Below, in pieces: positions 1 to 64,000 of a DNA stretch of 64,000 nt. Origin of the DNA: Paenibacillus pabuli (GTDB taxonomy: Bacteria; Bacillota; Bacilli; Paenibacillales; Paenibacillaceae); the NCBI RefSeq assembly GCF_039831995.1, contig NZ_JBDOIO010000003.1, positions 62,001 through 126,000 of the forward strand, in the 5' to 3' direction. A program made the translations under genes and the position numbers. How positions within the stretch are numbered: the first letter of the stretch is position 1; every line of letters starts with the position of its first letter. Under the pieces are notes generated by a model that was not told the origin of the DNA, did not search any database, and saw nothing but the letters and a program-made list of their open reading frames with translations.

Positions 1-1
1 T

Positions 2-349
2 TCCTATGACAAAAATTCACAGACAGATGTAGCCAAAGAAACGGTGTCGTATGTAGAACATGTGCCTTTGTCTTACCTGGATCCGAAACACCGGGCTTCC
101 ACAGTAGAGGTATCTGCGGATGCAACGCAGGAACCAAGCTGTGTGGAAGCCACAGTATCCGCAGGCGGAGGCAGCGTAATTATCCGGGTAGAACGGGAAT
201 TCGCTGTAGAACTGGTTGCCGAAACCAAAGTTTGCGTGAAGGTATGCACAGATGGCTGCGGAGACTACGAAGATAAGGATTATGACTTTGGCAGCACAGA
301 TGAAGATTATGATGATCTTGATCCGGACCTGCTTGACGAGGAACTGTAA
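2..349 (+). CDS. cotE: Outer spore coat morphogenetic protein CotE (3' part)
   Basis: The reading frame is already open at the window's left edge, so only about the last 115 codons are present; the upstream half, with the true start, lies outside. CotE builds the outer coat layer around the forespore and recruits many other coat proteins. The visible part aligns by eye with B. subtilis CotE: a SYxDN-like strand, the CVEATVS and VEREFAVELVAETKV segments, then a tail very rich in Asp and Glu (residues YEDKDYDFGSTDEDYDD onward), the CotE hallmark. In Bacilli cotE lies just upstream of mutS, as here, which supports the call. A GTG inside the frame at 44 is an internal codon and not the start. Confidence 0.9.
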   Translation, partial: SYDKNSQTDVAKETVSYVEHVPLSYLDPKHRASTVEVSADATQEPSCVEATVSAGGGSVIIRVEREFAVELVAETKVCVKVCTDGCGDYEDKDYDFGSTDEDYDDLDPDLLDEEL

Positions 350-405
350 GTTCTTCGTCTCTTGTATCCTTAGCTAAGGTATCATATGCGCCGCAAGCGG
401 CAGTG

Positions 406-430
406 AAGAGGGCGCAAGCCCTCTTTTTTC
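406..430 (+). terminator. Rho-independent terminator of cotE
   Basis: Perfect stem GAGGGC/GCCCTC (408-413 with 418-423) around a GCAA tetraloop, extended by two A-T pairs and followed by a T-rich run. It ends the cotE transcript just before the ribosome binding site of the next gene. Confidence 0.88.
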
Positions 431-458
431 TTTTTGGGCGATGGAAAGGAGGGGCCGA

Positions 459-1709
459 ATGAATGTGATGGAGGAGGCAGAGCAAGCGGCAAGGCGTTAC
501 GAACGCATGCTGGCAGGAGAACGGGCAGGACGATTGGAACGAGCTGGTATCGAAGTGCTTGCCTCACGTGAAAGGCAAAAACGGAAGCCTGGGCTTCGAG
601 TACGTTATGATGTAGAGATATGCTGCCTGTACGCGCTTAGAATTAAACGGCGGGATACCAGCGGCATGGGCGGTACACAGGAAAGCGTGCTGGACCGGGA
701 AATGGCCTCGACGCTGTTCAAACGAATTGAGCGGCTCGCCGTCAAAACATTATATACCCTTGGATTGGATCACGGTGCCGTACGGTTGGAAGCCTCGGGG
801 AAAAATGGGTGTGCTGTTGTATCGATTGACCCCCGACCTTGGAAGGGCATGACAGATCTATCCGTCATGTACCGGGAAGGCTGGAAGCAGCTGCAGTCTC
901 AACTGGATGAGGAAGGTCAGAACAAAGTAACACCTGTGCTCGGGATGGACCCGGAGTTTTTGCTCGTTCAGATGCCAGAATCGAAAATTGTACCTGCCTC
1001 AAGATTTCTGGGGCGTACGGGAATAGTAGGCTGTGATTCCGTGACTATTGGGGGCAGACGGATCTATCCAGTTGCTGAACTTCGCCCTGAGCCCAGCTCC
1101 GAACCGCGCGAGCTGCTAACGCACTTACTTAGGGCGTTTGACCTTGCATCCCGCAGCATAACGGATCATTCGCTCATTTGGCAGGCCGGGGGAATGCCGC
1201 AGCGAGGATTGCCGCTTGGAGGACATGTGCATTTCAGCGGAGTAACTCTTAATGGGGATCTGCTGCGTGCGCTGGACAATTATCTGGCCCTCCCGCTAGC
1301 GTTTCTGCAGGATCCGCGTGGGTCGGGCAGGCGTCCAAGGTACGGAGCACTGGGTGATTTTCGACTGAAGAACTATGGCGGATTCGAGTATCGTACACTT
1401 CCCAGTTTTCTGATCTCTCCACTCGTTGCCAAAGGAGTCGTCGCTCTCGCCGGTCTTATCGCCGCCTCCTACCCGAGTCTTCATCTACGTCCTTTGATGA
1501 ACACATCCGTGCACACAGCCTTTTATGAAGGAGACCGGGAACGAATGAAGGAATACATCCCAGCGCTTCTGGATGATCTGGTCGGCTTGGAAGACTACGC
1601 AAGATATGAAAAGTATGCTGCCCCGCTGATACGCCACCTGAGAGAGGGTAGAACGTGGGATGAGAGCCGGGACATTCGCAAAGTCTGGAATATTCGTGCA
1701 GGTTCATGA
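459..1709 (+). CDS. Putative amidoligase (COOH-NH2 ligase family) protein
   Basis: About 416 residues. The centre carries GMDPEFLL (around residue 162), an ELRPEP segment (around 206) and GGHVHFSG (around 254), the spaced acidic and histidine motifs expected of ATP-grasp-related COOH-NH2 ligases (putative amidoligase domain, related to glutamine synthetase-like amide-forming enzymes). The N-terminal 90 residues are basic and probably helical. The ATG at 459 is chosen because AAGGAGG lies 6 bases upstream; an in-frame ATG at 441 lies before that site. The substrate is unknown. Such enzymes are usually predicted to join amino acids or tag peptides, and its place between cotE and mutS hints at, but does not prove, a sporulation or cell-surface role. 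Family assignment is fairly good; function is inference. Confidence 0.72.
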   Translation: MNVMEEAEQAARRYERMLAGERAGRLERAGIEVLASRERQKRKPGLRVRYDVEICCLYALRIKRRDTSGMGGTQESVLDREMASTLFKRIERLAVKTLYTLGLDHGAVRLEASGKNGCAVVSIDPRPWKGMTDLSVMYREGWKQLQSQLDEEGQNKVTPVLGMDPEFLLVQMPESKIVPASRFLGRTGIVGCDSVTIGGRRIYPVAELRPEPSSEPRELLTHLLRAFDLASRSITDHSLIWQAGGMPQRGLPLGGHVHFSGVTLNGDLLRALDNYLALPLAFLQDPRGSGRRPRYGALGDFRLKNYGGFEYRTLPSFLISPLVAKGVVALAGLIAASYPSLHLRPLMNTSVHTAFYEGDRERMKEYIPALLDDLVGLEDYARYEKYAAPLIRHLREGRTWDESRDIRKVWNIRAGS

Positions 1710-1821
1710 AGAGTGGATGTTTTTTTGTTATAATAGGAATCAAGTCAATTTTGGATCTGATTACAGCTATGGAAGACATGCAAACAGCGGTCTGAAGGAT
1801 GCGGCAGATGGCCGAAACATG

Positions 1822-1860
1822 AGGCGGAGGCACGCAGATGTGCCTGACCGCCTTATTGTT
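1822..1860 (+). other. Long hairpin in the mutS leader
   Basis: Imperfect inverted repeat AGGCGGAGGCAC (1822-1833), loop GCAGAT, then GTGCCTGACCGCCT (1840-1853), followed by a short T-rich stretch. It may be a weak terminator of the preceding gene or a leader structure. A TATAAT at 1729-1734 lies upstream but without a convincing -35. Confidence 0.4.
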
Positions 1861-1913
1861 CCTTCTAGGGCAGGGACTCTTCCTGACAACATAGGAACGG
1901 ATGGAGGATATTC

Positions 1914-4706
1914 ATGGCTCAGTATACGCCAATGATTCAACAATATTTGCAAGTGAAGGCCGAAGCGCAAGACGCTTTTCTTTTTTTTAGATTAGGTGAT
2001 TTCTATGAAATGTTTTTCGATGATGCTGTCAATGCTGCACGTGAGCTCGAAATTACGCTGACTGCTCGCGCAGGCGGCGGGGAAGAGAAAATTCCGATGT
2101 GCGGTGTGCCTTATCATTCGGCGGACAATTACATACAGCGTCTGATTGAAAAAGGATACAAGGTTGCCATTTGTGAGCAGATGGAAGATCCTACCGTAAC
2201 CAAAGGGATGGTACGCCGGGAAATTGTGCGTGTCATTACGCCTGGAACAGTGATGGAAGGCAAGACGCTTGGTGACAAATCCAACAATTATATGGTCTGC
2301 CTGACGGGAAACCAAAATACACTGGCGCTTGCAGCGTGTGACCTGTCAACGGGTGAATTGTATGTGACGTCCGTTCCATATTCCAAGGAATGGCTGAAAG
2401 ACGAGATCGGCATCTATGAACCTTCCGAATTAGTCGGTGATGCGCCTCTTCTTGAGACCGTCGCTGCGCAGTCTTCACCAATCGGGAGACCTGTTGTATA
2501 CACGCCTTGGACCAAAAGCAAGGAAGACCTTGTTCGGCAACAATTCGGTGAGGCTGCCTGGGCAAGACTGGAGCCGGAACGTCAAGTGTGTGTCGCTCGT
2601 CTGTTCTCTTATCTGAGTGAAACGCAGAAACGTTCGCTGGGGCAATTGACACAAATCTCGACTTACGAGCCGGATCACTTCATGATTCTGGATCCATTCA
2701 CCAGACGTAATCTGGAACTCGTGGAAACGGTTCGCGAGCGCTCCAAGAAGGGCTCGTTGCTCTGGCTGCTGGACAAGACGGAGACATCCATGGGTGCGCG
2801 GATGCTGCGGCGGTGGGTAGATAAACCCTTGCTGCAAAAAGGGAAAATCAATGAGCGGCTTGAAGCGGTGGACACGTTATACAATCAGTTCATTTTGCGA
2901 GAGGATCTGCGTGCCGAATTGAAGGACATTTATGATCTGGAACGTCTGGTGGGGCGGATTGCCTTCGGGAATGCCAACGGGCGGGATCTGAATGCACTCA
3001 AACTATCGCTGGATAAAATACCTAGACTGCGCCAGTATTGTGCAGATTCTTCTTCGACGACGCTGCAGAACATTGCGGAGATGATGGATGACTGTAGTGA
3101 CCTGAGGGATGCCATCGGGTGTGCGATTGTGGACGAGCCTCCGGTTTCCGTAAGGGATGGGGGATTAATTCGTGAAGGTTATCATGAACGACTGGACGAA
3201 CTGCGGGAAGCTTCGGTTAACGGCAAACAGTGGATCGCTGAATTGGAAGCAAAGGAGCGTGAAGCTACGGGCATCCGTTCGCTGAAAATCGGTTACAACA
3301 AAGTGTTTGGCTATTATATTGAAATTACGAAGTCCAATCTGGCCTCGTTGCCAGAAGGCCGTTATGAGCGGAAACAGACTTTGGCTAATGCAGAACGTTA
3401 CATTACACCAGAGCTTAAGGAAAAAGAAACACTGATTCTCGAGGCACAGGACAAGATGGTCGATATCGAGTACGGATTGTTTGCGGAGCTTAGGGATCGG
3501 TTGAATCAGGAAATCGCAAGACTGCAAAAACTGGCCGAACAGGTCGCGGAAATTGATGTGTATCAATCCTTCGCAGTAATTAGTGCGGAGCGGAATTTTG
3601 TAAGGCCAACACTGACAGATGGTTATGATTTTGTAGTGGAACAAGGACGTCATCCCGTGGTGGAGGCTGTTATGCGAGATGGTGCCTTTATCGCCAACCA
3701 CACGGCAATGAAAAAGGAAGAGGCACGTATTCTGCTGATTACAGGCCCCAATATGGCCGGGAAAAGTACCTATATGCGACAGGTTGCACTGATCTCGATC
3801 ATGGCCCAGATCGGGTGTTTTGTACCAGCTGGTCAGGCAGAGGTGCCAATCATGGACCGTATCTTTACACGGATTGGCGCAGCGGATGATCTGATTGGCG
3901 GTCAAAGTACGTTTATGGTGGAGATGGCGGATATTCAGGTGATGACCGATAAGGCTACGCCTCGGAGTCTGATCATTATTGACGAATTGGGACGGGGCAC
4001 CTCAACGAGCGAAGGCATGGCCATTGCCCAGTCCGTCATTGAGTATGTACACGACATTATAGGCTGTAAAGCGCTCGTATCGACGCATTTTCATGAACTG
4101 GCTCATCTGGAAGAAAGTCTGGATAAACTGGCGAACTACTCGATGGCCGTACAGGAGAGCGGGGACAAAGTGAACTTCCTGCGCAAATTGATTCCTGGTG
4201 CAGCCAGCAGCAGTTATGGTATATACTGTGCACGACTTGCCGGTCTGCCGGATAGTATCATTGAACGAGCGAATGGTTTACTGCACGGCTTCGAACATGC
4301 AGCCGCACAGGTGGCGGTCGGCAGTGAGTTTGCCGGGAAGGGAAAAAGCACGCTGGAATCGGACCTCAACATCACAATTGGATCGAATAATGCCAAGAGT
4401 GCCACAATGGTACGAGAAGAAGCTGAGGTTTCGGCACCCGATACGGTGACATACTTGGAGAGAGAGCCGGCCAAGGAGCGAGGCAATAAGAACAATTCTG
4501 CTTCCAAACAACAGGACGTTGTTCAGCTGTCCATATTCGGTGATGATGAACCAGATGTGGCTATCAAGCCCCATGTGGTCGCAGTGGACAAACCCGCGCG
4601 AGATTTTATCCGCCACATGAAAGACATTGATGTCATGAATATGACGCCTATACAGGCGATGCAATTATTGAACGATCTTAAGTTAAAGGCACAGCAATTA
4701 TCCTGA
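1914..4706 (+). CDS. mutS: DNA mismatch repair ATPase MutS
   Basis: MutS binds base mismatches and small loops and, with ATP, recruits MutL. The 930-residue protein has the N-terminal mismatch-reading Phe-x-Glu motif (F30-Y31-E32 in FRLGDFYEMF), the lever and clamp region, and an intact ATPase: Walker A GPNMAGKST near residue 611 and the DELGRGTS Walker B region near 690, followed by the STHFHEL switch. The C-terminal part has a long low-conservation linker (around 800-890) before the beta-clamp-like QLSIFG and terminal helix segments, making it somewhat longer than the roughly 860-residue B. subtilis protein. The start ATG follows GGAGGATATTC. It forms an operon with mutL, 20 bases downstream. 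Confidence 0.98.
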   Translation: MAQYTPMIQQYLQVKAEAQDAFLFFRLGDFYEMFFDDAVNAARELEITLTARAGGGEEKIPMCGVPYHSADNYIQRLIEKGYKVAICEQMEDPTVTKGMVRREIVRVITPGTVMEGKTLGDKSNNYMVCLTGNQNTLALAACDLSTGELYVTSVPYSKEWLKDEIGIYEPSELVGDAPLLETVAAQSSPIGRPVVYTPWTKSKEDLVRQQFGEAAWARLEPERQVCVARLFSYLSETQKRSLGQLTQISTYEPDHFMILDPFTRRNLELVETVRERSKKGSLLWLLDKTETSMGARMLRRWVDKPLLQKGKINERLEAVDTLYNQFILREDLRAELKDIYDLERLVGRIAFGNANGRDLNALKLSLDKIPRLRQYCADSSSTTLQNIAEMMDDCSDLRDAIGCAIVDEPPVSVRDGGLIREGYHERLDELREASVNGKQWIAELEAKEREATGIRSLKIGYNKVFGYYIEITKSNLASLPEGRYERKQTLANAERYITPELKEKETLILEAQDKMVDIEYGLFAELRDRLNQEIARLQKLAEQVAEIDVYQSFAVISAERNFVRPTLTDGYDFVVEQGRHPVVEAVMRDGAFIANHTAMKKEEARILLITGPNMAGKSTYMRQVALISIMAQIGCFVPAGQAEVPIMDRIFTRIGAADDLIGGQSTFMVEMADIQVMTDKATPRSLIIIDELGRGTSTSEGMAIAQSVIEYVHDIIGCKALVSTHFHELAHLEESLDKLANYSMAVQESGDKVNFLRKLIPGAASSSYGIYCARLAGLPDSIIERANGLLHGFEHAAAQVAVGSEFAGKGKSTLESDLNITIGSNNAKSATMVREEAEVSAPDTVTYLEREPAKERGNKNNSASKQQDVVQLSIFGDDEPDVAIKPHVVAVDKPARDFIRHMKDIDVMNMTPIQAMQLLNDLKLKAQQLS

Positions 4707-4726
4707 TAATACGGGAGGGGAAACCT

Positions 4727-6811
4727 GTGGCGAAAATACATGTCCTTGACGAACATATTGCCAACCAGATTGCGGCAGGTGAAGTGGTTGAGCGGCCTGC
4801 TTCGGTTGTGAAGGAATTACTGGAGAACTCGGTGGATGCTGGCGCTACCAAAATTGACGTTTCCGTTGATGAGGGCGGATTGCTCAGCATCCGTGTGAAA
4901 GACAACGGTTCAGGCATTGAACCCGAGGATCTGGAAACAGCATTTTACCGTCATGCAACGAGCAAAATTACGCACGGACGTGATCTCTTCCAGATCACAA
5001 GTCTCGGTTTTCGGGGAGAGGCTCTGCCGAGTATTGCGGCTGTCTCCAAGGTCGAAGTGCTCACGGCTAGCGGAGACGATGGGCGAGGACGCCGAATTGT
5101 GATTGAGGGTGGCAAACTGTGTACACATGAGGATGCAACTTCACCTCAAGGGACCGAGTTTGTTGTCAAAGAATTATTCTATAATACCCCCGCACGGCTG
5201 AAATATATGAAAACCATCCAGACCGAGCTGGGACATATCTCGGACGTGCTGTACCGGATGGCCATGTCCCATCCTCATATTTCTTTTACACTGCGGCATA
5301 ATGCCAATGTCCTGCTGCAGACGCTTGGAAATGGCGACCTGCTTCAGGTGGTGGCAGCCATCTACGGAACGAGTGCAGCCAAAGCCATGCTGCCCATCGA
5401 GGGCGAAAATCTGGATTATCGCGTAAATGGATTAATTAGTCTCCCGGAATGGACACGTGCCAATCGGGGCGGCATGTCAACGATTGTGAATGGTCGATTC
5501 ATTCGCAATTACGGCCTTAATCAAGCAATCCTTAAAGCGTATCACACATTATTGCCGATCAATCGGTTTCCGCTGGTTGTGGTACAGCTTGAGATGCATC
5601 CTTCGCTTGTGGATGTAAACGTGCATCCGGCCAAACTGGAAGTGCGATTCAGCAAGGAAGCCGAGTTGTACGAATTCATTGAAACGACATTGCGTGGAAT
5701 ACTGCGGCAGGAAGTGCTTATTCCTCAAGTGACCAAACAACAGATCAGACGTGGAGACAACAGTTCATTTATACAGGAACAGTTTCTGTTTCCGCGAGGT
5801 CCATACAAGGATGAGCCAGCGTTAGAAGCTCAGGATTCACAAGGCAAGATGAATCACGCTCCTGTGCATGGAAATAGGACTGTGGAGGAGGACGATCTGG
5901 ATGCGCCCGCTGATATTCAACCGGGACAGACTGCAGGACTCTTTACAGAGGTACCTCCCTTGCCGGATGCTCCGCCGCCTGATCAGTTCAATCCGATTAA
6001 TCCGTTTCAAGCAATTGTTGATGAGCGGGTTAAGGCAGATGAACGACCAGTGCCAAACCAAGATACAGCTCCTGCATATCGTTCCAACAACATGAATCCT
6101 CCAGTTAGAGAGAACCGTTCATCTTATCAAACGTCTAATCGTTCCAATATGGAGCGCAGCTGGAAGGGTTCAGGTTTACCTGATACTGCGAAGCTGGCAG
6201 CAGCGGTGAAGTCGGATGCAACGATGCCAGCATTCCCTGAGCTCAGCCTGATTGGTCAGCATCATGGTACGTATCTGATTGCCCAGAATGAAGACGGACT
6301 CTTTCTGATTGATCAGCATGCCGCTCATGAGCGGGTGAATTACGAGTATTATTATGAAAAGTTTGGCAACCCGGCTCAAGCTTCACAGGAGCTTTTGCTG
6401 CCCATCACACTGGAGTTCACCCCGTCCGAAACGGAAAAACTAAAGTCAAGGCTGGCCTGGTTTGAACAGGCTGGGGTATATCTGGAGCATTTCGGTGGGC
6501 AGACGTTTCGTGTGCGGTCCCATCCGTTCTGGTTTCCCAAAGGGGACGAGAAGGACATTATCGAGGAAATGTCGGAATGGGTGCTCAGTGAACGCAGCAT
6601 TGATGTGGGGAAAATGAGGGAAGCTGCTTCCATCATGTGCTCCTGCAAGGCTTCGATTAAAGCCAATCAGAAGCTGACAGAACAGGAGGCGGAGACGCTG
6701 ATTCAGCGACTCGGTTCCTGCCGGCAGCCTTACACTTGTCCACACGGGCGACCCATTGTGGTTTCATTTTCAACCTATGACCTGGAAAAATTGTTCAAAC
6801 GGGTCATGTAG
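4727..6811 (+). CDS. mutL: DNA mismatch repair endonuclease MutL
   Basis: MutL links mismatch recognition to strand incision. The N-terminal GHKL ATPase shows ELLENSVDAGA, DNGSGI, TSKI and GFRGEAL. A Pro/Gln-rich linker of about 150 residues follows. The C-terminal dimerisation domain has the endonuclease motif DQHAAHERVNYE near residue 528, SCKASIKANQKL, and CPHGRP near the end. These metal-binding motifs mark the nicking MutL type found in organisms without MutH. At 694 residues it is longer than B. subtilis MutL, mainly in the linker. Translation starts at GTG 4727 behind GGGAGGGG. It is co-transcribed with mutS and the methyltransferase behind it. Confidence 0.98.
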   Translation: MAKIHVLDEHIANQIAAGEVVERPASVVKELLENSVDAGATKIDVSVDEGGLLSIRVKDNGSGIEPEDLETAFYRHATSKITHGRDLFQITSLGFRGEALPSIAAVSKVEVLTASGDDGRGRRIVIEGGKLCTHEDATSPQGTEFVVKELFYNTPARLKYMKTIQTELGHISDVLYRMAMSHPHISFTLRHNANVLLQTLGNGDLLQVVAAIYGTSAAKAMLPIEGENLDYRVNGLISLPEWTRANRGGMSTIVNGRFIRNYGLNQAILKAYHTLLPINRFPLVVVQLEMHPSLVDVNVHPAKLEVRFSKEAELYEFIETTLRGILRQEVLIPQVTKQQIRRGDNSSFIQEQFLFPRGPYKDEPALEAQDSQGKMNHAPVHGNRTVEEDDLDAPADIQPGQTAGLFTEVPPLPDAPPPDQFNPINPFQAIVDERVKADERPVPNQDTAPAYRSNNMNPPVRENRSSYQTSNRSNMERSWKGSGLPDTAKLAAAVKSDATMPAFPELSLIGQHHGTYLIAQNEDGLFLIDQHAAHERVNYEYYYEKFGNPAQASQELLLPITLEFTPSETEKLKSRLAWFEQAGVYLEHFGGQTFRVRSHPFWFPKGDEKDIIEEMSEWVLSERSIDVGKMREAASIMCSCKASIKANQKLTEQEAETLIQRLGSCRQPYTCPHGRPIVVSFSTYDLEKLFKRVM

Positions 6812-6828
6812 CTGTTTAGGAGGAAGTT

Positions 6829-7614
6829 ATGTATATTACAACCGGTGATACAGAGGCACCTTCTCTTGTTGAACGCGCGCGCAAGCTCGCGGAAACGACA
6901 GGGGGCACCTATGTGCCGCGCAATAAGAAGTCTTTGCCCAGGCTGATGGAACGCTATGGCGTAGACGAAATTCTTGTCGTGCTTCAGGGCAAGGCGCGCT
7001 TGTATCGCAAGAATGCGCCGCAGCTTGAATTCCATCCCAGCATGGGATTCGTACGCGCAAAGCGTGTACTGCGCGGAGAACCTGATCCAATGCTGGAAGC
7101 GGGAGCCGTACGTGAAGGAGATACCATCATTGATTGTACAGCCGGATTGGGTACGGACGCACTGGTATTCTCCGTTGCAGCAGGTAAGCGAGGACAGGTT
7201 ATTGCATGCGAAAGCTCACTGCAGCTCTATACGCTGTTGGTTGAAGGGATGTCATATTACGAGAGTAATCAGCCTGAAGTGGATGAAGCCTTTCGCAGAA
7301 TTGAATTAAGGCATGCCAATCATCTGGACCTTCTTCGTTCTATGCCCGATCGAAGCTGCGATACGGTCTATTTTGATCCGATGTTCCGTGAGCCAATGAT
7401 GGATTCAAGTGCAATTCAGCCCTTGCGGGATTATGCAAACTCCCATGCACTGGATATTCAAAGCATCATGGAGGCCAAACGGGTAGCCCGGAAGCGGGTT
7501 GTGATGAAAGAAAAGCGCGGCAGCGCGGAGTTTACGAGGCTCGGATTCGAGGTGCTGGATCGCGCCAATGCAAAAACACTGTACGGAGTGATAAATGTTG
7601 AAAGCGGAAGTTAA
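6829..7614 (+). CDS. RsmJ-like class I SAM-dependent methyltransferase
   Basis: A 261-residue protein with a Rossmann SAM-binding loop (DCTAGLGTDAL, around residue 101) and a YFDPMFREP segment, the counterpart of the DPM catalytic loop of RsmJ, the 16S rRNA m2G1516 methyltransferase. The first 80 residues form an extra N-terminal domain. The ATG at 6829 follows AGGAGG by 5 bases. The 3' end overlaps miaA by 20 bases, so the two are translationally coupled and both probably serve RNA modification. The exact target has not been established from sequence; rRNA is the most likely. Confidence 0.8.
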   Translation: MYITTGDTEAPSLVERARKLAETTGGTYVPRNKKSLPRLMERYGVDEILVVLQGKARLYRKNAPQLEFHPSMGFVRAKRVLRGEPDPMLEAGAVREGDTIIDCTAGLGTDALVFSVAAGKRGQVIACESSLQLYTLLVEGMSYYESNQPEVDEAFRRIELRHANHLDLLRSMPDRSCDTVYFDPMFREPMMDSSAIQPLRDYANSHALDIQSIMEAKRVARKRVVMKEKRGSAEFTRLGFEVLDRANAKTLYGVINVESGS

Positions 7615-8560
7615 ACCGAAACTGCTTGTATTGGTCGGACCGACAGCAGTAGGCAAAACAAGAATGAGTATCGAGCTCGCACAAGCGTTCAACTGCGAGA
7701 TTATTTCAGGAGATTCGATGCAGGTCTATCGTGAGATGGACATCGGAACGGCCAAAATCACCCGTGAAGAGATGAAGGGCGTACCGCACCATCTCATTGA
7801 TATCCATGAACCGGAATATCCATATTCAGTGGCGGAATTTCAGGAGAGCTGTACCCGTCTGATCCGTGAAATACAGGACCGCGGTAAGCTGCCCTTTATT
7901 GTTGGCGGAACCGGTCTGTATGTAGAGTCGGTTTGTTACGGATTTCAATTCTCGGAGAGCGGGTCGGATGAGGCTTTTCGGGAAGAACAGTTCCGCTATG
8001 CGGAGTTACATGGTGCTCAGGCACTGCATGACAAGCTGAGAGAAATAGATCCAATTAGTGCGGACCGGCTGCATGTGAACGACCAGCGGCGAATTGTTCG
8101 GGCTCTTGAGATTTACCACCTGACAGGGGAGAAGTTATCTGAACAGCTGGCGTCACAGAAGAAAGAATCCCCTTACGATCTGAGTATTATAGGTTTAACA
8201 ATGGATCGTCAGAAGCTCTACGCGAGGGTTGAAGAGCGAATTGACCTGATGATTGAGCAAGGTTTGGTAGAAGAGGTGAGGTCACTGCTGGAACGCGGTG
8301 TTGCAAGAGGACATATTTCCATGCAGGGGTTGGGTTACAAGGAAATAGCGGCATATCTTCAAGGCGAAGTGAGCTGGGATGCTGCGGTGGAATTGCTGAA
8401 AAGGGATACTCGCCGCTTTGCCAAACGTCAACTCTCCTGGTTTCGACATATGAAGGACATTGAATGGGTGGATATGACAGATACAGAAGATTTCGCAGGA
8501 AACTACGAGCGGGTAAGTGCATTGATTAATCAAAAGTTTAACGGATTGCAGGGCGTGTGA
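7595..8560 (+). CDS. miaA: tRNA dimethylallyltransferase MiaA
   Basis: MiaA transfers a dimethylallyl group to N6 of A37 in tRNAs reading UNN codons, the first step toward ms2i6A. The 321-residue protein begins with the P-loop VGPTAVGKT, then GDSMQVYREMDIGTAK (the substrate-binding Asp and Thr region), HHLID, IVGGTGLY, and the C-terminal RRFAKRQLSWFRH motif. Length is typical. The start lies inside the preceding methyltransferase gene with GGAG upstream. Two hairpins end the transcript. In B. subtilis miaA also precedes hfq, supporting synteny. Confidence 0.98.
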   Translation: MLKAEVKPKLLVLVGPTAVGKTRMSIELAQAFNCEIISGDSMQVYREMDIGTAKITREEMKGVPHHLIDIHEPEYPYSVAEFQESCTRLIREIQDRGKLPFIVGGTGLYVESVCYGFQFSESGSDEAFREEQFRYAELHGAQALHDKLREIDPISADRLHVNDQRRIVRALEIYHLTGEKLSEQLASQKKESPYDLSIIGLTMDRQKLYARVEERIDLMIEQGLVEEVRSLLERGVARGHISMQGLGYKEIAAYLQGEVSWDAAVELLKRDTRRFAKRQLSWFRHMKDIEWVDMTDTEDFAGNYERVSALINQKFNGLQGV

Positions 8561-8565
8561 ATAGG

Positions 8566-8625
8566 TCCCGTTTGGGACGTTTGAACCTCTATCTCTTTAT
8601 TGCTTAAAGGGTAGAGGTTTTTTAT
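8566..8625 (+). terminator. Double hairpin terminator of miaA
   Basis: A small GTCCC/GGGAC hairpin (8566-8580) is followed by AACCTCTA (8584-8591) pairing with TAGAGGTT (8612-8619) and a run of T residues. The second is the functional terminator candidate. Confidence 0.82.
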
Positions 8626-8762
8626 TTTGAGTGCAATAGATAGAAAATAAAGGAATAGAATCAATAAAATGATTGTAAAAAAATACCATGATTATTATGA
8701 TGAAAACACATAACAACATAAGACAATGAACGATGTGTTCAAATGAGAAAGGAGGAATCATT

Positions 8763-8990
8763 ATGGACTCAAGCATAAGTGACGGTACGAGTTTGTATCT
8801 CTTTTTGTCCGGATTATATGGAGTTGCCGTTGCCATTCTGGGTCTTATTGCCCTAATTTGGGTAATTATCGTTCTATCCAATACCAATACATACCTGAAA
8901 GTACTGATTCTCGATCGAAAAGAACGGCAGAAAATTCCGTTAACGAAGGCGTTGGCGAAACCTTTGAGAGACGAGGGGCGGCAAGGATAA
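8763..8990 (+). CDS. Small single-span membrane protein, unknown function
   Basis: A 75-residue protein not recognised by name. Residues about 10-38 (LYLFLSG through WVIIVL) form one strong transmembrane helix; the C-terminal half is basic and polar (DRKERQKIPLTK, ending RDEGRQG) and probably cytoplasmic. The ATG at 8763 is chosen because AAAGGAGG lies 7 bases upstream; an ATG at 8733 has no such site. It stands alone between the miaA terminator and hfq, a place empty or filled differently in B. subtilis. The good ribosome site argues that it is real. Confidence 0.62.
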   Translation: MDSSISDGTSLYLFLSGLYGVAVAILGLIALIWVIIVLSNTNTYLKVLILDRKERQKIPLTKALAKPLRDEGRQG

Positions 8991-9135
8991 AGCGCTCTAA
9001 AACGAAGATTTTGTCCCTCTTTTGCATTTTAGACAAGCGGTGTATAATGGATAAGTCTTCTAACTGCACGCCAGGCTGATTCCGAGATGCAAAATAGTAG
9101 ACAAGGGGTTTTTGTGGATTATATGAAAGTGTTCA

Positions 9136-9144
9136 TGATATAAT
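9136..9144 (+). promoter_or_regulatory. Extended -10 promoter candidate for hfq
   Basis: TGATATAAT is a perfect extended -10 (TGn plus TATAAT) 73 bases before the hfq start. The -35 is weak (TGGATT-like). A second TATAAT at 9043-9048 with a TTGCAT 15 bases upstream could be a further start point. Confidence 0.6.
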
Positions 9145-9217
9145 AGCACGAAAGCTACTCAGCGATATTGAATACATCTTAAACACGAATTCAAATGAAC
9201 CAATGGGGGTACGGCTA

Positions 9218-9460
9218 ATGAACAAGTCCATCAACATCCAAGATACGTTCTTGAACCAACTGCGGAAAGAAAACATTCCTGCTACGGTCTATCTGACCAA
9301 CGGCTTCCAAATCCGTGGAACGATCAAGGCATTTGACAATTTTACGATCGTCATTGACAGCGACGGACGCCAGCAAATGGTCTACAAGCACGCCATCTCC
9401 ACGTTCACGCCGCAACGCAGCGTATCGCTGATGCAGCAGGATAACAGCGGCGAAGCTTAA
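9218..9460 (+). CDS. hfq: RNA chaperone Hfq
   Basis: Hfq forms a hexameric Sm-like ring that binds sRNAs and A-rich or U-rich mRNA segments. The 80-residue protein starts [18 protein letters not shown] and has both Sm motifs: the glycine-rich [18 protein letters not shown] strand region and the YKHAISTF signature. It is short, as in other Firmicutes, with almost no C-terminal tail. The ATG at 9218 is preferred over one at 9203 because GGGGGT lies just upstream of it and the sequence matches other Bacillus Hfq proteins from that Met. Confidence 0.97.
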
Positions 9461-9516
9461 AAAATTACGAAACCTTTTCTACAACCATTTCGTCTACAAG
9501 TATAGGAATTGAAGCA

Positions 9517-9546
9517 GAGCAACCTTAACAAGGGTTGTTCTTTTCA
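9517..9546 (+). terminator. Terminator-like hairpin after hfq
   Basis: GCAACCTT and AAGGGTTGT arms separated by about 3 bases, followed by TCTTTTC. It separates hfq from the penicillin-binding protein gene. Confidence 0.62.
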
Positions 9547-9631
9547 TTCCGGGCAAAAAAGGTTTATGATAAGCCTTAGCCAAATACAGGCGAATAGAAA
9601 TTACGCAACCGAAAGGGAGTCAGGAGGTAAC

Positions 9632-12313
9632 ATGCCAAACGATCCGTTGTCGAGGTCTAATAATCGCAACAATAATAACAAGTCAACCAAAAAAGCGAAA
9701 ACAAAGACCTCTAAAAAGAAAAAAATTACGGGTAAACGCGTTGGGTGGACACTATTTTTCACTATGGCAATCGCCATCTTTTGTGCACTTGGCGGGTATC
9801 TGTTCATCATGGTAAGTGGTGAGCGGCTGCTTACAGCCAACATGGACAAAACAACAATTAATGAGACGTCGAAAGTATATGATCGCAATGGCCAATTAAT
9901 GGGCGAGCTGTCCATTCAGAAACTGGAACCAGTTGATGAAGATGAGATTCCCGAGTTGGTGAAGGAAGCTTTTGTGGCCACAGAGGATAAACGTTTTTAC
10001 GAGCACCAGGGTGTGGATATCTGGTCTATCGGACGTGCTGCGGTAAAAGACGTTATGGCCCGTTCCATGGTGGAGGGCGGCAGTACGCTAACCCAGCAGC
10101 TAGCGAAGAACATGTTCCTGTCCCGTGACAAAACATTCTTCCGGAAAGCAACGGAAGTATCCATTGCGATGGCTTTGGAGCGCAAGTACACAAAAGACGA
10201 GATTTTGACGATGTACCTGAATCGGATTTTCTTCGGTCACCAGCGTTATGGCATTAAGGCCGCGTCCGAGTTTTATTTCGGGGAAAAAGATTTGAATAAA
10301 CTTGAGCTATGGGAAATTGCCACACTGGCAGCGATGCCTAAAGGGCCATCCGCCTATAACCCACTGAGCAATCCGAATGATTCCAAAGCACGCCGCGGCG
10401 TGGTGCTGCAGCTGATGTACGAACAAGGCTACATCACGAAGGAAGAAATGGATGAAGCGAAAGCAGTGGATTACGATTATACGCCACCGGAGAAAGAGCA
10501 AAAATATCAAGCCTTTATCGATTATGTTCTTCGTGAAGCGGAACGCGTAACAGGCAAAACAGAAGATGATCTGAATATCGGGGGATACAAGATTTATACA
10601 ACCATGGATGCTCAGGCACAGACAGCCATGGAAAGTGCATTCTCGGATGACAGTTTATTTGAGGAAAGTAAAGATGACCAGAAGGTCCAGGGATCAATGG
10701 TCATCATGAACCATGAAAATGGTAGTCTGGTTGCCCTCCTGGGTGGTCGTGACTATCAAACGAAAGGGTACAGCCGGGTAACACAGAGCCGGAGACAGCC
10801 GGGATCAGCATTCAAGCCCATCGTATCGTATGCCCCTGCACTGGAGTCTGGCGACTATAACGCCAATTCGCCACTGAGCAATCAGAAGCAGTGCTTTGGC
10901 GATTATTGTCCAGGGAACTTGCACGGATACTCTTCAACAATCAGCATGACGGAAGCCATTACGAAGTCGGAGAACATTCCTGCCGTATGGCTGCTTGATA
11001 AAATAGGTGTAAATACAGGCGTGCAGTTTGCCAAGAGTGTAGGCATACAGCTTACAGATGAGGATAAGAACCTTGCGATCGCACTGGGTGGTCTGAGTAA
11101 AGGTACCAATACCCTTGAGATGGCACAAGCCTATAGTGCATTTGCCAACCTGGGTGAATATCAAGAGGCGTATTCGATCAAGGAAATCAAAGACAGCTCG
11201 GATAAGTCTGTTTACAAGCATGACAAGTCAGACACGACGCGTGTCATGAGTGAACAAAATGCATATGCGTTGACTCAGATGCTTCAAAACGTAGTTAATG
11301 ATGGTACAGGACGTTCGGCAAGGCTGGATCGTCCGGTAGCAGGTAAAACCGGTACGGTGCAAAGCGGTATCGCAGGCAACAGCGCGAACCGTGATGTATG
11401 GTTTGTCGGATATACGCCTGAATGGACTGCTGCAGTCTGGATGGGATATGACAATCCCGATGCAACCCATATGCTCAAAAACAGCAGTAAGCTATCCGCT
11501 GCTTTCTTCGCCAAAGTCATGACTGATGCACTGAAGGGTGTACCTGTTAAGGACTTTGAAGCGCCTAAAGGTGCACAGGCACCACCGGCGGAAGAAATAC
11601 AACCGGAGCAGCCTCAATTGTCGGTTAGTGGATTAAGCGGGGCGTATGATCCGAATTCTCAGACGGTTTCGCTTAACTGGACAGGAACAGGAGATGCGAA
11701 TACTCAATATCGTATCTACCGGAAAGAAACGTCCGAAGCACAATTCACGCATCTGATTGATTCAGTGGGATCGACGAGTGCACAGGATTTAAGTGCACTT
11801 CCAGGTCTGACATACGAGTATTATGTTACAGCGTTTGATGCGGCTTCTGGACTGGAAACGGATCCTTCCAATACGATATCACTCATGATAGAAGCGCAGG
11901 AGATCGAACCAGTGGAACCAGAACCGGGCACAGACCCTGGAACGGATCCGGGCACTGAACAGCCTGGTATAGAGAATCCGGATACGGGTTCACCGGACAA
12001 CGGGAATACTGGCGAGAACAACGGCAACAATGGAAATGACGGAAGTAACGGCAACAACGGCAATGGTAATGGAAACAATGGGAATGGTAACGGTAATGGT
12101 AACAATGGAGGACAAGGGCAAGGCAACGGCCAGCCTGGTGATGGAAGTACGTCCCCAGGAACGGGCACTACCGAACCTGGTGGGAACAATGATGGTTCCA
12201 GCGACGGTTCGGTTACGACTCCTGGTGAAGTTGTTACACCGGATACCGGAACAGACAGCAATACAGGCGAAAATGATGGTTCGGTTGAAACACAGACCGG
12301 AAACGATGGTTAA
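9632..12313 (+). CDS. Class A penicillin-binding protein (PBP1A/1B type)
   Basis: A bifunctional cell-wall synthase that polymerises glycan strands and cross-links peptides. The 893-residue protein has a basic, Asn/Lys-rich cytoplasmic start, one membrane anchor (about 35-57), a GT51 transglycosylase domain (EDKRFYEHQGVD near 117, GGSTLTQQLAKN), and a transpeptidase domain with SxxK in QPGSAFKP (near 390), SEN (near 446) and KTGT (near 571). A fibronectin type III-like domain follows (about 665-755), then about 130 residues of Gly/Asn/Pro/Thr-rich low-complexity tail. The ATG at 9632 follows AGGAGGTAAC; the longer frame from 9509 lacks this. It carries its own terminator. Confidence 0.95.
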   Translation: MPNDPLSRSNNRNNNNKSTKKAKTKTSKKKKITGKRVGWTLFFTMAIAIFCALGGYLFIMVSGERLLTANMDKTTINETSKVYDRNGQLMGELSIQKLEPVDEDEIPELVKEAFVATEDKRFYEHQGVDIWSIGRAAVKDVMARSMVEGGSTLTQQLAKNMFLSRDKTFFRKATEVSIAMALERKYTKDEILTMYLNRIFFGHQRYGIKAASEFYFGEKDLNKLELWEIATLAAMPKGPSAYNPLSNPNDSKARRGVVLQLMYEQGYITKEEMDEAKAVDYDYTPPEKEQKYQAFIDYVLREAERVTGKTEDDLNIGGYKIYTTMDAQAQTAMESAFSDDSLFEESKDDQKVQGSMVIMNHENGSLVALLGGRDYQTKGYSRVTQSRRQPGSAFKPIVSYAPALESGDYNANSPLSNQKQCFGDYCPGNLHGYSSTISMTEAITKSENIPAVWLLDKIGVNTGVQFAKSVGIQLTDEDKNLAIALGGLSKGTNTLEMAQAYSAFANLGEYQEAYSIKEIKDSSDKSVYKHDKSDTTRVMSEQNAYALTQMLQNVVNDGTGRSARLDRPVAGKTGTVQSGIAGNSANRDVWFVGYTPEWTAAVWMGYDNPDATHMLKNSSKLSAAFFAKVMTDALKGVPVKDFEAPKGAQAPPAEEIQPEQPQLSVSGLSGAYDPNSQTVSLNWTGTGDANTQYRIYRKETSEAQFTHLIDSVGSTSAQDLSALPGLTYEYYVTAFDAASGLETDPSNTISLMIEAQEIEPVEPEPGTDPGTDPGTEQPGIENPDTGSPDNGNTGENNGNNGNDGSNGNNGNGNGNNGNGNGNGNNGGQGQGNGQPGDGSTSPGTGTTEPGGNNDGSSDGSVTTPGEVVTPDTGTDSNTGENDGSVETQTGNDG
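11991..12200 (+). repeat. Asn/Gly-coding low-complexity repeat in the PBP tail
   Basis: Imperfect tandem repeats of AAC/GGN codons (GGCAACAACGGCAATGG-type units) encode the Gly-Asn-rich C-terminus. It is a likely site of length variation by slippage. Confidence 0.75.
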
Positions 12314-12345
12314 CTTCAACCGAATATCACGAGCGCATCTCTTAG

Positions 12346-12382
12346 ACCTGCTTCCCGAATGATCGGTGAAGCAGGTTTTTTG
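12346..12382 (+). terminator. Terminator of the class A PBP gene
   Basis: Perfect 9-bp stem ACCTGCTTC (12346-12354) with GAAGCAGGT (12368-12376), 13-base loop, followed by TTTTTTG. Confidence 0.9.
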
Positions 12383-12597
12383 TTTTAGACAGCTGCATTT
12401 CAACTCCATTTACGTCGCTGAATCGGTGGGGCAAAGCTTAATTTTGAGTGTATAACTTAAATATGGTAAGCTGTAGCTATCGTAATACGTTGTGCAAAAC
12501 TGATTCGTAAGTCATGGAATCGGCTGTGCGGACGTTATTCAGTGTTCACCAATATGAGAACAGGTCAGGGGCCTGTAGTCGGCAAAGAGGGGTTCGT

Positions 12598-13161
12598 ATG
12601 AAACGGAAATTCGGGGACCGCGCGAACTGGCGCCGGATTACGAACCGACAATTTACATGCCGGTTCGTACAATCCAAAATTTTTACGGGTTACATTACGT
12701 TGTATACCATACAGGATTTGAAAGAACCTCTGTGGAAAACCTATGGGGGAAGTACTTTCTGCATCGCGGATAAAGGGTATTCTTGGCTGCAGTATTACCC
12801 GAAGGGAGAGCATTTTGTGGTAACGGCCATGTTTGATGATCAGGAACGGATCGTTGAATGGTATATTGATACCTGTCGAAGCCAAGGCATCACGGATCAG
12901 GGGGTTCCCTGGTTTGATGATCTCTATCTCGATGTTGTCGTCCTGAAAGATGGAGAGGTATTCTTGCTGGATGAAGATGAGCTTGAGGACGCCCTTTCGC
13001 GTAAACATATCACCACCGGCGATTATGATCTGGCTAACCGGACGGCCAAAGAATTGCTGCATGCTATTGATGCTCATGTATTTCCTTATTTTCAACTATC
13101 ATTGAAGCATCGGCAAACCTTGTTTGAGAACGGGGAGTTTCGCAAAAATGTTCAAATCTGA
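12598..13161 (+). CDS. DUF402-domain protein, probable nucleoside di/triphosphatase
   Basis: A 187-residue cytosolic protein resembling the DUF402 family (B. subtilis YgaC and S. aureus Ntdp type), several members of which hydrolyse nucleoside tri- and diphosphates. Visible family features are KGYSWLQYYPKGEHFVVTAMFD and an acidic cluster WYIDTC...WFDDLYLDVVV...DEDELEDAL that can bind metal. The ATG at 12598 has GAGGGG upstream; the frame is open from 12514 but the residues before MKRKFG do not look conserved. It sits alone between the PBP terminator and spoVK. Confidence 0.78.
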   Translation: MKRKFGDRANWRRITNRQFTCRFVQSKIFTGYITLYTIQDLKEPLWKTYGGSTFCIADKGYSWLQYYPKGEHFVVTAMFDDQERIVEWYIDTCRSQGITDQGVPWFDDLYLDVVVLKDGEVFLLDEDELEDALSRKHITTGDYDLANRTAKELLHAIDAHVFPYFQLSLKHRQTLFENGEFRKNVQI

Positions 13162-13197
13162 GTTTTGACCAAGCAGAGAATTACTTCGCCATCCTTC

Positions 13198-13226
13198 TAA
13201 TATTGGAGCATCTGATAGAATACATT
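13198..13226 (+). promoter_or_regulatory. Sigma-E type sporulation promoter for spoVK
   Basis: TAATATT (13198-13204) fits the sigma-E -35 consensus KMATATT, and AATACATT (13219-13226) matches the -10 consensus CATACAHT at 7 of 8 positions; the spacer is 14 bases. It ends 44 bases before spoVK, a mother-cell sporulation gene, so position and class agree. Confidence 0.65.
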
Positions 13227-13270
13227 ATTAATCAGGAGAGATCAGCCCGATAAAATAGAGGTGATGGCGA

Positions 13271-14242
13271 ATGAACGGACGGGTTATGGCTGCAGGAGGG
13301 CAACCGGGAGGCAGACCATCCAGACAAATTAATGTTGTATTGCGCAACCAGGAGCCTCAGATGTTGGCCAAGGAAGAGGAGACACCACTTCAGGCAGTAA
13401 AGGGATTAGCTAAGCACAGCCATTTTCAGGAGATTCAGGGTGAGCTGGAGCAGTTGGTTGGGCTGGAAAACATCAAGGATCTCGTATTTGAAATCTATGC
13501 ATTTTTGCAAATCGCCCAGATGCGTTCTGAGGCAGGCCTAATCAGTGGAGCACATGTGTATCATATGATTTTCAAAGGAAATCCAGGGACAGGAAAAACA
13601 ACGGTTGCGCGGATTGTCGCCAAGCTGTTCCAAAAGATGGGCGTGCTCAGCAAAGGTCACCTCATTGAGGTAGAGCGGGCCGATCTGGTGGGAGAATACA
13701 TTGGACATACAGCGCAGAAAACACGTGATCTGGTGAAGAAAGCACTTGGAGGCATCTTGTTTATCGACGAGGCATACAGCTTGGCTCGCGGAGGCGAGAA
13801 GGATTTTGGCAAGGAAGCGATTGATACGCTTGTAAAATCCATGGAAGATCATAAAAATCAATTCATACTGATCCTGGCAGGGTACTCTGAAGAAATTGAT
13901 TTCTTTCTGCAGACCAATCCGGGATTACCATCCCGATTTCCTATTCAGGTTGAATTTCCGGATTACAGTATAGATCAGTTAATACAAATTTCAGAGATTA
14001 TGGCCAAAGAGCGAGACTATATTTTAATGCCACAGACCATCCTGAAATTGAAGCAGCATTTGCTGCAGGAAAAAAATGAATCTCTACATGCTTTCAGCAA
14101 TGCTCGATATGTTCGAAATGCAATTGAGCGCTCCATACGTCATCAGGCGGTTCGATTGCTGGAACAGTATACCCAGGGCAGCCCAGGGAAATTGGAACTG
14201 ATGACGATTCGAACAGAGGATTTGAAGTTTGAGCGAAAGTAA
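13271..14242 (+). CDS. spoVK: Stage V sporulation protein K, AAA ATPase
   Basis: SpoVK is a CbbX-like AAA+ ATPase needed for late spore maturation. The 323-residue protein matches the B. subtilis length. Walker A is GNPGTGKTT (near residue 102), Walker B LFIDEAYSLARGG (near 163), with sensor and arginine-finger segments (GLPSRFPIQVEFPDY) and the C-terminal helical lid (NARYVRNAIERSIRHQA). The ATG follows GAGGTGATGGCGA. A sigma-E-like promoter lies upstream. The neighbours hflX, ynbB and glnRA keep the B. subtilis order. Confidence 0.95.
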   Translation: MNGRVMAAGGQPGGRPSRQINVVLRNQEPQMLAKEEETPLQAVKGLAKHSHFQEIQGELEQLVGLENIKDLVFEIYAFLQIAQMRSEAGLISGAHVYHMIFKGNPGTGKTTVARIVAKLFQKMGVLSKGHLIEVERADLVGEYIGHTAQKTRDLVKKALGGILFIDEAYSLARGGEKDFGKEAIDTLVKSMEDHKNQFILILAGYSEEIDFFLQTNPGLPSRFPIQVEFPDYSIDQLIQISEIMAKERDYILMPQTILKLKQHLLQEKNESLHAFSNARYVRNAIERSIRHQAVRLLEQYTQGSPGKLELMTIRTEDLKFERK

Positions 14243-14353
14243 GCGATAATAGTTTTTTTGGAGCAGCCGGCCGGGTTAACCGGTTCGGCTTAAAGCACGC
14301 TGCGAGGGAACAATAACCGTAATAGATGAAGCTGAGTTTAGAAGGAGGTCACA

Positions 14354-15643
14354 TTGAATATGACAATTACCCATGATACAGATCAAGTTAAGAAAGACCG
14401 CGCCGTATTGGTGAGTTTGATCACAGATGAAGTGAAGCGCTCGGGGATTAATCCGGAGTACTCTTTGGAGGAATTGGTGAAGCTTGCGGAGACAGCAGGC
14501 GTTGAAGTGCTGAGTGTATTGTCCCAGAACCGGGAAACTCGTGATACAAAGTGGTTTATCGGAAAAGGGAAAGTGGAGGAGCTTCGTGCAATCGCAGAGG
14601 AATTGGGTGCTACCACAGCGATATTCGATCAAGAATTGTCTGGAGCTCAGGTTCGTAACCTGGAAGAGGCGCTGGATCTCAAAATTATCGACCGCACCCA
14701 GTTGATTTTGGATATTTTCGCTCAACGCGCGAACACAAGAGAAGGTATCATTCAGGTCGAATTGGCCCAACTTAGCTATTTGCTTCCACGACTATCGGGG
14801 CATGGCAAGAACCTCTCACGGCTGGGCGGAGGAATCGGAACACGTGGACCAGGGGAAAGCAAGCTCGAGACGGATCGTCGTCATATCCGGGGACGCATTG
14901 ATGATCTGAAACGGCATCTGGAAGAGGTTACACGGCATCGCAAACTTCACCGCGAGCGTCGCAAAAAGACGGGCATTGTACAGGTTGCACTTGTAGGCTA
15001 TACGAATGCAGGCAAATCGACACTGCTTAAACAATTGACTGCCGCTGACGTATATATTCAGGATCAGTTGTTTGCAACGCTGGATCCGACTTCACGTACG
15101 ATGGAACTTCCGAGCGGTAAAGAAATCGTCCTTACGGATACGGTAGGGTTTATTCAAAACCTTCCCCATGATCTCATTGCAGCTTTCCGTGCAACGCTGG
15201 AAGAAGTGAACGAAGCAGATCTTATTTTGCATGTTGTGGATGCATCCTCTGCAATGCGGGAAGATCAGATGAGAACAGTACATGAAATTCTCCAGCAGCT
15301 GGGATCCGGGGACAAGTCTCAATTGGTGCTCTATAACAAAAAAGATGCATGTACACCAGAGCAGTTAGAAATGCTTCCTCTGGACAAAGATCATATGAAG
15401 GTAAGTGCACTGGAAGAGGCTGACTTGCTGAAGATTCGCGAGCGAATTCAGGAAGAGTTGACAGGCGACACGAAACGGTTCCGCATTCCCGCAGAGCGCG
15501 GAGATCTTACATCCGTCCTCTATAAAGTCGGAGATGTGGTTGAAACCACTTTTGAAGAAAATGATGTGATCTATCAAGTTGAGCTGCAAAAAGGGGAATA
15601 CGAAAAATACGGTTATTTACTTGAAGATTTCATTGAACTGTAA
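14354..15643 (+). CDS. hflX: Ribosome-splitting GTPase HflX
   Basis: HflX binds 50S subunits and splits stalled ribosomes after stress. The 429-residue protein has the N-terminal HflX domain (GVEVLSV, then GKGKVEELRAIAEELGATTAIFDQELSGAQVRNLE), the linker helix with GGIGTRGPGESKLETDRR, and a G domain with G1 GYTNAGKST (near 215), G3 DTVGFIQNLP, and NKKD-type G4. Two starts are possible: TTG at 14354 and ATG at 14360, both behind GGAGGT; they differ by only two residues. Confidence 0.95.
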   Translation: MNMTITHDTDQVKKDRAVLVSLITDEVKRSGINPEYSLEELVKLAETAGVEVLSVLSQNRETRDTKWFIGKGKVEELRAIAEELGATTAIFDQELSGAQVRNLEEALDLKIIDRTQLILDIFAQRANTREGIIQVELAQLSYLLPRLSGHGKNLSRLGGGIGTRGPGESKLETDRRHIRGRIDDLKRHLEEVTRHRKLHRERRKKTGIVQVALVGYTNAGKSTLLKQLTAADVYIQDQLFATLDPTSRTMELPSGKEIVLTDTVGFIQNLPHDLIAAFRATLEEVNEADLILHVVDASSAMREDQMRTVHEILQQLGSGDKSQLVLYNKKDACTPEQLEMLPLDKDHMKVSALEEADLLKIRERIQEELTGDTKRFRIPAERGDLTSVLYKVGDVVETTFEENDVIYQVELQKGEYEKYGYLLEDFIEL

Positions 15644-15727
15644 TATACATGACACATTGGTATGGTAAGTTGACACGATAATCGATATTATGCGTTAGAT
15701 TAGTGCATTGAAGGGGAATGAAGTAAG

Positions 15728-16981
15728 ATGGCAAGCATGGATACAGAGATTATGGAGCTGCAGCAACAAGTTGAGGCCCAGATTGAACAACAAATGAAAA
15801 TGATTGACGGGATTACGGATTACAACCAGTGGAAGGTCATTGATGCGTTTCAACGCAAACAAGTCAGTGATTATCATTTTGCCGGTTCCACGGGGTACGC
15901 ATATAACGATCGTGGCCGGGAAGTGCTGGATGAGGTATATGCGGACGTCTTTGGCGCTGAGGCAGCGTTGGTGCGTCCTCATTTTGCCTCAGGAACACAT
16001 ACGATTGCTACCGCTCTCTTTGGCGTACTGCGCCCAGGTGACGAGTTGTTATACATCACAGGTAAACCTTATGACACATTGCACAAAGTGATTGGCAGTC
16101 CGGAAGATGGAACCGGATCTCTTCGGGATTTCGGTATCGGCTACCGTGAAACCGCTTTGCTTGCAGATGGCAGTGTGGATTGGGATGCAGTTAAGGAGAA
16201 CATTACAGCTTCAACCAAAGTAGTTGGTATCCAGCGTTCACGTGGATATGACTGGCGTTCTTCCTTCTGTATTGAAGAGATAGAGGATATGGTCAAACGG
16301 GTAAAGGCTATTAAGGAAGATGTTATCGTGTTCGTGGATAACTGTTATGGCGAATTTACGGAGAAACGCGAACCGACAGAGGTCGGGGTAGATCTGATGG
16401 CAGGTTCACTAATCAAAAATCCTGGCGGAGGTCTTGCTGAAACCGGGGGTTACATATGCGGGAAGGAAAAGTATGTACAACTGGCGGCGTATCGTTTGAC
16501 TGCACCTGGCATTGGTGGTGAGGTTGGTGCCATGTTGGGAACAACACGCGGGATCTATCAGGGACTTTACATGGCCCCGACCATTGTGGGACAAGCCATT
16601 AAGGGCAGTACCTTTGCCGCTGCGATGTTTGCTGCTTCTGGATTTGTGACCAAACCTGCTTGGAATGAGACACGCACGGATTTGATCCAAGCTGTACAAT
16701 TTTCCTCCGCGGAGCACCTGATCGCTTTTGTACAAGGAATTCAGCGTGCTGCGGCAGTGGATAGTCACGTAGTTCCGGAGCCATGGGACATGCCTGGTTA
16801 TGAACATCCCGTCATTATGGCAGCAGGTACGTTTATACAGGGCGGAAGCCTGGAATTGTCAGCGGATGCGCCTATTCGAGAGCCGTATATCGGTTACATG
16901 CAGGGAGGATTAACCTACTCTCATGTTAAATATGGCGTTTTGATGGCGCTGCAGACGATGAAAGATCGTAAATTATTGTGA
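15728..16981 (+). CDS. ynbB: PLP-dependent methionine gamma-lyase family protein (YnbB)
   Basis: A 417-residue pyridoxal-phosphate enzyme of the cystathionine/methionine lyase fold, sometimes called 'aluminium resistance protein'. The cofactor lysine lies in SLIKNPGGGLAETGGYI; VFVDNCYGEFTE is the PLP-phosphate and ring-binding aspartate region; HFASGTHTIATALFG is the N-terminal family signature. Its substrate is not known. The ATG follows GGGGAATGAAG. The stop codon overlaps the GlnR/TnrA box that controls the next operon, as expected from the conserved ynbB-glnR order. Confidence 0.9.
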   Translation: MASMDTEIMELQQQVEAQIEQQMKMIDGITDYNQWKVIDAFQRKQVSDYHFAGSTGYAYNDRGREVLDEVYADVFGAEAALVRPHFASGTHTIATALFGVLRPGDELLYITGKPYDTLHKVIGSPEDGTGSLRDFGIGYRETALLADGSVDWDAVKENITASTKVVGIQRSRGYDWRSSFCIEEIEDMVKRVKAIKEDVIVFVDNCYGEFTEKREPTEVGVDLMAGSLIKNPGGGLAETGGYICGKEKYVQLAAYRLTAPGIGGEVGAMLGTTRGIYQGLYMAPTIVGQAIKGSTFAAAMFAASGFVTKPAWNETRTDLIQAVQFSSAEHLIAFVQGIQRAAAVDSHVVPEPWDMPGYEHPVIMAAGTFIQGGSLELSADAPIREPYIGYMQGGLTYSHVKYGVLMALQTMKDRKLL

Positions 16982-16993
16982 GTTTATCTAACA
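16977..16993 (+). promoter_or_regulatory. GlnR/TnrA operator upstream of glnRA
   Basis: TGTGA-GTTTATC-TAACA fits the consensus TGTNA-N7-TNACA at every fixed position. It overlaps the ynbB stop codon and ends 5 bases before the -35 of the glnR promoter, a fitting place for autoregulation by GlnR when glutamine is plentiful. Confidence 0.8.
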
Positions 16994-16998
16994 CGTCA

Positions 16999-17028
16999 TT
17001 GACACTTAGTAATAACTAAATGTACAAT
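16999..17028 (+). promoter_or_regulatory. Sigma-A promoter of glnRA with internal inverted repeat
   Basis: TTGACA (16999-17004), 18-base spacer, TACAAT (17023-17028). The spacer is filled by ACACTTAGT-AATA-ACTAAATGT (17002-17023), an inverted repeat with one mismatch, a likely second site for a MerR-type dimer such as GlnR. Confidence 0.8.
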
Positions 17029-17063
17029 AGGGTGAAGAATAGATGACTGGAAGGTTGATGAAC

Positions 17064-17477
17064 ATGGGTGACGAAATTCGCAGAAATATGGCCTTATTCC
17101 CGATAGGTATTGTGATGAAACTTACGGATCTGTCAGCTCGTCAGATTCGATATTATGAGCAGCACAGCTTGATTGTACCGGCAAGAACATCAGGTAACCA
17201 ACGTTTGTTTTCCTTTAATGACGTAGAACGATTGCTGGAGATTAAGGCTTTAATCGAAAAAGGCGTTAATATTGCCGGCATCAAACAGGTTATGAATCCG
17301 GTATCCAAGGAATCTGAAGAAGCGACAGTCATCACCGCAGATACAGAAGTGAAGCGCAGAGAACTGTCGGATACACAGCTGCACCGTTTATTGAAGCAAC
17401 AGCTGGTTTCGGGTAAGAGACCTGGACAAGTATCTCTCATTCAGGGAGAGCTTTCCCGATTTTTTAATAAAAAGTAA
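17064..17477 (+). CDS. glnR: Nitrogen regulator GlnR (MerR family)
   Basis: GlnR represses (and in Paenibacillus can also activate) nitrogen genes in response to feedback-inhibited glutamine synthetase. The protein of about 137 residues has the winged-helix region MALFPIGIVMKLTDLSARQIRYYEQHSLIVPARTSGNQRLFS split over helix-turn-helix and wing, nearly identical in pattern to B. subtilis GlnR, then a coiled helix and a C-terminal tail ending SRFFNKK that senses GlnA. Start: ATG at 17064 gives MGDEIRRNM as in relatives; ATG 17058 is equally close to GGAAGG. It is the first gene of the glnRA operon. Confidence 0.95.
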   Translation: MGDEIRRNMALFPIGIVMKLTDLSARQIRYYEQHSLIVPARTSGNQRLFSFNDVERLLEIKALIEKGVNIAGIKQVMNPVSKESEEATVITADTEVKRRELSDTQLHRLLKQQLVSGKRPGQVSLIQGELSRFFNKK

Positions 17478-17531
17478 GTTCGCATAACTTGGCGAGTGAG
17501 GGGAAATCATGCAGTTGTGATGGCAGACTCC

Positions 17532-17560
17532 TTGACCCGTCGAACTTTCTAATGTACAAA
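17532..17560 (+). promoter_or_regulatory. Possible internal promoter for glnA
   Basis: TTGACC, 17-base spacer, TACAAA, ending 47 bases before glnA. It could give glnA expression beyond glnRA readthrough. Weaker than the glnR promoter and unproven. Confidence 0.4.
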
Positions 17561-17606
17561 TATAACAGGCAAGCCAAATACGCAGATAAGAAAGGGAGAG
17601 GTTATA

Positions 17607-18935
17607 GTGAGTTATACAAAAGAAGACATTCTCCGCATTTCGAAAGAAGAAAACGTACGATTCATTCGATTGCAATTTACTGATTTGCTTGGAGCTATCA
17701 AAAACGTTGAGATTCCTGTGAGCCAGTTGACTAAGGCTCTGGATAACAAAATGATGTTTGATGGATCTTCCATCGAAGGTTATGTACGTATTGAAGAGTC
17801 CGACATGTACCTCTATCCAGATCTAGATTCTTGGCTTATTTTCCCATGGGTAGCAGAGAACCGTGTTGCTCGTCTGATTTGCGACGTATATCTTCCGGAT
17901 GGTAATCCGTTCCCAGGAGATCCGCGTGGCATCTTGAAACGAAACCTGAAGGAAGCCGAAGAAATGGGATTCACTTCCTTCAACGTCGGTCCTGAACCAG
18001 AGTTCTTCTTGTTCAAAACAGACGAAAAAGGAAACCCGACTAACGAACTGAATGACCAAGGTGGATATTTCGACCTTGCGCCTACGGATCTTGGTGAAAA
18101 CTGTCGTCGTGACATCGTTATCACACTTGAAGAAATGGGCTTTGAGATCGAAGCTTCCCACCATGAGGTAGCTCCAGGCCAGCATGAGATCGACTTTAAA
18201 TATGCTGATGCTCTAAAAGCAGCAGACCAGATCCAAACGTTCAAACTCGTTGTTAAAACGATTGCACGTCAGCATGGTCTACATGCTACCTTTATGCCGA
18301 AACCGCTGTTTGGTATGAACGGCTCCGGTATGCACTGTAACCAATCCTTGTTCCAAGGCAATGTGAACGCATTCGTTGACGAGTCGGACGAGCTGGGTCT
18401 GAGCAAAACTGCACGTCACTTCATGGCTGGAACTCTAAAGCATGCGCGTGCGTTTGCAGCAATTACTAACCCAACTGTGAACTCATACAAACGTCTTGTA
18501 CCAGGTTATGAAGCCCCTTGTTATGTAGCATGGTCCGCAAGTAACCGTAGCCCAATGATCCGTATTCCAGCTTCCCGTGGTCTGAGTACACGTGTTGAGG
18601 TTCGTAACCCGGATCCGGCTGCTAACCCTTACTTGGCTTTGGCTGTTTTATTGAAAGCAGGTCTGGACGGAATCAAACGTGAGCTTTCCTTACCAGCTCC
18701 GATTGACCGTAACATCTACATCATGTCAGATGAAGAGCGTGTGGAAGAAGGCATTCCAAGCTTGCCAGCTGACCTGAAAGAAGCATTGAATGAATTGATC
18801 CGCAGCGAAGTCATCTGTGATGCTCTTGGCGATCACGCCTTGGCTCACTTCTACGAGCTGAAAGAAATTGAGTGGGACATGTACCGTACACAAGTCCACC
18901 AATGGGAACGCGATCAATATATCACGTTGTACTAA
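17607..18935 (+). CDS. glnA: Glutamine synthetase, type I
   Basis: Makes glutamine from glutamate, ammonium and ATP, and in its feedback-inhibited form controls GlnR. The 442-residue length and lack of the adenylylation-site loop fit the GSI-alpha type of Firmicutes. Visible signatures: [17 protein letters not shown] near the N-terminus, the metal-binding [11 protein letters not shown], the ATP-loop region [12 protein letters not shown], and the substrate segment [19 protein letters not shown] with [19 protein letters not shown]. It starts at GTG behind GGGAGAGG and ends at a strong terminator. Codon use suggests high expression. Confidence 0.98.
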
Positions 18936-18941
18936 TATGGA

Positions 18942-18977
18942 AAGCCCTTGGCGCAATAGCGCTAAGGGCTTTTTTTT
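18942..18977 (+). terminator. Terminator of the glnRA operon
   Basis: GCCCTTGGCGC (18944-18954) pairs with GCGCTAAGGGC (18959-18969) over an AATA loop with one G-T pair, followed by eight T residues. Confidence 0.95.
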
Positions 18978-19095
18978 AATGGATAACATAATGGAACAGA
19001 GGTGAGTAATAATTAAAAAAATAGCTACATTTAATAGTATACATATAAGTGAGAGTAAAAATACATATTTTCGAGAGAAAAGCTATTTTGATATG

Positions 19096-19124
19096 TTGAT
19101 AATTTCATATAAACAAGATATAAT
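19096..19124 (+). promoter_or_regulatory. Sigma-A promoter of the aldehyde dehydrogenase gene
   Basis: TTGATA (19096-19101), exactly 17 bases, TATAAT (19119-19124), in very A/T-rich sequence 52 bases upstream of the start codon. Confidence 0.75.
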
Positions 19125-19176
19125 ACAAATATATTTTTAGCAATTTAATTTATGAAAATTTATTGGAGATGTTTAT

Positions 19177-20471
19177 ATGGAACAAGCGAAGCAACTCGTT
19201 GCAAGCCAGCGGGCATTCTTTTATACAGGACAAACCAAAAATATTGATTATCGGGTTGATGCTCTTCAACAATTAAGACGGGGGATCGAGAAGTATCACC
19301 AGCGGATATTGGATGCACTGCATGCTGATCTGAATAAATCGGAAACAGAGGCGTATAACTCTGAGATTCGCATCGTTTTGGGTGAACTGGATTTCGCACT
19401 AGATCATCTTAAGGAATGGGCGGCTCCTAGAGCTGTGCCTACAAGTGCTGTGATACCTGATGGTATAAGTACGATCTACCCAGAACCTTATGGAGTTGCT
19501 CTTATTATTGCACCATGGAACTATCCGTTCCAACTGGCTTTCGGTCCTTTGATTGGTGCAATTGCAGCGGGTAACTGTGCCATCATTAAACCGTCTGAAT
19601 TAACGCCGGCTGTATCACGTTTGACGTATGACCTGATTGTGGATATCTTCCCAGAGGAATATATAGGGGTCAGGAAGGTGAAGTCGAAACCAACACAGCC
19701 TTGTTGAACGAGAAGTTTGATTATATTTTCTTCACAGGCAGCACTGGTGTTGGCCGCATCGTCATGAAAGCAGCAGCTGAGCATCTTACTCCGGTGACGC
19801 TTGAACTGGGAGGTAAAAGCCCTGTAATTGTTCATAAAGATGCAGATTTGCAGTTGGCAGCCCAGCGGATCGTTCGCGGCAAGTTTTTGAATGCTGGCCA
19901 GACCTGTGTTGCTCCGGATTACTTGCTTGTACATCAAGATGTACACGACAAGCTGCTTGAAGAGATTGGGGCAGAAATACAAGATAAATTCGGTAAGAAT
20001 GTTATGGGAAATCCTGATTTTCCGCATATCGTCAACACACGTAACTTTGATCGATTATCTGTTTTCTTAGAAGGTGGTCATGCTCTGATTGGTGGTCGTT
20101 CTAATCGGGATCAGCTGCTTATTGAACCTACCTTGGTAGGAAATGTGGATTGGGACTCGCCAGTTATGCAAGAAGAGATATTTGGTCCAATTCTTCCGGT
20201 CATGACCTACGACGATCTCAATCCGTTGCTGGCTGAGATAGTGCGCCGTCCAAAACCCTTGGCACTATACCTGTTCACTCAGAATGCGGAGCTGCAGAAT
20301 CAGGTCTTGAACCAAGTGTCCTTCGGTGGAGGATGTATCAATGATACGTTGTCTCATATGACTTCACACTATTTACCGTTTGGTGGAGTAGGGGAGAGTG
20401 GAATGGGGTCATACCATGGTAAACAAAGCTTTGAAGTATTCTCACATCACAAAAGCATTCTTAAAAGATAA
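19177..20471 (+). pseudogene. Aldehyde dehydrogenase, split by a single-base frameshift
   Basis: An NAD(P)-dependent aldehyde dehydrogenase of the YwdH/fatty-aldehyde type, read as two frames: 19177-19707 (N-terminal cofactor-binding part with IIAPWNYPFQ and AAGNCAIIKPSE) and 19674-20471 (FTGSTGVG, catalytic Glu in LELGGKSP, catalytic Cys in NAGQTCVAPDY, PFGGVGESGMG). Both halves are collinear with one intact enzyme of about 431 residues. In frame one the sequence after EEYIGV turns to nonsense (RKVKSKPTQPC, stop). In frame two, reading CAG GAA GGT GAA at 19671 restores the expected QEGEVETNTALL. One base is missing near 19666-19671, next to a GGGG run. It may be a true recent mutation or a sequencing error; all other catalytic residues are intact. 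Confidence 0.88.
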
Positions 20472-20508
20472 GAAATGTAATTTAGTAAAATCGAAAGAAT
20501 AGCAGAAA

Positions 20509-20546
20509 AAAAGAGGTTGTCCTGTTGAACAGGGCAACCTCTTTTT
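20509..20546 (+). terminator. Bidirectional terminator between aldehyde dehydrogenase and lexA
   Basis: AAGAGGTTGTCCTG pairs with CAGGGCAACCTCTT (one G-T pair) around a TTGAA loop. A run of A lies on the left and T on the right, so it can serve both convergent genes. Confidence 0.92.
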
Positions 20547-20580
20547 GTGGGTACAGTTCATCTGATTAGATGTTGCAAGA

Positions 20581-21207
20581 CTAGTGAATATCACGGAAAA
20601 GGCCAATGACTTTACCCAAAATGCTAACATGTTTTAAACGAAGCGGTTCCAATGTTGCATTCTCAGGCTGAAGACGAATGTGGTCTTTCTCTTTGTAGAA
20701 TGTTTTAACTGTAGCTTCGTCATCTTCAGTCATTGCAACGACAATATCACCGTTATCTGCTGTTTGCTGCTGACGCACGATAACATAGTCCCCGTTAACG
20801 ATCCCTGCTTCAATCATACTGTCGCCAACGACAGAGAGCATAAATACTTTCTGTTCACCAACATAATGTGTCGGAAGCGGGAAATAATCTTCGATGTTCT
20901 CTGTTGCGGTAATTGGAACCCCTGCTGTGACTTTACCTACAACAGGAATGCGAGCAACACTGTGTGCAAACTGATGGGAGTGTTCTGATTCCTCCTGGCT
21001 TAACAACTCAATGGCTCTCGGTTTGGTAGGGTCACGTCTAATGAGACCTTTCTTCTCCAAGCGGTCCAGATGTCCATGGACCGTAGAGCTGGAAGCCAGT
21101 CCAACCGCTTCTCCAATTTCACGTACGGAAGGAGGATATCCCTTCAACCGGACTTCATTGCGTATAAACTCCAGAATAGCCTGCTGCCTGCTGGATATCT
21201 TCGACAT
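20581..21207 (-). CDS. lexA: SOS repressor LexA
   Basis: LexA represses DNA-damage genes and cleaves itself when RecA is activated. The 208-residue protein has the N-terminal winged helix ([47 protein letters not shown] in segments), the cleavage Ala-Gly in GKVTAGVPI, the catalytic Ser in [10 protein letters not shown], and the catalytic Lys in [11 protein letters not shown]. All key residues are intact. It is divergent from yneA across a shared control region with LexA boxes in both promoters, as in B. subtilis, so it is autoregulated. Confidence 0.98.
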
Positions 21208-21242
21208 ACCGTATCAACCCCATTTTAGTAACGTTTGGGAAA

Positions 21243-21271
21243 ATTATAACATAGAACCTCCGTTCGTACAA
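21243..21271 (-). promoter_or_regulatory. lexA promoter with LexA box in the spacer
   Basis: Read on the minus strand: TTGTAC (plus 21266-21271), 17 bases, TATAAT (plus 21243-21248). GAACCTCCGTTC (21254-21265) fits the Gram-positive box GAAC-N4-GTTC and fills the spacer. A near match, AAACATAAGTTC, lies at 21270-21281. Confidence 0.85.
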
Positions 21272-21411
21272 ACATAAGTTCTAAATAAAATCCGATAAAA
21301 TCAATGTTTTTGAGTGAATCTTTTGTGTGGTTCATCGCATGTATGAAATAGTAAAACTGCGATTAGGATTTGCCTATAGAATTCCGGAAGATTAGGAGTT
21401 CAAAATAAAGC

Positions 21412-21489
21412 GAACAATTGTTCTAAAAATCTGTTGTACAAAACAAGTGTTCGTGTTATATTGTTTTTAACAGATAGGAACAAACGTTT
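21412..21489 (+). promoter_or_regulatory. yneA promoter with three LexA boxes
   Basis: TTGTAC (21434-21439), 17 bases, TATATT (21457-21462). LexA boxes: perfect GAACAATTGTTC at 21412-21423; near match AAACAAGTGTTC at 21441-21452 within the spacer; near match GAACAAACGTTT at 21478-21489 just downstream of the start site. The triple layout predicts tight SOS control. Confidence 0.85.
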
Positions 21490-21503
21490 GGAGGACGATT
21501 GAT

Positions 21504-21881
21504 ATGAGATATTCCACTTATCAAAGTATTTATGAACCGGTGAATTCGGAAGCGGTCAAGTCTAACATAGGTAATTTTAAGAAATGGTTTACAGAAGCCA
21601 AGATGCCAACATGGATGTTGAAATTGATTATGGCATCGTTAATCATATTTATTGGTTGCAGTACTGTATTGACAGTGTTTGCAGGAGACGAGAATAATGT
21701 TCTCCCTGGCAGTAAAATAGCTGTGTCCCAAGGGGAAACATTGTGGAGCTTGTCATTGGAACATAAACCGGAAAATATGGATACACGTGTATATGTAGAA
21801 GCAATAAAGAAAGTAAATCAACTTCATTCGACATCAATTCAAGCAGGACAAGTACTAATTTTGCCGCAATTTACACCTTGA
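21504..21881 (+). CDS. yneA: SOS cell division suppressor YneA (LysM protein)
   Basis: YneA delays septation during DNA damage. The 125-residue protein has a cytoplasmic N-terminus of about 35 residues, one membrane span (LKLIMASLIIFIGCSTVLTVF, about 39-59 in two parts), and a LysM domain outside (ISVSQGETLWSL-like: KIAVSQGETLWSLSLEH, then VNQLHSTSIQAGQVLILP). The N-terminal tail is longer than in B. subtilis YneA. Divergence from lexA and the LexA boxes upstream settle the identity. SD: TTGGAGGACG before the ATG. Confidence 0.93.
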   Translation: MRYSTYQSIYEPVNSEAVKSNIGNFKKWFTEAKMPTWMLKLIMASLIIFIGCSTVLTVFAGDENNVLPGSKIAVSQGETLWSLSLEHKPENMDTRVYVEAIKKVNQLHSTSIQAGQVLILPQFTP

Positions 21882-21938
21882 AATCATGATTCATTTAAGC
21901 GAGTAAGTAACAGCCTTGACAAGCCGCCTCGATCATGT

Positions 21939-21964
21939 CAAAGTTAGTATGACTTTGTATTTTT
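21939..21964 (+). terminator. Weak terminator after yneA
   Basis: CAAAGT (21939-21944) with ACTTTG (21952-21957), then TATTTTT. The short stem makes this a modest candidate, and it runs into the ribosome site of the next gene. Confidence 0.4.
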
Positions 21965-21977
21965 GGAGGGGACAAGC

Positions 21978-22187
21978 TTGGATATAGATAGCCTGGTAGC
22001 ACGGATTAATGAATTGGCTCGTAAACAAAAGTCCGTTGGACTTTCAGAGGAAGAACTTGCCGAACGTGCTAAACTTAGAGAAATTTACTTAAACAACATC
22101 CGCAGCAACTTCAGACAGCAACTGGATTCCATTGAAATTGTAGATGATGAGAAGGATCAGGGCCACCAAGGCAAACTCAAACACTAA
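21978..22187 (+). CDS. ynzC: DUF896 protein YnzC
   Basis: A 69-residue protein of the UPF0291/DUF896 family, which forms a two-helix hairpin; B. subtilis YnzC lies in the yneA SOS operon. Family features: LVARINELARKQKSVGLSEEELAERAKLREIYL. Molecular function is unknown. TTG at 21978 is the start because GGAGGGG ends 6 bases before it; a TTG at 21963 lies before the site. Compared with B. subtilis, the recombinase gene yneB is missing between yneA and ynzC. Confidence 0.9.
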   Translation: MDIDSLVARINELARKQKSVGLSEEELAERAKLREIYLNNIRSNFRQQLDSIEIVDDEKDQGHQGKLKH

Positions 22188-22230
22188 GGAAACCTAAAGA
22201 TATCATTATGATATTTAGGTTTCTTCCTTT
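22188..22230 (+). terminator. Terminator of ynzC
   Basis: GAAACCTAAAGATATC and GATATTTAGGTTTC arms around ATTAT, followed by TTCCTTTTATTTT. Confidence 0.85.
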
Positions 22231-22314
22231 TATTTTGAGAATGCAAATCTATAGGGGGAATGTCGGTTTACGATTTTTGTAAGCCGATACAAAGATGACA
22301 TAAGGGGGATTCTC

Positions 22315-22827
22315 ATGGCTCGTTCGTTCGAGAGAACGGTTCGGAAAAATTCAAAGCAGTTGAATCAGCAGCGCAAAAAAAATGGTCAACCGATTTCGGG
22401 TACGCCCGGTGAGGACATTTTCAAAGGACGCAGTCTTCTGTTTCCTATTTTCCTAATCGGTCTTGCGTTTTTGTATCTGTTTATGAGCACATTTCTTGTT
22501 AAAGCTCCGATGACAACATGGGACTGGGTTACCATGCTGTTGTATGTATTTTTGGCTGTGATTTTTATGCTTCGCCGTCCTTACATTAAAATCGGGAGCA
22601 ACCGGATTATAACAACCAAAGGGAATCGGGAACGCTCCATTGGAGTAGATGACATCGTTAAGTTCAGATTTGAGCAGGGAACGGTAGTTATCGAACATAA
22701 TAGCCGCGGTAAAAGATGGGTGTTCACTAAACTGTTGAACCGCTATGATACAGATGCCATTACTGAACGACTTCTTAAATTTGCCAAAGCACATCAGATT
22801 ACTGTAGAAACAGACGAGAAAAAGTAA
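22315..22827 (+). CDS. Two-span membrane protein, unknown function
   Basis: A 170-residue protein not recognised by name. The first 40 residues are strongly basic (SFERTVRKNSKQLNQQRKKNG). Two helices follow, about 42-63 (LLFPIFLIGLAFLYLFMS) and 72-88 (WVTMLLYVFLAVIFML). The remainder (YIKIGSNRIITTKGNRERSIGVDDIVKFRFEQGTVVIEH in parts) looks like a small beta-rich, PH-like cytoplasmic domain ending in a helix. ATG at 22315 follows AAGGGGGATTCTC. It is 18 bases before the HAD gene and probably co-transcribed with it. Confidence 0.7.
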   Translation: MARSFERTVRKNSKQLNQQRKKNGQPISGTPGEDIFKGRSLLFPIFLIGLAFLYLFMSTFLVKAPMTTWDWVTMLLYVFLAVIFMLRRPYIKIGSNRIITTKGNRERSIGVDDIVKFRFEQGTVVIEHNSRGKRWVFTKLLNRYDTDAITERLLKFAKAHQITVETDEKK

Positions 22828-22845
22828 TTATTCACAAAGGGGAAG

Positions 22846-23646
22846 ATGACCGGAATGGCATTAAAAGCGATTTTGTTCGACCTGGATGATACTTTGTTGT
22901 GGGATGAACGCAGTGTGCGTGAAGCGTTCCACGAAACTTGCCTGCTCGCTTCGCAAGAAACTGGCATTAATGCTGAGGAACTGGAAGAAGCTGTTCGTAA
23001 CGAGGCACGTAGTCTATATGAATCTTATGAAACCTTTCCATTCACCAAAATGATTGGCATCAATCCATTTGAAGGACTTTGGGCTAATTTCACAGGCGGT
23101 GACCAGTCTGAGTTCCGTCAGTTGGAACAGCTTGCCCCTGTATATCGTAAGGAGTCATGGCGTCGTGGTTTATTGAAGCTAGGAGTGGACAGTGAAGATT
23201 TGGCTGAGCGTCTTGCTTCACAATTTGGAGCTGAGCGAAGATCCAGACCTCATGTTTATGAGGAAACGATGGACACGTTACGTCATTTGCAAGGAAAATT
23301 CAAACTTTTGCTCTTAACGAATGGTTGTCCTGCTCTGCAGCAAGAGAAGTTGGATGGTGTGCCTGAACTGGCTCCTTTCTTCGATGAGATCATAATCTCG
23401 GGTACTTTCGGAAAAGGAAAACCAGACCCGTCTATCTTTGAGCATGCACTTAGCAAACTTGGAGTGAAACCAGAAGAAGGTTTGATGGTAGGAGATAAAC
23501 TTACTACGGATATCCGTGGAGCTTTGTCTGCAGGAATCCAGTCTGTTTGGATTAATCGTGAGAACAAAGTGAACCCGGAGTCGTATGTACCTGACCATGA
23601 GATTAAGCACTTATCAGAATTAGAACGTATCATTGCTAACTTCTGA
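22846..23646 (+). CDS. HAD-family phosphatase (subfamily IA)
   Basis: A 266-residue haloacid-dehalogenase hydrolase similar to YjjG-type nucleotidases. Motif I is FDLDDTLLWD with the nucleophile Asp, motif II LLTNG, motif III K in FGKGKPDPSIF, and motif IV GDKLTTDI. A helical cap lies between motifs I and II. Such enzymes dephosphorylate nucleotides or sugar phosphates; the substrate cannot be read from sequence. Starts at 22846 and 22855 are both possible; AAAGGGGA sits very near the first and better spaced from the second. Confidence 0.85.
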   Translation: MTGMALKAILFDLDDTLLWDERSVREAFHETCLLASQETGINAEELEEAVRNEARSLYESYETFPFTKMIGINPFEGLWANFTGGDQSEFRQLEQLAPVYRKESWRRGLLKLGVDSEDLAERLASQFGAERRSRPHVYEETMDTLRHLQGKFKLLLLTNGCPALQQEKLDGVPELAPFFDEIIISGTFGKGKPDPSIFEHALSKLGVKPEEGLMVGDKLTTDIRGALSAGIQSVWINRENKVNPESYVPDHEIKHLSELERIIANF

Positions 23647-23676
23647 TTATTTCCGAATCTAATTGGGATTCATTTT

Positions 23677-23737
23677 AAAGCATTGATAGTCTTGGTGAAT
23701 GATGCAAAATCATTCATCAGGCTAGCAATGCTTTTTT
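23677..23737 (+). terminator. Branched terminator after the HAD gene
   Basis: Outer stem AAAGCATTG (23677-23685) with CAATGCTTT (23726-23734) and an inner perfect hairpin TGAATGAT-GCAAA-ATCATTCA (23696-23716), followed by a T run. Confidence 0.78.
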
Positions 23738-23800
23738 GATTGCTTCAAACATTAAAACTGCAGTGTATTGAAGGTTTTTCAAAAATAATAAAAAAAGGTG

Positions 23801-23829
23801 TTGAAATGTTGGAACTGCTGTTTTAGAAT
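23801..23829 (+). promoter_or_regulatory. Sigma-A promoter of the carbohydrate ABC operon
   Basis: TTGAAA, 17-base spacer, TAGAAT. It would start transcription near 23836, giving a leader of about 370 bases before the first permease gene. Confidence 0.6.
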
Positions 23830-23837
23830 GTAACTAA

Positions 23838-23858
23838 CATACTAGTATGACTAGTATG
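23838..23858 (+). promoter_or_regulatory. Palindromic operator candidate at the start site
   Basis: CATACTAGTATG (23838-23849) is a perfect 12-bp palindrome, and its ACTAGTATG half repeats directly at 23850-23858. Lying at the predicted +1 of the promoter, it fits a repressor site; the regulator is unknown. Confidence 0.5.
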
Positions 23859-24063
23859 GAAACTTCGTGAAGCGGTTATCTTTTGAAATATCCATCTTAT
23901 GGAATCAGAAGTTGTTGCTTTATTATTTTTTATTTTTATGTATATTGTAAGCGCTTTACATAGTTTTGGGAATTATTAATTTTTGGAATACAACAGGTAT
24001 GGATGAGATTGAGCAACAAGATAACAATCTGGACCTAAGTGTATTCATTAAAATCATTTAAAT

Positions 24064-24077
24064 TGATATCGCTTACA
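24064..24077 (-). promoter_or_regulatory. Catabolite responsive element (cre)
   Basis: On the minus strand TGTAAGCGATATCA fits the Bacillus cre consensus TGNAANCGNNNNCA at all fixed positions. It lies about 130 bases upstream of the first transporter gene, so CcpA probably represses the operon when preferred sugars are present. Confidence 0.7.
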
Positions 24078-24204
24078 TTACCAAATGTCTATTATGCAGT
24101 GGGGGTGAAATTTCTGCAATGTCTTCGATAGAAAGAAGAGAAGATGGGAGTTGACATGAAGTACTTTTGATTTTATCAAGTTTATTGATCGGAGTGAATC
24201 AAAC

Positions 24205-25167
24205 ATGAAGTCAGAAACTGCTAAAACCACACTTACGATGACCTCATTACGTAAAGAAAGCAGGTTAAGAACGGCTGGAGCATTACTCCGCAAAGATTGG
24301 CAGCTATATTCACTGTTAATACTTCCAGTTATCTATCTGATTATTTTCAAATACGGACCCATGATTGGTAATGTAATTGCCTTTAGAAGATTTGTACCCG
24401 GAGGCAGCATTTTTGGTGAGACTTGGGTGGGGTTAAGGTATTTTCAGATGTTCGTACAAGACCCAACGTTTTGGAAAGTATTTGGCAATACATTAATACT
24501 AGGTGGGCTTGCATTACTCTTCACTTTCCCGGTTCCAATTATCTTTGCTTTACTTCTGAACGAAGTGAAAAGTAAACGCTTTAAAAAGTTTGTTCAAACT
24601 GCATCCTATCTACCGCATTTCTTATCCATCGTTATCGTAGCCGGAATGATCTTGCAGTTAACCGCCGTTAATGGATCAATTAATGGCTTGGTTGCATTCT
24701 TTACCGGAGACAACATTCCTTTTATGCAGCGTGCTGAATGGTTCAGAACCATCTATATCACCTCAGAAATTTGGCAAGGCATGGGCTGGGGAGCCATTTT
24801 GTATCTTGCCGCATTGACAACCATTGATGATTCCTTGTATGAAGCTGCACGGATCGATGGTGCGAACCGGTGGAAACAAACCATTCATGTAACCATACCA
24901 GGCATTTTGCCTACCATCGTTACTTTACTGATTTTGAATATGGGTAATTTTCTTGCCGTCGGGTTCGAGAAAATTCTCCTCCTTTACAATCCGCTGATCT
25001 ATGACACATCAGACGTGATTTCCACTTATCTGTATCGGGTAGGTTTGCAATCCAGCAACTTTAGTTATGCTACTGCGATTGGATTATTCGAATCACTCAT
25101 CGGACTAATCTTGGTATTCTCGGTAAATGCAATCTCACGCAGATTAACACAACGGAGCTTGTGGTAA
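24205..25167 (+). CDS. Carbohydrate ABC transporter permease (LplB/YteP type)
   Basis: A 320-residue membrane subunit with six predicted spans and the EAA coupling loop EAARIDGANRWKQTIHVTIPGILP (about 212-236) that docks to an ATPase. The N-terminal DWQLYSLLILPVIYLIIFKYGPM is typical of LplB/YteP permeases, which import oligosaccharides such as uronides, xylan or other plant-polysaccharide fragments. ATG follows GGAGTGAATC. The second permease and binding protein follow directly, but no ATPase is present; such systems share a multipurpose ATPase (MsmX type). Confidence 0.92.
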   Translation: MKSETAKTTLTMTSLRKESRLRTAGALLRKDWQLYSLLILPVIYLIIFKYGPMIGNVIAFRRFVPGGSIFGETWVGLRYFQMFVQDPTFWKVFGNTLILGGLALLFTFPVPIIFALLLNEVKSKRFKKFVQTASYLPHFLSIVIVAGMILQLTAVNGSINGLVAFFTGDNIPFMQRAEWFRTIYITSEIWQGMGWGAILYLAALTTIDDSLYEAARIDGANRWKQTIHVTIPGILPTIVTLLILNMGNFLAVGFEKILLLYNPLIYDTSDVISTYLYRVGLQSSNFSYATAIGLFESLIGLILVFSVNAISRRLTQRSLW

Positions 25168-25179
25168 AGGAGGGGCAAC

Positions 25180-26049
25180 ATGCAGGAATCAAAATCATAC
25201 AAAGTGTTCAAAGTGTTTAACGCCATCTTTTTGCTGCTCGTGGTGTTCGTCACACTCTATCCGTTCCTGAATGTCGTAGCACAATCTTTCAGTAGCGAAT
25301 CCTATATCAATTCTGGGAAAGTCAGCATCATCCCGAGAGGGTTCAATGTGGAAACCTACAAGACAATTTCTCGTGACAGCATGTTCTGGACCAACTATAA
25401 AAATACGATTATCTACACTGTGGTAGGTACGTTGATATCCATGTTTATGACAACCATATTCGCATATGCGATCTCCAAAAAGAGATTAATGGGACGCAAG
25501 TTCTGGACGATGTTTGCCGTGTTTACCATGTTTTTCAGTGGCGGATTGATTCCAAACTATGTCCTGATTAATTCCCTTGGCATGAACAATACGATGTGGG
25601 CGTTGGTTGTCCCTGGTGCAATCAGTATTTATAACATGTTAATCATGAAATCGTTTTTCGAGAACATGCCGGAGGAACTAGAGGAAGCTGCAGCCATCGA
25701 CGGCTTGAACACATACGGTATCTTACTTCGTATTATATTGCCGCTGAGTAAGGCTGTAATGGCTACAATGGTATTGTTTTATGCGGTGGGTCACTGGAAC
25801 TCCTGGTTTCCGGCTTTCCTGTATCTCGACAAAAAAGAGCTGTTCCCTGTGACCATCTATCTGCGCAACATGATTGCGGGTGCAACAGGAGGAGCTTCGG
25901 CGGGCGCATCAGCCGACAATTTGACTCAAATCTCTGCAAATATCAAGTCGGTAACAATGGTACTGACGATCCTGCCAATCCTTACGATATATCCTTTTGT
26001 ACAAAGATACTTTGTAACCGGTATCATGTTGGGATCTGTTAAACAGTAA
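25180..26049 (+). CDS. Carbohydrate ABC transporter permease (YtcP type)
   Basis: The 289-residue partner permease, with six spans and the EAA loop EEAAAIDGLNTYGILLRIILPLSKA (about 167-191). N-terminal YPFLNVVAQSFSSESYINSGKVSIIPRGFN is typical of YtcP/LplC. It starts 12 bases after the first permease behind AAAGGAGGGG and ends with YPFVQRYFVTGIMLGSVKQ, the usual C-terminus of the family. Confidence 0.93.
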   Translation: MQESKSYKVFKVFNAIFLLLVVFVTLYPFLNVVAQSFSSESYINSGKVSIIPRGFNVETYKTISRDSMFWTNYKNTIIYTVVGTLISMFMTTIFAYAISKKRLMGRKFWTMFAVFTMFFSGGLIPNYVLINSLGMNNTMWALVVPGAISIYNMLIMKSFFENMPEELEEAAAIDGLNTYGILLRIILPLSKAVMATMVLFYAVGHWNSWFPAFLYLDKKELFPVTIYLRNMIAGATGGASAGASADNLTQISANIKSVTMVLTILPILTIYPFVQRYFVTGIMLGSVKQ

Positions 26050-26118
26050 TTCCAGTCAGTATAGTTAATATCTTTACTACGCAAGGCCAACCTAAACCAC
26101 ATGCAGGGGGACAATGGA

Positions 26119-27750
26119 ATGAAAAAGAGACCACGCAAGCTTGTAGGCAAGATGGTTTTGGCAACAATGATGAGTGTCGTTTTGGCAGCATGCAGCAGCG
26201 GTGCTGGCACAGAGAAAGCTGAACCCGAATCTAAGGGTGCAATGGAATCCTACAGTGTGGGGGAGACGTTTAAAGCGTCAGAGCCGTTTAACTTATCCAT
26301 TCTTTATAGTGATCAGCCAGCATACCCCTACAAGAAAGATTGGTTGCTTTTCCAAAAAATCACCGAGTTGACGGGGGTGACATTGGATCCGACGATCGTA
26401 CCGATGTCCGACTATCCTCAGAAAAGATCTCTTTTGATCAGTTCAGGAGATGCACCTCTCGTTATTCCTAAAACCTATCCGGGCGAAGAATCTGCCTTTG
26501 TATCATCCGGGGCGGTTTTGCCAGTAAGTGATTATGTTGACTTGATGCCTAATTTCAAGGACAAGGTAGAGAAGTGGGGACTGGAAGATGAACTGGAGGG
26601 TCTCCGGCAGGAAGATGGCAAGTATTACGTGCTGCCTGGTTTGCACGAAGAAGTATGGCCTGATTATACACTGATTGTTAGAACGGATGTCTTCGAGGAA
26701 AACAATATTCCGATCCCTACGACATGGGATGAATTATATGATGCTGCCAAGAAGTTGAAAGAGATTTATCCAGATTCCATTCCATTCTCGGACCGCTTTG
26801 AATTCAACAGTACATTAAATATTGCGGCTGCTGGTTTTGGAACCAAGGGCGGCTGGGGCTTCGGCAATGGTCTTACGTACAAGGAAGACAAGGATGAATT
26901 CGTATATACGTCCACTACACCTGAGTACAAAGAGATGCTGACGTACTTTAACAAACTGGTGTCTGAAGGACTCCTGGATAAGGAAAGTTTAACTCAAGAT
27001 GACGATCAGGCAATACAAAAATTCGTCTCTGGCAAATCATTTATCATTAACGGTAACTCCCAAACGGTTGTTCTGCACCGCAATGATATGAATAAAACAT
27101 TGGGCGAAGGCAACTTCTCCATTGCCAAAATTACAGTTCCGGGTGGACCAAAAGGACAGTTAATGTCTGGATCGCGTCTTGAAAACGGTGTCATGATTTC
27201 CGGTAAAATTAAGGAAAGCGAAAATTTCAAAGCAACAATGCAATTTATTGACTGGTTATACTACAGTGATGAAGGCCAAGAGTTCACCAAATGGGGGGTT
27301 GAAGGTGAGACCTTTACCAAACAGGATGGTGTACGCAAACTTGCGGATGATGTGAACTATAATGGATTGAATCCTAAAGGCACAAAAGATCTGCGTATTG
27401 ATTACGGTTTCTCCGGCGGTGTATTTGCGTATGGTGGAACGACAGATCTGCTGCATTCCATGTTTAGCGAGGAAGAGCTGAAATTCCAGCAGGACATGAA
27501 GGATACCAAGGAAGTTATTCCGGCTGAACCGCCAATTCCATACTCAGACATTGACCGTGAACAGGTGACATTGCTGAGTACTCCACTTAAGGATTACTCG
27601 GACCAAAATACACTCAAATTTATTCTGGGCGAACGCAGTCTTGACGAATTCGATGCATTTGTGCAAGAACTGGAAGGACAAGGTTTATCTCAATATCTAC
27701 AGATTTCCAATGATACGTACAAAAAGTATAAAGAAAACAAACAGCAGTAA
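26119..27750 (+). CDS. Extracellular sugar-binding lipoprotein (YtcQ/LipO type)
   Basis: A 543-residue substrate-binding lipoprotein for the two permeases. The signal peptide has basic residues (KKRPRK), a hydrophobic stretch and lipobox LAAC with the lipidated Cys near residue 25. The mature part has the type-1 solute-binding pattern including LPGLHEEVWPDYTLIVRTDVFEENNIPIPTTWDELYDAAKKLKE. The long size fits binding proteins for oligosaccharides. The ATG at 26119 is preferred; an in-frame ATG at 26101 lies before the AGGGGGA ribosome site. It ends at a strong hairpin. Confidence 0.93.
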   Translation: MKKRPRKLVGKMVLATMMSVVLAACSSGAGTEKAEPESKGAMESYSVGETFKASEPFNLSILYSDQPAYPYKKDWLLFQKITELTGVTLDPTIVPMSDYPQKRSLLISSGDAPLVIPKTYPGEESAFVSSGAVLPVSDYVDLMPNFKDKVEKWGLEDELEGLRQEDGKYYVLPGLHEEVWPDYTLIVRTDVFEENNIPIPTTWDELYDAAKKLKEIYPDSIPFSDRFEFNSTLNIAAAGFGTKGGWGFGNGLTYKEDKDEFVYTSTTPEYKEMLTYFNKLVSEGLLDKESLTQDDDQAIQKFVSGKSFIINGNSQTVVLHRNDMNKTLGEGNFSIAKITVPGGPKGQLMSGSRLENGVMISGKIKESENFKATMQFIDWLYYSDEGQEFTKWGVEGETFTKQDGVRKLADDVNYNGLNPKGTKDLRIDYGFSGGVFAYGGTTDLLHSMFSEEELKFQQDMKDTKEVIPAEPPIPYSDIDREQVTLLSTPLKDYSDQNTLKFILGERSLDEFDAFVQELEGQGLSQYLQISNDTYKKYKENKQQ

Positions 27751-27772
27751 CATGATAAGCGAAGTTTAATCC

Positions 27773-27813
27773 ATTGCCGTTTCGCTGAACCATTTTAGTG
27801 AAACGGCAATTTA
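27773..27813 (+). terminator. Terminator of the carbohydrate ABC operon
   Basis: 14-bp stem ATTGCCGTTTCGCT (27773-27786) with AGTGAAACGGCAAT (27797-27810), one G-T pair, then a short T-rich end. It could also be an RNA processing or protective 3' structure, because the T run is short. Confidence 0.7.
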
Positions 27814-27855
27814 TGCTAAGATGAATGAATACGGCTGAGAGGAAGAGGTTAAGGA

Positions 27856-28530
27856 ATGTCACTTAATCAAAAGATTAGAGGTTCGACCCGGGCTTATTCA
27901 TACAATCTGATCAAGGAAAGAATTCTTCATCTTGAACTGGAGCCTGGTACGAAGATTTCGGAGAAAGAAATTGCGGACGAACTTGAGGTTAGCAGAACTC
28001 CAGTCCGCGAAGCTTTTATGAAGCTTGCTGAAGAGGAACTCTTGGATATTATCCCGCAGAGCGGAACAATCGTCTCACATATTAATCTGGAGCATGTAGA
28101 AGAAGGCAGATTTATGCGAGAGAAAATAGAAAAGGAAATTGTAGCGCTGGCTTGCGTATCATTTGCAGAAGAATTCAAATTCAGGTTGGAAACCAATATT
28201 GCCATGCAGGAAGTGTGCATGGACAAGAAAAACTTCTATCGGCTGTTCGAACTGGATGAGGAGTTTCATCAGATCCTGTTTCAGGGAACTGGCAAAATGA
28301 GAACCTGGAAAATGCTTCAGCATCTCAACATTCCGTTTAATCGCCTGCGCATCCTGCGTTTGTCTGAAGATTTTAATTCGGAAATTATTATCTCCCAACA
28401 CAAGGAAATCTACCAGCTCATCAAGGAACGCCAAACCGAACAAGCAATGAAGGTGATGGAAGCACACCTCAGACTTGTCGTTGTTGAACAGGAGACGGTC
28501 AAAGCAAAGTACCCGCATTATTTTATATAG
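27856..28530 (+). CDS. GntR-family regulator (FCD type)
   Basis: A 224-residue transcription factor. The N-terminal winged helix includes RAYSYNLIKERILHLELEPGTKISEKEIADELEVSRTPVREAF (in segments), the classic GntR signature with SRTPVREA. The C-terminal FCD helical bundle binds small organic acids or sugar acids; metal-ligand type residues DEEFHQILF and HKEIYQLI are visible, with another His in EAHLRL. Such regulators often control uronate or organic-acid genes, so it may regulate the transporter upstream, but this is inference. Starts ATG 27856 behind GAGGAAGAGG. Confidence 0.88.
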   Translation: MSLNQKIRGSTRAYSYNLIKERILHLELEPGTKISEKEIADELEVSRTPVREAFMKLAEEELLDIIPQSGTIVSHINLEHVEEGRFMREKIEKEIVALACVSFAEEFKFRLETNIAMQEVCMDKKNFYRLFELDEEFHQILFQGTGKMRTWKMLQHLNIPFNRLRILRLSEDFNSEIIISQHKEIYQLIKERQTEQAMKVMEAHLRLVVVEQETVKAKYPHYFI

Positions 28531-28560
28531 TTAACGTATGTTGTATAATGATCGAAACTG

Positions 28561-28600
28561 CAACAAACCCCTGTTCGAATGGTCAGGGGTTTGTTGAATG
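28561..28600 (+). terminator. Shared hairpin between the GntR gene and mtnD
   Basis: Perfect 13-bp stem CAACAAACCCCTG (28561-28573) with CAGGGGTTTGTTG (28584-28596), 10-base loop, between convergent genes. The flanking T runs are poor. Confidence 0.65.
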
Positions 28601-28621
28601 AACGATAATATCTATATATGA

Positions 28622-29167
28622 TTACGCTTGTTTAATAAACGTTGGATCCGGATAAGGGTCAGCAACCCAGCCATCTTTTTCAATAAAGAGACGAACAGCA
28701 ATAATCTGCTTGTTTTCCATCAAAGTGAAGAAATGCGGTGTGTTTTCTGGTACGGAAATGACGTCTCCAGGAGACAATTCAACATTAAAGTAACCTACAT
28801 CATCTGTGCCTTTGATAACAAAAATCCCTTTACCCGCAACAATTGCGCGAATTTCATCTTCGGCGTGGGTGTGGATTTCTTCGAACTTGGCCAATTTTTC
28901 TTCGATATCTGGCGTTTGTTCGGACAGAGTGATGACATCCCAGATCTGATATCCGCGGCGTGCAGCCAGGTCTTTGATCTCATAATCATAGGTTTCCAAA
29001 ACCTGATTTTTTTGATCATCAGTCAATCCAAAATTATTTTGCAATTCAGCGCTTAATTTGGATGCATCCCATTTTTCATAAAGTACTTCATATTTGTCCA
29101 AGAAATTTCGAACATTTTCGTCTCCAGTGATACGTTCGTTCGTATTTCTGATAACAATTTCAGCCAT
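28622..29167 (-). CDS. mtnD: Acireductone dioxygenase MtnD
   Basis: Converts acireductone and O2 to the keto-acid precursor of methionine and formate, the penultimate step of methionine salvage from methylthioadenosine. The 181-residue cupin has the full metal set: HTH...E in EIHTHAEDEIRAIVAG and the last His in ENTPHFFTL. It stands alone, apart from other mtn genes in this window, but next to metH, so both serve methionine supply. Minus-strand promoter: TCGACA (plus 29225-29230), 17 bases, TATAAT (plus 29202-29207). Confidence 0.93.
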   Translation of the reverse strand: MAEIVIRNTNERITGDENVRNFLDKYEVLYEKWDASKLSAELQNNFGLTDDQKNQVLETYDYEIKDLAARRGYQIWDVITLSEQTPDIEEKLAKFEEIHTHAEDEIRAIVAGKGIFVIKGTDDVGYFNVELSPGDVISVPENTPHFFTLMENKQIIAVRLFIEKDGWVADPYPDPTFIKQA

Positions 29168-29201
29168 GTTCTTTCCCTCTTTTCCACTTGGTTTAATAGA
29201 T

Positions 29202-29230
29202 ATTATATCGGATGTCCTACCTTTTGTCGA
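29202..29230 (-). promoter_or_regulatory. Promoter of mtnD
   Basis: On the minus strand TCGACA, 17-base spacer, TATAAT, about 35 bases upstream of the mtnD start codon. No S-box (SAM riboswitch) core is visible in the short leader. Confidence 0.6.
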
Positions 29231-29299
29231 TTCGCAAATTCAACGTTAATCCTCCGAAACCCGCCACACAGCTGAATAAAACCGATCTTTCACATTAAG

Positions 29300-29318
29300 T
29301 TAGTTTCTGTTAAACTAA
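29300..29318 (+). promoter_or_regulatory. Inverted repeat in front of metH
   Basis: Perfect TTAGTTT-CTGTT-AAACTAA, 28 bases before the probable start codon. It could be an operator or a leader hairpin; no clear -10/-35 pair surrounds it. Confidence 0.45.
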
Positions 29319-29346
29319 GATTTAACGTTTTGCGGGGGTGAAGATA

Positions 29347-32300
29347 TTGGATAAGCTTAGTCTACATGATGCATTAAAACAACGAATATTAATCCTCGAC
29401 GGTGCGATGGGGACCATGATTCAACAAGTTGATCTAACGGGTGCAGATTTTGGCGGTGATGATCTGGATGGATGTAATGAAATGTTGGTACTTACACGTC
29501 CAGAACTCATTCAGCGCATTCATGAAGAATATCTGGAAGCTGGTGCAGATTTAATCGAAACCAATACATTCGGAGCAACTTCGGTCGTATTGGCCGAATA
29601 TGATATCCAGGATCGTGCTCGCGAGATTAACCTCGAAGCTGCACGAATTGCTAGAGCAGCGGTAGATCGCTTCTCAACTCCGGAGTCTCCACGGTATGTG
29701 GTAGGTGCGATGGGACCAACGACGAAGACGCTCTCGGTTACCGGTGGGGTAACGTTCCAGGAGCTCATCGACAGTTATTCTGAGCAAGCGCTTGCTTTAA
29801 TCGAGGGAGGCGTTGACGCGCTACTGCTTGAAACTTCGCAGGATACTCTTAATGTCAAAGCAGGTAGCATTGGTATCCAGCAAGCATTCGAGCAGAGCGG
29901 GATTAAACTCCCTTTGATGATATCAGGGACAATAGAACCGATGGGCACAACCCTTGCGGGTCAGAACATCGAATCCTTTTATATATCCCTAGAACACCTT
30001 AACCCAATTTCAGTGGGACTAAACTGTGCGACAGGCCCGGAGTTTATGCGCGACCATATTCGTTCGCTTTCCGGAATGGCTTCTGTAGCGGTCAGCTGTT
30101 ATCCGAATGCAGGTTTGCCCGATGAAAATGGTAATTATCACGAGTCACCTGACTCACTCGCTCAGAAAATTGGAGCATTTGCCGAACAGGGCTGGTTGAA
30201 CATCGCCGGTGGTTGCTGCGGCACAACTCCAGCACATATTCGGGCGATGCGTGATACGCTTGCCAAGTACCCCCCAAGAGAAATGAACGGAACACATCCG
30301 CCTGCATTATCCGGTATTGATCCGGTATATATAGAGCAGGACAATCGTCCATATATGGTTGGTGAACGGACTAACGTGCTTGGATCACGGAAATTCAAGC
30401 GCTTGATCGTTGAAGGGAAATATGAGGAAGCTTCCGAGATTGCACGGGCTCAGGTGAAAAATGGTGCGCATGTTGTCGACGTTTGTGTGCAGGACCCGGA
30501 CCGTGAAGAAGCTGAAGACATGGAAAAATTTCTCGAACTGGTTGTCAAAAAAGTGAAAGTTCCGCTGATGATTGATACAACCGACGCAAAGGTTATCGAT
30601 CTTGCTCTTCAGTACTCTCAAGGTAAAGCGATAATTAACTCCATTAACCTTGAGGATGGGGAAGAGAAATTCGAGCTTGTCACTCCTCTTATCCATAAAT
30701 ATGGTGGAGCCGTTGTCGTAGGTACAATTGATGAACGCGGACAAGCAATCAGCCGGGAAGATAAATTGGAAGTCGCTAAGCGTTCGTACGATCTGCTGGT
30801 GAACAAGTATGGATTGAAGGCAGAAGACCTGATTTTTGATACATTGGTGTTCCCTGTTGGTACCGGGGATGAGCAGTATATTGGTTCTGCCAAGGAAACC
30901 ATTGAGGGTATTCGGGTTATTAAGGAAGCCATGCCTGAGTGTCATACGATTCTTGGTATCAGTAACATCTCATTTGGATTGCCAGAGGCCGGTCGGGAAG
31001 TCCTGAATTCTGTGTTTCTTTACGAATGTACAAAGGCTGGACTCGACTATGCGATTGTAAACACGGAAAAGCTTGAACGTTATGCCTCCATTCCGGAGGA
31101 AGAACGAAGATTGTCGGAAGAGCTGCTCTATAATACGAATGACGAAACACTCGCTGCATTCGTAGCAGCATTCCGGAACAAAAAGGTTGAGAAGAAAGAA
31201 AAGATTTCGAATCTTTCATTAGAAGAGCGTCTGGCCTCCTATGTTGTCGAAGGCAGCAAAGAGGGATTATTGCCAGATCTGGAACAGGCTCTTGCCAAAT
31301 ACTCAGCGCTCGAAGTCATCAACGGCCCACTTATGCGGGGGATGGAAGAAGTAGGACGACTGTTTAACAACAACGAGCTGATTGTAGCCGAGGTTTTACA
31401 GAGCGCGGAAGTAATGAAAGCTTCAGTTGCTTATCTGGAGCAATTCATGGAAAAAAATGAAACATCGGTGAAAGGTAAAATCATTCTGGCGACAGTTAAG
31501 GGTGATGTGCACGACATCGGTAAAAACCTGGTGGAGATCATCCTATCCAATAACGGTTACCGAATCATTAATTTGGGTATAAAAGTACCACCAGAACGAA
31601 TTATAGAAGCATATAGAGAAGAAAAAGTGGATGCCATCGGTTTATCCGGTTTGCTCGTCAAATCGGCACAGCAGATGATCGTCACGGCGCAAGATTTGCG
31701 AACAGCAGGCATTGACGTGCCTATTATGGTGGGCGGAGCAGCACTTACGCGTAAATTCACCAAAAACCGGATTCGTCCTGAATACGATGGCATGGTTGTC
31801 TATGCGAAAGATGCCATGGATGGTCTGGATCTGGCGAACAAGCTGATGAACCCGGCTACACGTGAAGTTATGCAGCTGGAGATGGAGGCTGAAAAAGAAG
31901 CGGATGCTTCCAGTGCAGAAACGGTTAAACCGCTGCCGGAGCTTACGCGGGTCGAACGGTCGGATATCGCAATCGACAATCCGGTTCTAGTCCCTCCGGA
32001 TCTTGAGCGGCATACGCTTCGTAATTATCCACTGTCACACATTTTGCCATATGTGAACATGCAGATGCTGCTTGGTCATCATCTTGGTCTTCGTGGTTCT
32101 GTGGAACAGCTGCTCGCTTCCGGTGATCCCAAGGCAACCGATCTCAAAGCAGTTGTGGACGAGATTATGCAAGAGGCTGTCCGGGATGGAATTATACAGG
32201 CACATGCAATGTATCGGTTTTTCCCAGCACAATCTAGCGGCAATAGCATCATCATTTACGATCCGGAGAACACAAGCAATATTCTGCATACCTTCACTTT

Positions 32301-32787
32301 CCCGCGGCAAAAAGTTGAACCGTTCCTGTGCCTGTCGGACTTCCTGAAGCCAGTGGAGTCTGGTGAGATGGATTATGTAGGTTTCATGGTTGTAACAGCA
32401 GGTCACGGTGTGCGTGAGCTATCAACGGCCTGGAAAGAGCAAGGGGATTACCTTCGTTCACATGCGCTGCAATCTGTAGCGCTTGAAGTGGCAGAGGGAT
32501 TAGCCGAACGTGTGCATCATATGATGAGAGATATATGGGGATTCCCGGACCCTGCGAACATGACCATGAAACAGCGTCATGGGGCGCGTTACCAAGGGAT
32601 AAGGGTGTCATTTGGATATCCGGCTTGTCCGGATTTGGAAGATCAGGGGCCGCTCTTCAAGCTGATGCAGCCTGAGGACATTGGTGTGGAACTGACGGAA
32701 GGCTTCATGATGGAGCCAGAAGCTTCTGTATCAGCAATGGTGTTCAGCCATCCGCAAGCCAAATATTTTAACGTTGAAAAAGCATAA
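29347..32787 (+). CDS. metH: Cobalamin-dependent methionine synthase MetH
   Basis: Transfers a methyl group from 5-methyltetrahydrofolate through cobalamin to homocysteine. The roughly 1146-residue protein has all four modules: homocysteine-binding barrel with zinc cysteines (GLNCATGPE and GGCCGT near 289), pterin-binding barrel (VGERTNVLGSRKFKRLI, then DVCVQDPDREE), cobalamin module with DVHDIGKN (near 720) carrying the axial His, and the C-terminal SAM-activation domain (GARYQGIRVSFGYPACPD). TTG at 29347 is preferred, since GGGGG lies 8 bases upstream; GTG at 29338 overlaps that ribosome site. Single-gene transcript ending at a terminator. Confidence 0.97.
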   Translation: MDKLSLHDALKQRILILDGAMGTMIQQVDLTGADFGGDDLDGCNEMLVLTRPELIQRIHEEYLEAGADLIETNTFGATSVVLAEYDIQDRAREINLEAARIARAAVDRFSTPESPRYVVGAMGPTTKTLSVTGGVTFQELIDSYSEQALALIEGGVDALLLETSQDTLNVKAGSIGIQQAFEQSGIKLPLMISGTIEPMGTTLAGQNIESFYISLEHLNPISVGLNCATGPEFMRDHIRSLSGMASVAVSCYPNAGLPDENGNYHESPDSLAQKIGAFAEQGWLNIAGGCCGTTPAHIRAMRDTLAKYPPREMNGTHPPALSGIDPVYIEQDNRPYMVGERTNVLGSRKFKRLIVEGKYEEASEIARAQVKNGAHVVDVCVQDPDREEAEDMEKFLELVVKKVKVPLMIDTTDAKVIDLALQYSQGKAIINSINLEDGEEKFELVTPLIHKYGGAVVVGTIDERGQAISREDKLEVAKRSYDLLVNKYGLKAEDLIFDTLVFPVGTGDEQYIGSAKETIEGIRVIKEAMPECHTILGISNISFGLPEAGREVLNSVFLYECTKAGLDYAIVNTEKLERYASIPEEERRLSEELLYNTNDETLAAFVAAFRNKKVEKKEKISNLSLEERLASYVVEGSKEGLLPDLEQALAKYSALEVINGPLMRGMEEVGRLFNNNELIVAEVLQSAEVMKASVAYLEQFMEKNETSVKGKIILATVKGDVHDIGKNLVEIILSNNGYRIINLGIKVPPERIIEAYREEKVDAIGLSGLLVKSAQQMIVTAQDLRTAGIDVPIMVGGAALTRKFTKNRIRPEYDGMVVYAKDAMDGLDLANKLMNPATREVMQLEMEAEKEADASSAETVKPLPELTRVERSDIAIDNPVLVPPDLERHTLRNYPLSHILPYVNMQMLLGHHLGLRGSVEQLLASGDPKATDLKAVVDEIMQEAVRDGIIQAHAMYRFFPAQSSGNSIIIYDPENTSNILHTFTFPRQKVEPFLCLSDFLKPVESGEMDYVGFMVVTAGHGVRELSTAWKEQGDYLRSHALQSVALEVAEGLAERVHHMMRDIWGFPDPANMTMKQRHGARYQGIRVSFGYPACPDLEDQGPLFKLMQPEDIGVELTEGFMMEPEASVSAMVFSHPQAKYFNVEKA

Positions 32788-32804
32788 TCAATAAGAGGTC
32801 AGGC

Positions 32805-32834
32805 AGAGCCCTCCGCATCGTCGGAGGCTTTTTG
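32805..32834 (+). terminator. Terminator of metH
   Basis: GCCCTCCG and CGGAGGC arms around CATCGT with a one-base bulge, followed by TTTTT. It lies inside the leader of rnz. Confidence 0.8.
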
Positions 32835-32861
32835 CTGGCAACAGAAAGAGGTGCAATCCGG

Positions 32862-33809
32862 ATGGAACTATATTTCCTGGGAACTAACGCTGGTGTACCT
32901 ACACTGCAGCGGAATGTAACTTCCATTGGGCTCCGCATGTTGGATGAGCGAAGAGCTTTGTGGTTGTTTGACTGCGGGGAAGGAACCCAGCACCAAATTT
33001 TAAGTTCACCGCTAAAACTGAGTAAATTGGAGAAAATCTTCATCACCCATCTTCATGGGGACCATGTATTTGGGCTTCCCGGCTTGCTTTCGAGCAGAGC
33101 CTACCAGGGAGGGACAACGCCCCTAACGGTCTATGGACCACCTGGAACAGAACGTATGATTACAACCGCAATGGAGTTAAGTCAGTCCCGGATTAACTAT
33201 GAGTTGAAGATTATGGAGCATACGGGTGGCTTGCTGTTTGAAGACGAGAGCTTCATTGTAGAGTCTGCTTTGCTGGAACACCGAATCGACAGCTACGGCT
33301 ACCGAATTACGGAGAAGGATCGTCCAGGCAGTCTCGACCAAGCCAAACTGGCTGAGTATGGCTTGAAGCCGGGTCCTCTTTTTGGTCGTCTTAAACGCGG
33401 AGAGACAATTACCCTGGATGACGGCAGTGTTGTTCGTCCGGAGGATGTGCTAGGAGCACCGAAGCGCGGCAAAGTGATAACCATTCTGGGAGATACACGT
33501 CCATGTGCAAATGTATTGCCCCTCGCTCAGCATGCAGATGTACTCGTACATGAAGCAACATTTATGGATGACTTGGCCGATACTGCCCATGAGTATTATC
33601 ACAGTACTGCTAAGCAAGCGGCCGAGGCGGCTAGAGCAGCTGATGTTGGAGAATTGATCATGACTCATTTTAGTTCTCGCTATAAGGATGAAGAACAACT
33701 GCAGCCCCTTTTGGACGAGGCAAAGATCGTTTTTCCTAACTCCAGATTGGCGAATGAGCATCAATTGATTCCTGTCATTCATCACCTGAATGGATCTCAG
33801 TTACAATAA
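32862..33809 (+). CDS. rnz: Ribonuclease Z
   Basis: A metallo-beta-lactamase-fold endonuclease that trims the 3' end of tRNA precursors lacking encoded CCA. The 316-residue protein shows FLGTNAGVPT, the metal motif THLHGDHVFGLPGLL, a GDTRPC segment with metal-binding Asp, and a HFSSRY motif with the last His. A flexible-arm region (GLKPGPLFGRLKRGETI) is also present, as in the long-arm bacterial type. The ATG at 32862 is chosen, with AAAGAGGTG upstream; the open frame starts at 32832 inside the metH terminator. Confidence 0.95.
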   Translation: MELYFLGTNAGVPTLQRNVTSIGLRMLDERRALWLFDCGEGTQHQILSSPLKLSKLEKIFITHLHGDHVFGLPGLLSSRAYQGGTTPLTVYGPPGTERMITTAMELSQSRINYELKIMEHTGGLLFEDESFIVESALLEHRIDSYGYRITEKDRPGSLDQAKLAEYGLKPGPLFGRLKRGETITLDDGSVVRPEDVLGAPKRGKVITILGDTRPCANVLPLAQHADVLVHEATFMDDLADTAHEYYHSTAKQAAEAARAADVGELIMTHFSSRYKDEEQLQPLLDEAKIVFPNSRLANEHQLIPVIHHLNGSQLQ

Positions 33810-34158
33810 AGCCAGTTGGACTTTCAAAAACAGTGTGGTTCAACGACGGCAAACCAGGCGGGACTGAAGGGAATAAGCCCTGAGGTCCCTTTTGCAATCT
33901 GATCGGAAAGCGTGTAGGATGGGCAATATGAGCAGGGAAATGAATCAAATTATTTTCCGGGAAAGCGCAGGAAATGACAAGCTTGTACAGAAGACGCGCG
34001 AGCCAAAACGTCTGAGTTCGATTCGGTTCGACGTGTTACGTGTTCATACGAGCAAGCCCATATTATTTTCTGGAATACATAGCTATAGATCAAAAAATCA
34101 TCGGGATTTAATTAAGGACATGAAATGTTAATGGTCTAAAAGAAAGGAAGTGCTCTGT
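33810..34158 (+). other. 349-bp gap between rnz and the repair operon
   Basis: Contains the rnz terminator at 33858-33893. The remaining 260 bases hold an open frame (33892-34131) without a ribosome site or recognisable domain, and no clear promoter could be assigned for the operon that starts at 34159. Confidence 0.5.
33858..33893 (+). terminator. Terminator of rnz
   Basis: Stem GGGAC (33860-33864) with GTCCC (33885-33889) plus inner AGGG/CCCT stem around AATAAG, followed by TTTT. Confidence 0.8.
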
Positions 34159-34968
34159 ATGATTAAGGCCTATCTGATTGATCTGGATGGAACACTCTAT
34201 CATGGCAGACATCGGATTGAGGGGGCAGACAAGCTTATCCAGACGCTGAATGATCAAGCTGTACCTTATTTGTTTGTAACCAATAATTCTTCCCGTACAC
34301 CGCAAGGGGTAGCAGATCACCTGAACGGAATGGGGATTCCAGCGGAAGCTTCTCAGGTATGCACCTCTGCAGTCTCTGCTGCTGAATATGTAGCTGAAGA
34401 ATCTCCGGGCGCCAAGGTTGCCTGCATTGGAGAAGCAGGATTACTCCAGGCTATCGATGAAGCAGGATTACAATTGACGGAGGATAAGCCGGAATACGTT
34501 ATTCAAGGGATTGACCGAGAATTTTCCTACCATAAATTAACCAAAGCACTGCGCTGGATCAATGATGGAGCAACATCAATCCTGACGAATCCTGACCTGC
34601 AGCTTCCATCGGATGATGGACTGACCCCAGGAGCAGGTACCATTGGTGCTGCGATTGAAGCGGCTACAGGTGTTTCACCAACCGTAATCGGCAAGCCTTC
34701 AAGCATTATTATGAAATCAGCCATTGACCGCTTAAATCTAAGAGCTGATGAAGTCGCTGTGATCGGGGACAATATGCGTACCGATATTGCAGCAGGAGCA
34801 GCAGCTGGATGTGAGACATTGTTGGTATTGACCGGTGTCACAACCAGAGAAAATATGGATAATCATATCAGCGCTACCAAGGTACGTCCTGATCATGTAT
34901 TTGATGATTTGCATAAACTGATTGAGTGGCTGTCGCAACAAGCGAGCCAAGCATCCAAGAAGGGATAG
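34159..34968 (+). CDS. HAD-IIA sugar phosphatase (NagD/YutF type)
   Basis: A 269-residue haloacid-dehalogenase phosphatase with a large C2 cap. Motifs: LIDLDGTLYHG (nucleophile Asp), FVTNNSSRTP, the lysine in VIGKPSS, and VIGDNMRTDIAAG. The order PGAGTIGAAIEAATGVSP then GKPS is typical of NagD/YutF enzymes, which dephosphorylate sugar phosphates, pNP-like compounds or nucleotides. ATG at 34159 follows AAAGGAAG; an in-frame GTG at 34150 overlaps that site. First gene of a seven-gene operon, six bases before the glycosylase gene. Confidence 0.9.
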   Translation: MIKAYLIDLDGTLYHGRHRIEGADKLIQTLNDQAVPYLFVTNNSSRTPQGVADHLNGMGIPAEASQVCTSAVSAAEYVAEESPGAKVACIGEAGLLQAIDEAGLQLTEDKPEYVIQGIDREFSYHKLTKALRWINDGATSILTNPDLQLPSDDGLTPGAGTIGAAIEAATGVSPTVIGKPSSIIMKSAIDRLNLRADEVAVIGDNMRTDIAAGAAAGCETLLVLTGVTTRENMDNHISATKVRPDHVFDDLHKLIEWLSQQASQASKKG

Positions 34969-34974
34969 ATACAG

Positions 34975-35796
34975 ATGCCGGAACTGCCGGAAATGGAAAA
35001 CTACCGGACATTATTGTCCGCAGAAATACTTGATTTACCTATTACAGGTGTTATCGTCAATCGGGAAAAATCCATCAACAAGGAGCCAGAGGAATTTGCA
35101 CGCGAGCTTACAGGCAATCGTATTATTTTTGTCGAGCGCCGGGCTAAGCATCTTATATTTCATTTGGCAAACGGTAAACGACTAGTACTCCACCTCATGC
35201 TGGGAGGCATGATTTACTGGGGTTCGGAGGCAGATCGTCCTGATCGATCGACACAAGTTGAGATTCAATTTGGTGATCGCATCCTGTTCTTTATTGGACT
35301 CCGATTGGGTTATTTGCACCTGCTTACGTCCAAGGAAACAGAAGAAGCCATGTCCGAACTTGGACCTGAACCGCTCGATCGGCGCATGAATCCTGAGCGT
35401 TTTGCTTTATTGCTGAAAGGACGCCGCGGCACACTGAAAACAACCTTGGTTAATCAGCACATTATTGCTGGGATTGGCAATTGCTACTCGGATGAGATTG
35501 CCTTTGCTGCAGGCCTAAGACCTAGTTCCAAAACGCAGAATATTGCGAGTTCACCTGAACTCACTGAGCGATTGTTCCGTTCTATGCAGTCGGTGCTCCG
35601 TGAAGCAGCTTCGGAAGGCGGATATATGGAAATGCCGCTGATGCAAGGGGACACGAAAACAGGAAGTTTTGATGAGCAATGCAGGGTATACGACCGCGAA
35701 GGGGAAAGCTGTCCACGTTGTGGAAGCACGATTGAACGAGTGGAAATTACGGGGAAGAAGGCTTTCTTCTGTCCGAATTGTCAGCATGAGGCCTAA
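34975..35796 (+). CDS. Fpg/Nei-family DNA glycosylase, divergent
   Basis: A 273-residue formamidopyrimidine-DNA glycosylase homologue that should excise oxidised bases and nick the abasic site. It has the catalytic N-terminus PELPEME (Pro and Glu), the conserved Lys in RRAKHLIFHL, the helix-two-turn-helix region TTLVNQHIIAGIGNCYSDEIAFAAGL, and a C-terminal zinc finger CPRCG...CPNCQ. Two usual features are altered: the DPRRFG intercalation segment reads GLRLGYLHL, and the zinc-finger Arg preceding FxC is Lys (GKKAFFC). It may therefore have changed lesion preference. The gene overlaps nfo by 11 bases, linking two steps of base excision repair. Confidence 0.87.
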   Translation: MPELPEMENYRTLLSAEILDLPITGVIVNREKSINKEPEEFARELTGNRIIFVERRAKHLIFHLANGKRLVLHLMLGGMIYWGSEADRPDRSTQVEIQFGDRILFFIGLRLGYLHLLTSKETEEAMSELGPEPLDRRMNPERFALLLKGRRGTLKTTLVNQHIIAGIGNCYSDEIAFAAGLRPSSKTQNIASSPELTERLFRSMQSVLREAASEGGYMEMPLMQGDTKTGSFDEQCRVYDREGESCPRCGSTIERVEITGKKAFFCPNCQHEA

Positions 35797-36634
35797 GCAC
35801 GGAATCGGGGCACATGTCAGCACGAGAGGTGGTTTTTTTCAGGCGGCTAAGAGGGCCTGTGATATGGGGGCTACGGCATTTCAATATTTTCCGAAGAATC
35901 CCCGGAGCCTTGGTTTGAAAGATCCCGACCTTAAAGATGCTGAGCTGTGCCGGGTGTGGTGTGAGGAGCATGGCATCGCGTCCATTGCACATTCACCCTA
36001 TCCGACGAATCCGGCTTTGGGCATGACCCGTGGAGAGGCGGGGTTTCATGCCACCATAGCTTCCATAAGAAATGATCTGGAAATTGCAGATGCTTGCGGT
36101 TCGGTAGGAACCGTGGTTCATTTTGGTCATCTTAAAAGCGATCAACCGCTTGAGGGATATCAGAATCTCATACATTGTCTGGATACAGTTTTGAAAGACT
36201 GGAATGGACAGGCAAAAGTTCTGCTTGAAAATCAGGCAGGGGACCACGGTCCAATGGGTACGACAATGGAAGAAATGATTCAGATTCGCAAGCTGAGTCA
36301 ATTTCCGGAGCATATTGCTTTTTGTTTTGACACATGTCATGCTTTTGCTTCAGGGATGTGGAACAGCAATAGTGAACAGGCTATGCTCCAAAAAGGCAGA
36401 CAGCTTGGATACTGGGATGCACTTGCTGCTGTGCATTTTAATGACTCCAAATATGCTTCCGGTTCTTGTAAGGATCGACATGAGCGAATCGGTCAGGGAT
36501 ATATAGGAAACAAAGCGATGCAGGAATTGCTTCGTTCACCTGAGTTCCAACGGGCTGTTGTTGTGTTGGAAACGGAGACAGGTGAAGATGGGACGCACAA
36601 AGATGATATTGAAGTCATGCGATCCTGGCTGTAA
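35786..36634 (+). CDS. nfo: Endonuclease IV (deoxyribonuclease IV)
   Basis: Zinc-dependent TIM-barrel enzyme that cuts 5' of abasic sites, completing the work of the glycosylase encoded just before it. The 282-residue protein has GIGAHVSTRGG, HSPYPTN, HFGH, LLENQAG (metal Glu), CFDTCHAFASG (Asp and His), VHFNDSK and DRHERIGQGYIG (His, Asp, His), and VVLETE (last Glu), i.e. the whole three-zinc site. The ATG at 35786 overlaps the glycosylase gene; a frame from 35669 is open but reads through that gene. No strong ribosome site, so coupling is likely. Confidence 0.92.
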   Translation: MRPKHGIGAHVSTRGGFFQAAKRACDMGATAFQYFPKNPRSLGLKDPDLKDAELCRVWCEEHGIASIAHSPYPTNPALGMTRGEAGFHATIASIRNDLEIADACGSVGTVVHFGHLKSDQPLEGYQNLIHCLDTVLKDWNGQAKVLLENQAGDHGPMGTTMEEMIQIRKLSQFPEHIAFCFDTCHAFASGMWNSNSEQAMLQKGRQLGYWDALAAVHFNDSKYASGSCKDRHERIGQGYIGNKAMQELLRSPEFQRAVVVLETETGEDGTHKDDIEVMRSWL

Positions 36635-36654
36635 ACGGGGAGAGGAGTGGTTGT

Positions 36655-36993
36655 ATGCATGTTTTCTTGGATGATTACCGGGCATGTCCTAAAGGATTTG
36701 TTCTGGCTACCAATGCTGAAGAATGTCTGATGCTGCTCAGGGAAGGCGATGTGGATATCCTGTCCCTGGATTATGAATTGGGGCCGGATTCGCCAAATGG
36801 TGGAGAGGTAGCTGCTGCCATTGTACGGGAAGGGCTTTTTCCGCGCGAAATTTATTTACACACATCCAGCATGTACGGCAAACGTCAAATGTACGAAATG
36901 TTGTATACCAATAAACCTGACACTGTAAAGGTACACAACGGTCCGATGACAGGTGAGGTTATGCTTCGAGTTGCTGCAGGAGAGCATAGCTAA
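36655..36993 (+). CDS. Stand-alone receiver-like domain (cyclic-phosphate processing type)
   Basis: A 112-residue single-domain protein with a receiver-like fold: VFLDDYRACP at strand 1 with acidic pair, DILSLDYELG at strand 3 where the Asp matches the phosphoacceptor, YLHTSS at strand 4, and the last part TVKVHNGPM. It resembles the 'cyclic-phosphate processing receiver domain' group predicted to act in RNA-repair-like settings rather than in ordinary two-component signalling. No kinase is near. It overlaps the next gene by one base (TAATG). Confidence 0.72.
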   Translation: MHVFLDDYRACPKGFVLATNAEECLMLLREGDVDILSLDYELGPDSPNGGEVAAAIVREGLFPREIYLHTSSMYGKRQMYEMLYTNKPDTVKVHNGPMTGEVMLRVAAGEHS

Positions 36994-37310
36994 TGAAGCC
37001 CATTCATTCCAAGCTTTTGATGCGCGGTGTGTGGGAAGGCATTCCTCAGGCTGTATTTGTCTATACCCCTTTATGCGGTACATGTGCGGCAGCAAGAAGA
37101 ATGCTGGAAATTGCAGAGCATTTGCTGCCTGAGAACACATTGTTTGAAATGAACATCCATGACATTCCGGATCTTGTGCAGCAATTTCAAATTTCAAGTG
37201 TACCTGCAGTGATGTTGTTTGATGGAGAGCAGGATGTACCTAAAATAATATATCGGATGTCCTCGGTGGAGCACCTGCTAAATGAAATTCGAAAGGTGGT
37301 CCTAAAATGA
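36993..37310 (+). CDS. Thioredoxin-like protein
   Basis: A 105-residue thioredoxin fold with active site CGTC (FVYTPLCGTCAAARRML) and the cis-proline segment SSVPAVMLF. Both cysteines are present, so disulfide exchange is likely. The size and CGTC site recall YusE/YtpP-type small thioredoxins of Bacilli. No signal peptide, so cytosolic. It starts on the last base of the previous stop codon and overlaps the ABC ATPase gene by four bases (ATGA). Confidence 0.88.
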   Translation: MKPIHSKLLMRGVWEGIPQAVFVYTPLCGTCAAARRMLEIAEHLLPENTLFEMNIHDIPDLVQQFQISSVPAVMLFDGEQDVPKIIYRMSSVEHLLNEIRKVVLK

Positions 37311-38086
37311 GGATTATTTCGATGGAGCAAGTTTCTCTCCGCCGTGAGGACAATCAGATCCTGGATGACGTTCATCTGCATATTGAGCAAGGTGAGCATT
37401 GGGTTATTCTGGGACGAAATGGTTCAGGCAAAACAACGCTGCTGGAAATGATGAACGGATATATGTTTCCCAGTCAAGGGCGTATTGAGGTACTGGGGAA
37501 CTTATATGGGCAATGTGACGTTCGTGAAGTCAGAAAAGAGATTGGTTATATCAGTCAAACGCTGATGGAGAAACTGACGCTGCGAGATCCGGTATGGGAG
37601 GTCGTCGCGACAGGTGCATTTGCCTTTTTGCGCTTTTATCAGACCATTCCCGATGAAGTGAAGACCAAAGCCATGAATCTTCTTAATGATATGGGATTCG
37701 CTAAACTGGCTAACCACCCGCTGGGTACACTTTCCCAGGGCGAAAGAAAAAAAGTCATGCTGGCACGTTCTTTGATGGCGGATCCCAAGTTATTAATCAT
37801 GGACGAGCCGTGCGCTGGACTTGATCTGTACGAACGGGAAAAAATGTTGGCTGAAATCGATCGACTACGTCAGCGTAATGTAACGGTAGTATATGTAACG
37901 CATCATGTGGAAGAGATCGTGCCTTTATTTACACATGTAGCGTTGACTCGCGAAGGTCGTATTGCCGCAGCGGGAACCAAACATGAAGTTTTAACACAAG
38001 ATACAATTAAGCATACGTACGATATTCCGGTCGATATTCAGTGGGATCATGATCGGCCGTGGATTCGCGTACGTTCTGGAGGGTAA
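37307..38086 (+). CDS. ABC transporter ATPase (YlmA-like), without a permease
   Basis: A 259-residue ATP-binding subunit: Walker A GRNGSGKTT (near 37), Q-loop YISQTL, signature LSQGERKKVML, Walker B LLIMDEPCAGLD, switch VTHHVEE. It resembles B. subtilis YlmA-type ATPases, for which no transmembrane partner is known; none is encoded nearby here. Packed between a thioredoxin and a methyltransferase gene, it could act as a soluble ATPase or pair with a permease elsewhere. Confidence 0.87.
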   Translation: MRIISMEQVSLRREDNQILDDVHLHIEQGEHWVILGRNGSGKTTLLEMMNGYMFPSQGRIEVLGNLYGQCDVREVRKEIGYISQTLMEKLTLRDPVWEVVATGAFAFLRFYQTIPDEVKTKAMNLLNDMGFAKLANHPLGTLSQGERKKVMLARSLMADPKLLIMDEPCAGLDLYEREKMLAEIDRLRQRNVTVVYVTHHVEEIVPLFTHVALTREGRIAAAGTKHEVLTQDTIKHTYDIPVDIQWDHDRPWIRVRSGG

Positions 38087-38092
38087 CACAAT

Positions 38093-39142
38093 TTGAGTAC
38101 ACAGTCATCTTGGGGGGAAGGGAATTTCTCCCGTTTTATCTGCACAGCCAATCATGGCTTTGCACCTTATGCTCAGGAAGAACTGCGCCGTACATTCGGT
38201 GCTGTGAAGAGCACGGTACTCGTACCGGGTGAAATTCTTCTCGCCGGCTTGCCGGTGGCGGAGGAAGAGGTATCAATCAAACTCCTCGAGGAAAATCCAA
38301 CGTTTCTGCGTCACATTCAGCCTGTTCAGTTTCAGGAAAACACGGAAGATTCTGATCAGGCCCTGGAGAAACTGATTGCCTATATTACAAACCATACCGA
38401 GTTGACCGGAACCAAAGTGGCACTACAGGTCCGGAAAACAGAAGGCTCGTTTTGGCTGGAAAATGCTGCTTCATTGAAGCAGGTATTGACCGAAAAGCTG
38501 GATACTTTGGGCTGTGAATGGGTAGTTCGCGATGCCGACCATGTCATTTCTGTGTTTGCGGCAGATGAAGTATTATACGCTGGTATTTCACGACCTGAAC
38601 AGAACCTTTCCGACTGGAGCGGGGGTGCTGTACGTTTTCAAAAAGAGGAAGGTCAGATCTCGCGAGCCAAATTCAAGTTGCTTGAGGCTGAGCAGACATT
38701 TGGCATTGATTTCGCGTCGTTCCACAAAGCGCTGGATATTGGTGCCGCTCCAGGTGGTTGGACTTCGTTTCTGCTTGAACGCGGTCTTGAAGTCACTGCA
38801 GTGGACCCAGCCAAAATGGATGCCACACTTCTGCAATCGCCCAAACTTACGTTTTTGAAAAAGAATGCAGGTGATGTCCGGTTCCGTGAGGGTGAATTTG
38901 ACCTGCTTGTCTGTGATATGAGCTGGAGTCCAAAACTGATGAGCCGACTCGTTTCGGACTTGTTATACAGCCTTCAATCCGGTGGAACAGCGGTTGTTAC
39001 GGTAAAACTGCTTCATAAGAAACCGTTGGCACTGATCAAGGAAGTCATTGATACGTTTGAGCGTTCACGAATGCAGATTCAACGGTCCAAACAATTGTTC
39101 CACAATCGCGAGGAAATAACACTTTATATGATTAAATATTAA
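38093..39142 (+). CDS. FtsJ/RlmM-like RNA 2'-O-methyltransferase
   Basis: A 349-residue protein with an N-terminal part like a THUMP-type RNA-binding region and a C-terminal RrmJ/FtsJ methyltransferase domain. SAM loop: LDIGAAPGGWTSFLLERG (near 215). The K-D-K-E tetrad of 2'-O-ribose methyltransferases is visible: Lys in SRAKFKLLEA, Asp in VCDMSWSP, Lys in VVTVKLL, Glu in REEITLY. It is close in layout to RlmM, which modifies C2498 of 23S rRNA. TTG start at 38093, 9 bases after GGAGGG. Last gene of the operon. Confidence 0.85.
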   Translation: MSTQSSWGEGNFSRFICTANHGFAPYAQEELRRTFGAVKSTVLVPGEILLAGLPVAEEEVSIKLLEENPTFLRHIQPVQFQENTEDSDQALEKLIAYITNHTELTGTKVALQVRKTEGSFWLENAASLKQVLTEKLDTLGCEWVVRDADHVISVFAADEVLYAGISRPEQNLSDWSGGAVRFQKEEGQISRAKFKLLEAEQTFGIDFASFHKALDIGAAPGGWTSFLLERGLEVTAVDPAKMDATLLQSPKLTFLKKNAGDVRFREGEFDLLVCDMSWSPKLMSRLVSDLLYSLQSGGTAVVTVKLLHKKPLALIKEVIDTFERSRMQIQRSKQLFHNREEITLYMIKY

Positions 39143-39168
39143 GCTAGTAAAGTTTTTAAATTTACTGC

Positions 39169-39198
39169 TTTACAATATCTTGTAGCGTATACTATAAT
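39169..39198 (+). promoter_or_regulatory. Sigma-A promoter before the Tad-like operon leader
   Basis: TTTACA (39169-39174), 18-base spacer, TATAAT (39193-39198). Transcription would begin near 39205, just before a large hairpin. Confidence 0.65.
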
Positions 39199-39225
39199 GA
39201 TACCAATATTAACCATAACCATTCC

Positions 39226-39298
39226 AAGGGAAAGCATCCCGAGGTGGACAAGTCCGGATAACCGGTCTGTTCCGCTTCGGTAAGCTTTCCCTTTTTTG
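39226..39298 (+). terminator. Large terminator-like hairpin: operon end, attenuator or small RNA
   Basis: AAGGGAAAGC (39226-39235) pairs with GCTTTCCCTT (39284-39293) and runs into a T tract. The interior also folds: GAGGTGGACA (39241-39250) with TGTTCCGCTTC, and CCGG-ATAA-CCGG at the tip. It can end readthrough from the methyltransferase operon, but since a promoter lies just upstream, it could also give a roughly 90-base RNA or attenuate the downstream kinase operon. Confidence 0.75.
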
Positions 39299-39321
39299 TT
39301 ATGCAGAAAGGAGGAATATAA

Positions 39322-40797
39322 ATGAGACATCCGGCGAGGCTGGAACGCGGAAGCCTGCTGGGAGGACGATATCGGATCGAGTCCGTACTGGGTTCAGGTG
39401 GGATGAGTCACGTATATAAGGCAGAAGATATGAAGTTGCCAGGTAAGACTTGGGCCATCAAAGAAAGTGTTGCTACGATACCTTACGAAGCAAGTATGGA
39501 GACGGAAGCTGCTCTTCTGACATCACTCAGACACCCAAGATTACCGCTGATTGTTGATTTTTTTGTACCGGATGAAGAGGGGTATACGTATCTGGTAATG
39601 GAATACATTGAGGGTCAGACACTGAGCGATTATCACAAGCAATGTCGCGGAAAGATCCCACTCGAACATATGACAGATTTTGTACTCCAATTACTCGATG
39701 TGCTCAGTTATTTGCATGGTCTGAATCCGGCAGTGATCTATCGGGATCTGAAGCCATCCAACATCATGGTAACCCCAGACCATGAAGTCAGGTTGATAGA
39801 CTTTGGAATTGCTCGCAGCTTCAAAGCTCAGCATACAGAGGATACGGTAAAACTGGGTACGGCAGGGTTTGCTGCCCCAGAACAATACGGTACCGGACAA
39901 ACGGATGCCAGATCGGATTTGTATGGGCTTGGAGCCTTGCTGCTGTACCTCATGACTGGTGGTACGTATACGGAATGGATCCAAGGCGTTGAAAGCTCCA
40001 TACGCAGTGATGTTCCGCGCACCTACATTCCGGTTGTAAGGCGATTATTGAGACAGAATCCCGAGGAACGTTTTCAATCTGCCGACGAAGTCCGCAAAGA
40101 ACTGCTTCGAAGACCTGGAATTACGGAGAGTAATGAACCGACAACATTGACAATCAGCGGCGGGACTAGAGTTATCGCTCTGACAGGGGCATCTTCCGGT
40201 GTTGGGGTTACGCATACGGCCATAGCCATTAGCCATTACCTGGAGAGACAACAGTTTAAAGTGGCAGTCATTGAGATGTCGCCGCGTTCCCAATCGTTTG
40301 CAAGGATTCAGCAAGTTGCACAAGCCGGGAAGCCGTTATCTACAGGCAGACAGTTTGCAGTAGACGGAGTGCACTATTGGAAACAGTCCGGACGAGCAGA
40401 TATTTTGTCGCTGCTCGGAGGAAGCTATCAATTCATCGTTATGGATCTGGGCAGTAGTCAGGATCAGAACCGACTAGAGGAGTTTCTCAGAGCAGACCTG
40501 CCTATTGTTGTAGGGTCAGGCGCTGAGTGGAAACAGGCAGAGATCAATGCCTTTGTTCGTTCGCATTATCGTTATCCGAGGGACAAATGGATTTATTGTC
40601 TGCCGCTAGCAGCCACTGATGCAGTTCAGCGTGTACGTAGATCATTGAATACATCAAGTGTATATGGGCTTCCATTGCACATTGATCCTTTTGACAGGGA
40701 TCCGCAGACAGACAAGGTATTTGCGCACATTTTAAATCATTTGATCGGGCAGCTGCCCAAGAAGCGTTCGTTTTTTGCAAGAAGAAAAAATTCATGA
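39322..40797 (+). CDS. Ser/Thr protein kinase fused to a CpaE/MinD-like domain
   Basis: A 491-residue cytosolic fusion. Residues about 16-262 are a Hanks-type kinase: glycine loop GSGGMSHVYK (24-33), Lys47 in WAIKE, catalytic YRDLKPSN (140-147, Tyr in place of the usual His), DFG 160-162, APEQYG. Residues about 280-480 resemble a CpaE/MinD-type P-loop ATPase (VIALTGASSGVGVTHTAIAISHYLERQ), but the deviant Walker A has no lysine (SSGVGVTHT), so nucleotide hydrolysis is doubtful. Starts ATG 39322 behind AAAGGAGG. It heads a Tad-like operon and may phosphorylate pilus parts or localise the machine. Domain order is seen; the role is inference. Confidence 0.9.
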   Translation: MRHPARLERGSLLGGRYRIESVLGSGGMSHVYKAEDMKLPGKTWAIKESVATIPYEASMETEAALLTSLRHPRLPLIVDFFVPDEEGYTYLVMEYIEGQTLSDYHKQCRGKIPLEHMTDFVLQLLDVLSYLHGLNPAVIYRDLKPSNIMVTPDHEVRLIDFGIARSFKAQHTEDTVKLGTAGFAAPEQYGTGQTDARSDLYGLGALLLYLMTGGTYTEWIQGVESSIRSDVPRTYIPVVRRLLRQNPEERFQSADEVRKELLRRPGITESNEPTTLTISGGTRVIALTGASSGVGVTHTAIAISHYLERQQFKVAVIEMSPRSQSFARIQQVAQAGKPLSTGRQFAVDGVHYWKQSGRADILSLLGGSYQFIVMDLGSSQDQNRLEEFLRADLPIVVGSGAEWKQAEINAFVRSHYRYPRDKWIYCLPLAATDAVQRVRRSLNTSSVYGLPLHIDPFDRDPQTDKVFAHILNHLIGQLPKKRSFFARRKNS

Positions 40798-40827
40798 TTA
40801 GAGGAGCTTGTGAAAGGAGAGCCTTTT

Positions 40828-41844
40828 TTGTCCAAATTAAGAAAACAAAGCCGACAAATGATCTATGCCGGACTAACCGGTGCGGGTGCAGTAGGATTAT
40901 TGTTCGGGGGATATGTCATCTACAACGTATTTACAATGAATGACACCAAATCCAAAATGGAGGCCCAGTATGCTTCAGCTTATGAGCAAAAAGAGGCTGA
41001 GCTGCTGCAGCAATGGAACACGGGAGCACAGGGCTGGGTAACGGTGCGTGACATTGAAGCAGGAGAACCGATCTTGCCCGAGGATATTAAACTTATTGCA
41101 GTACCGGATGCTCAGGCACCACGTAATTTATGGTCCAGCACCAAACAGATGGAAGGCCAAGTAGCCAAAATAGAACTGAAAAAAGGAACAGCCATAACAA
41201 CCGAAATGGTGTACGAAGACACACCGGCTCCGCCGGATCTAAGAAATCGTGAACTGCAGGTCGTTTTATTACCCTCTTCACTTGCTCAAGGAGACAATAT
41301 TGACATTCGAATCCAATTTCCAACAGGTCAGGACTATATCCTTCTGTCCAAAAAGAAAGTAGAGCGCCTGAATGAAGCGACGTTGTGGATCACCATGACT
41401 GAGGAAGAAATCCTGTCGCTGTCCAGCGCAATTGTAGATGCCTATTTACATAAAGCTTCGATTTATGCACTAACGTATGTTGAGCCTCAGTTCCAGACAG
41501 CAGCAATCCCAACGTACCCTGCCAATAGTGAAGTGCTGAAACTGCTTGAAAGTGATCCGAATATCGTTCGCAGGGCAGAACAGGAGTTGTCGAGACAGGT
41601 ACGGAGTTCCCTTGAGAGCTCTCTGGCTGCTTCCATAACAGTGCCGTCTCAAAGTGTTGAGCAAGATGTTGCACAATCATCTGTATCCCATAACAGCAGA
41701 CCTCGATCTAACAATACTTCGAACGAAGTCATATGGAATGACGGATCAGGAAGCAATCAGCAAACGACAAATGGAAATAATGACTCCACTGAGTCCTCCG
41801 GATATACGGATGAACAGAAAAGTCTTTTGACCGGTGGGGAGTAG
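40828..41844 (+). CDS. CpaB/RcpC-like SAF-domain pilus assembly protein
   Basis: About 338 residues. A membrane span near the N-terminus (MIYAGLTGAGAVGLLFGGYVIYN in two parts) is followed by a SAF domain (VTVRDIEAGEPILPEDIKLIAVPDAQAPRNLW, then GQVAKIELKKGTAITTEMVYED), as in CpaB/RcpC, which binds peptidoglycan and guides Tad pili through the envelope. A Ser/Asn/Gln-rich C-terminus of about 60 residues follows. TTG at 40828 is preferred because AAAGGAGAG lies 7 bases upstream; GTG at 40810 has only GAGGAG 3 bases away. Confidence 0.8.
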   Translation: MSKLRKQSRQMIYAGLTGAGAVGLLFGGYVIYNVFTMNDTKSKMEAQYASAYEQKEAELLQQWNTGAQGWVTVRDIEAGEPILPEDIKLIAVPDAQAPRNLWSSTKQMEGQVAKIELKKGTAITTEMVYEDTPAPPDLRNRELQVVLLPSSLAQGDNIDIRIQFPTGQDYILLSKKKVERLNEATLWITMTEEEILSLSSAIVDAYLHKASIYALTYVEPQFQTAAIPTYPANSEVLKLLESDPNIVRRAEQELSRQVRSSLESSLAASITVPSQSVEQDVAQSSVSHNSRPRSNNTSNEVIWNDGSGSNQQTTNGNNDSTESSGYTDEQKSLLTGGE

Positions 41845-41917
41845 CTGACATATACCATTTAACAATTTAATTCAGATAACAACAAATTCATGCATTCAAG
41901 AAAGGAGTTGAGATCAC

Positions 41918-42631
41918 TTGCATATTTGGATTTTCGCCGGATTATGTGAGAAAAATGATCTGATGTTATATCTGTGCAAAATTTTAGCCACTTCAGGCAA
42001 GCGGGTTTTGCTGGTGGACGGAACTTTGCAACAAAAGTACGGGTATGGGGTTGGAGAAGAACACCATTCTCTGCGGATCACTGAATTCGAGGGTTTTGAT
42101 ATTGCCTGTCACTTTGTGACATCGGCTGCTGTTGAGAGTCATTTGGAGGCAAGTGGAGAAGGGTTGGAATCCTATGATTATGTCTTGTATGACATGGAAA
42201 CCTCTCATTTCGCCTCAAGGGAATTGTGGCTTACGGCCGATATTCGTGTCTGGGTAAGTGATTATGAACGTTACAATCTGGAACGAGGAAAAGGCTGGTT
42301 GAGGCGGCTTCTTGAAGAGCAGTCCTTGCCAACAGAGCTTTCATTTCAGCGCATTCTGATTAATGCAGTCGACTGCAAATTGGAGGAACGTTACCTGTGG
42401 GCTTATCTGGAGGGAAGTCCATTTGTTTGGACAGGTGAATCATTGATGCTTCCCTGGGATGAACTGACTGCTGCGGTAAAACTGGAAAATGAACATCATC
42501 GTCGGGTGCGGTTAGGGCCTTTATCACGGAGTTACAAAAAATCATTATGTCGATTGTTCGAGCAATTGACCGGATGGGAAAGTGTTTGGAGCCGCCGAGC
42601 AATAAAGGAAGCGGAAAGGATGAGAGCATGA
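41918..42631 (+). CDS. CpaE-like protein with degenerate P-loop (first copy)
   Basis: A 237-residue protein whose pattern (MHIWIFAGLCEKNDLMLYLCKILATSGKRVLLVDG in segments) matches the first strand, helix and second strand of CpaE/TadZ-type ATPases, with the loop lacking the Walker glycines and lysine. SYDYVLYDMET resembles the second conserved acidic strand. It is probably a scaffold rather than an ATPase. TTG start at 41918 follows AAAGGAG. Its stop overlaps the next ATG by four bases. Confidence 0.65.
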   Translation: MHIWIFAGLCEKNDLMLYLCKILATSGKRVLLVDGTLQQKYGYGVGEEHHSLRITEFEGFDIACHFVTSAAVESHLEASGEGLESYDYVLYDMETSHFASRELWLTADIRVWVSDYERYNLERGKGWLRRLLEEQSLPTELSFQRILINAVDCKLEERYLWAYLEGSPFVWTGESLMLPWDELTAAVKLENEHHRRVRLGPLSRSYKKSLCRLFEQLTGWESVWSRRAIKEAERMRA

Positions 42632-43458
42632 GCAACATTTTGTTTTGGAGTCCTTTTGCAGGCTCGGGCAGTACGTCCAGTGCAGTAATTAGCGCCTACG
42701 CCATGGCACTTCAATACAGGACCCGGATTTTATTAGTAAACACTGGCCCCGCCGGCAGTGGTATTGAAGCATCGCTTACAACTATGGAGTCAGGACATGC
42801 TGACTCTCTGTTCAGATTTGAAGAGGGTGGTTGGGATGCAGCAGAACGTTTACATATTAGCGGAAGCCTGAACAAGCATAATTTGAGAGATTACGCAAAG
42901 CCGCTTTTACAGGAAAGACTGGATTTATTGACCGGACGAATTAACCAGATGGAACGCACGCCAAAAGAACATGCAGAAACGTTGAAAGCACTGCTGAAAG
43001 TGGCGAATGAGTACTACGATATGGTTTTGCTGGATGTGGACCGGGAGGGGATGGATGCGGCCGTTCTCCTGGCTCAAGCTGACTATGTTGTCGTGAATTT
43101 AACACAAAATATGCGGGATCTGGAATTGTTTTTTGAACATATCAGACCGGAGAGTTTGAGTAACCAAAACATGCATGTTGTCATCAACAAGTATGATCCG
43201 CAAGCAAGGGCAACAGTTAACAACATTCGCCGGCGCTTCCGTTACAAAGGATCTGTATCCATTGTGCCTTATACAACCGCATTCCTGGATGCAGTGAACC
43301 GGCGGGATACAGCTACGTATCTGCAACTTGAAGGATTGAGTGATAGTAGAGATCTTCGAAAAGGGAGCATGGGCGCCAGTATGGCTGAACTTGCTCGCCT
43401 GATTATGGACGGTGCCGGTATGCGCACTGTTTTGAAAAGGCTGGAAAGGGGAGCCTGA
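42628..43458 (+). CDS. CpaE-like protein without Walker lysine (second copy)
   Basis: A 276-residue MinD/CpaE-fold protein: NILFWSPFAGSGSTSSAVISAYAMAL (loop GSGSTSS without a lysine), RILLVNTGP, MVLLDVDREGMDAAVLLAQADYVVVNLTQN (typical of MinD-like strand 4-5), and VVINKYDPQARAT resembling the base-recognition segment. The fold is convincing; catalytic capacity is doubtful. It may position the CpaF-like motor. The ATG at 42628 sits in an ATGA overlap; an open frame from 42547 reads through the previous gene. Confidence 0.72.
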   Translation: MSNILFWSPFAGSGSTSSAVISAYAMALQYRTRILLVNTGPAGSGIEASLTTMESGHADSLFRFEEGGWDAAERLHISGSLNKHNLRDYAKPLLQERLDLLTGRINQMERTPKEHAETLKALLKVANEYYDMVLLDVDREGMDAAVLLAQADYVVVNLTQNMRDLELFFEHIRPESLSNQNMHVVINKYDPQARATVNNIRRRFRYKGSVSIVPYTTAFLDAVNRRDTATYLQLEGLSDSRDLRKGSMGASMAELARLIMDGAGMRTVLKRLERGA

Positions 43459-43465
43459 ACCTCCA

Positions 43466-45292
43466 ATGCTCTGGAATACGATAGGGATCAGTTTCATTTT
43501 GATAGCGGTTTTGACATACATCTGGATCAAAACGAAAACATTCAATCGGCAAAAAATTGCAGGAACTCCTGAACGAGAGGCATTCACGATTGAAATGTTA
43601 ACTGAACAGGTGAAGAACTCGCTGCATGAATTAAGTCATAGTCAGCTTGCTGATATCGGTCTACATGAAGAAGAATATCGAAGAAGAATCAATCAGCGTG
43701 CCGAGATGAGAAAAGCACTAAAAGGCTGCGTCTCTGGCAGCATTAGTGACAAAACTTATGTAAAAAACCTGATCGGTGATTTGCTCACTCGAAATATAGG
43801 TCTGAACAAGACCAATGTGGATGAAGTCATCCTTTTTGCGGAGCCCGAGTTGTTATCCGTTCAAGATCAGTTTGAGATTGTCTTTTACCTCTACCGTCAG
43901 CAATTCGGCGTTGATGCCTTGTCACGATTAATTGACACGTACGATCTGGGCAGGCTCCGATTGGAGGATGGTGCTGAGGATGGCGGTGGATATTATATTT
44001 CCGAGGAAGATATCCGGTACGTATTTGAATGCGAATACCGTGAGCTTGGATTTAGAGAAAAAACGGATATTATCGTCCAGCGAATCTACCAGCATTACAA
44101 GGGCTTCTCGGTTGTAGATGAAATCAGAGACCAGCGAATTGACGGGGTTAGCGGGGGAGTTAGCGGTATGCTGGATGCCATGCAGGATATGGGAGTTCAG
44201 CACCCAGCTTCCTGGAATGATCTGTTGGAAGATGGCTTTGAGGATACACCAGTGGAGGTTCCGTTAAGTGGTATGGAAAGTGTTTGGATTTTCTACAAAG
44301 GGAAGTCGATCCATCTTTCATTTCTATCGTTCGGCAGTATCCGGGAACTGAAAAGGGTTTGTCAGAATATTTATAAATACAATTACCCTGGTCAGCTGTC
44401 GGAAGCGAATGGATATAAAGTCAACGAAATGAAGGATGGCTCTCGCGTAGTTGTGGTAAGGCCTCCTTTTGCAGAGTCATGGGCTTTTTTTGTCCGTAAA
44501 TTCGACATTCCCAATGCCTCGCTTGAGCAATTGATAACTGGAAAGAATGCGGAACTGCCAATCACGTTGTTGCAGTACCTCATGAAAGGAAGCCGCATTA
44601 CGGCTGTGACAGGTGCACAGGGATCGGGTAAAACGACGCTGCTGATGGCGATGGTCAAGCATATTTATGCCTCATACACCCTGCGTGTACAAGAGATGGC
44701 ATTTGAGCTGCAGCTGCGTCGAATCTACAGCCGTCGTAATATTTTGAGCTTTCGGGAGACGGAACATATTTCAGGTCAACAAGGACTGGATTTGCAGAAA
44801 AAAACGGATGGAACAGTCAATATACTTGGCGAGGTTGCAAGTGATGAGGTTGCTGCCTGGATGATTCAAATGTCGCAGGTTGCCAGTTTGTTCACCCTGT
44901 TTACCCATCATGCCAAGACGTTCCGTGATTTGGTATTCTCACTCCGAAATTCTTTGCTCAAAACAGGCATGTTTCAACATGAGCACATCGCCGAGGAACA
45001 GGTCGTCAGTGTCATCAATTTTGATGTTCATATGAAAAAGGATCCAGAAGGACGCAGGTACATCGAGCGAATTACAGAGTGCTTGCCCCGTGCCGATCAG
45101 GTGCACAGTGTAGAAGAACGTGCAGGATTTGCTTTTCGGAATGTGATCGAATTTAAGCAGGGCAAATATGTGGTGACCGCGCCCCTTTCCACAAGCAGCA
45201 TCATGGATATGCGGGACCATATGACTTTGCAGGATGCATCACAGTTTGAACAATTTATCGAGCAGTACTGGGGTGATATGCATGACAACTAA
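43466..45292 (+). CDS. CpaF/TadA-like secretion ATPase with membrane anchor
   Basis: A 608-residue type II/IV secretion ATPase, the only one in the operon with an intact Walker A: GAQGSGKTT (near 383). NILGEVASDEV and FTLFTHHAKTF correspond to the GEVR and GHAN motifs of CpaF but are altered (for example GEVASD for GEVRG). Residues about 4-20 form a transmembrane helix (LWNTIGISFILIAVLTYIW), which classical cytosolic CpaF lacks. The N-terminal 200 residues are otherwise unlike standard CpaF. It should power export or assembly of the pilin-like proteins encoded behind it. Confidence 0.8.
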   Translation: MLWNTIGISFILIAVLTYIWIKTKTFNRQKIAGTPEREAFTIEMLTEQVKNSLHELSHSQLADIGLHEEEYRRRINQRAEMRKALKGCVSGSISDKTYVKNLIGDLLTRNIGLNKTNVDEVILFAEPELLSVQDQFEIVFYLYRQQFGVDALSRLIDTYDLGRLRLEDGAEDGGGYYISEEDIRYVFECEYRELGFREKTDIIVQRIYQHYKGFSVVDEIRDQRIDGVSGGVSGMLDAMQDMGVQHPASWNDLLEDGFEDTPVEVPLSGMESVWIFYKGKSIHLSFLSFGSIRELKRVCQNIYKYNYPGQLSEANGYKVNEMKDGSRVVVVRPPFAESWAFFVRKFDIPNASLEQLITGKNAELPITLLQYLMKGSRITAVTGAQGSGKTTLLMAMVKHIYASYTLRVQEMAFELQLRRIYSRRNILSFRETEHISGQQGLDLQKKTDGTVNILGEVASDEVAAWMIQMSQVASLFTLFTHHAKTFRDLVFSLRNSLLKTGMFQHEHIAEEQVVSVINFDVHMKKDPEGRRYIERITECLPRADQVHSVEERAGFAFRNVIEFKQGKYVVTAPLSTSSIMDMRDHMTLQDASQFEQFIEQYWGDMHDN

Positions 45293-47348
45293 ATCGTGGC
45301 TTATCATTCTGCTGGCTGTATGCATATCCGGACTGGTGGTTACGCTCCTAATTCTCAATTTCTATCTTAAGAGAGGAAAGGGGGCGAGCAGTAGAGCCGC
45401 TGGAGCACCAACTCCTACTGTCCATCGAACGGTATGGATGAGGTCATTCCTGCTGCAGTCCTACCGCTGGGGAATGAAGGTGCCTCTGCTATCATCCTAT
45501 ATCTATCTCATTCAGAAGCGGATTTCTTTCAGACATGTTGGAGACGAAGCATCATTACGTCGTATGACCATGACTGTTGTTCTGGTCGTTGCCGGGGGAT
45601 ACGGTAGTATTAGTATCGTGCTGTTTTTAATGCAACCGGGTATTGCTTTCGTCATTTTGTCCGTACTTTGTGCTGTCGTGATCAATAGCCTTGTTGTGGA
45701 CTTGTGGCTAAATCGTACGGAGAAGCGGCTTCTGGTCCACATGCTGGACCTGTTTGCGGATGTGCGGCATCGATATCATCAGCACGGAATGATTGAAGAA
45801 GCACTCTATGAAGCTGGAGAAGCAGGCGTGGGTGAAGCAGCCGATCAGGTGCTGCTGATCTATGAGGCACTGACATCGCCAGATCCCAATGAAGCGTTGG
45901 AGAGATATTACGAGATAGCCCCCAATCGCTTTCTGAAGGCTTTCGCTGGCATCTCCTTTATGGTCATGGAGTTTGGTGATAAGGATCGGGCTCAAGGTTC
46001 AATCTACCTGAAAGGTTTGGGAAACCTGACTCAGGAAATCCACTTGGAAATTTTGAGGCGGGACAAGCTGGATTACCTTTTAAAAGGGTTGAATATGATT
46101 GCACTGGCTCCGGTATTGTTTACCGCTCCCATCGAACGCTGGGCGAGAGGCAGTTTTCCGACCATGGATGAGTTTTACCGCAGCAAGCTTGGATTTATAA
46201 CCAAAATATCAATCTACATCATCATTATCCTGGCCTATTTGCTGTTGCAGAGACTTCAGCAATATGATGAAACTCGATTCCGGTCAGGGCGCAAACTTTC
46301 CATGATGGACCGTTTTTTATACAACCAGAGATTCATTCGTAAATTGGCCATGTTGTTTGCTGCCAAACCAGGAAGTGCTAACTACACCCAGACTGTTAGG
46401 TTGATGAGGGAGAGCAGCGCCGAATTGAAATACGAGTGGCTGGTAATCCGCAGACTGATGTTGTTTGTGTGCTCATTTGCTCTGGCGATCGGTTGTATAT
46501 TACTGCTTCATCATATCGAAAGAAATCACATTCTATTCGACCCTGTAAGAGATGACCGAATGTTTGGAGCGATGGCCGAAGCGGAACTGAATCAGGCTGC
46601 TGAAAAAACAGCTTTGGACCGAGAGGTAATGGAACGGTTAGGAATGAAACGTGGAACTAGCTACGATGATGTGTTTAACACGCTACAACAGGTTTCCCCC
46701 ATCCCCTTGGACTCCGACACGCAAACTGAAACGAGTCTGCGCATTATTCAAAAGCTGGAGGTATACAACAAGCAGTATTTGCACTGGTGGGAACTGCTGA
46801 TTGCCATTTTTATCGGTGCAGCCGGATATTACATGCCGATTTGGCTCATGATGTTTCAGCGTAAAATGCGCAGCATGGACATGAGGCATGAAATTTACCA
46901 GTATCAGACGGTAATCTCCATTTTGCGTGAGATGGATCGGATGTCCGTTGAAGAGATTTTGGAATGGCTTAATCGATTCGCTGTCATTTTTAAACGTCCA
47001 TTGCAAAAATGTCTATTGCACTTTGAGCACGGGCCCGAAAATGCGCTTGAGCAACTGAAAGAGGATGCGGGCTTGCCTGAGTTTCAGCGTTTGGTGGACA
47101 AACTGCAGCTTGCACTCGGTAAAATATCAATTCGTGAAGCATTTGATGATCTGGACAGTATGATGGCATTTTATTTTGATCAGCGGAAGCAGGAGTATAC
47201 CCGAATGATTGATGTAAAAGCCTCATGGGGCAGAATGATTGGTTTCACCCCGATGTATGCCCTCATTTTTCTCTACCTGGTGATCCCGCTTGTCGGTATG
47301 AGCTTCTTGCAAATGAACATTTATTACGAACAAATTCAGAAACTGTAG
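45285..47348 (+). CDS. Fused TadB-TadC-like type II secretion F membrane protein
   Basis: A 687-residue membrane protein with about seven spans: near 6-28, two close together around 88-135, and others near 308, 390, 500 and 657. It has two GspF-type cytosolic regions: HMLDLFADVRHRYHQHGMIEEALYEA with GISFMVMEFGDKD, and YQTVISILREMDRMSVEEILEWLNRFAVIFKRPLQ with IREAFDDLDSMMAFYF. Most Tad systems encode TadB and TadC separately; here they appear to be one chain. Start ATG 45285 overlaps the ATPase gene by 8 bases. Confidence 0.75.
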   Translation, partial: TTKSWLIILLAVCISGLVVTLLILNFYLKRGKGASSRAAGAPTPTVHRTVWMRSFLLQSYRWGMKVPLLSSYIYLIQKRISFRHVGDEASLRRMTMTVVLVVAGGYGSISIVLFLMQPGIAFVILSVLCAVVINSLVVDLWLNRTEKRLLVHMLDLFADVRHRYHQHGMIEEALYEAGEAGVGEAADQVLLIYEALTSPDPNEALERYYEIAPNRFLKAFAGISFMVMEFGDKDRAQGSIYLKGLGNLTQEIHLEILRRDKLDYLLKGLNMIALAPVLFTAPIERWARGSFPTMDEFYRSKLGFITKISIYIIIILAYLLLQRLQQYDETRFRSGRKLSMMDRFLYNQRFIRKLAMLFAAKPGSANYTQTVRLMRESSAELKYEWLVIRRLMLFVCSFALAIGCILLLHHIERNHILFDPVRDDRMFGAMAEAELNQAAEKTALDREVMERLGMKRGTSYDDVFNTLQQVSPIPLDSDTQTETSLRIIQKLEVYNKQYLHWWELLIAIFIGAAGYYMPIWLMMFQRKMRSMDMRHEIYQYQTVISILREMDRMSVEEILEWLNRFAVIFKRPLQKCLLHFEHGPENALEQLKEDAGLPEFQRLVDKLQLALGKISIREAFDDLDSMMAFYFDQRKQEYTRMIDVKASWGRMIGFTPMYALIFLYLVIPLVGMSFLQMNIYYEQIQKL

Positions 47349-47413
47349 TGTTTCAGGTTGAACCTGTTCAGTCTGATATACAATTTTTTATCAAAATATA
47401 GGAGGTTTTTAAT

Positions 47414-47899
47414 ATGAACAATGCTTCAAGTGCTTTAAAGGTAGCAGCAGGGATCTTTTTGACGATTGCCCTTATTACAATTGTGGTGCTGTTGTTTATT
47501 TCTGCTCAGGAGGCGACCAAAACGGCGCAAAACAACTTTGCGGACATTCAGACAGAATTGTCGCAGGCAGCTTTTACGGTGTATGACGGGACAACGATCA
47601 GTGGGTCTCAAGTTACTAACGCGCTGCGTAAATATGCGGACAAAGATCAATTTGGTATCCAGGTCATTACAGGAAAAAACAAGGGTGGTCAGTGGTATGG
47701 CAATGAATTAAACATTTCCCAGGACATTAACAATGCGGATTACGGTTCGGTCATCGCTCCAGATAGCAAAGTGGGCAGTATTAACCAGACCATGAGCGAG
47801 AAGGACAATCAGTACGTTAACCCAAGTGGAAAGTTCAAGGCAGTTATCGTTAAGGACAAGTCAAATGTGGTCAGAGGACTAATCTTCCAGCAATCCTGA
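47414..47899 (+). CDS. Pilin-like protein, probable major subunit
   Basis: A 161-residue protein with a short charged N-terminus, one hydrophobic helix (about 9-31: VAAGIFLTIALITIVVLLFI), then a helix-rich and beta-containing extracellular part. It lacks a G/E prepilin-peptidase site right before the helix, but the layout (helix then QEATKTAQNNFADIQTEL) resembles pilin-type proteins. It has its own spacing of 65 bases and a strong AGGAGG site, which fits higher expression as a major subunit. Function is inferred from context. Confidence 0.7.
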   Translation: MNNASSALKVAAGIFLTIALITIVVLLFISAQEATKTAQNNFADIQTELSQAAFTVYDGTTISGSQVTNALRKYADKDQFGIQVITGKNKGGQWYGNELNISQDINNADYGSVIAPDSKVGSINQTMSEKDNQYVNPSGKFKAVIVKDKSNVVRGLIFQQS

Positions 47900-47915
47900 C
47901 AGGAGTTGGTTTCCA

Positions 47916-48314
47916 TTGTCAAAAAATACACAGCAACTCATGTTGTTTTGTACCGCCATTGTCCTGTTTGTAACAGCCTGTCTGTATGGACAACAAAGCG
48001 TTAGCGTATTGGCCAGTGCTTTGAGTTCCAGCATGCACACGAATGAAGACATGGAAGGAAGAATCAATACGACATTAAGTATAAGCAAACCACTCCGTTA
48101 CAGCGGAGCTGAAGTGTTACATACGGTAAGACAAATGACTGGTACAGCGGTCGAACTGCAGGTAGACGGGAAGACATATACGATAGACCCGCTTATCAAC
48201 AGAAGTGCGACCATACCTGTTCCTGTATCCGCGTCCTATAGGCCGGAGTTTATAAGGAATGATAGCGGAGAATTGCTTATGATTGCGTTTTGGAAGGAGG
48301 CCAGTATCAATTGA
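47916..48314 (+). CDS. Small single-span protein of the Tad-like operon (132 aa)
   Basis: Not recognised by name. A hydrophobic N-terminal helix (about 7-25, LMLFCTAIVLFVTACLYG) is followed by an extracellular part with no cysteines beyond the helix. Probably a minor pilin or TadE/F-like pseudopilin. TTG start at 47916, with AGGAG 10 bases upstream; the stop overlaps the TTG of the next gene (TTGA). Confidence 0.65.
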   Translation: MSKNTQQLMLFCTAIVLFVTACLYGQQSVSVLASALSSSMHTNEDMEGRINTTLSISKPLRYSGAEVLHTVRQMTGTAVELQVDGKTYTIDPLINRSATIPVPVSASYRPEFIRNDSGELLMIAFWKEASIN

Positions 48315-48862
48315 TAAATGCTGTATCCAAGCTGCTAGCAGTTATGCTGGCAGTACTTCTGCTATATGTATATCCGACGGCGGAAATTGCAGATCGACAA
48401 GACGATATAGCGCGAATGACCACATATCAGACGGTTACCCGTTTTGTGGATTCGGTCAGAACGAAAGGTTACATTTCTCCTGGAATGTATGCCGAATTTG
48501 AAGAGCAGCTGGCACGAACAGGCAATGTTTATGAGATTACGATTGAACACCTGCACAAAAAATATGTCCCTCACTACACGGATCCTGTGGATCAAAGTAC
48601 ATTTACAGGAACGTACGAGACGGTACAGGATGCATACTACTCAGCTCAAATCCTAGAAAAAATGTTCCCTGTCTCGGGAACGTACGCAGCCGATGATCCA
48701 CGCCGCAGATATACACTGACCATAGGTGACTTTTTCACGATTACACTTAAAAATACCAATCGCACACCGGCCATGCTGATTCGCGAGTGGCTGAATGGTA
48801 CAGCCCCTGCAGCAGCAGTGTTTACCAGTTATGGAGGCATGGTTCTTAATGAAGATTACTGA
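48311..48862 (+). CDS. Small single-span protein of the Tad-like operon (183 aa)
   Basis: Not recognised by name. A hydrophobic helix near the start (about 7-22: LLAVMLAVLLLYVYPTAE) and an extracellular domain of about 160 residues with several Tyr-rich segments (FTGTYETVQDAYYSA). Likely another minor pilin-like or TadE-like protein. TTG at 48311 is chosen because GGAAGGAGG lies 10 bases upstream and it overlaps the preceding stop; a TTG at 48290 lies before that site. Confidence 0.65.
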   Translation: MINAVSKLLAVMLAVLLLYVYPTAEIADRQDDIARMTTYQTVTRFVDSVRTKGYISPGMYAEFEEQLARTGNVYEITIEHLHKKYVPHYTDPVDQSTFTGTYETVQDAYYSAQILEKMFPVSGTYAADDPRRRYTLTIGDFFTITLKNTNRTPAMLIREWLNGTAPAAAVFTSYGGMVLNEDY

Positions 48863-49844
48863 TTTGTCCATTGTGTTTGTTCTAATATTTTTGCCTTTCT
48901 TTTGGATCGTTTCTCGTCATACTCAAGATGCGGAAGACGCCCAGGTTCTAAGTCAAAGGTATAGATCGGCCCTCCAAACAGCGGTATTGGATGCTGGAAC
49001 CGTCATGCACCAGAATGAGAAGCAAAACAGTGAAGCGGGTTATGATTCCACCAAATTCGTAAAGGCAGATAAAGAACTGGCACTGCAGACATTCACTCAG
49101 ACGATAGCCTTAAATATGGGCATATATGATGATCCTCATGCGATACAAGCACTGTTCGATTATATACCCGCCATAGTTGTACTTGATTACGATGGGTATT
49201 ATATCTTGGCTAAAGAAGCAGAGATGACTGGTGAGACTGATGATTCGTACCACCAGGTATGGAGTCCTAAAATGCCCTATACATATTCAGATGCAGACGG
49301 GAGCAGCATTAATTTTACACTCGACGGTTACGTGTATGCATATGATGCCATTCAGGGTAAATGGATGGAAGGTTTTCAAAGCGAACTTGCTTCGACTACT
49401 GGGATACCATTGCTGCAAGATTCAGATTCGTTTGAGCAGGTCAGACAAACTTGTATCGTCATGAGCGTACAGGAGAAGCTCGCCGAAGTCATTAATCGGC
49501 ATAATGAGTTTGCAAGAAGAAATGGGATATCCTATACGTTTACCCTGCCTCTTATTTCACAGGAAGATTGGTACAATACGATTACGGATACGGGTATCAT
49601 GGCCTTTATTCAGGGTTTGCCTGTAGGGAACCAGAAGGTGAATACATATGCCATTGGTGGCGGCCGGTTGGTTAAAAAAACAGCAGTGATCGGAGGTGTA
49701 GACCCTTCTACCGGCATTAAGTATTATTATCCAGCAACCTGTCAGACCAACTTTCGGGCCGAAGAAGTCTTTACTGATACGAAGCAGGCCGCGGCGGCTG
49801 GGTATTTTGAATATAATTGTTACATTAACGAAGTCGTTCACTGA
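48849..49844 (+). CDS. Single-span extracellular protein of the Tad-like operon (331 aa)
   Basis: The last and largest of the small envelope proteins. One hydrophobic helix (about 5-20: DLSIVFVLIFLPFFWIV), then a large domain, YIPAIVVLDYDGYYILAKEAEM followed by several Tyr/Asp-rich segments and two C-terminal cysteines (ATCQTNF and YNCYIN) that could form a disulfide. It could cap the pilus or act as an adhesin. ATG at 48849, inside the previous gene's 3' end, with GGAGG 11 bases upstream. No known domain recognised. Confidence 0.68.
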   Translation: MKITDLSIVFVLIFLPFFWIVSRHTQDAEDAQVLSQRYRSALQTAVLDAGTVMHQNEKQNSEAGYDSTKFVKADKELALQTFTQTIALNMGIYDDPHAIQALFDYIPAIVVLDYDGYYILAKEAEMTGETDDSYHQVWSPKMPYTYSDADGSSINFTLDGYVYAYDAIQGKWMEGFQSELASTTGIPLLQDSDSFEQVRQTCIVMSVQEKLAEVINRHNEFARRNGISYTFTLPLISQEDWYNTITDTGIMAFIQGLPVGNQKVNTYAIGGGRLVKKTAVIGGVDPSTGIKYYYPATCQTNFRAEEVFTDTKQAAAAGYFEYNCYINEVVH

Positions 49845-49891
49845 GAAGGGCAGCTGCGCTATTACATTACTTTCAGAAAAGGCGGGTCCTG

Positions 49892-49900
49892 TGCTAAAAT
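49892..49900 (+). promoter_or_regulatory. Extended -10 promoter candidate for the ABC-F gene
   Basis: TGCTAAAAT (TGn plus TAAAAT). The leader then contains an imperfect repeat around 49906-49925 and a perfect CGGTAT-CAACA-ATACCG hairpin (49924-49940) before the ribosome site. Confidence 0.5.
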
Positions 49901-49981
49901 AGGGGTTCAGTTCAGAACTTGACCGGTATCAACAATACCGAATAAAAAGTAATGTTAAATAGATAGGAGCAACCTCATCTT

Positions 49982-51532
49982 ATGAGTCTATTGTCAGTAG
50001 AGAACGTCAGTCACAATTTTGGAGACCGTACGTTATTTAAAAATGTATCTTTTCGTTTACTTGCGGGAGAGCGGGTAGGCCTGGTCGGGGCAAACGGTGT
50101 AGGAAAGTCCACTTTAATGAATATTTTGACTGGAAAATTGCTGAAAGACAGCGGGAAAGTGGAGTGGACACCAAAAGTTCGTTACGGATATTTGGATCAG
50201 CATACCAAGCTGACTCCTGGTAAAACCATCCGTGACGTATTAAAAGATGCCTTCCTGCCACTACTCGAGCTGGAAAAAGAAATGATGACCATTACAGACC
50301 AGATGGCTGATGCGGACCCCGATCAGCTGGAAAAACTGCTGGAAGAAATGGGTGAAATCCAGGAACAACTGGAGCAGGGTGATTTTTATCTGATCGATGT
50401 AAAAGTGGAAGAAATGGCGAACGGCCTCGGCTTGTCCGCGATTGGGCTTGATCGTGACGTTGCTTCACTAAGTGGAGGACAACGGACCAAAGTACTGCTC
50501 GCCAAGTTGTTGCTGGAGAAACCGACGGCCCTTTTACTGGACGAACCAACGAACTACCTGGACGTGGAGCACATTGAATGGCTGACACGTTATTTGAAAG
50601 ATTACCCTTATGCATTTATCCTGATTTCACATGATACGGAATTTATGAATGAAGTCGTTAATGTTATTTATCATCTGGAATTTGCTAAATTGACGCGTTA
50701 TGCCGCCAACTATAACAAGTTTCTCGAAATGGCTGATATGCAGAAAGCACAACATATCGATGCTTATGAGAAACAGCAGGAATATATCAAGAAACAGGAA
50801 GATTTCATTCAGCGTAATAAGGCCAGAGCCTCCACTTCCGGGCGTGCCAAAAGCCGTGAGAAGCAACTGGGCAAGATTGAACGAATCGATCGCCCGGATG
50901 AAGCAGCAAAACCGACATTTAAATTCAAAGATGCCCGTGCCAGCAGCAAAACTGTGTTTGAGGGAATTGATTTTGAGATTGGTTACTCCTACCCTTTGCT
51001 GCCTAAAATGACAATGACAATCGAACGTGGTGAGAAAATAGCCATTGTTGGATGTAACGGTGTTGGTAAGTCGACACTTCTTAAGACCATATTAGGCAAG
51101 ATACCGCCGATTAGTGGTAAAACGTTCCTGGGAGATTATCTGGAGACGGCTTATTTTGAACAGGAAGTCCGGGCTGGGAATATTACGCCTATTGAAGATG
51201 TATGGAACGAATTCTCCCACCTGACGCAGAACGAAGTACGAGGGCATTTGGCCCGGTGTGGTTTGAAAAACGAGCATATTACCCGTCCGCTGAGTGCACT
51301 TAGCGGGGGAGAACAAGCGAAAGTCCGCTTGTGCAAGCTTCTGATGCGTGAAAGCAACTGGATCCTGTTTGATGAACCGACGAACCATCTGGATGTAACA
51401 GCAAAAGCGGAGCTAAAACGAGCTTTGCAAGAGTTTAAAGGTACAGTTTTGCTCGTTTCCCATGAACCTGAATTCTATCAGGATTGGGTCACCAAGACAT
51501 GGGACGTTGAAGCCTGGTCTGAGAAAAACTAG
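49982..51532 (+). CDS. ABC-F family ATPase (YkpA/YbiT-like)
   Basis: A 516-residue soluble protein with two ABC ATPase halves and no membrane domain. First half: Walker A GANGVGKST, signature LSGGQRTKV, Walker B LLLDEPTNYLD. Second half: GCNGVGKST, LSGGEQAKV, FDEPTNHLD. The linker between them (EKQQEYIKKQEDFIQRNKARASTSGRAKSREKQL) is the charged P-site-tRNA-interacting arm. ABC-F proteins bind the ribosomal E site and relieve stalling. The sequence resembles the housekeeping YkpA/YbiT branch more than antibiotic-resistance types. SD: AGGAGCAACC. Confidence 0.9.
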   Translation: MSLLSVENVSHNFGDRTLFKNVSFRLLAGERVGLVGANGVGKSTLMNILTGKLLKDSGKVEWTPKVRYGYLDQHTKLTPGKTIRDVLKDAFLPLLELEKEMMTITDQMADADPDQLEKLLEEMGEIQEQLEQGDFYLIDVKVEEMANGLGLSAIGLDRDVASLSGGQRTKVLLAKLLLEKPTALLLDEPTNYLDVEHIEWLTRYLKDYPYAFILISHDTEFMNEVVNVIYHLEFAKLTRYAANYNKFLEMADMQKAQHIDAYEKQQEYIKKQEDFIQRNKARASTSGRAKSREKQLGKIERIDRPDEAAKPTFKFKDARASSKTVFEGIDFEIGYSYPLLPKMTMTIERGEKIAIVGCNGVGKSTLLKTILGKIPPISGKTFLGDYLETAYFEQEVRAGNITPIEDVWNEFSHLTQNEVRGHLARCGLKNEHITRPLSALSGGEQAKVRLCKLLMRESNWILFDEPTNHLDVTAKAELKRALQEFKGTVLLVSHEPEFYQDWVTKTWDVEAWSEKN

Positions 51533-51599
51533 GTGTTACGAAGTGCGGTAAGTGCTTTTTATTCAAAACATCATTAACATTGGTTTTAAAAAATCGACG

Positions 51600-51628
51600 G
51601 TGACAAAAAAAGGTGTCTATGGTAACAT
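51600..51628 (+). promoter_or_regulatory. Promoter of the thiazole operon
   Basis: GTGACA, 17-base spacer, TAACAT, placed just upstream of the riboswitch aptamer. Confidence 0.55.
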
Positions 51629-51648
51629 AGGCTACAACTTCATACGAT

Positions 51649-51739
51649 CACTAGGGGGGCCGCTCGTTGCGGCTGAGATGGAATAATGCGATTCCGGACC
51701 CTTTGCACCTGATCTGGATTATACCAGCGTAGGGAAGTG
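51649..51739 (+). ncRNA. TPP (THI-element) riboswitch aptamer
   Basis: All conserved parts are present: P1 arms CACT (51649-51652) and AGTG (51736-51739), the AGGGG entry, GGCTGAGAT, ACCCTTTGCACCTGATCTGG, ATTATACCAGCGTAGGGAA. It senses thiamine pyrophosphate and controls the tenI-thiO-thiS-thiG-thiF operon. Confidence 0.97.
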
Positions 51740-51911
51740 GCGCGTTTTAGTTAATGACATGGGCCAATTGATATTCGATTTTGTAGCGAATGTGAATGCT
51801 CACTAGTGGAACTTGCAGGTATCTCGTATATGTGACGGCTATAATCTAATAGCTTGTATACCTGACAACTGGCATGTAAAGCTCATTTAACTAACAGGAC
51901 ATATTATCGCG

Positions 51912-51940
51912 GCCACTCCCCTAAGGGAGTGGCTTTTTTG
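51912..51940 (+). terminator. Riboswitch-controlled terminator
   Basis: GCCACTCCC (51912-51920) pairs with GGGAGTGGC (51925-51933), then six T. The left arm can also pair with GGGAAGTGGC (51732-51741) at the end of the aptamer, giving an antiterminator when TPP is absent. Confidence 0.88.
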
Positions 51941-51952
51941 TAGTTACATATT

Positions 51953-52624
51953 GTGACGGTAAGGAGGGGAATTCAAACGGATACCTCTAATGCACGTGGG
52001 AATTCATTTTCATTTGAACTGCATGCTGTTTCGCCAGGGTTAGGGGATGAACAACGTTTCGTGAAGACTGCACAAGCTGTATGGCCTTGGTTTGACTATA
52101 TCCACATTCGGGAGAAACATCTAACGACTGAGCAGAAAATTCAATGGGCCTACAGTTTGCTAAACGCAGGAATTCCAGCTGACAGGATCGTGATCAATGG
52201 TCTTAGTGAGCTGAACAAGTTGGATACACATCTATTCATTCAAAGGATTCATTGGGGGCAGTACAACGTGGCAGCTACTCAAGGTAGCAGCCTGAACAAT
52301 AACGATCGATTTCGTCTCGGTGTTTCGGTTCATTCTCTTAACGAAGCAAGAGAGGCTGAAGAACGGGGAGCGGATTACCTCTTTTATGGTCATGTATTTT
52401 CTTCCGCCAGCAAACCTGGAATCAAGCCGAGAGGACTATCTGCACTTACAGAGGTATGTTTAGCAGTTTCCATTCCCGTCATCGCTATTGGCGGCATTGA
52501 ACCGGCAAACATAGCTGCTGTACGTGCAGCCGGAGCCAAGGGAGCTGCGGTTATCTCATCCGTATGGGCTAGTGATAATCCGGAATCCGCAGGAACTGCC
52601 TTAAGGCAGGCTATTGGTCGCTAG
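51953..52624 (+). CDS. tenI: Thiazole tautomerase TenI
   Basis: A thiamine-phosphate-synthase-like TIM barrel that aromatises the ThiG product to the carboxylated thiazole phosphate. Visible: FELHAVSPG, YIHIREK, RIVINGLSE, GVSVHSLNEAREAEERGADYLFYGHVFSSASKPG and AIGGIEPANIAAVRAAGAKGAAVISSVW. It lacks the ThiE-type pyrophosphate set, supporting TenI. The start is uncertain: the strong AAGGAGGGG at 51961-51969 is not followed by ATG, GTG or TTG in frame; GTG 51953 lies before it. An ATT at 51971 or a non-standard codon may be used. Confidence 0.85.
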   Translation: MTVRRGIQTDTSNARGNSFSFELHAVSPGLGDEQRFVKTAQAVWPWFDYIHIREKHLTTEQKIQWAYSLLNAGIPADRIVINGLSELNKLDTHLFIQRIHWGQYNVAATQGSSLNNNDRFRLGVSVHSLNEAREAEERGADYLFYGHVFSSASKPGIKPRGLSALTEVCLAVSIPVIAIGGIEPANIAAVRAAGAKGAAVISSVWASDNPESAGTALRQAIGR

Positions 52625-52652
52625 AATATGAATGAACCGAGGAGGTGAATGA

Positions 52653-53882
52653 ATGAGCGAAGAAGTAAGAGGCCGAAGAAGAAGTGGTAGCCTTTACCGA
52701 AATGGAGCAGCTTTTGCAAGCCAAATACGCGGAGAAATCCGGGGTAAACTTCATGCGGAAACCATTGTAGTGGGGGGCGGTATTATTGGTTGTGCCATAG
52801 CGTATGAGTTAGCTTCACGAGGTGAAGAAGTGATCTTGATTGAGCGTTCCCGTATTGCAAGTGAGACGTCTAGTGCGGCGGCGGGCATGTTAGCTGCAGA
52901 CAGCGAGGCATTCCATACTACTGTGATGTCGAAGCTTGCACGTGAAAGCAGAACATTACTGCATCAACAAAAAGAACAGCTTCATCTGCTTAGCGGTATT
53001 GAAATGGGTCTCCAGCAGCATGGATTTGTTACACCATTTCGTAACGAAGACGAGATGAACAAGTATCAAGATACAAGGTGTGCTGATTCGCTGACAGAGC
53101 AAATCTGGTGGGATCATTCCATTCTTCATCGTGAAGCCCCATGGATAAGCGGAAAGACTTACGGAGCTCTGTATAGAGCTTCAGAAAGTGAGCTTCTTCC
53201 TGTCAACCTGGCACGTGCCTATGCCGGGGCTGCTCAAACCCTGGGAGCCAAAGTAATAGAAGGTGTACAGGATGTAAGTCTAACTGCGGACGCGAATGGA
53301 ATCCAGGGTGTGGAGACATCCATTGGAAGAATGACGTGTAAACATGTTGTTGTCGCAGTAGGCTTACAGGGTGGAGAAATGTTGAAACAGGTAGGTCTTC
53401 AAATGCCGATTATTCCGGTGAAAGGTGAAATCGCAGCAATTCAATATGCAGAACATGATGCAGATTACAGACCTGACAAGACGGTCTATGCAGATAATGT
53501 ATACATTGTTCCCAAAGCAAATGGAGAAGTCTGGATTGGAGCTACCAGTTTACCGGGTCGTTCGGACCGGGTCGTTACTGTGGAAGGAATACAAGAACTG
53601 CTCGCTTCCGCAGCAAGCTGGGTCCCTGGAATTCAGCAAGCCCAGTTCCTACGCGCGTGGGCAGGGGTCCGACCTGCAACCCCTGACGGTTTGCCTTATC
53701 TAGGAGCTTGTAACAGCATTCCAGGGTTGTATACTGCGTTTGGACATTATAGAAACGGTATCTTACTGAGCGCAATAACCGGCAGCCTGATGGCTGATTT
53801 GATTGCTGGCCATTCTTCCGAAGAACTCGGCATAGATGAATTGTGTCCGGAGCGTTTAAGCAGAAAGGAGATCATACATTGA
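52653..53882 (+). CDS. thiO: Glycine oxidase ThiO
   Basis: FAD enzyme that oxidises glycine to the iminoglycine used for the thiazole ring. The 409-residue protein has the dinucleotide loop VVGGGIIGCAIAYELASRG (near residue 41), ASETSSAAAGMLAA, IPVKGEI, VWIGATSLPGRSDR and C-terminal RPATPDGLPYLGA...TAFGHYRNGILLS, all typical of ThiO. The first 35 residues are an extra basic extension. ATG follows GAGGAGGTGAATGA. Overlaps thiS by four bases. Confidence 0.93.
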   Translation: MSEEVRGRRRSGSLYRNGAAFASQIRGEIRGKLHAETIVVGGGIIGCAIAYELASRGEEVILIERSRIASETSSAAAGMLAADSEAFHTTVMSKLARESRTLLHQQKEQLHLLSGIEMGLQQHGFVTPFRNEDEMNKYQDTRCADSLTEQIWWDHSILHREAPWISGKTYGALYRASESELLPVNLARAYAGAAQTLGAKVIEGVQDVSLTADANGIQGVETSIGRMTCKHVVVAVGLQGGEMLKQVGLQMPIIPVKGEIAAIQYAEHDADYRPDKTVYADNVYIVPKANGEVWIGATSLPGRSDRVVTVEGIQELLASAASWVPGIQQAQFLRAWAGVRPATPDGLPYLGACNSIPGLYTAFGHYRNGILLSAITGSLMADLIAGHSSEELGIDELCPERLSRKEIIH

Positions 53883-54082
53883 ACATCATCGTAAACGGGC
53901 AGAGCATGAAGGTTGATGACGAACTGAATCATGTGGATCAGTTGCTGCAATCCTTTAATTTGCAGGTGAAAACCGTGGTGGTTGAGTTAAACCGTCAAAT
54001 TTTGATGAGGGAGCACCACGCCTCGACCGTATTAAGAGACGGAGACCGAATCGAGATCGTACATTTTGTGGGAGGCGGTTAA
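53879..54082 (+). CDS. thiS: Sulfur carrier protein ThiS
   Basis: A 67-residue ubiquitin-like protein ending in the diglycine (FVGGG), which carries sulfur as thiocarboxylate after adenylation by ThiF. NIIVNGQSMKVDD and DGDRIEIVHFVGGG are the family signatures. TTG start at 53879 overlaps the ThiO stop codon, with AAAGGAGAT upstream. Confidence 0.95.
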   Translation: MNIIVNGQSMKVDDELNHVDQLLQSFNLQVKTVVVELNRQILMREHHASTVLRDGDRIEIVHFVGGG

Positions 54083-54085
54083 AAC

Positions 54086-54853
54086 ATGCTGAAAATAGGA
54101 CATCATTCATTTCATTCTAGATTGTTATTGGGTACCGGCAAATTTGAAGATTTGGACGTACAGAGTCAAGCGGTAGAAGCATCAGGAACCGAAGTGTTGA
54201 CTTTTGCCGTACGACGTCTGAACTTGGAAGAGCGGGGTAAACGCCACTTCCTCGATACACTTGATTTGAAGCGATACACATTACTTCCGAATACCGCGGG
54301 TGCTTCCAATGCAGAAGAGGCGGTCCGAACTGCTGAACTTGCCCGGGCCTCAGGACTTTGTGATATGATAAAAGTAGAAGTGATCGGAGATGGAATCACA
54401 CTGCTACCAGATCCGATCGAAACGTACAAGGCTTGCGAGATCCTGCTGGAAAAAGGATTTATCGTATTGCCTTATATTTCGGATGATGTGATTTTAGCCA
54501 AACGGCTGCAACTGCTTGGGGTTCATGCTGTCATGCCAGGTGCTTCACCGATTGGAGCAGGAAGAGGTATTATCAACCCGTACAACCTGGAAATTATAAT
54601 AGAGCAAGCGGTTGTTCCTGTAATTGTGGATGCAGGATTACGTTCCCCCAAAGATGCAGCTTATGCCATGGAGCTGGGGGCAGATGGTGTGCTGCTGAAC
54701 ACGGCCGTGTCCGGCTCGGGGAACCCTGTTACAATGGCAAAAGCGATGCGGATGGGTGTTGAGGCGGGCAGACTGGCTTATGAAGCAGGTATGATACCCG
54801 TTAAGCGTTATGCGGCAGCCAGCAGTCCGGCGGAAGGAATGGTTCATACATGA
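54086..54853 (+). CDS. thiG: Thiazole synthase ThiG
   Basis: Condenses deoxyxylulose phosphate, iminoglycine and ThiS-thiocarboxylate into the thiazole ring. 255 residues with [19 protein letters not shown], the catalytic lysine region [29 protein letters not shown] and [30 protein letters not shown]. Three bases after thiS; overlaps thiF by four bases (ATGA). Confidence 0.97.
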
Positions 54854-55899
54854 TAGAAGAAACAAATTCAACCGAGCAGAGCGATCGTTATTCCAGACAG
54901 GAACGATATGCTCCGCTTGGCAAGGAAGGTCAACGGAGACTGAGCAACAGCAGAGTCGTTATTGTGGGGGCTGGTGCACTGGGAACCGGAATAGCGGAGA
55001 CGCTGGCCCGATCAGGAATTGGACATATTACGATTGCAGACCGGGACTATGTGGAATGGAGCAATTTGCAGCGGCAGCAGCTTTATGTTGAACAGGATGC
55101 TGTTCAGCGAATGCCCAAGGCGATGGCAGCCGAAAAACGCCTGCTCGATATCAACTCCTCGATTGTCATCGAAGGCAAGATGATGGATGTCCGTGCAGAC
55201 GAGTTGGAGGATTTAATTCAAAATGCAGATCTCATCATGGATGCCACAGATAATTTTGATACAAGGCTGCTAATTAATGACATGTCCCAGAAATATCGCA
55301 TACCCTGGATTTATGGAGGATGTGTAGGGAGTTATGGAATCACGTATACGTTCCTGCCCGGGGATACCCCTTGTTTAAACTGTTTACTCGGCGAGGTCCC
55401 GCTCGGCGGAGATACATGCGATACATCGGGGATCATCCCGCAGGCTGTGCAGATGGTAACGGCGAATCAGACAGCAGAAGCGATGAAGCTTCTTAGCGGT
55501 AATGAGGGTGCGCTGCGGCGTAAGCTGTTGTCGTTTGATGTATGGCGGAATGAATACATATCCATTAACGTGGATGGAGCCAAGAAAGCAGATTGTCCTT
55601 CCTGCGGAAATGCAGCTACATTTCCTTACCTCTCCGCTGCCAATCTGGAGAAAACCGATGTTTTATGCGGTAGGGATACGGTACAGATTCGCCCATCTCG
55701 TGCAATGAAGCTGAATCTTCAAGAGACGGCAGAGCGACTGAGCAGGCTTGATGAAGGATCTGTGGAAGTCAATCCGTTCCTGATCTCTTTTACCACAGGG
55801 GCACATCGGCTGGTTATTTTTCAGGATGGACGTGTTCTGGTTCATGGAACGAAAGATACTGCTGAAGCACGTACACTCGTTCATCGATACTTCGGTTAA
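54850..55899 (+). CDS. thiF: ThiS adenylyltransferase ThiF
   Basis: E1-like enzyme that adenylates the ThiS C-terminus. The 349-residue protein has [12 protein letters not shown], the nucleotide loop [15 protein letters not shown], the [16 protein letters not shown] arginine-finger segment, TDNFDTR, and zinc cysteines CLNC...CPSC. A C-terminal extension of about 80 residues may be a MoeB-like or rhodanese-remnant region. Last gene of the operon. Confidence 0.93.
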
Positions 55900-55917
55900 A
55901 TCATTGGATGTTTTCCC

Positions 55918-55950
55918 AAGTCTGTTCCCTGTAGGGGAATGGACTTTTTC
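55918..55950 (+). terminator. Terminator of the thiazole operon
   Basis: AAGTC-TGTTCCC and GGGGAAT-GGACT arms, four-base loop, followed by TTTTT. Confidence 0.78.
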
Positions 55951-56000
55951 ATTTTACGGCATGCTAAACAAACAACAGATTGCTGTCCTTCAGGTGGAAA

Positions 56001-56022
56001 TGAGGAGCAAATGAGGAGCAAA
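56001..56022 (+). repeat. 11-bp tandem repeat
   Basis: TGAGGAGCAAA occurs twice in direct succession (56001-56011 and 56012-56022), followed by TGAG. Probably a small slippage duplication in the leader of the response regulator. Confidence 0.7.
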
Positions 56023-56073
56023 TGAGTCATCCCACACCTTGACAGCGGTTTGAGACAGGCCGGGTGAATCGAG

Positions 56074-56766
56074 ATGAAAACGTCCATTTTACTGATTGGC
56101 GATGAAGACCGAACGAACTTTTACATGGAAGTGTTGTGTACAGAAGGTTACTCCGTTTCAAATATTACATGGGAAGAACTGTATCAGGAACAGGACTCTG
56201 GGCTGGAAACCAGCACTATGATCATCAGGGTGGTGGATGAGAATCATGACAATCCAATCGTGGAGGAACTGCAATGGCTAATGGAGCAGAAGGAAGGCAT
56301 TGTTCCTATTATCGTGATTACATCACTTGCAACCCCTGAACAGATGGTAGCTTGGCTTGATCAAGGCGCGAATGATGTGATTATTGAACCTATTCAATGG
56401 AAAGTCATGATGGCGAGAATACGAAATTTACTTCGTGTCTTTGCGAATGCAGCTCGAACGGATGAAGAAGTCATCGTCGTGCATGATCTTAAAGTGAATC
56501 TCCGTTCACGCAGGGTAAGCCGTGCGGGGGAGTATCTCATGCTGACACCGAAAGAATATGAACTGCTGGAGTTTTTGGCCAGGCACGTGAATGAGGCGTG
56601 TACGCGGGGCACAATTCTAAGGGAAGTGTGGGGGTATGACTTTGCGATGGATACCAACGTAGTGGATGTGTATATTAAACATTTGCGGGTAAAGGTTGAT
56701 AAAGGCAGAGATATTAAACTGATCCATACGGTTCGTGGAATCGGCTATATGCTTTATACCAGTTAA
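56074..56766 (+). CDS. Atypical OmpR-family response regulator
   Basis: A 230-residue protein with an N-terminal receiver-like domain and a C-terminal OmpR/PhoB winged helix (YLMLTPKEYELLEFLARHVNEACTRGTILREVWGY, then VVDVYIKHLRVKVD and TVRGIGYML). The receiver is unusual: the acidic start IGDED is kept, but the strand-3 phosphoacceptor position reads IIRVVDENHD rather than the normal LLD, and the strand-5 lysine is replaced by Glu (IIEPIQ). It may act without phosphorylation. No sensor kinase adjoins. No strong ribosome site before the ATG. Confidence 0.87.
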   Translation: MKTSILLIGDEDRTNFYMEVLCTEGYSVSNITWEELYQEQDSGLETSTMIIRVVDENHDNPIVEELQWLMEQKEGIVPIIVITSLATPEQMVAWLDQGANDVIIEPIQWKVMMARIRNLLRVFANAARTDEEVIVVHDLKVNLRSRRVSRAGEYLMLTPKEYELLEFLARHVNEACTRGTILREVWGYDFAMDTNVVDVYIKHLRVKVDKGRDIKLIHTVRGIGYMLYTS

Positions 56767-56851
56767 TGAACGACGATTCCAGTAACAATTCAACGTTAGA
56801 TTAACAAAATGCACCTGTTTGTACAGCTGAGAAATCCGGGTAAATATAAAA

Positions 56852-56873
56852 GGACCGGATCAAAGATCCGGCC
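56852..56873 (-). terminator. Terminator of the NlpC/P60 gene
   Basis: Perfect CCGGATC and GATCCGG arms (56855-56861 with 56865-56871); on the minus strand it is followed by TCCTTTTATATTT. Confidence 0.85.
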
Positions 56874-56906
56874 CCAACTGCCTGTCTATCGTACAAGTTG
56901 ATAAAA

Positions 56907-57407
56907 CTACAGTACGCGGCGAGCTTTAATATATGTTCTTTTCCAAGTACCGGAATTCAGATCCGAGATGGTAACACCCGGGGATCCGTAAGTGTGCAGA
57001 ATTTTGCCGTTCCCTGCATAGACACCAACATGAGTTACGTTAGAACCCGTGGAACGACTGCCGCTCGAGAAAAATACCAGGTCTCCTACACGCAGGTTTG
57101 CCTTGGATACAGCTTTACCTTCTTTGGATTGTTTCACAGACGTACGTGGCAAATCTACACCATACTTCTTAAAGATATATTTCATAAAAGAAGAGCAGTC
57201 AAAATATTTCGTAGTGGACGTTGACGCGCCAAATTTATATGGTGTTCCAGTAAATTTTTTGCCGTAGTTTACGATTTGTTGTCCAGTAGATACGGATGCA
57301 GTTGCTGCTTGTGCAACCGGTGCATGTGTCATTAATACAGCTCCAAAACCTAATGTAGCACACAACCCGACGGTTACGGCCTTTTGGACCAAGATGTTTG
57401 TTTTCAT
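56907..57407 (-). CDS. Secreted NlpC/P60 cell-wall peptidase
   Basis: A 166-residue exported endopeptidase that cuts gamma-D-glutamyl bonds in peptidoglycan stem peptides. A signal peptide (KTNILVQKAVTVGLCATLG then VAQAATA cleavage site) precedes a bare catalytic domain with GTPYKFGAS, catalytic Cys in YFDCSSFMKYIF, NLRVGDLVFF, catalytic His in NVTHVGVYAGNG and the third polar residue His in ILHTYG. No SH3 or LysM wall-binding domain. ATG at 57407 has GGAGGT 11 bases upstream; the longer frame starts before this site. Confidence 0.93.
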   Translation of the reverse strand: MKTNILVQKAVTVGLCATLGFGAVLMTHAPVAQAATASVSTGQQIVNYGKKFTGTPYKFGASTSTTKYFDCSSFMKYIFKKYGVDLPRTSVKQSKEGKAVSKANLRVGDLVFFSSGSRSTGSNVTHVGVYAGNGKILHTYGSPGVTISDLNSGTWKRTYIKARRVL

Positions 57408-57596
57408 GTTGTTTGTTACCTCCAAAATTCGTTTTCGTTAAGTTGCTAGAGCGAGTATAACAGGTTTGTAACAGCCTAGAAATTGGATACATCGCTGTAA
57501 TCCCTTGTGCAGCTTAGCTTTGGGTTTCTTTATTAAAAAACAATTAAAAATGTCAAAAAATTAATCGTTGACTAATGTTTTAGGACAGGAAAATAA

Positions 57597-57625
57597 AAAA
57601 GACCCTTGATTATCAAGGGTCTTTT
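57597..57625 (-). terminator. Terminator after thiN (bidirectional shape)
   Basis: GACCCTTGA (57601-57609) with TCAAGGGTC (57613-57621), flanked by A runs on one side and T runs on the other. It would end the minus-strand thiN transcript. Confidence 0.88.
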
Positions 57626-57694
57626 GTTGATTGGATCTATTAATACGTTTAAATCACAGGTTACAAAAACGTAATAACTGCTTCGAAAAGAGTG

Positions 57695-58336
57695 TTAGTC
57701 CTTGCTCTGTATAATAAGCAACAATCCACTATCTATAGATACCGTACCTGAAGCTCCAAGCAGTTTATTGCTTATTCCCAAAGATTGTCCCATCCGTATC
57801 GTAGCTTTATCAAGAGGATACAGGAAGCCGTCGAGCGTAATACCCGTAACTTCATGGGTGAGCGGCAGTAAGGAAATGTATTCATATCCCCGGTCCTCCA
57901 CCTCTGCTTTTGATGTAGTCAGCATCATATAGTTGTGTTCGTCCTGAATGGTACAGAAGATATGATGCTGCATGGCACGAACCATAATATGTACATTGGC
58001 CAAGGTATGATCCAGCCGAGTCCCGGTAGCTCCAAGCATCAGAATATGGGTAGGTTCGTGGTCGAGTGCTGTTTCAAAGGCCATCTCAGTGTCTGTCCAA
58101 TCCTTCGCGATAGGATCAACAGTAATCATGCGCTCACTATTTTCACGTACCATTAGCAATTGCTGTTCGGTAATGGAATCAAAATCTCCAACGGCTATAT
58201 GAGGCTTTACGCCATGTTCAATTAAATACAGTGCTCCTCGATCGGCTGCGATCACGATATCATCATGTCTAATTTCTTCAATAAACCGAGGAGAGAGCGC
58301 TCCGCCTGTAAAAATTACAATGCGTTTCGTAGTCAT
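57695..58336 (-). CDS. thiN: Thiamine pyrophosphokinase ThiN
   Basis: Converts thiamine to thiamine pyrophosphate, the ligand of the riboswitch upstream of tenI. The 213-residue protein has AADRGALYLIEHGVKPHIAVGDFDSI with acidic metal-binding residues, DWTDTEMAF, LGATGTRLDHTLAN, and SNKLLGASGTVSIDSGLLLII, all family signatures. Length is normal. It lies on the minus strand, separate from the thiazole operon, about 2 kb away. SD: AGGAAGGATG. Confidence 0.95.
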   Translation of the reverse strand: MTTKRIVIFTGGALSPRFIEEIRHDDIVIAADRGALYLIEHGVKPHIAVGDFDSITEQQLLMVRENSERMITVDPIAKDWTDTEMAFETALDHEPTHILMLGATGTRLDHTLANVHIMVRAMQHHIFCTIQDEHNYMMLTTSKAEVEDRGYEYISLLPLTHEVTGITLDGFLYPLDKATIRMGQSLGISNKLLGASGTVSIDSGLLLIIQSKD

Positions 58337-58499
58337 TCCAATTCATCCTTCCTATTAATGTAGAACGTATTACATCATTTCATAGTATTCACGAATGCTC
58401 TCAGTATAAAACACAAAATGTGGTTGCACAATTTCAGTCCTCGCGGATACAATGGGTAGAGCGACATGGAGATGACTTGAAAAGTGAGGTTTGAACAGG

Positions 58500-59174
58500 T
58501 TGGACTTGCACATTTTTGAAGTGTTCAGCATTATAGGCACCGTTGCTTTTGCAATGTCTGGTGCTTTCGTGGCAATGGAAGAGGAATATGATATCTTGGG
58601 TGTGCTCGTATTGGGGCTTGTCACAGCCTTTGGTGGTGGGGTTGTTCGTAATGTTCTGATTGGGGTGCCTGTCACTACGCTATGGAGTCAGGGTGGACTA
58701 ATCATGCTCGCACTGGTATCTGTTGCGGTGGCGTTCTTACTGCCTCTGAAGTGGATTGGTCACTGGAAGCGGACCGAAGCCTTGTTTGATGCGATCGGGC
58801 TGGCGGCGTTTGCCATCCAAGGCGGTCTGTATGCTGCCAATATGGGACATCCCATCAGCGCGGTGATTGTTGCTGCAGTGTTGACGGGGATCGGCGGCGG
58901 AATTATACGGGATTTGCTTGCAGGTCGCAAGCCACTAGTACTGCGTGACGAAATCTATGCGGTATGGGCTATGACAGCCGGATTTGTAATAGGCATGGGA
59001 TGGTTTACCACGAATGTGGGGCTGTTGATATGTTTTGCAGCAGTTGTGTTTTTCCGGATGTGTTCTGTACATTATAAATGGAAGCTTCCTCGCCGTTCAT
59101 TGGTAAGTCCGGAAGCTGTTCCAACACAGCCTTCACAGTCTGCACTTAAGCGCACGTTAAGCAAGGGGGAGTAA
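58500..59174 (+). CDS. TRIC-family (UPF0126) cation channel protein
   Basis: A membrane protein of about 225 residues with seven helices in two repeats, each carrying a glycine-rich signature: AMSGAFVAMEEEYDILGVLVLGLVTAFGGGVVRNVLIG and LTGIGGGIIRDLLAGRKPLVLRDEIYA (segments). Such trimeric intracellular-cation-like channels conduct K+ or small ions. TTG at 58500 is preferred: GTGAGGT lies 10 bases upstream; TTG 58491 is directly on that site. It is followed two bases later by the phosphatase gene. Confidence 0.88.
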   Translation: MDLHIFEVFSIIGTVAFAMSGAFVAMEEEYDILGVLVLGLVTAFGGGVVRNVLIGVPVTTLWSQGGLIMLALVSVAVAFLLPLKWIGHWKRTEALFDAIGLAAFAIQGGLYAANMGHPISAVIVAAVLTGIGGGIIRDLLAGRKPLVLRDEIYAVWAMTAGFVIGMGWFTTNVGLLICFAAVVFFRMCSVHYKWKLPRRSLVSPEAVPTQPSQSALKRTLSKGE

Positions 59175-59176
59175 TA

Positions 59177-59647
59177 ATGATACATGTTTTGTTTGTTTGT
59201 CTCGGTAACATTTGCCGATCACCTATGGCAGAAGCGGTATTGCGTCACAAGATCGAGGAACGGGGACTTCAACACCAGATTCAGGTGGACTCGGCTGGCA
59301 CAGGAGATTGGCATATCGGCAAGCCTCCGCATGAAGGCACTCGCAATCTGCTTGATTCATACCAGATTTCTTACGCCAATATGGCTGCAAGGCAATTCGA
59401 AAGTGCTGATTTTGATCAATTTGATTATATTGTCTGTATGGATGATTCCAACGCTGCTAATGTGCGTAAAATTACGGGCGGAGCCGAAGCGGATATTATA
59501 AAATTCATGGATCTTCTACCGAATGAATCACTACGAGAAGTGCCGGATCCTTACTTCACAGGTAACTTTGAAGAAGTGTACAGGCTCGTAGAAGCGGGAT
59601 GTAACGTACTTTTGGAGCAGATTCAAAATGACCATTCACTCGCCTGA
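59177..59647 (+). CDS. Low-molecular-weight protein tyrosine phosphatase
   Basis: A 156-residue cytosolic phosphatase. Catalytic loop VCLGNICRSPMAEAV near the start has the C-x5-R-S signature, and the general acid Asp sits in VPDPYFTGNFEEVY. It fits the YfkJ/YwlE group, which in Bacilli dephosphorylates tyrosine or arginine residues; the residue that separates the two specificities cannot be judged with certainty here. Starts ATG 59177, just after the channel gene, with GGGGGAG upstream. Confidence 0.92.
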   Translation: MIHVLFVCLGNICRSPMAEAVLRHKIEERGLQHQIQVDSAGTGDWHIGKPPHEGTRNLLDSYQISYANMAARQFESADFDQFDYIVCMDDSNAANVRKITGGAEADIIKFMDLLPNESLREVPDPYFTGNFEEVYRLVEAGCNVLLEQIQNDHSLA

Positions 59648-59694
59648 TCTAAAGTGGAACAGAATTTTGTTACAAAAAGAAAGCAGTTTGAGAC

Positions 59695-59720
59695 AAGCAG
59701 GAGATTCCTGCTTCTTTTAT
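59695..59720 (+). terminator. Terminator of the channel-phosphatase pair
   Basis: AAGCAGG (59695-59701) with CCTGCTT (59707-59713), AGATT loop, then CTTTTAT. Confidence 0.75.
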
Positions 59721-59751
59721 GAATATAGATGTAAGCGTTATCAACTGTCAT

Positions 59752-59778
59752 AAAAAAATAGCGGCCGATTCAGCCGCT
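59752..59778 (-). terminator. Terminator of the esterase gene
   Basis: AGCGGC (59760-59765) with GCCGCT (59773-59778); on the minus strand it is followed by ATTTTTTTATG. Confidence 0.82.
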
Positions 59779-59793
59779 TGTATTGTGAGACAA

Positions 59794-60528
59794 CTAGTTC
59801 TCTTGCAGGAAATATAACAAAGCTTCAGGTAGTTCTTTTTGCCAAAATCCCCATTGGTGATGCCCATCCTTTTCCCGATAAGAGACGAGAGCACCACGTT
59901 TCTCCAGCAAATCACGTGTATCCCTGTTTAACTGAACAAAATCATAAGTGCCCGTATCCGCTTCAAATGCTGTTTCCTGCAAACCAACGATCATCCAGAT
60001 GGATAGCCAGGACAAGTCTTCCTCAGCCGCATAGATTTCCTGTGAGGCAGAATAGAAGGCTCCGGACATGCTGATAACTCGTGAGAACAGATCTGGATAG
60101 AGCAGGGCAAGGTGCAGCGATACACTGCCACCAAGCGAATCACCGGCAAGCACTCGCTCCTGTGGAGAGCGTCTTACAGGATATTTCTCTTCAATATAGG
60201 GAATAATCTCTTCAGCAAAGCATGCGGTATATGCTTTGAATCGATTTCCGAATGGAGCATATTCCTGCGTTCGAACCGAAACATCAACTTGAACACCTAC
60301 AATAATGAAAGGTTCGGCACCCTCGTCCAAAATGATACGGTTGGCAGTCGTAGCGATACGACCAAAGTTGAAGAATTCTTCGCCGTCCTGACAATAAACG
60401 ACAGGGTAGCTGAGTAATTCGTTGTAGCCTGGCGGAAGATAAATTCGAAGTGTGCGCTTCTCTCCAAGATAGCGGCTATCGATTTCTTCCTTAACAATCG
60501 TACGTTTCAAATAGCGGGAATCCGTCAT
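59794..60528 (-). CDS. Alpha/beta-hydrolase esterase (Fes/EstD-like)
   Basis: A 244-residue cytosolic esterase. The nucleophile elbow is GDSLGG (VLAGDSLGGSVSLHLALLYP); the C-terminal His is in KDGHHQWGFW; the N-terminal RTLRIYLPPGYNE is typical of the putative-esterase (enterochelin esterase/esterase D) group. No signal peptide. Substrate unknown; a siderophore or acyl-ester role would be guesswork. Single-gene minus-strand transcript. Confidence 0.88.
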   Translation of the reverse strand: MTDSRYLKRTIVKEEIDSRYLGEKRTLRIYLPPGYNELLSYPVVYCQDGEEFFNFGRIATTANRIILDEGAEPFIIVGVQVDVSVRTQEYAPFGNRFKAYTACFAEEIIPYIEEKYPVRRSPQERVLAGDSLGGSVSLHLALLYPDLFSRVISMSGAFYSASQEIYAAEEDLSWLSIWMIVGLQETAFEADTGTYDFVQLNRDTRDLLEKRGALVSYREKDGHHQWGFWQKELPEALLYFLQEN

Positions 60529-60698
60529 AAAACGTCACCTTTCTCGGTTTATTTTTGCATTCGTCCGCGCAATACGGTAAGATTAACCTGGTGCGGGGAT
60601 AGGTCAAACACGCAATCATGTATTATGCTGTTATACCAATATTAAGCCCCTGTTATACATACAATCCGGAAGGAAACATAAAAAAATTACGGATATCT

Positions 60699-60728
60699 TT
60701 GACGTATGCAGTGAAACAGGTGTATAAT
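60699..60728 (+). promoter_or_regulatory. Sigma-A promoter of the pdh operon
   Basis: TTGACG (60699-60704), 18-base spacer, TATAAT (60723-60728), 55 bases before the pdhA start codon. Strong, as expected for pyruvate dehydrogenase. Confidence 0.8.
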
Positions 60729-60783
60729 AATATTATAACAGCGGAACTTGATATTCAAATTTTTTGTTGAGGTGAAGAAAAAA

Positions 60784-61851
60784 ATGAGCAAGGTTCCTTA
60801 TGAAGTGTATACGGAGGATGTAGAAGCTCTGTCCGTGCTGTCTCCTGACGGCGAAATTGTTAACAAAGACATGATGCCTAAACTTTCCGACGATCAATTA
60901 AAAGAAATTATGTACCGCATGGTATTTACCCGTACTTGGGATGACCGTGCTGTAAACCTGGGCCGTCAAGGCCGTCTTGGTTTCTATGCTCCAGTATCTG
61001 GACAAGAAGCAACAATGGTTGGTAGTGAGTTTGCACTTGAAAAAGAAGATTTTATTGCTCCAGGCTATCGCGACATTCCGCAACTCGTGTGGCACGGACT
61101 TCCTCTTTATCAAGCATTTTTGTATTCCCGTGGACACCAACATGGTGGACAAATTCCGGATGGCGTTAATGTATTGATGCCGCAAATCATCATTGGTGCA
61201 CAAATTCTGCACGCAATGGGTATTGCTATGGGTTACAAATTGAAAAAACAAAAACAAGTTGTTATTACTTACACAGGTGATGGTGGTTCTTCCGAAGGTG
61301 ACTTCTACGAAGGTCTGAACTACGCTGGTGTTTACAAGTTGCCTGTTATCTTCTTCGTACAGAACAACGGTTATGCTATCACAACTCCTTTTGCCAAACA
61401 AACGGCAGCTCTGTCCATCGCTCACAAAGCGGTAGCAGCAGGTATCAAAGGTGTTAAAGTTGACGGTATGGATATCTTCGCAGTTATCAAAGCTGTTCAG
61501 GAAGCTGCTGAACGTGGTCGTAATGGCGAAGGTGCAACTCTGATCGAAGCTGTTACTTATCGTTTCCGTCCTCACTCCCTTTCTGACGATGCTTCCAAAT
61601 ATCGTACAAAAGAAGAAGAGGCAGAATGGAATGCAAAAGATCCTATCGCACGTTTCGCTAAATATCTGGAGAAAAAAGGTCTTTGGACTGAAGAAGATAC
61701 AGCGCGTGTGAAAGAAGAAGCAAAAGCTAAAGTGAACGAAGAGATCAAAAAAGCGGAAAAAACCGAGAAAATGACAATTCCAGGCTTGATCGACAGCATG
61801 TTCGAGCAAACGCCTAAGCACTTGGAAGAGCAAAAAGCTGATTTCCAATAA
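60784..61851 (+). CDS. pdhA: Pyruvate dehydrogenase E1 alpha subunit
   Basis: With PdhB forms the thiamine-pyrophosphate E1 component that decarboxylates pyruvate. The 355-residue protein has GRQGRLGFYAPVSGQEA, YRDIPQLVWHGLP, the TPP motif GDGGSSEGDFYEGLNYAGVYKLPVIFFVQNN and the regulatory-loop region YRFRPHSLSDDASKYR. Its TPP demand links it to the thiamine genes in the window. ATG 60784 with TGAGGTGA upstream; the longer frame from 60748 lies partly in the leader. Codon use is strongly biased, indicating high expression. Confidence 0.97.
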   Translation: MSKVPYEVYTEDVEALSVLSPDGEIVNKDMMPKLSDDQLKEIMYRMVFTRTWDDRAVNLGRQGRLGFYAPVSGQEATMVGSEFALEKEDFIAPGYRDIPQLVWHGLPLYQAFLYSRGHQHGGQIPDGVNVLMPQIIIGAQILHAMGIAMGYKLKKQKQVVITYTGDGGSSEGDFYEGLNYAGVYKLPVIFFVQNNGYAITTPFAKQTAALSIAHKAVAAGIKGVKVDGMDIFAVIKAVQEAAERGRNGEGATLIEAVTYRFRPHSLSDDASKYRTKEEEAEWNAKDPIARFAKYLEKKGLWTEEDTARVKEEAKAKVNEEIKKAEKTEKMTIPGLIDSMFEQTPKHLEEQKADFQ

Positions 61852-61956
61852 GTTTTTTCCGATAAAGCATAAACATCCGGGACAGATTCCGGGGTATCGG
61901 TATACATGTATGAATTCAAATGTGAACTGTCAATGTTTAAGGAGGAAATGAAGCAA

Positions 61957-62934
61957 ATGGCACAAATGAACATGAAAGAAGCAATCCGTGATGCGCTTCG
62001 CGTTGAATTGAAACGCGATCCTAACGTACTGCTTTTCGGTGAAGACGTAGGTAATGTAGGTGGCGTTTTCCGTGTAACGGAAGGTCTCCAAAAAGAATTC
62101 GGCGAAGAGCGTGTATTCGATACACCGCTTGCTGAATCCGCTATTGGCGGTCTGGCTGTAGGTCTTGGTGTACAAGGCTTCCGTCCAGTTGCCGAAATCC
62201 AATTCGTTGGATTTATCTTTGAAGCACTCGACCAAATGGTCGTTCAAGCAGCTCGTATGCGTTACCGTTCCGGCGGCAAATACAATTCTCCAATCGTATT
62301 CCGTACACCATTTGGTGGCGGTGTAAAAGCGGCAGAATTGCACACGGATGCCTTGGAAGGTCTGCTTGCGCAAACTCCAGGTATCAAAGTGGTTATTCCT
62401 TCCAACCCTTACGATGCAAAAGGTCTGATGATCGCTTCGATTCGCGACAATGACCCTGTATTCTTCATGGAGCACTTGAACCTGTACCATGCTTTCCGTG
62501 CAGAAGTACCAGAAGAAGATTACACTGTAGAACTGGGTAAAGCGAACGTAGTTCGTGAAGGTTCTGATGTAACTATCATTACTTACGGTATGATGGTGCA
62601 CACTTCTGTGAAAGCAGCAGAAGAGCTCGAAAAACAAGGCATCAACGTTGAAGTTATCGACCTTCGTACGGTTAGCCCAATCGATATCGATACAATCGTT
62701 GCTTCCATTAAGAAAACCAACCGTGCAATTGTTGTACAGGAAGCTCAAAAAAGCGCAGGTGTTGCAGCTGAAGTCATTGCCCAAATCAATGAAAAAGCTA
62801 TTCTGCACCTGGAAGCTCCGGTTCTGCGTGTAGCTGGCCCGGACACTGTATATCCATTCGCACAAATCGAAGATACATGGCTGCCTAACCCGGCACGTAT
62901 CGTTGCCGCGGTTAACAAAGTCGTAAATTTCTAA
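61957..62934 (+). CDS. pdhB: Pyruvate dehydrogenase E1 beta subunit
   Basis: The 325-residue partner of PdhA. It matches B. subtilis PdhB along its length: [44 protein letters not shown] (TPP-binding Glu region), [54 protein letters not shown] and the C-terminal [16 protein letters not shown] (segments). The ATG at 61957 gives [15 protein letters not shown] as in relatives; GGAGG is 11 bases upstream and nearer ATGs are in frame. Confidence 0.97.
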
Positions 62935-63110
62935 TTTGATCATCTGACATGCCGCAAGGCGCAGTATGGTGATTCACATCGCAGCGCAGGCTGCACTGTA
63001 AACAGCCATTAGCCCCTTGATTGACAGTTATTTGCATTAGCAGTAACAGTTAGTTCTTGGAGCTAAGGGTTGTTTTCAGGATTGAGCACATAATCAAGGA
63101 GGTTTTTCAG

Positions 63111-64000
63111 TTGGCTAAATTTGAATACAAATTCCCTGAACTAGGCGAAGGCCTTCACGAAGGCGAAATCATCAAGATGCACATCAAAGTCGGGGACAAA
63201 GTAACTGACGACGATATCATCATGGAAGTACAAAACGACAAAGCGGTAGTAGAAGTACCTTGTCCGGTAAACGGAACAGTTACTGAAGTATTCGCTAAAG
63301 ACGGTCAAATCTGTCACGTTGGTGAAGTTGTTGCGGTTATCGATGCAGAAGGCGAACTGCCTGAGCAAGACGACGCGCCTGCTGGCGACCAAGGTGCACA
63401 AGAGAAAGATGCAGCTCAAGGCGGAGCTGACACAAGTGGTTCTTCTGCAGCAGCTTCCAGCTCGGATGCAGCTCAAGAAGGCGGCAACAACAGCGTTCCG
63501 GCAGTACCTGCCAAAGACGTTCTGGCAACACCAAGCGTACGCAAATTTGCTCGTGAGCAAGGTGTAGACATCGCTCAGGTTAACGGCACTGGCAACAACG
63601 GCAAAGTAACCAAAGAAGATGTTGAAGCTTTCAAAAACGGTGGCGGCCAATCCGCAGCAGCTTCCGCAGCTCCTGCTCAAGAAGACAAAAAATCCGCAGC
63701 ACCAGCAGCGGCAGCAGCTGACCAACGTCTTGAAGAAGAGCGCGTACCATTCAAAGGTATCCGTAAAGCAATTTCCAATGCAATGGTTAAATCGGCTTAC
63801 ACTGCACCTCACGTTACAATCATGGACGAAGTGGACGTAACTGAGCTGGTTGCTTTCCGTACTCGTATGAAACCAATCGCAGAGAAAAAAGGAACGAAAG
63901 TTACTTATCTGCCGTTCATCGTTAAAGCATTGGTTGCAGCTTCCCGTCAATTCCCTGCTCTGAATGCAATGATTGATGAAGAAGCTAACGAAATTGTTTA
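63111..64000 (+). CDS. pdhC: Dihydrolipoamide acetyltransferase E2 (5' part)
   Basis: The frame starts at TTG 63111, 5 bases after AAGGAGGTTTTTC..., and stays open to the window end, so the C-terminal acyltransferase core is cut off. Domains in order: lipoyl domain with the lipoylated Lys in [10 protein letters not shown]; an Ala/Gly/Gln-rich swinging linker (about 85-140); a peripheral-subunit-binding domain ([38 protein letters not shown]); a second Ala-rich linker; and the start of the catalytic domain ([33 protein letters not shown]). The 176-bp gap before it after pdhB has no terminator. About 296 codons are visible. Confidence 0.96.

Follow-up and report, generated by a model that had tools for sequence, protein, structure and literature searches.

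The cleavage step performed by a prepilin peptidase is regarded as defining for type IV filaments. The canonical Tad (type IVc) pilus combines a motor ATPase of the CpaF/TadA type, a TadB and TadC platform with T2SSF domains, a CpaB/RcpC protein with an SAF domain, CpaE/TadZ-type ATPases, Flp and TadE/F pseudopilins that carry the G|xxxxE site, and a prepilin peptidase in the locus. Passages of PMC12786226 describe Tad pilins as devoid of a beta domain. Tad gene sets that adjoin the type VII secretion systems T7SSg and T7SSh, including in Paenibacillus, are reported in parts of PMC11217815; the relation between these sets and type VII secretion is left open there, and the passages on the adjoining sets contain nothing on pilins or a kinase fusion. 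Another representative of the type IV filament superfamily within the genus of the locus studied here is encoded by a type IV pilus operon in Paenibacillus thiaminolyticus. Unlike our locus, this operon is composed of PilB/PilT/PilC/PilM-O and its own prepilin peptidase, according to the parts of PMC9765702 that deal with it.

We analyzed a locus in a stretch of 64,000 nucleotides of the Paenibacillus pabuli genome, referred to as the window. The ORF listing of the window contains ten plus-strand open reading frames at 39322 to 49844, namely, p1 to p10, in agreement with a first-pass annotation made from the sequence alone. Later starts were set for p4 (42628), p6 (45282), p9 (48311), and p10 (48849) on the basis of ribosome-binding sites and relatives, and these revised starts were used in the later locus comparisons. 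They result in overlaps of 4, 11, 4, and 14 bases; the first-pass claim that many genes overlap by 4 to 8 bases thus held roughly, but only 4 of the 9 junctions are concerned. The proposed operon structure was confirmed, and a chance grouping is excluded because the same order recurs in many loci. The features are as follows:

39169..39198, plus strand: sigma-A-like promoter, TTTACA-18-TATAAT (motif conservation, shuffled control)
39226..39297, plus strand: leader hairpin with T-run, candidate attenuator (17 loci compared)
39322..40797, plus strand: p1, Ser/Thr kinase of the Hanks type, joined to a MinD/CpaE-like domain whose P-loop is altered (Pkinase profile)
40810..41844, plus strand: p2, CpaB/RcpC-like protein with an N-terminal hydrophobic segment and an SAF domain (SAF and CpaB profiles)
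41918..42631, plus strand: p3, possible MinD-like protein without P-loop (AAA_31 at 0.014 only)
42628..43458, plus strand: p4, MinD/CpaE-like protein with an altered P-loop (profile matches below cutoff)
43466..45292, plus strand: p5, CpaF/TadA-type ATPase with an N-terminal hydrophobic (membrane) segment (PDB CpaF match)
45282..47348, plus strand: p6, probable fused TadB-TadC-like platform of 688 amino acids (place after the motor gene, model, TadB alignment)
47414..47899, plus strand: p7, candidate pilin-like major subunit (predicted helix and strands, N-terminal conservation, tandem copies)
47916..48314, plus strand: p8, possible minor subunit, a small protein with a hydrophobic segment at the N terminus (ORF)
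48311..48862, plus strand: p9, protein with an N-terminal hydrophobic segment (ORF; family in 71 of 80 loci)
48849..49844, plus strand: p10, N-terminal hydrophobic segment and a larger second part (ORF; family in 65 of 80 loci)

A number of features relate this locus to Tad machines. (i) The sequence of p5 identifies it as a motor ATPase of the CpaF type. It matched a solved CpaF in the PDB in a sequence search (E 4.9e-12), which supports the Tad/CpaF homology of the first-pass annotation and points to an ATPase fold. Matches to T2SSE (1.1e-5; 24.7 bits versus a cutoff of 24.9) and to the TadA family (1.3e-10) were below cutoff, and the catalytic residues are invariant in 20 sequences (G386, G388, K389, E456, H481, and R494). 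(ii) The CpaB/RcpC protein with an SAF domain has its counterpart in p2, with an SAF match over the cutoff (1.8e-8) and a CpaB match below the model cutoff (8.4e-10). (iii) Both p4 (AAA_31, 3.1e-5; CpaE homologue model CpaE_hom, 1.9e-7) and the C terminus of p1 match MinD/CpaE models below cutoff, and their P-loops are altered, that of p1 reading GASSGVGVTH. The neighboring p3, which would be a protein of the same MinD/CpaE-like kind as p4, belongs to a family detected at 75 of 80 loci; a separate count of p3 motifs takes in some flanking ParA genes. (iv) On weak indications, p6 is probably a fused TadB/TadC platform. Its model has two similar series of helices, and its N-terminal half is collinear with TadB (E 6.8e-5, probability 35%); the C-terminal half gave no match in the same comparison. 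In six loci (L052, L105, L125, L127, L147, and L148), the p6 match is spread over two neighboring ORFs. Profile searches produced no T2SSF match for p6 and nothing meaningful for p6 to p10, no GspF was among the p6 Foldseek matches listed (50 of 399), and the p6 and p7 profiles retrieved nothing from PDB sequences.

The predicted fusion of a kinase to a CpaE-like domain was borne out, since p1 matches Pkinase at E 3.7e-37, contains the YRDLKPSN and DFG kinase motifs, and has a C-terminal part that is weakly MinD-like in the profile search. In sister loci, a non-kinase CpaE-like protein takes the place of p1. The N-terminal part of these proteins had no Pfam match in L059, L061, L063, and L064, and their PDB matches (E 0.0056 or weaker) were to the nucleotide-binding region; that this N-terminal part may hold a receiver-like domain is an impression only.

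The genome also contains a canonical Tad locus (L002), located on the same contig about 2.6 Mb from the window locus. Both have a CpaF-type ATPase, SAF/CpaB-like and CpaE-like proteins (the latter weakly so in the window locus), and the succession of a motor gene, a platform gene (a probable one in the window locus), and genes for small proteins that have a hydrophobic segment at the N terminus. In contrast to the canonical form, the window locus has a motor with an N-terminal membrane segment, a probable platform in one chain, and a kinase joined to its weakly CpaE-like domain, and profile searches of p1 to p10 gave no match to models of prepilin peptidases, Flp, TadE, or secretins. The first-pass statement that peptidase, Flp, and secretin are absent is thus valid for p1 to p10, but the genome does have a prepilin peptidase, its only A24 match being inside the canonical Tad locus. 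The view of the locus as a reduced Tad variant had to be abandoned. The locus instead has the form that is typical of a branch of its own, because the order of p2 to p10 is widespread (Paenibacillus, Cohnella, Tumebacillus, and Clostridia), p5 is present in 36 of 36 same-genus genomes, and the canonical Tad locus coexists with it. Conservation of gene order, anticipated in the first-pass annotation, was found in loci of Bacilli and Clostridia, where the genes are kept linked. This branch of Tad machines in Paenibacillus, its relatives, and some Clostridia is little described. A phylum sample contained the family in 5 of 398 genomes, compared to 46 clostridial-type loci in another search; the former figure is not a prevalence, because three candidates per genome were scored.

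According to its structural model, p7 looks like a pilin-like subunit. A helix of 54 residues (2 to 55) is followed by strands forming a predicted beta domain (mean pLDDT, 80.5), which sets p7 apart from Tad pilins as portrayed in the passages of PMC12786226. Residues 1 to 75 are better conserved than residues 76 to 161 in 20 of 24 relatives, conserved residues start at Met1, and two to five tandem copies are present in 49 of 78 loci. The G|xxxxE (G-1/E5) prepilin site was detected in 0/207 p7, 0/55 p8, 1/101 p9, and 0/96 p10 proteins, compared to 3/3 pilin-type proteins encoded by L002, the canonical Tad locus of this genome. The window locus hence differs from the Tad pilus in its Flp and TadE/F component, and judging by these sequences the pilin-like proteins of the branch seem to lack a cleavable leader. 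Cleavage of p7 by signal peptidase I appeared unlikely by eye, because the stretch past the hydrophobic part of the helix is unconserved in distant members. Among the papers retrieved for leaderless or uncleaved pilins, none concerned such a system as judged from titles and abstract openings. In databases, p7 is often named "ABC transporter permease."

The region upstream of p1 is conserved as well. The pattern TTTACA-N17/18-TATAAT was present in 16 of 17 leader-bearing loci, versus 6 of 8,500 shuffled windows. Across the 17 loci, the leader hairpin has an invariant 13-base core, GGGAAAGCATCCC (39228 to 39240), and fold z values from -4.5 to -8.9; the outer stem is found in all 17, and the inner stem pairs vary between species. 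At the kinase-led locus, the hairpin pattern was detected in 32 of 36 Paenibacillus genomes and in 0 of 23 other genomes. Against Rfam, the leader region matched nothing at E values up to 1. By eye, it is unlike the UNCG-type hairpin given as the LoaP antitermination target in the relevant part of PMC12691694, and LoaP-type antitermination appears unlikely. The terminator-like hairpin may act in attenuation.

We consider it fairly probable that the ten genes specify a machine of the Tad type, within the type IV filament superfamily, that is suited to a one-membrane cell; it would be leaderless, kinase gated, and hairpin attenuated. The pilus or pseudopilus suggested in the first-pass annotation was judged right as the likely role. 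The motor p5 would move p7, the putative major subunit, out of the membrane, giving a short filament or pseudopilus for adhesion or export, with p6 as the TadB/TadC platform in one chain and p8 to p10 as minor or tip subunits. If p7 retains its own N terminus, a prepilin peptidase would not be needed. The kinase p1 may gate assembly by phosphorylating a component, and the leader hairpin may stop transcription until a signal relieves it. More tentatively, the branch may unite leaderless pilins that start at the membrane helix, gating in Paenibacillus of transcription by a dedicated terminator-type RNA switch and of assembly by the kinase fusion, and sister forms inside type VII operons.

Alternatively, the locus may encode an ordinary pilus of the Tad type, at the limit of what sequence comparison can recognize, with p7 cut at a nonstandard site by the peptidase borrowed from the canonical locus. 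Such an enzyme would be at hand, as A24 peptidases occur in this genome, in 59/59 relatives (at least one match each), and in 44/46 clostridial-type genomes. Their distribution fails as a test of independence because peptidases are nearly everywhere, and a single-sequence profile of the canonical-locus peptidase matched in 0 of 80 related loci. Furthermore, a separate T2SSF protein was found in 33 of the 37 clostridial-type genomes searched out of the 46, probably reflecting another type IV system able to account for the peptidase; G454, G455, G465, and G469, in which a peptidase was matched but T2SSF was not, are MAGs and may be incomplete. With the prepilin site absent from all 207 p7 proteins and conservation beginning at Met1, we regard a borrowed peptidase as unlikely.

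It also appears improbable that the operon serves secretion instead of forming a pilus, in which case it would work as an exporter of the pseudopilus kind in conjunction with type VII secretion, the window copy having lost EssC and WXG100 or using them in trans. The sister operon L059 contains EssC-, YukD-, and WXG100-like genes, in L063 an EssC-like gene lies directly 3' of p10, EssC and WXG100 relatives occur in 5 of 80 further loci, and in seven genomes WXG100 genes are about 9 to 13 kb from the sister p5. These sister copies, which adjoin EssC/WXG100-type genes in Paenibacillus, probably belong to the same family as the Tad sets presented in parts of PMC11217815. Unlike those sets, the window copy is kinase led, and EssC, WXG100, and YukD (type VII secretion system g) are absent from p1 to p10 and from the ten scanned flanking proteins, which are housekeeping proteins. 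Nor was EssC found in the stretches examined of 20 kinase-led loci, although only about 1 overlap was expected by chance.

Least probable among these is an envelope apparatus linked to sporulation or stress, with p7 as an intramembrane ring or channel, for which the SpoIIIA machine offers a comparison that is only somewhat alike. Downstream of 31/46 clostridial-type loci, spoIVB is found on the same strand (>100 bits), and no pilin was among the p7 Foldseek matches listed (50 of 280), nor among the 31 listed in a second look, which also counts against a pilin-like p7. However, spoIVB was not matched at the other loci and may reflect clade synteny, and tandem p7 copies fit filament subunits better. 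A mobile or defense island was rejected for the window copy given the housekeeping flanks and the presence of p5 in all 36 same-genus genomes, the PADLOC matches to p1 being matches to protein kinases.

New in this analysis are a p7 without the G|xxxxE site, type VII genes in sister loci, and a promoter and hairpin before the kinase gene. The database name of p7 is put in question. The Tad-type machine favored here would allow one to examine whether Tad machines cooperate with type VII secretion, a point left open in the passages of PMC11217815 on these sets. With a branch in which the subunits are devoid of the customary cleavage site, the peptidase requirement would also become testable in culturable Paenibacillus.

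The operon occupies positions 39322 to 49844 on the plus strand and comprises ten genes (p1 to p10), which overlap at four of the nine junctions by 4, 11, 4, and 14 bases, lengths that depend on the start codons we picked. Using Pfam and NCBIfam profiles, p1 was matched to a protein kinase with a weak MinD-like part, p2 to SAF/CpaB, and p5 to T2SSE/TadA-like proteins (T2SSE at 24.7 bits versus a cut-off of 24.9); p2, p5, and the kinase were identified from these profiles. By weak profiles that score under the cut-offs, p4 may be MinD/CpaE-like, and p3 and p6 to p10 had no secure match. The operon lies between an FtsJ-like methyltransferase gene upstream and an ABC-ATPase gene downstream, and none of the 10 flanking proteins scanned was a secretion or mobile-element protein. 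Elsewhere in the same genome (contig C3, 2.68 to 2.695 Mb), a canonical Tad locus encodes CpaF (185.6 bits) together with two T2SSF proteins, the genome's sole A24 prepilin peptidase match, and proteins that on visual inspection are of the Flp, TadE, and FHA types; the window operon is thus an additional system. Two further secretion-ATPase-like genes are found on contig C1 (239416 to 240297 and 34067 to 34936; L068 and L069), one with a T2SSE match of 84 bits and the other a distant p5 relative.

The motor assignment was examined with a profile of 20 p5 proteins, which matched solved CpaF structures (E 5e-12). These sequences show no variation at the Walker A residues or at E456, H481/H482, and R494, and the alignment rows, as we read them, open with a hydrophobic segment. 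Relatives of p5 were present in all 36 genomes of the genus, the window's own included (E < 1e-170), and in 9 of the 23 other genomes of the order (E < 1e-100). In one genome of the genus, G014, the p5 gene is interrupted by an insertion of ~54 kb (contig C1, ~3091586 to 3145405; L055 and L066). The insertion is bordered by a phage integrase (Phage_integrase, 5.4e-24), and a 17-base repeat lies close to both junctions, indicating that p5 can act as a prophage attachment site.

Gene order was compared in 33 stretches (L038 to L070), of which L068 and L069 are other places in the own genome and L055 and L066 cover the two sides of a single split locus. Among the remaining loci, the order p1 to p10 was maintained apart from detection gaps: p1 was undetected in L046, L049 to L052, and L062, p3 and p8 in L059 to L062, p2 in L060, and p4 and p9 in L062. 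L051 stops at a contig end, nothing was detected 3' of p7 in L052, and L042 and L065 contain apparent frame breaks. In L046, L058, and L061, ORFs judged by eye suggest that second copies have plasmid- or conjugation-like genes as neighbors. Scanning a collection of species genomes yielded at least 583 stretches, of which 562 were confirmed and 80 kept; by title, we counted 45 clostridial loci, one "Firmicutes", and 34 from Paenibacillus, Cohnella, or Tumebacillus. Several of the 80 run into contig ends, and detection was as follows: p4, p5, and p6 in 80, p2 and p7 in 78, p3 in 75, p9 in 71, p10 in 65, and p8 in 33. A spoIVB relative (>100 bits) is located downstream of p10 on the same strand in 31 of the 46 clostridial-type loci (L088 to L148), the L099 copy matching Peptidase_S55 at 2.5e-85; this neighborhood may reflect either clade synteny or a link to sporulation. 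In some sister loci (L049, 9417 to 13635; L050, 15728 to 20000), p10 is followed by a secreted-looking protein (Cu_amine_oxidN1, 1.3e-33, in L050) and then by a protein of >1000 residues, a possible adhesin or cargo.

A kinase relative of at least 100 bits was found in 20 of 113 stretches. With the window protein added, 18 of 21 kinases carry both RDxKxxN and DFG, L040, L048, and L093 having DFG without the exact RDxKxxN string, and in all 21 the altered P-loop of the MinD-like part ends G-x-T-H. Sister loci (L058, L059, L061, L063, L064, and L072 to L075) have at or near the p1 place a non-kinase protein with a C-terminal hydrophobic segment. These sister head proteins are related to p1 by profile; four of five scanned had no Pfam match. 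L050 encodes a ParA/CpaE-like protein whose KGGVGKT is intact. In the clostridial loci L099, L107, and L141, which were read from end to end, no p1 lies 5' of p2; L142 encodes a kinase.

Some loci adjoin type VII secretion genes. In L059, EssC-like (FtsK_SpoIIIE, 4.7e-66) and YukD (4.5e-6) genes lie 5' of the head gene, which is separated from p2 by a WXG100-like gene (2.8e-5, under the cut-off); in L063, the gene after p10 is EssC-like (5e-61), the ORF limits being 17 bases apart. EssC and WXG100 relatives occur in 5 of the 80 further loci, and WXG100 genes lie ~9 to 13 kb from a sister p5 in seven of 23 genomes searched (G002, G022, G023, G024, G027, G029, and G038). PMC11217815 describes Tad sets adjoining T7SSg and T7SSh and leaves undecided whether the link is functional. 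EssC was found in none of the 20 kinase-led loci within the stretch examined, which does not establish their exclusivity, since chance alone would give ~1 overlap.

Two elements precede the kinase gene:
5' of p1: promoter TTTACA-18-TATAAT
29 bases past the promoter and 24 bases before the start codon of p1: leader hairpin with a run of six T

Of the loci that bear the leader, 16 of 17 contain the promoter string, versus 6 of 8500 shuffled windows. All 17 leaders fold strongly (z of -4.5 to -8.9, 100 shuffles each); the outer stem is constant, and the inner-stem pairs vary among species. Among the loci examined, the 13-base core was found 17 times, always at the leader site. In 59 whole genomes, the leader pattern gave one match each in 33, all within the genus, and the reversed pattern gave none; 32 of the 33 matches lie ~4.2 kb 5' of p5, at the position of the p1 start. 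The single match away from the operon is in G019 (contig C31, 13754 to 13811). Within the genus, G016, G017, and G023 had no match; G017 (L056) nonetheless has the core, although its 3' arm is altered. The leader is absent from kinase-led L053, L054, L060, and L142 and from the non-kinase loci tested. We read the hairpin as a putative transcription attenuator that would respond to a signal. Alternatively, it could simply terminate transcription of the upstream gene, a reading against which the conserved promoter located between the two argues.

The candidate subunit p7 (47414 to 47899) was modeled from 56 sequences (161 amino acids, mean pLDDT 80.5, pTM 0.58) as a single helix (residues 2 to 55) followed by strands, an arrangement typical of type IV pilins. 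No pilin was, however, among the best 50 of 280 Foldseek matches or among 31 rows in a second look. In five kinase-led loci of the genus (L039, L041, L044, L047, and L048), residues 1 to 75 are 93 to 100% identical to the window and residues 76 to 161 are 56 to 92% identical; p5 is 63 to 88% identical in the four present in its alignment. The corresponding values for kinase-led L056 are 53%, 46%, and 49%. The N-terminal part was the better conserved in 20 of 24 relatives. Of the 78 p7-bearing loci in L071 to L150, 29 have a single copy and 49 have two to five. A protein database search gave 443 p7 relatives; among the 120 matches listed, nearly all organism names are Paenibacillus and "ABC transporter permease" is frequent, a name that fits neither the size nor the predicted structure of p7 and its homologues.

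A fixed pattern (M, up to two residues, N, then A or I) starts 190 of 207 p7-family proteins, and G-xxxx-E precedes the uncharged stretch in none of the 207 (one has A for G), counts to be read knowing that many clostridial p7 proteins were found via this same N terminus and that our script prefers alignment-fitting starts. The motif was likewise found in 0 of 55 p8 (one with A for G), 0 of 96 p10, and 1 of 101 p9 proteins; the three pilin-type proteins of the canonical Tad locus that served as controls all have it. All 59 relatives and 44 of the 46 clostridial-type genomes encode an A24 peptidase, so its distribution cannot settle the leader peptide question; 33 of 37 genomes searched among those 46 have a separate T2SSF protein.

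Among the open-access literature matches listed, there was no account of the operon, leaderless pilins, or the leader hairpin. Taken together, the components are consistent with a type IV filament machine of a monoderm cell, in which p5 would be the motor, p6 the platform, p2 a CpaB-like part, and p1, p3, and p4 CpaE-like parts, with p7 as the major subunit and p8 to p10 as accessory proteins. The filament may be assembled from leaderless subunits, under kinase control and with expression set by attenuation.
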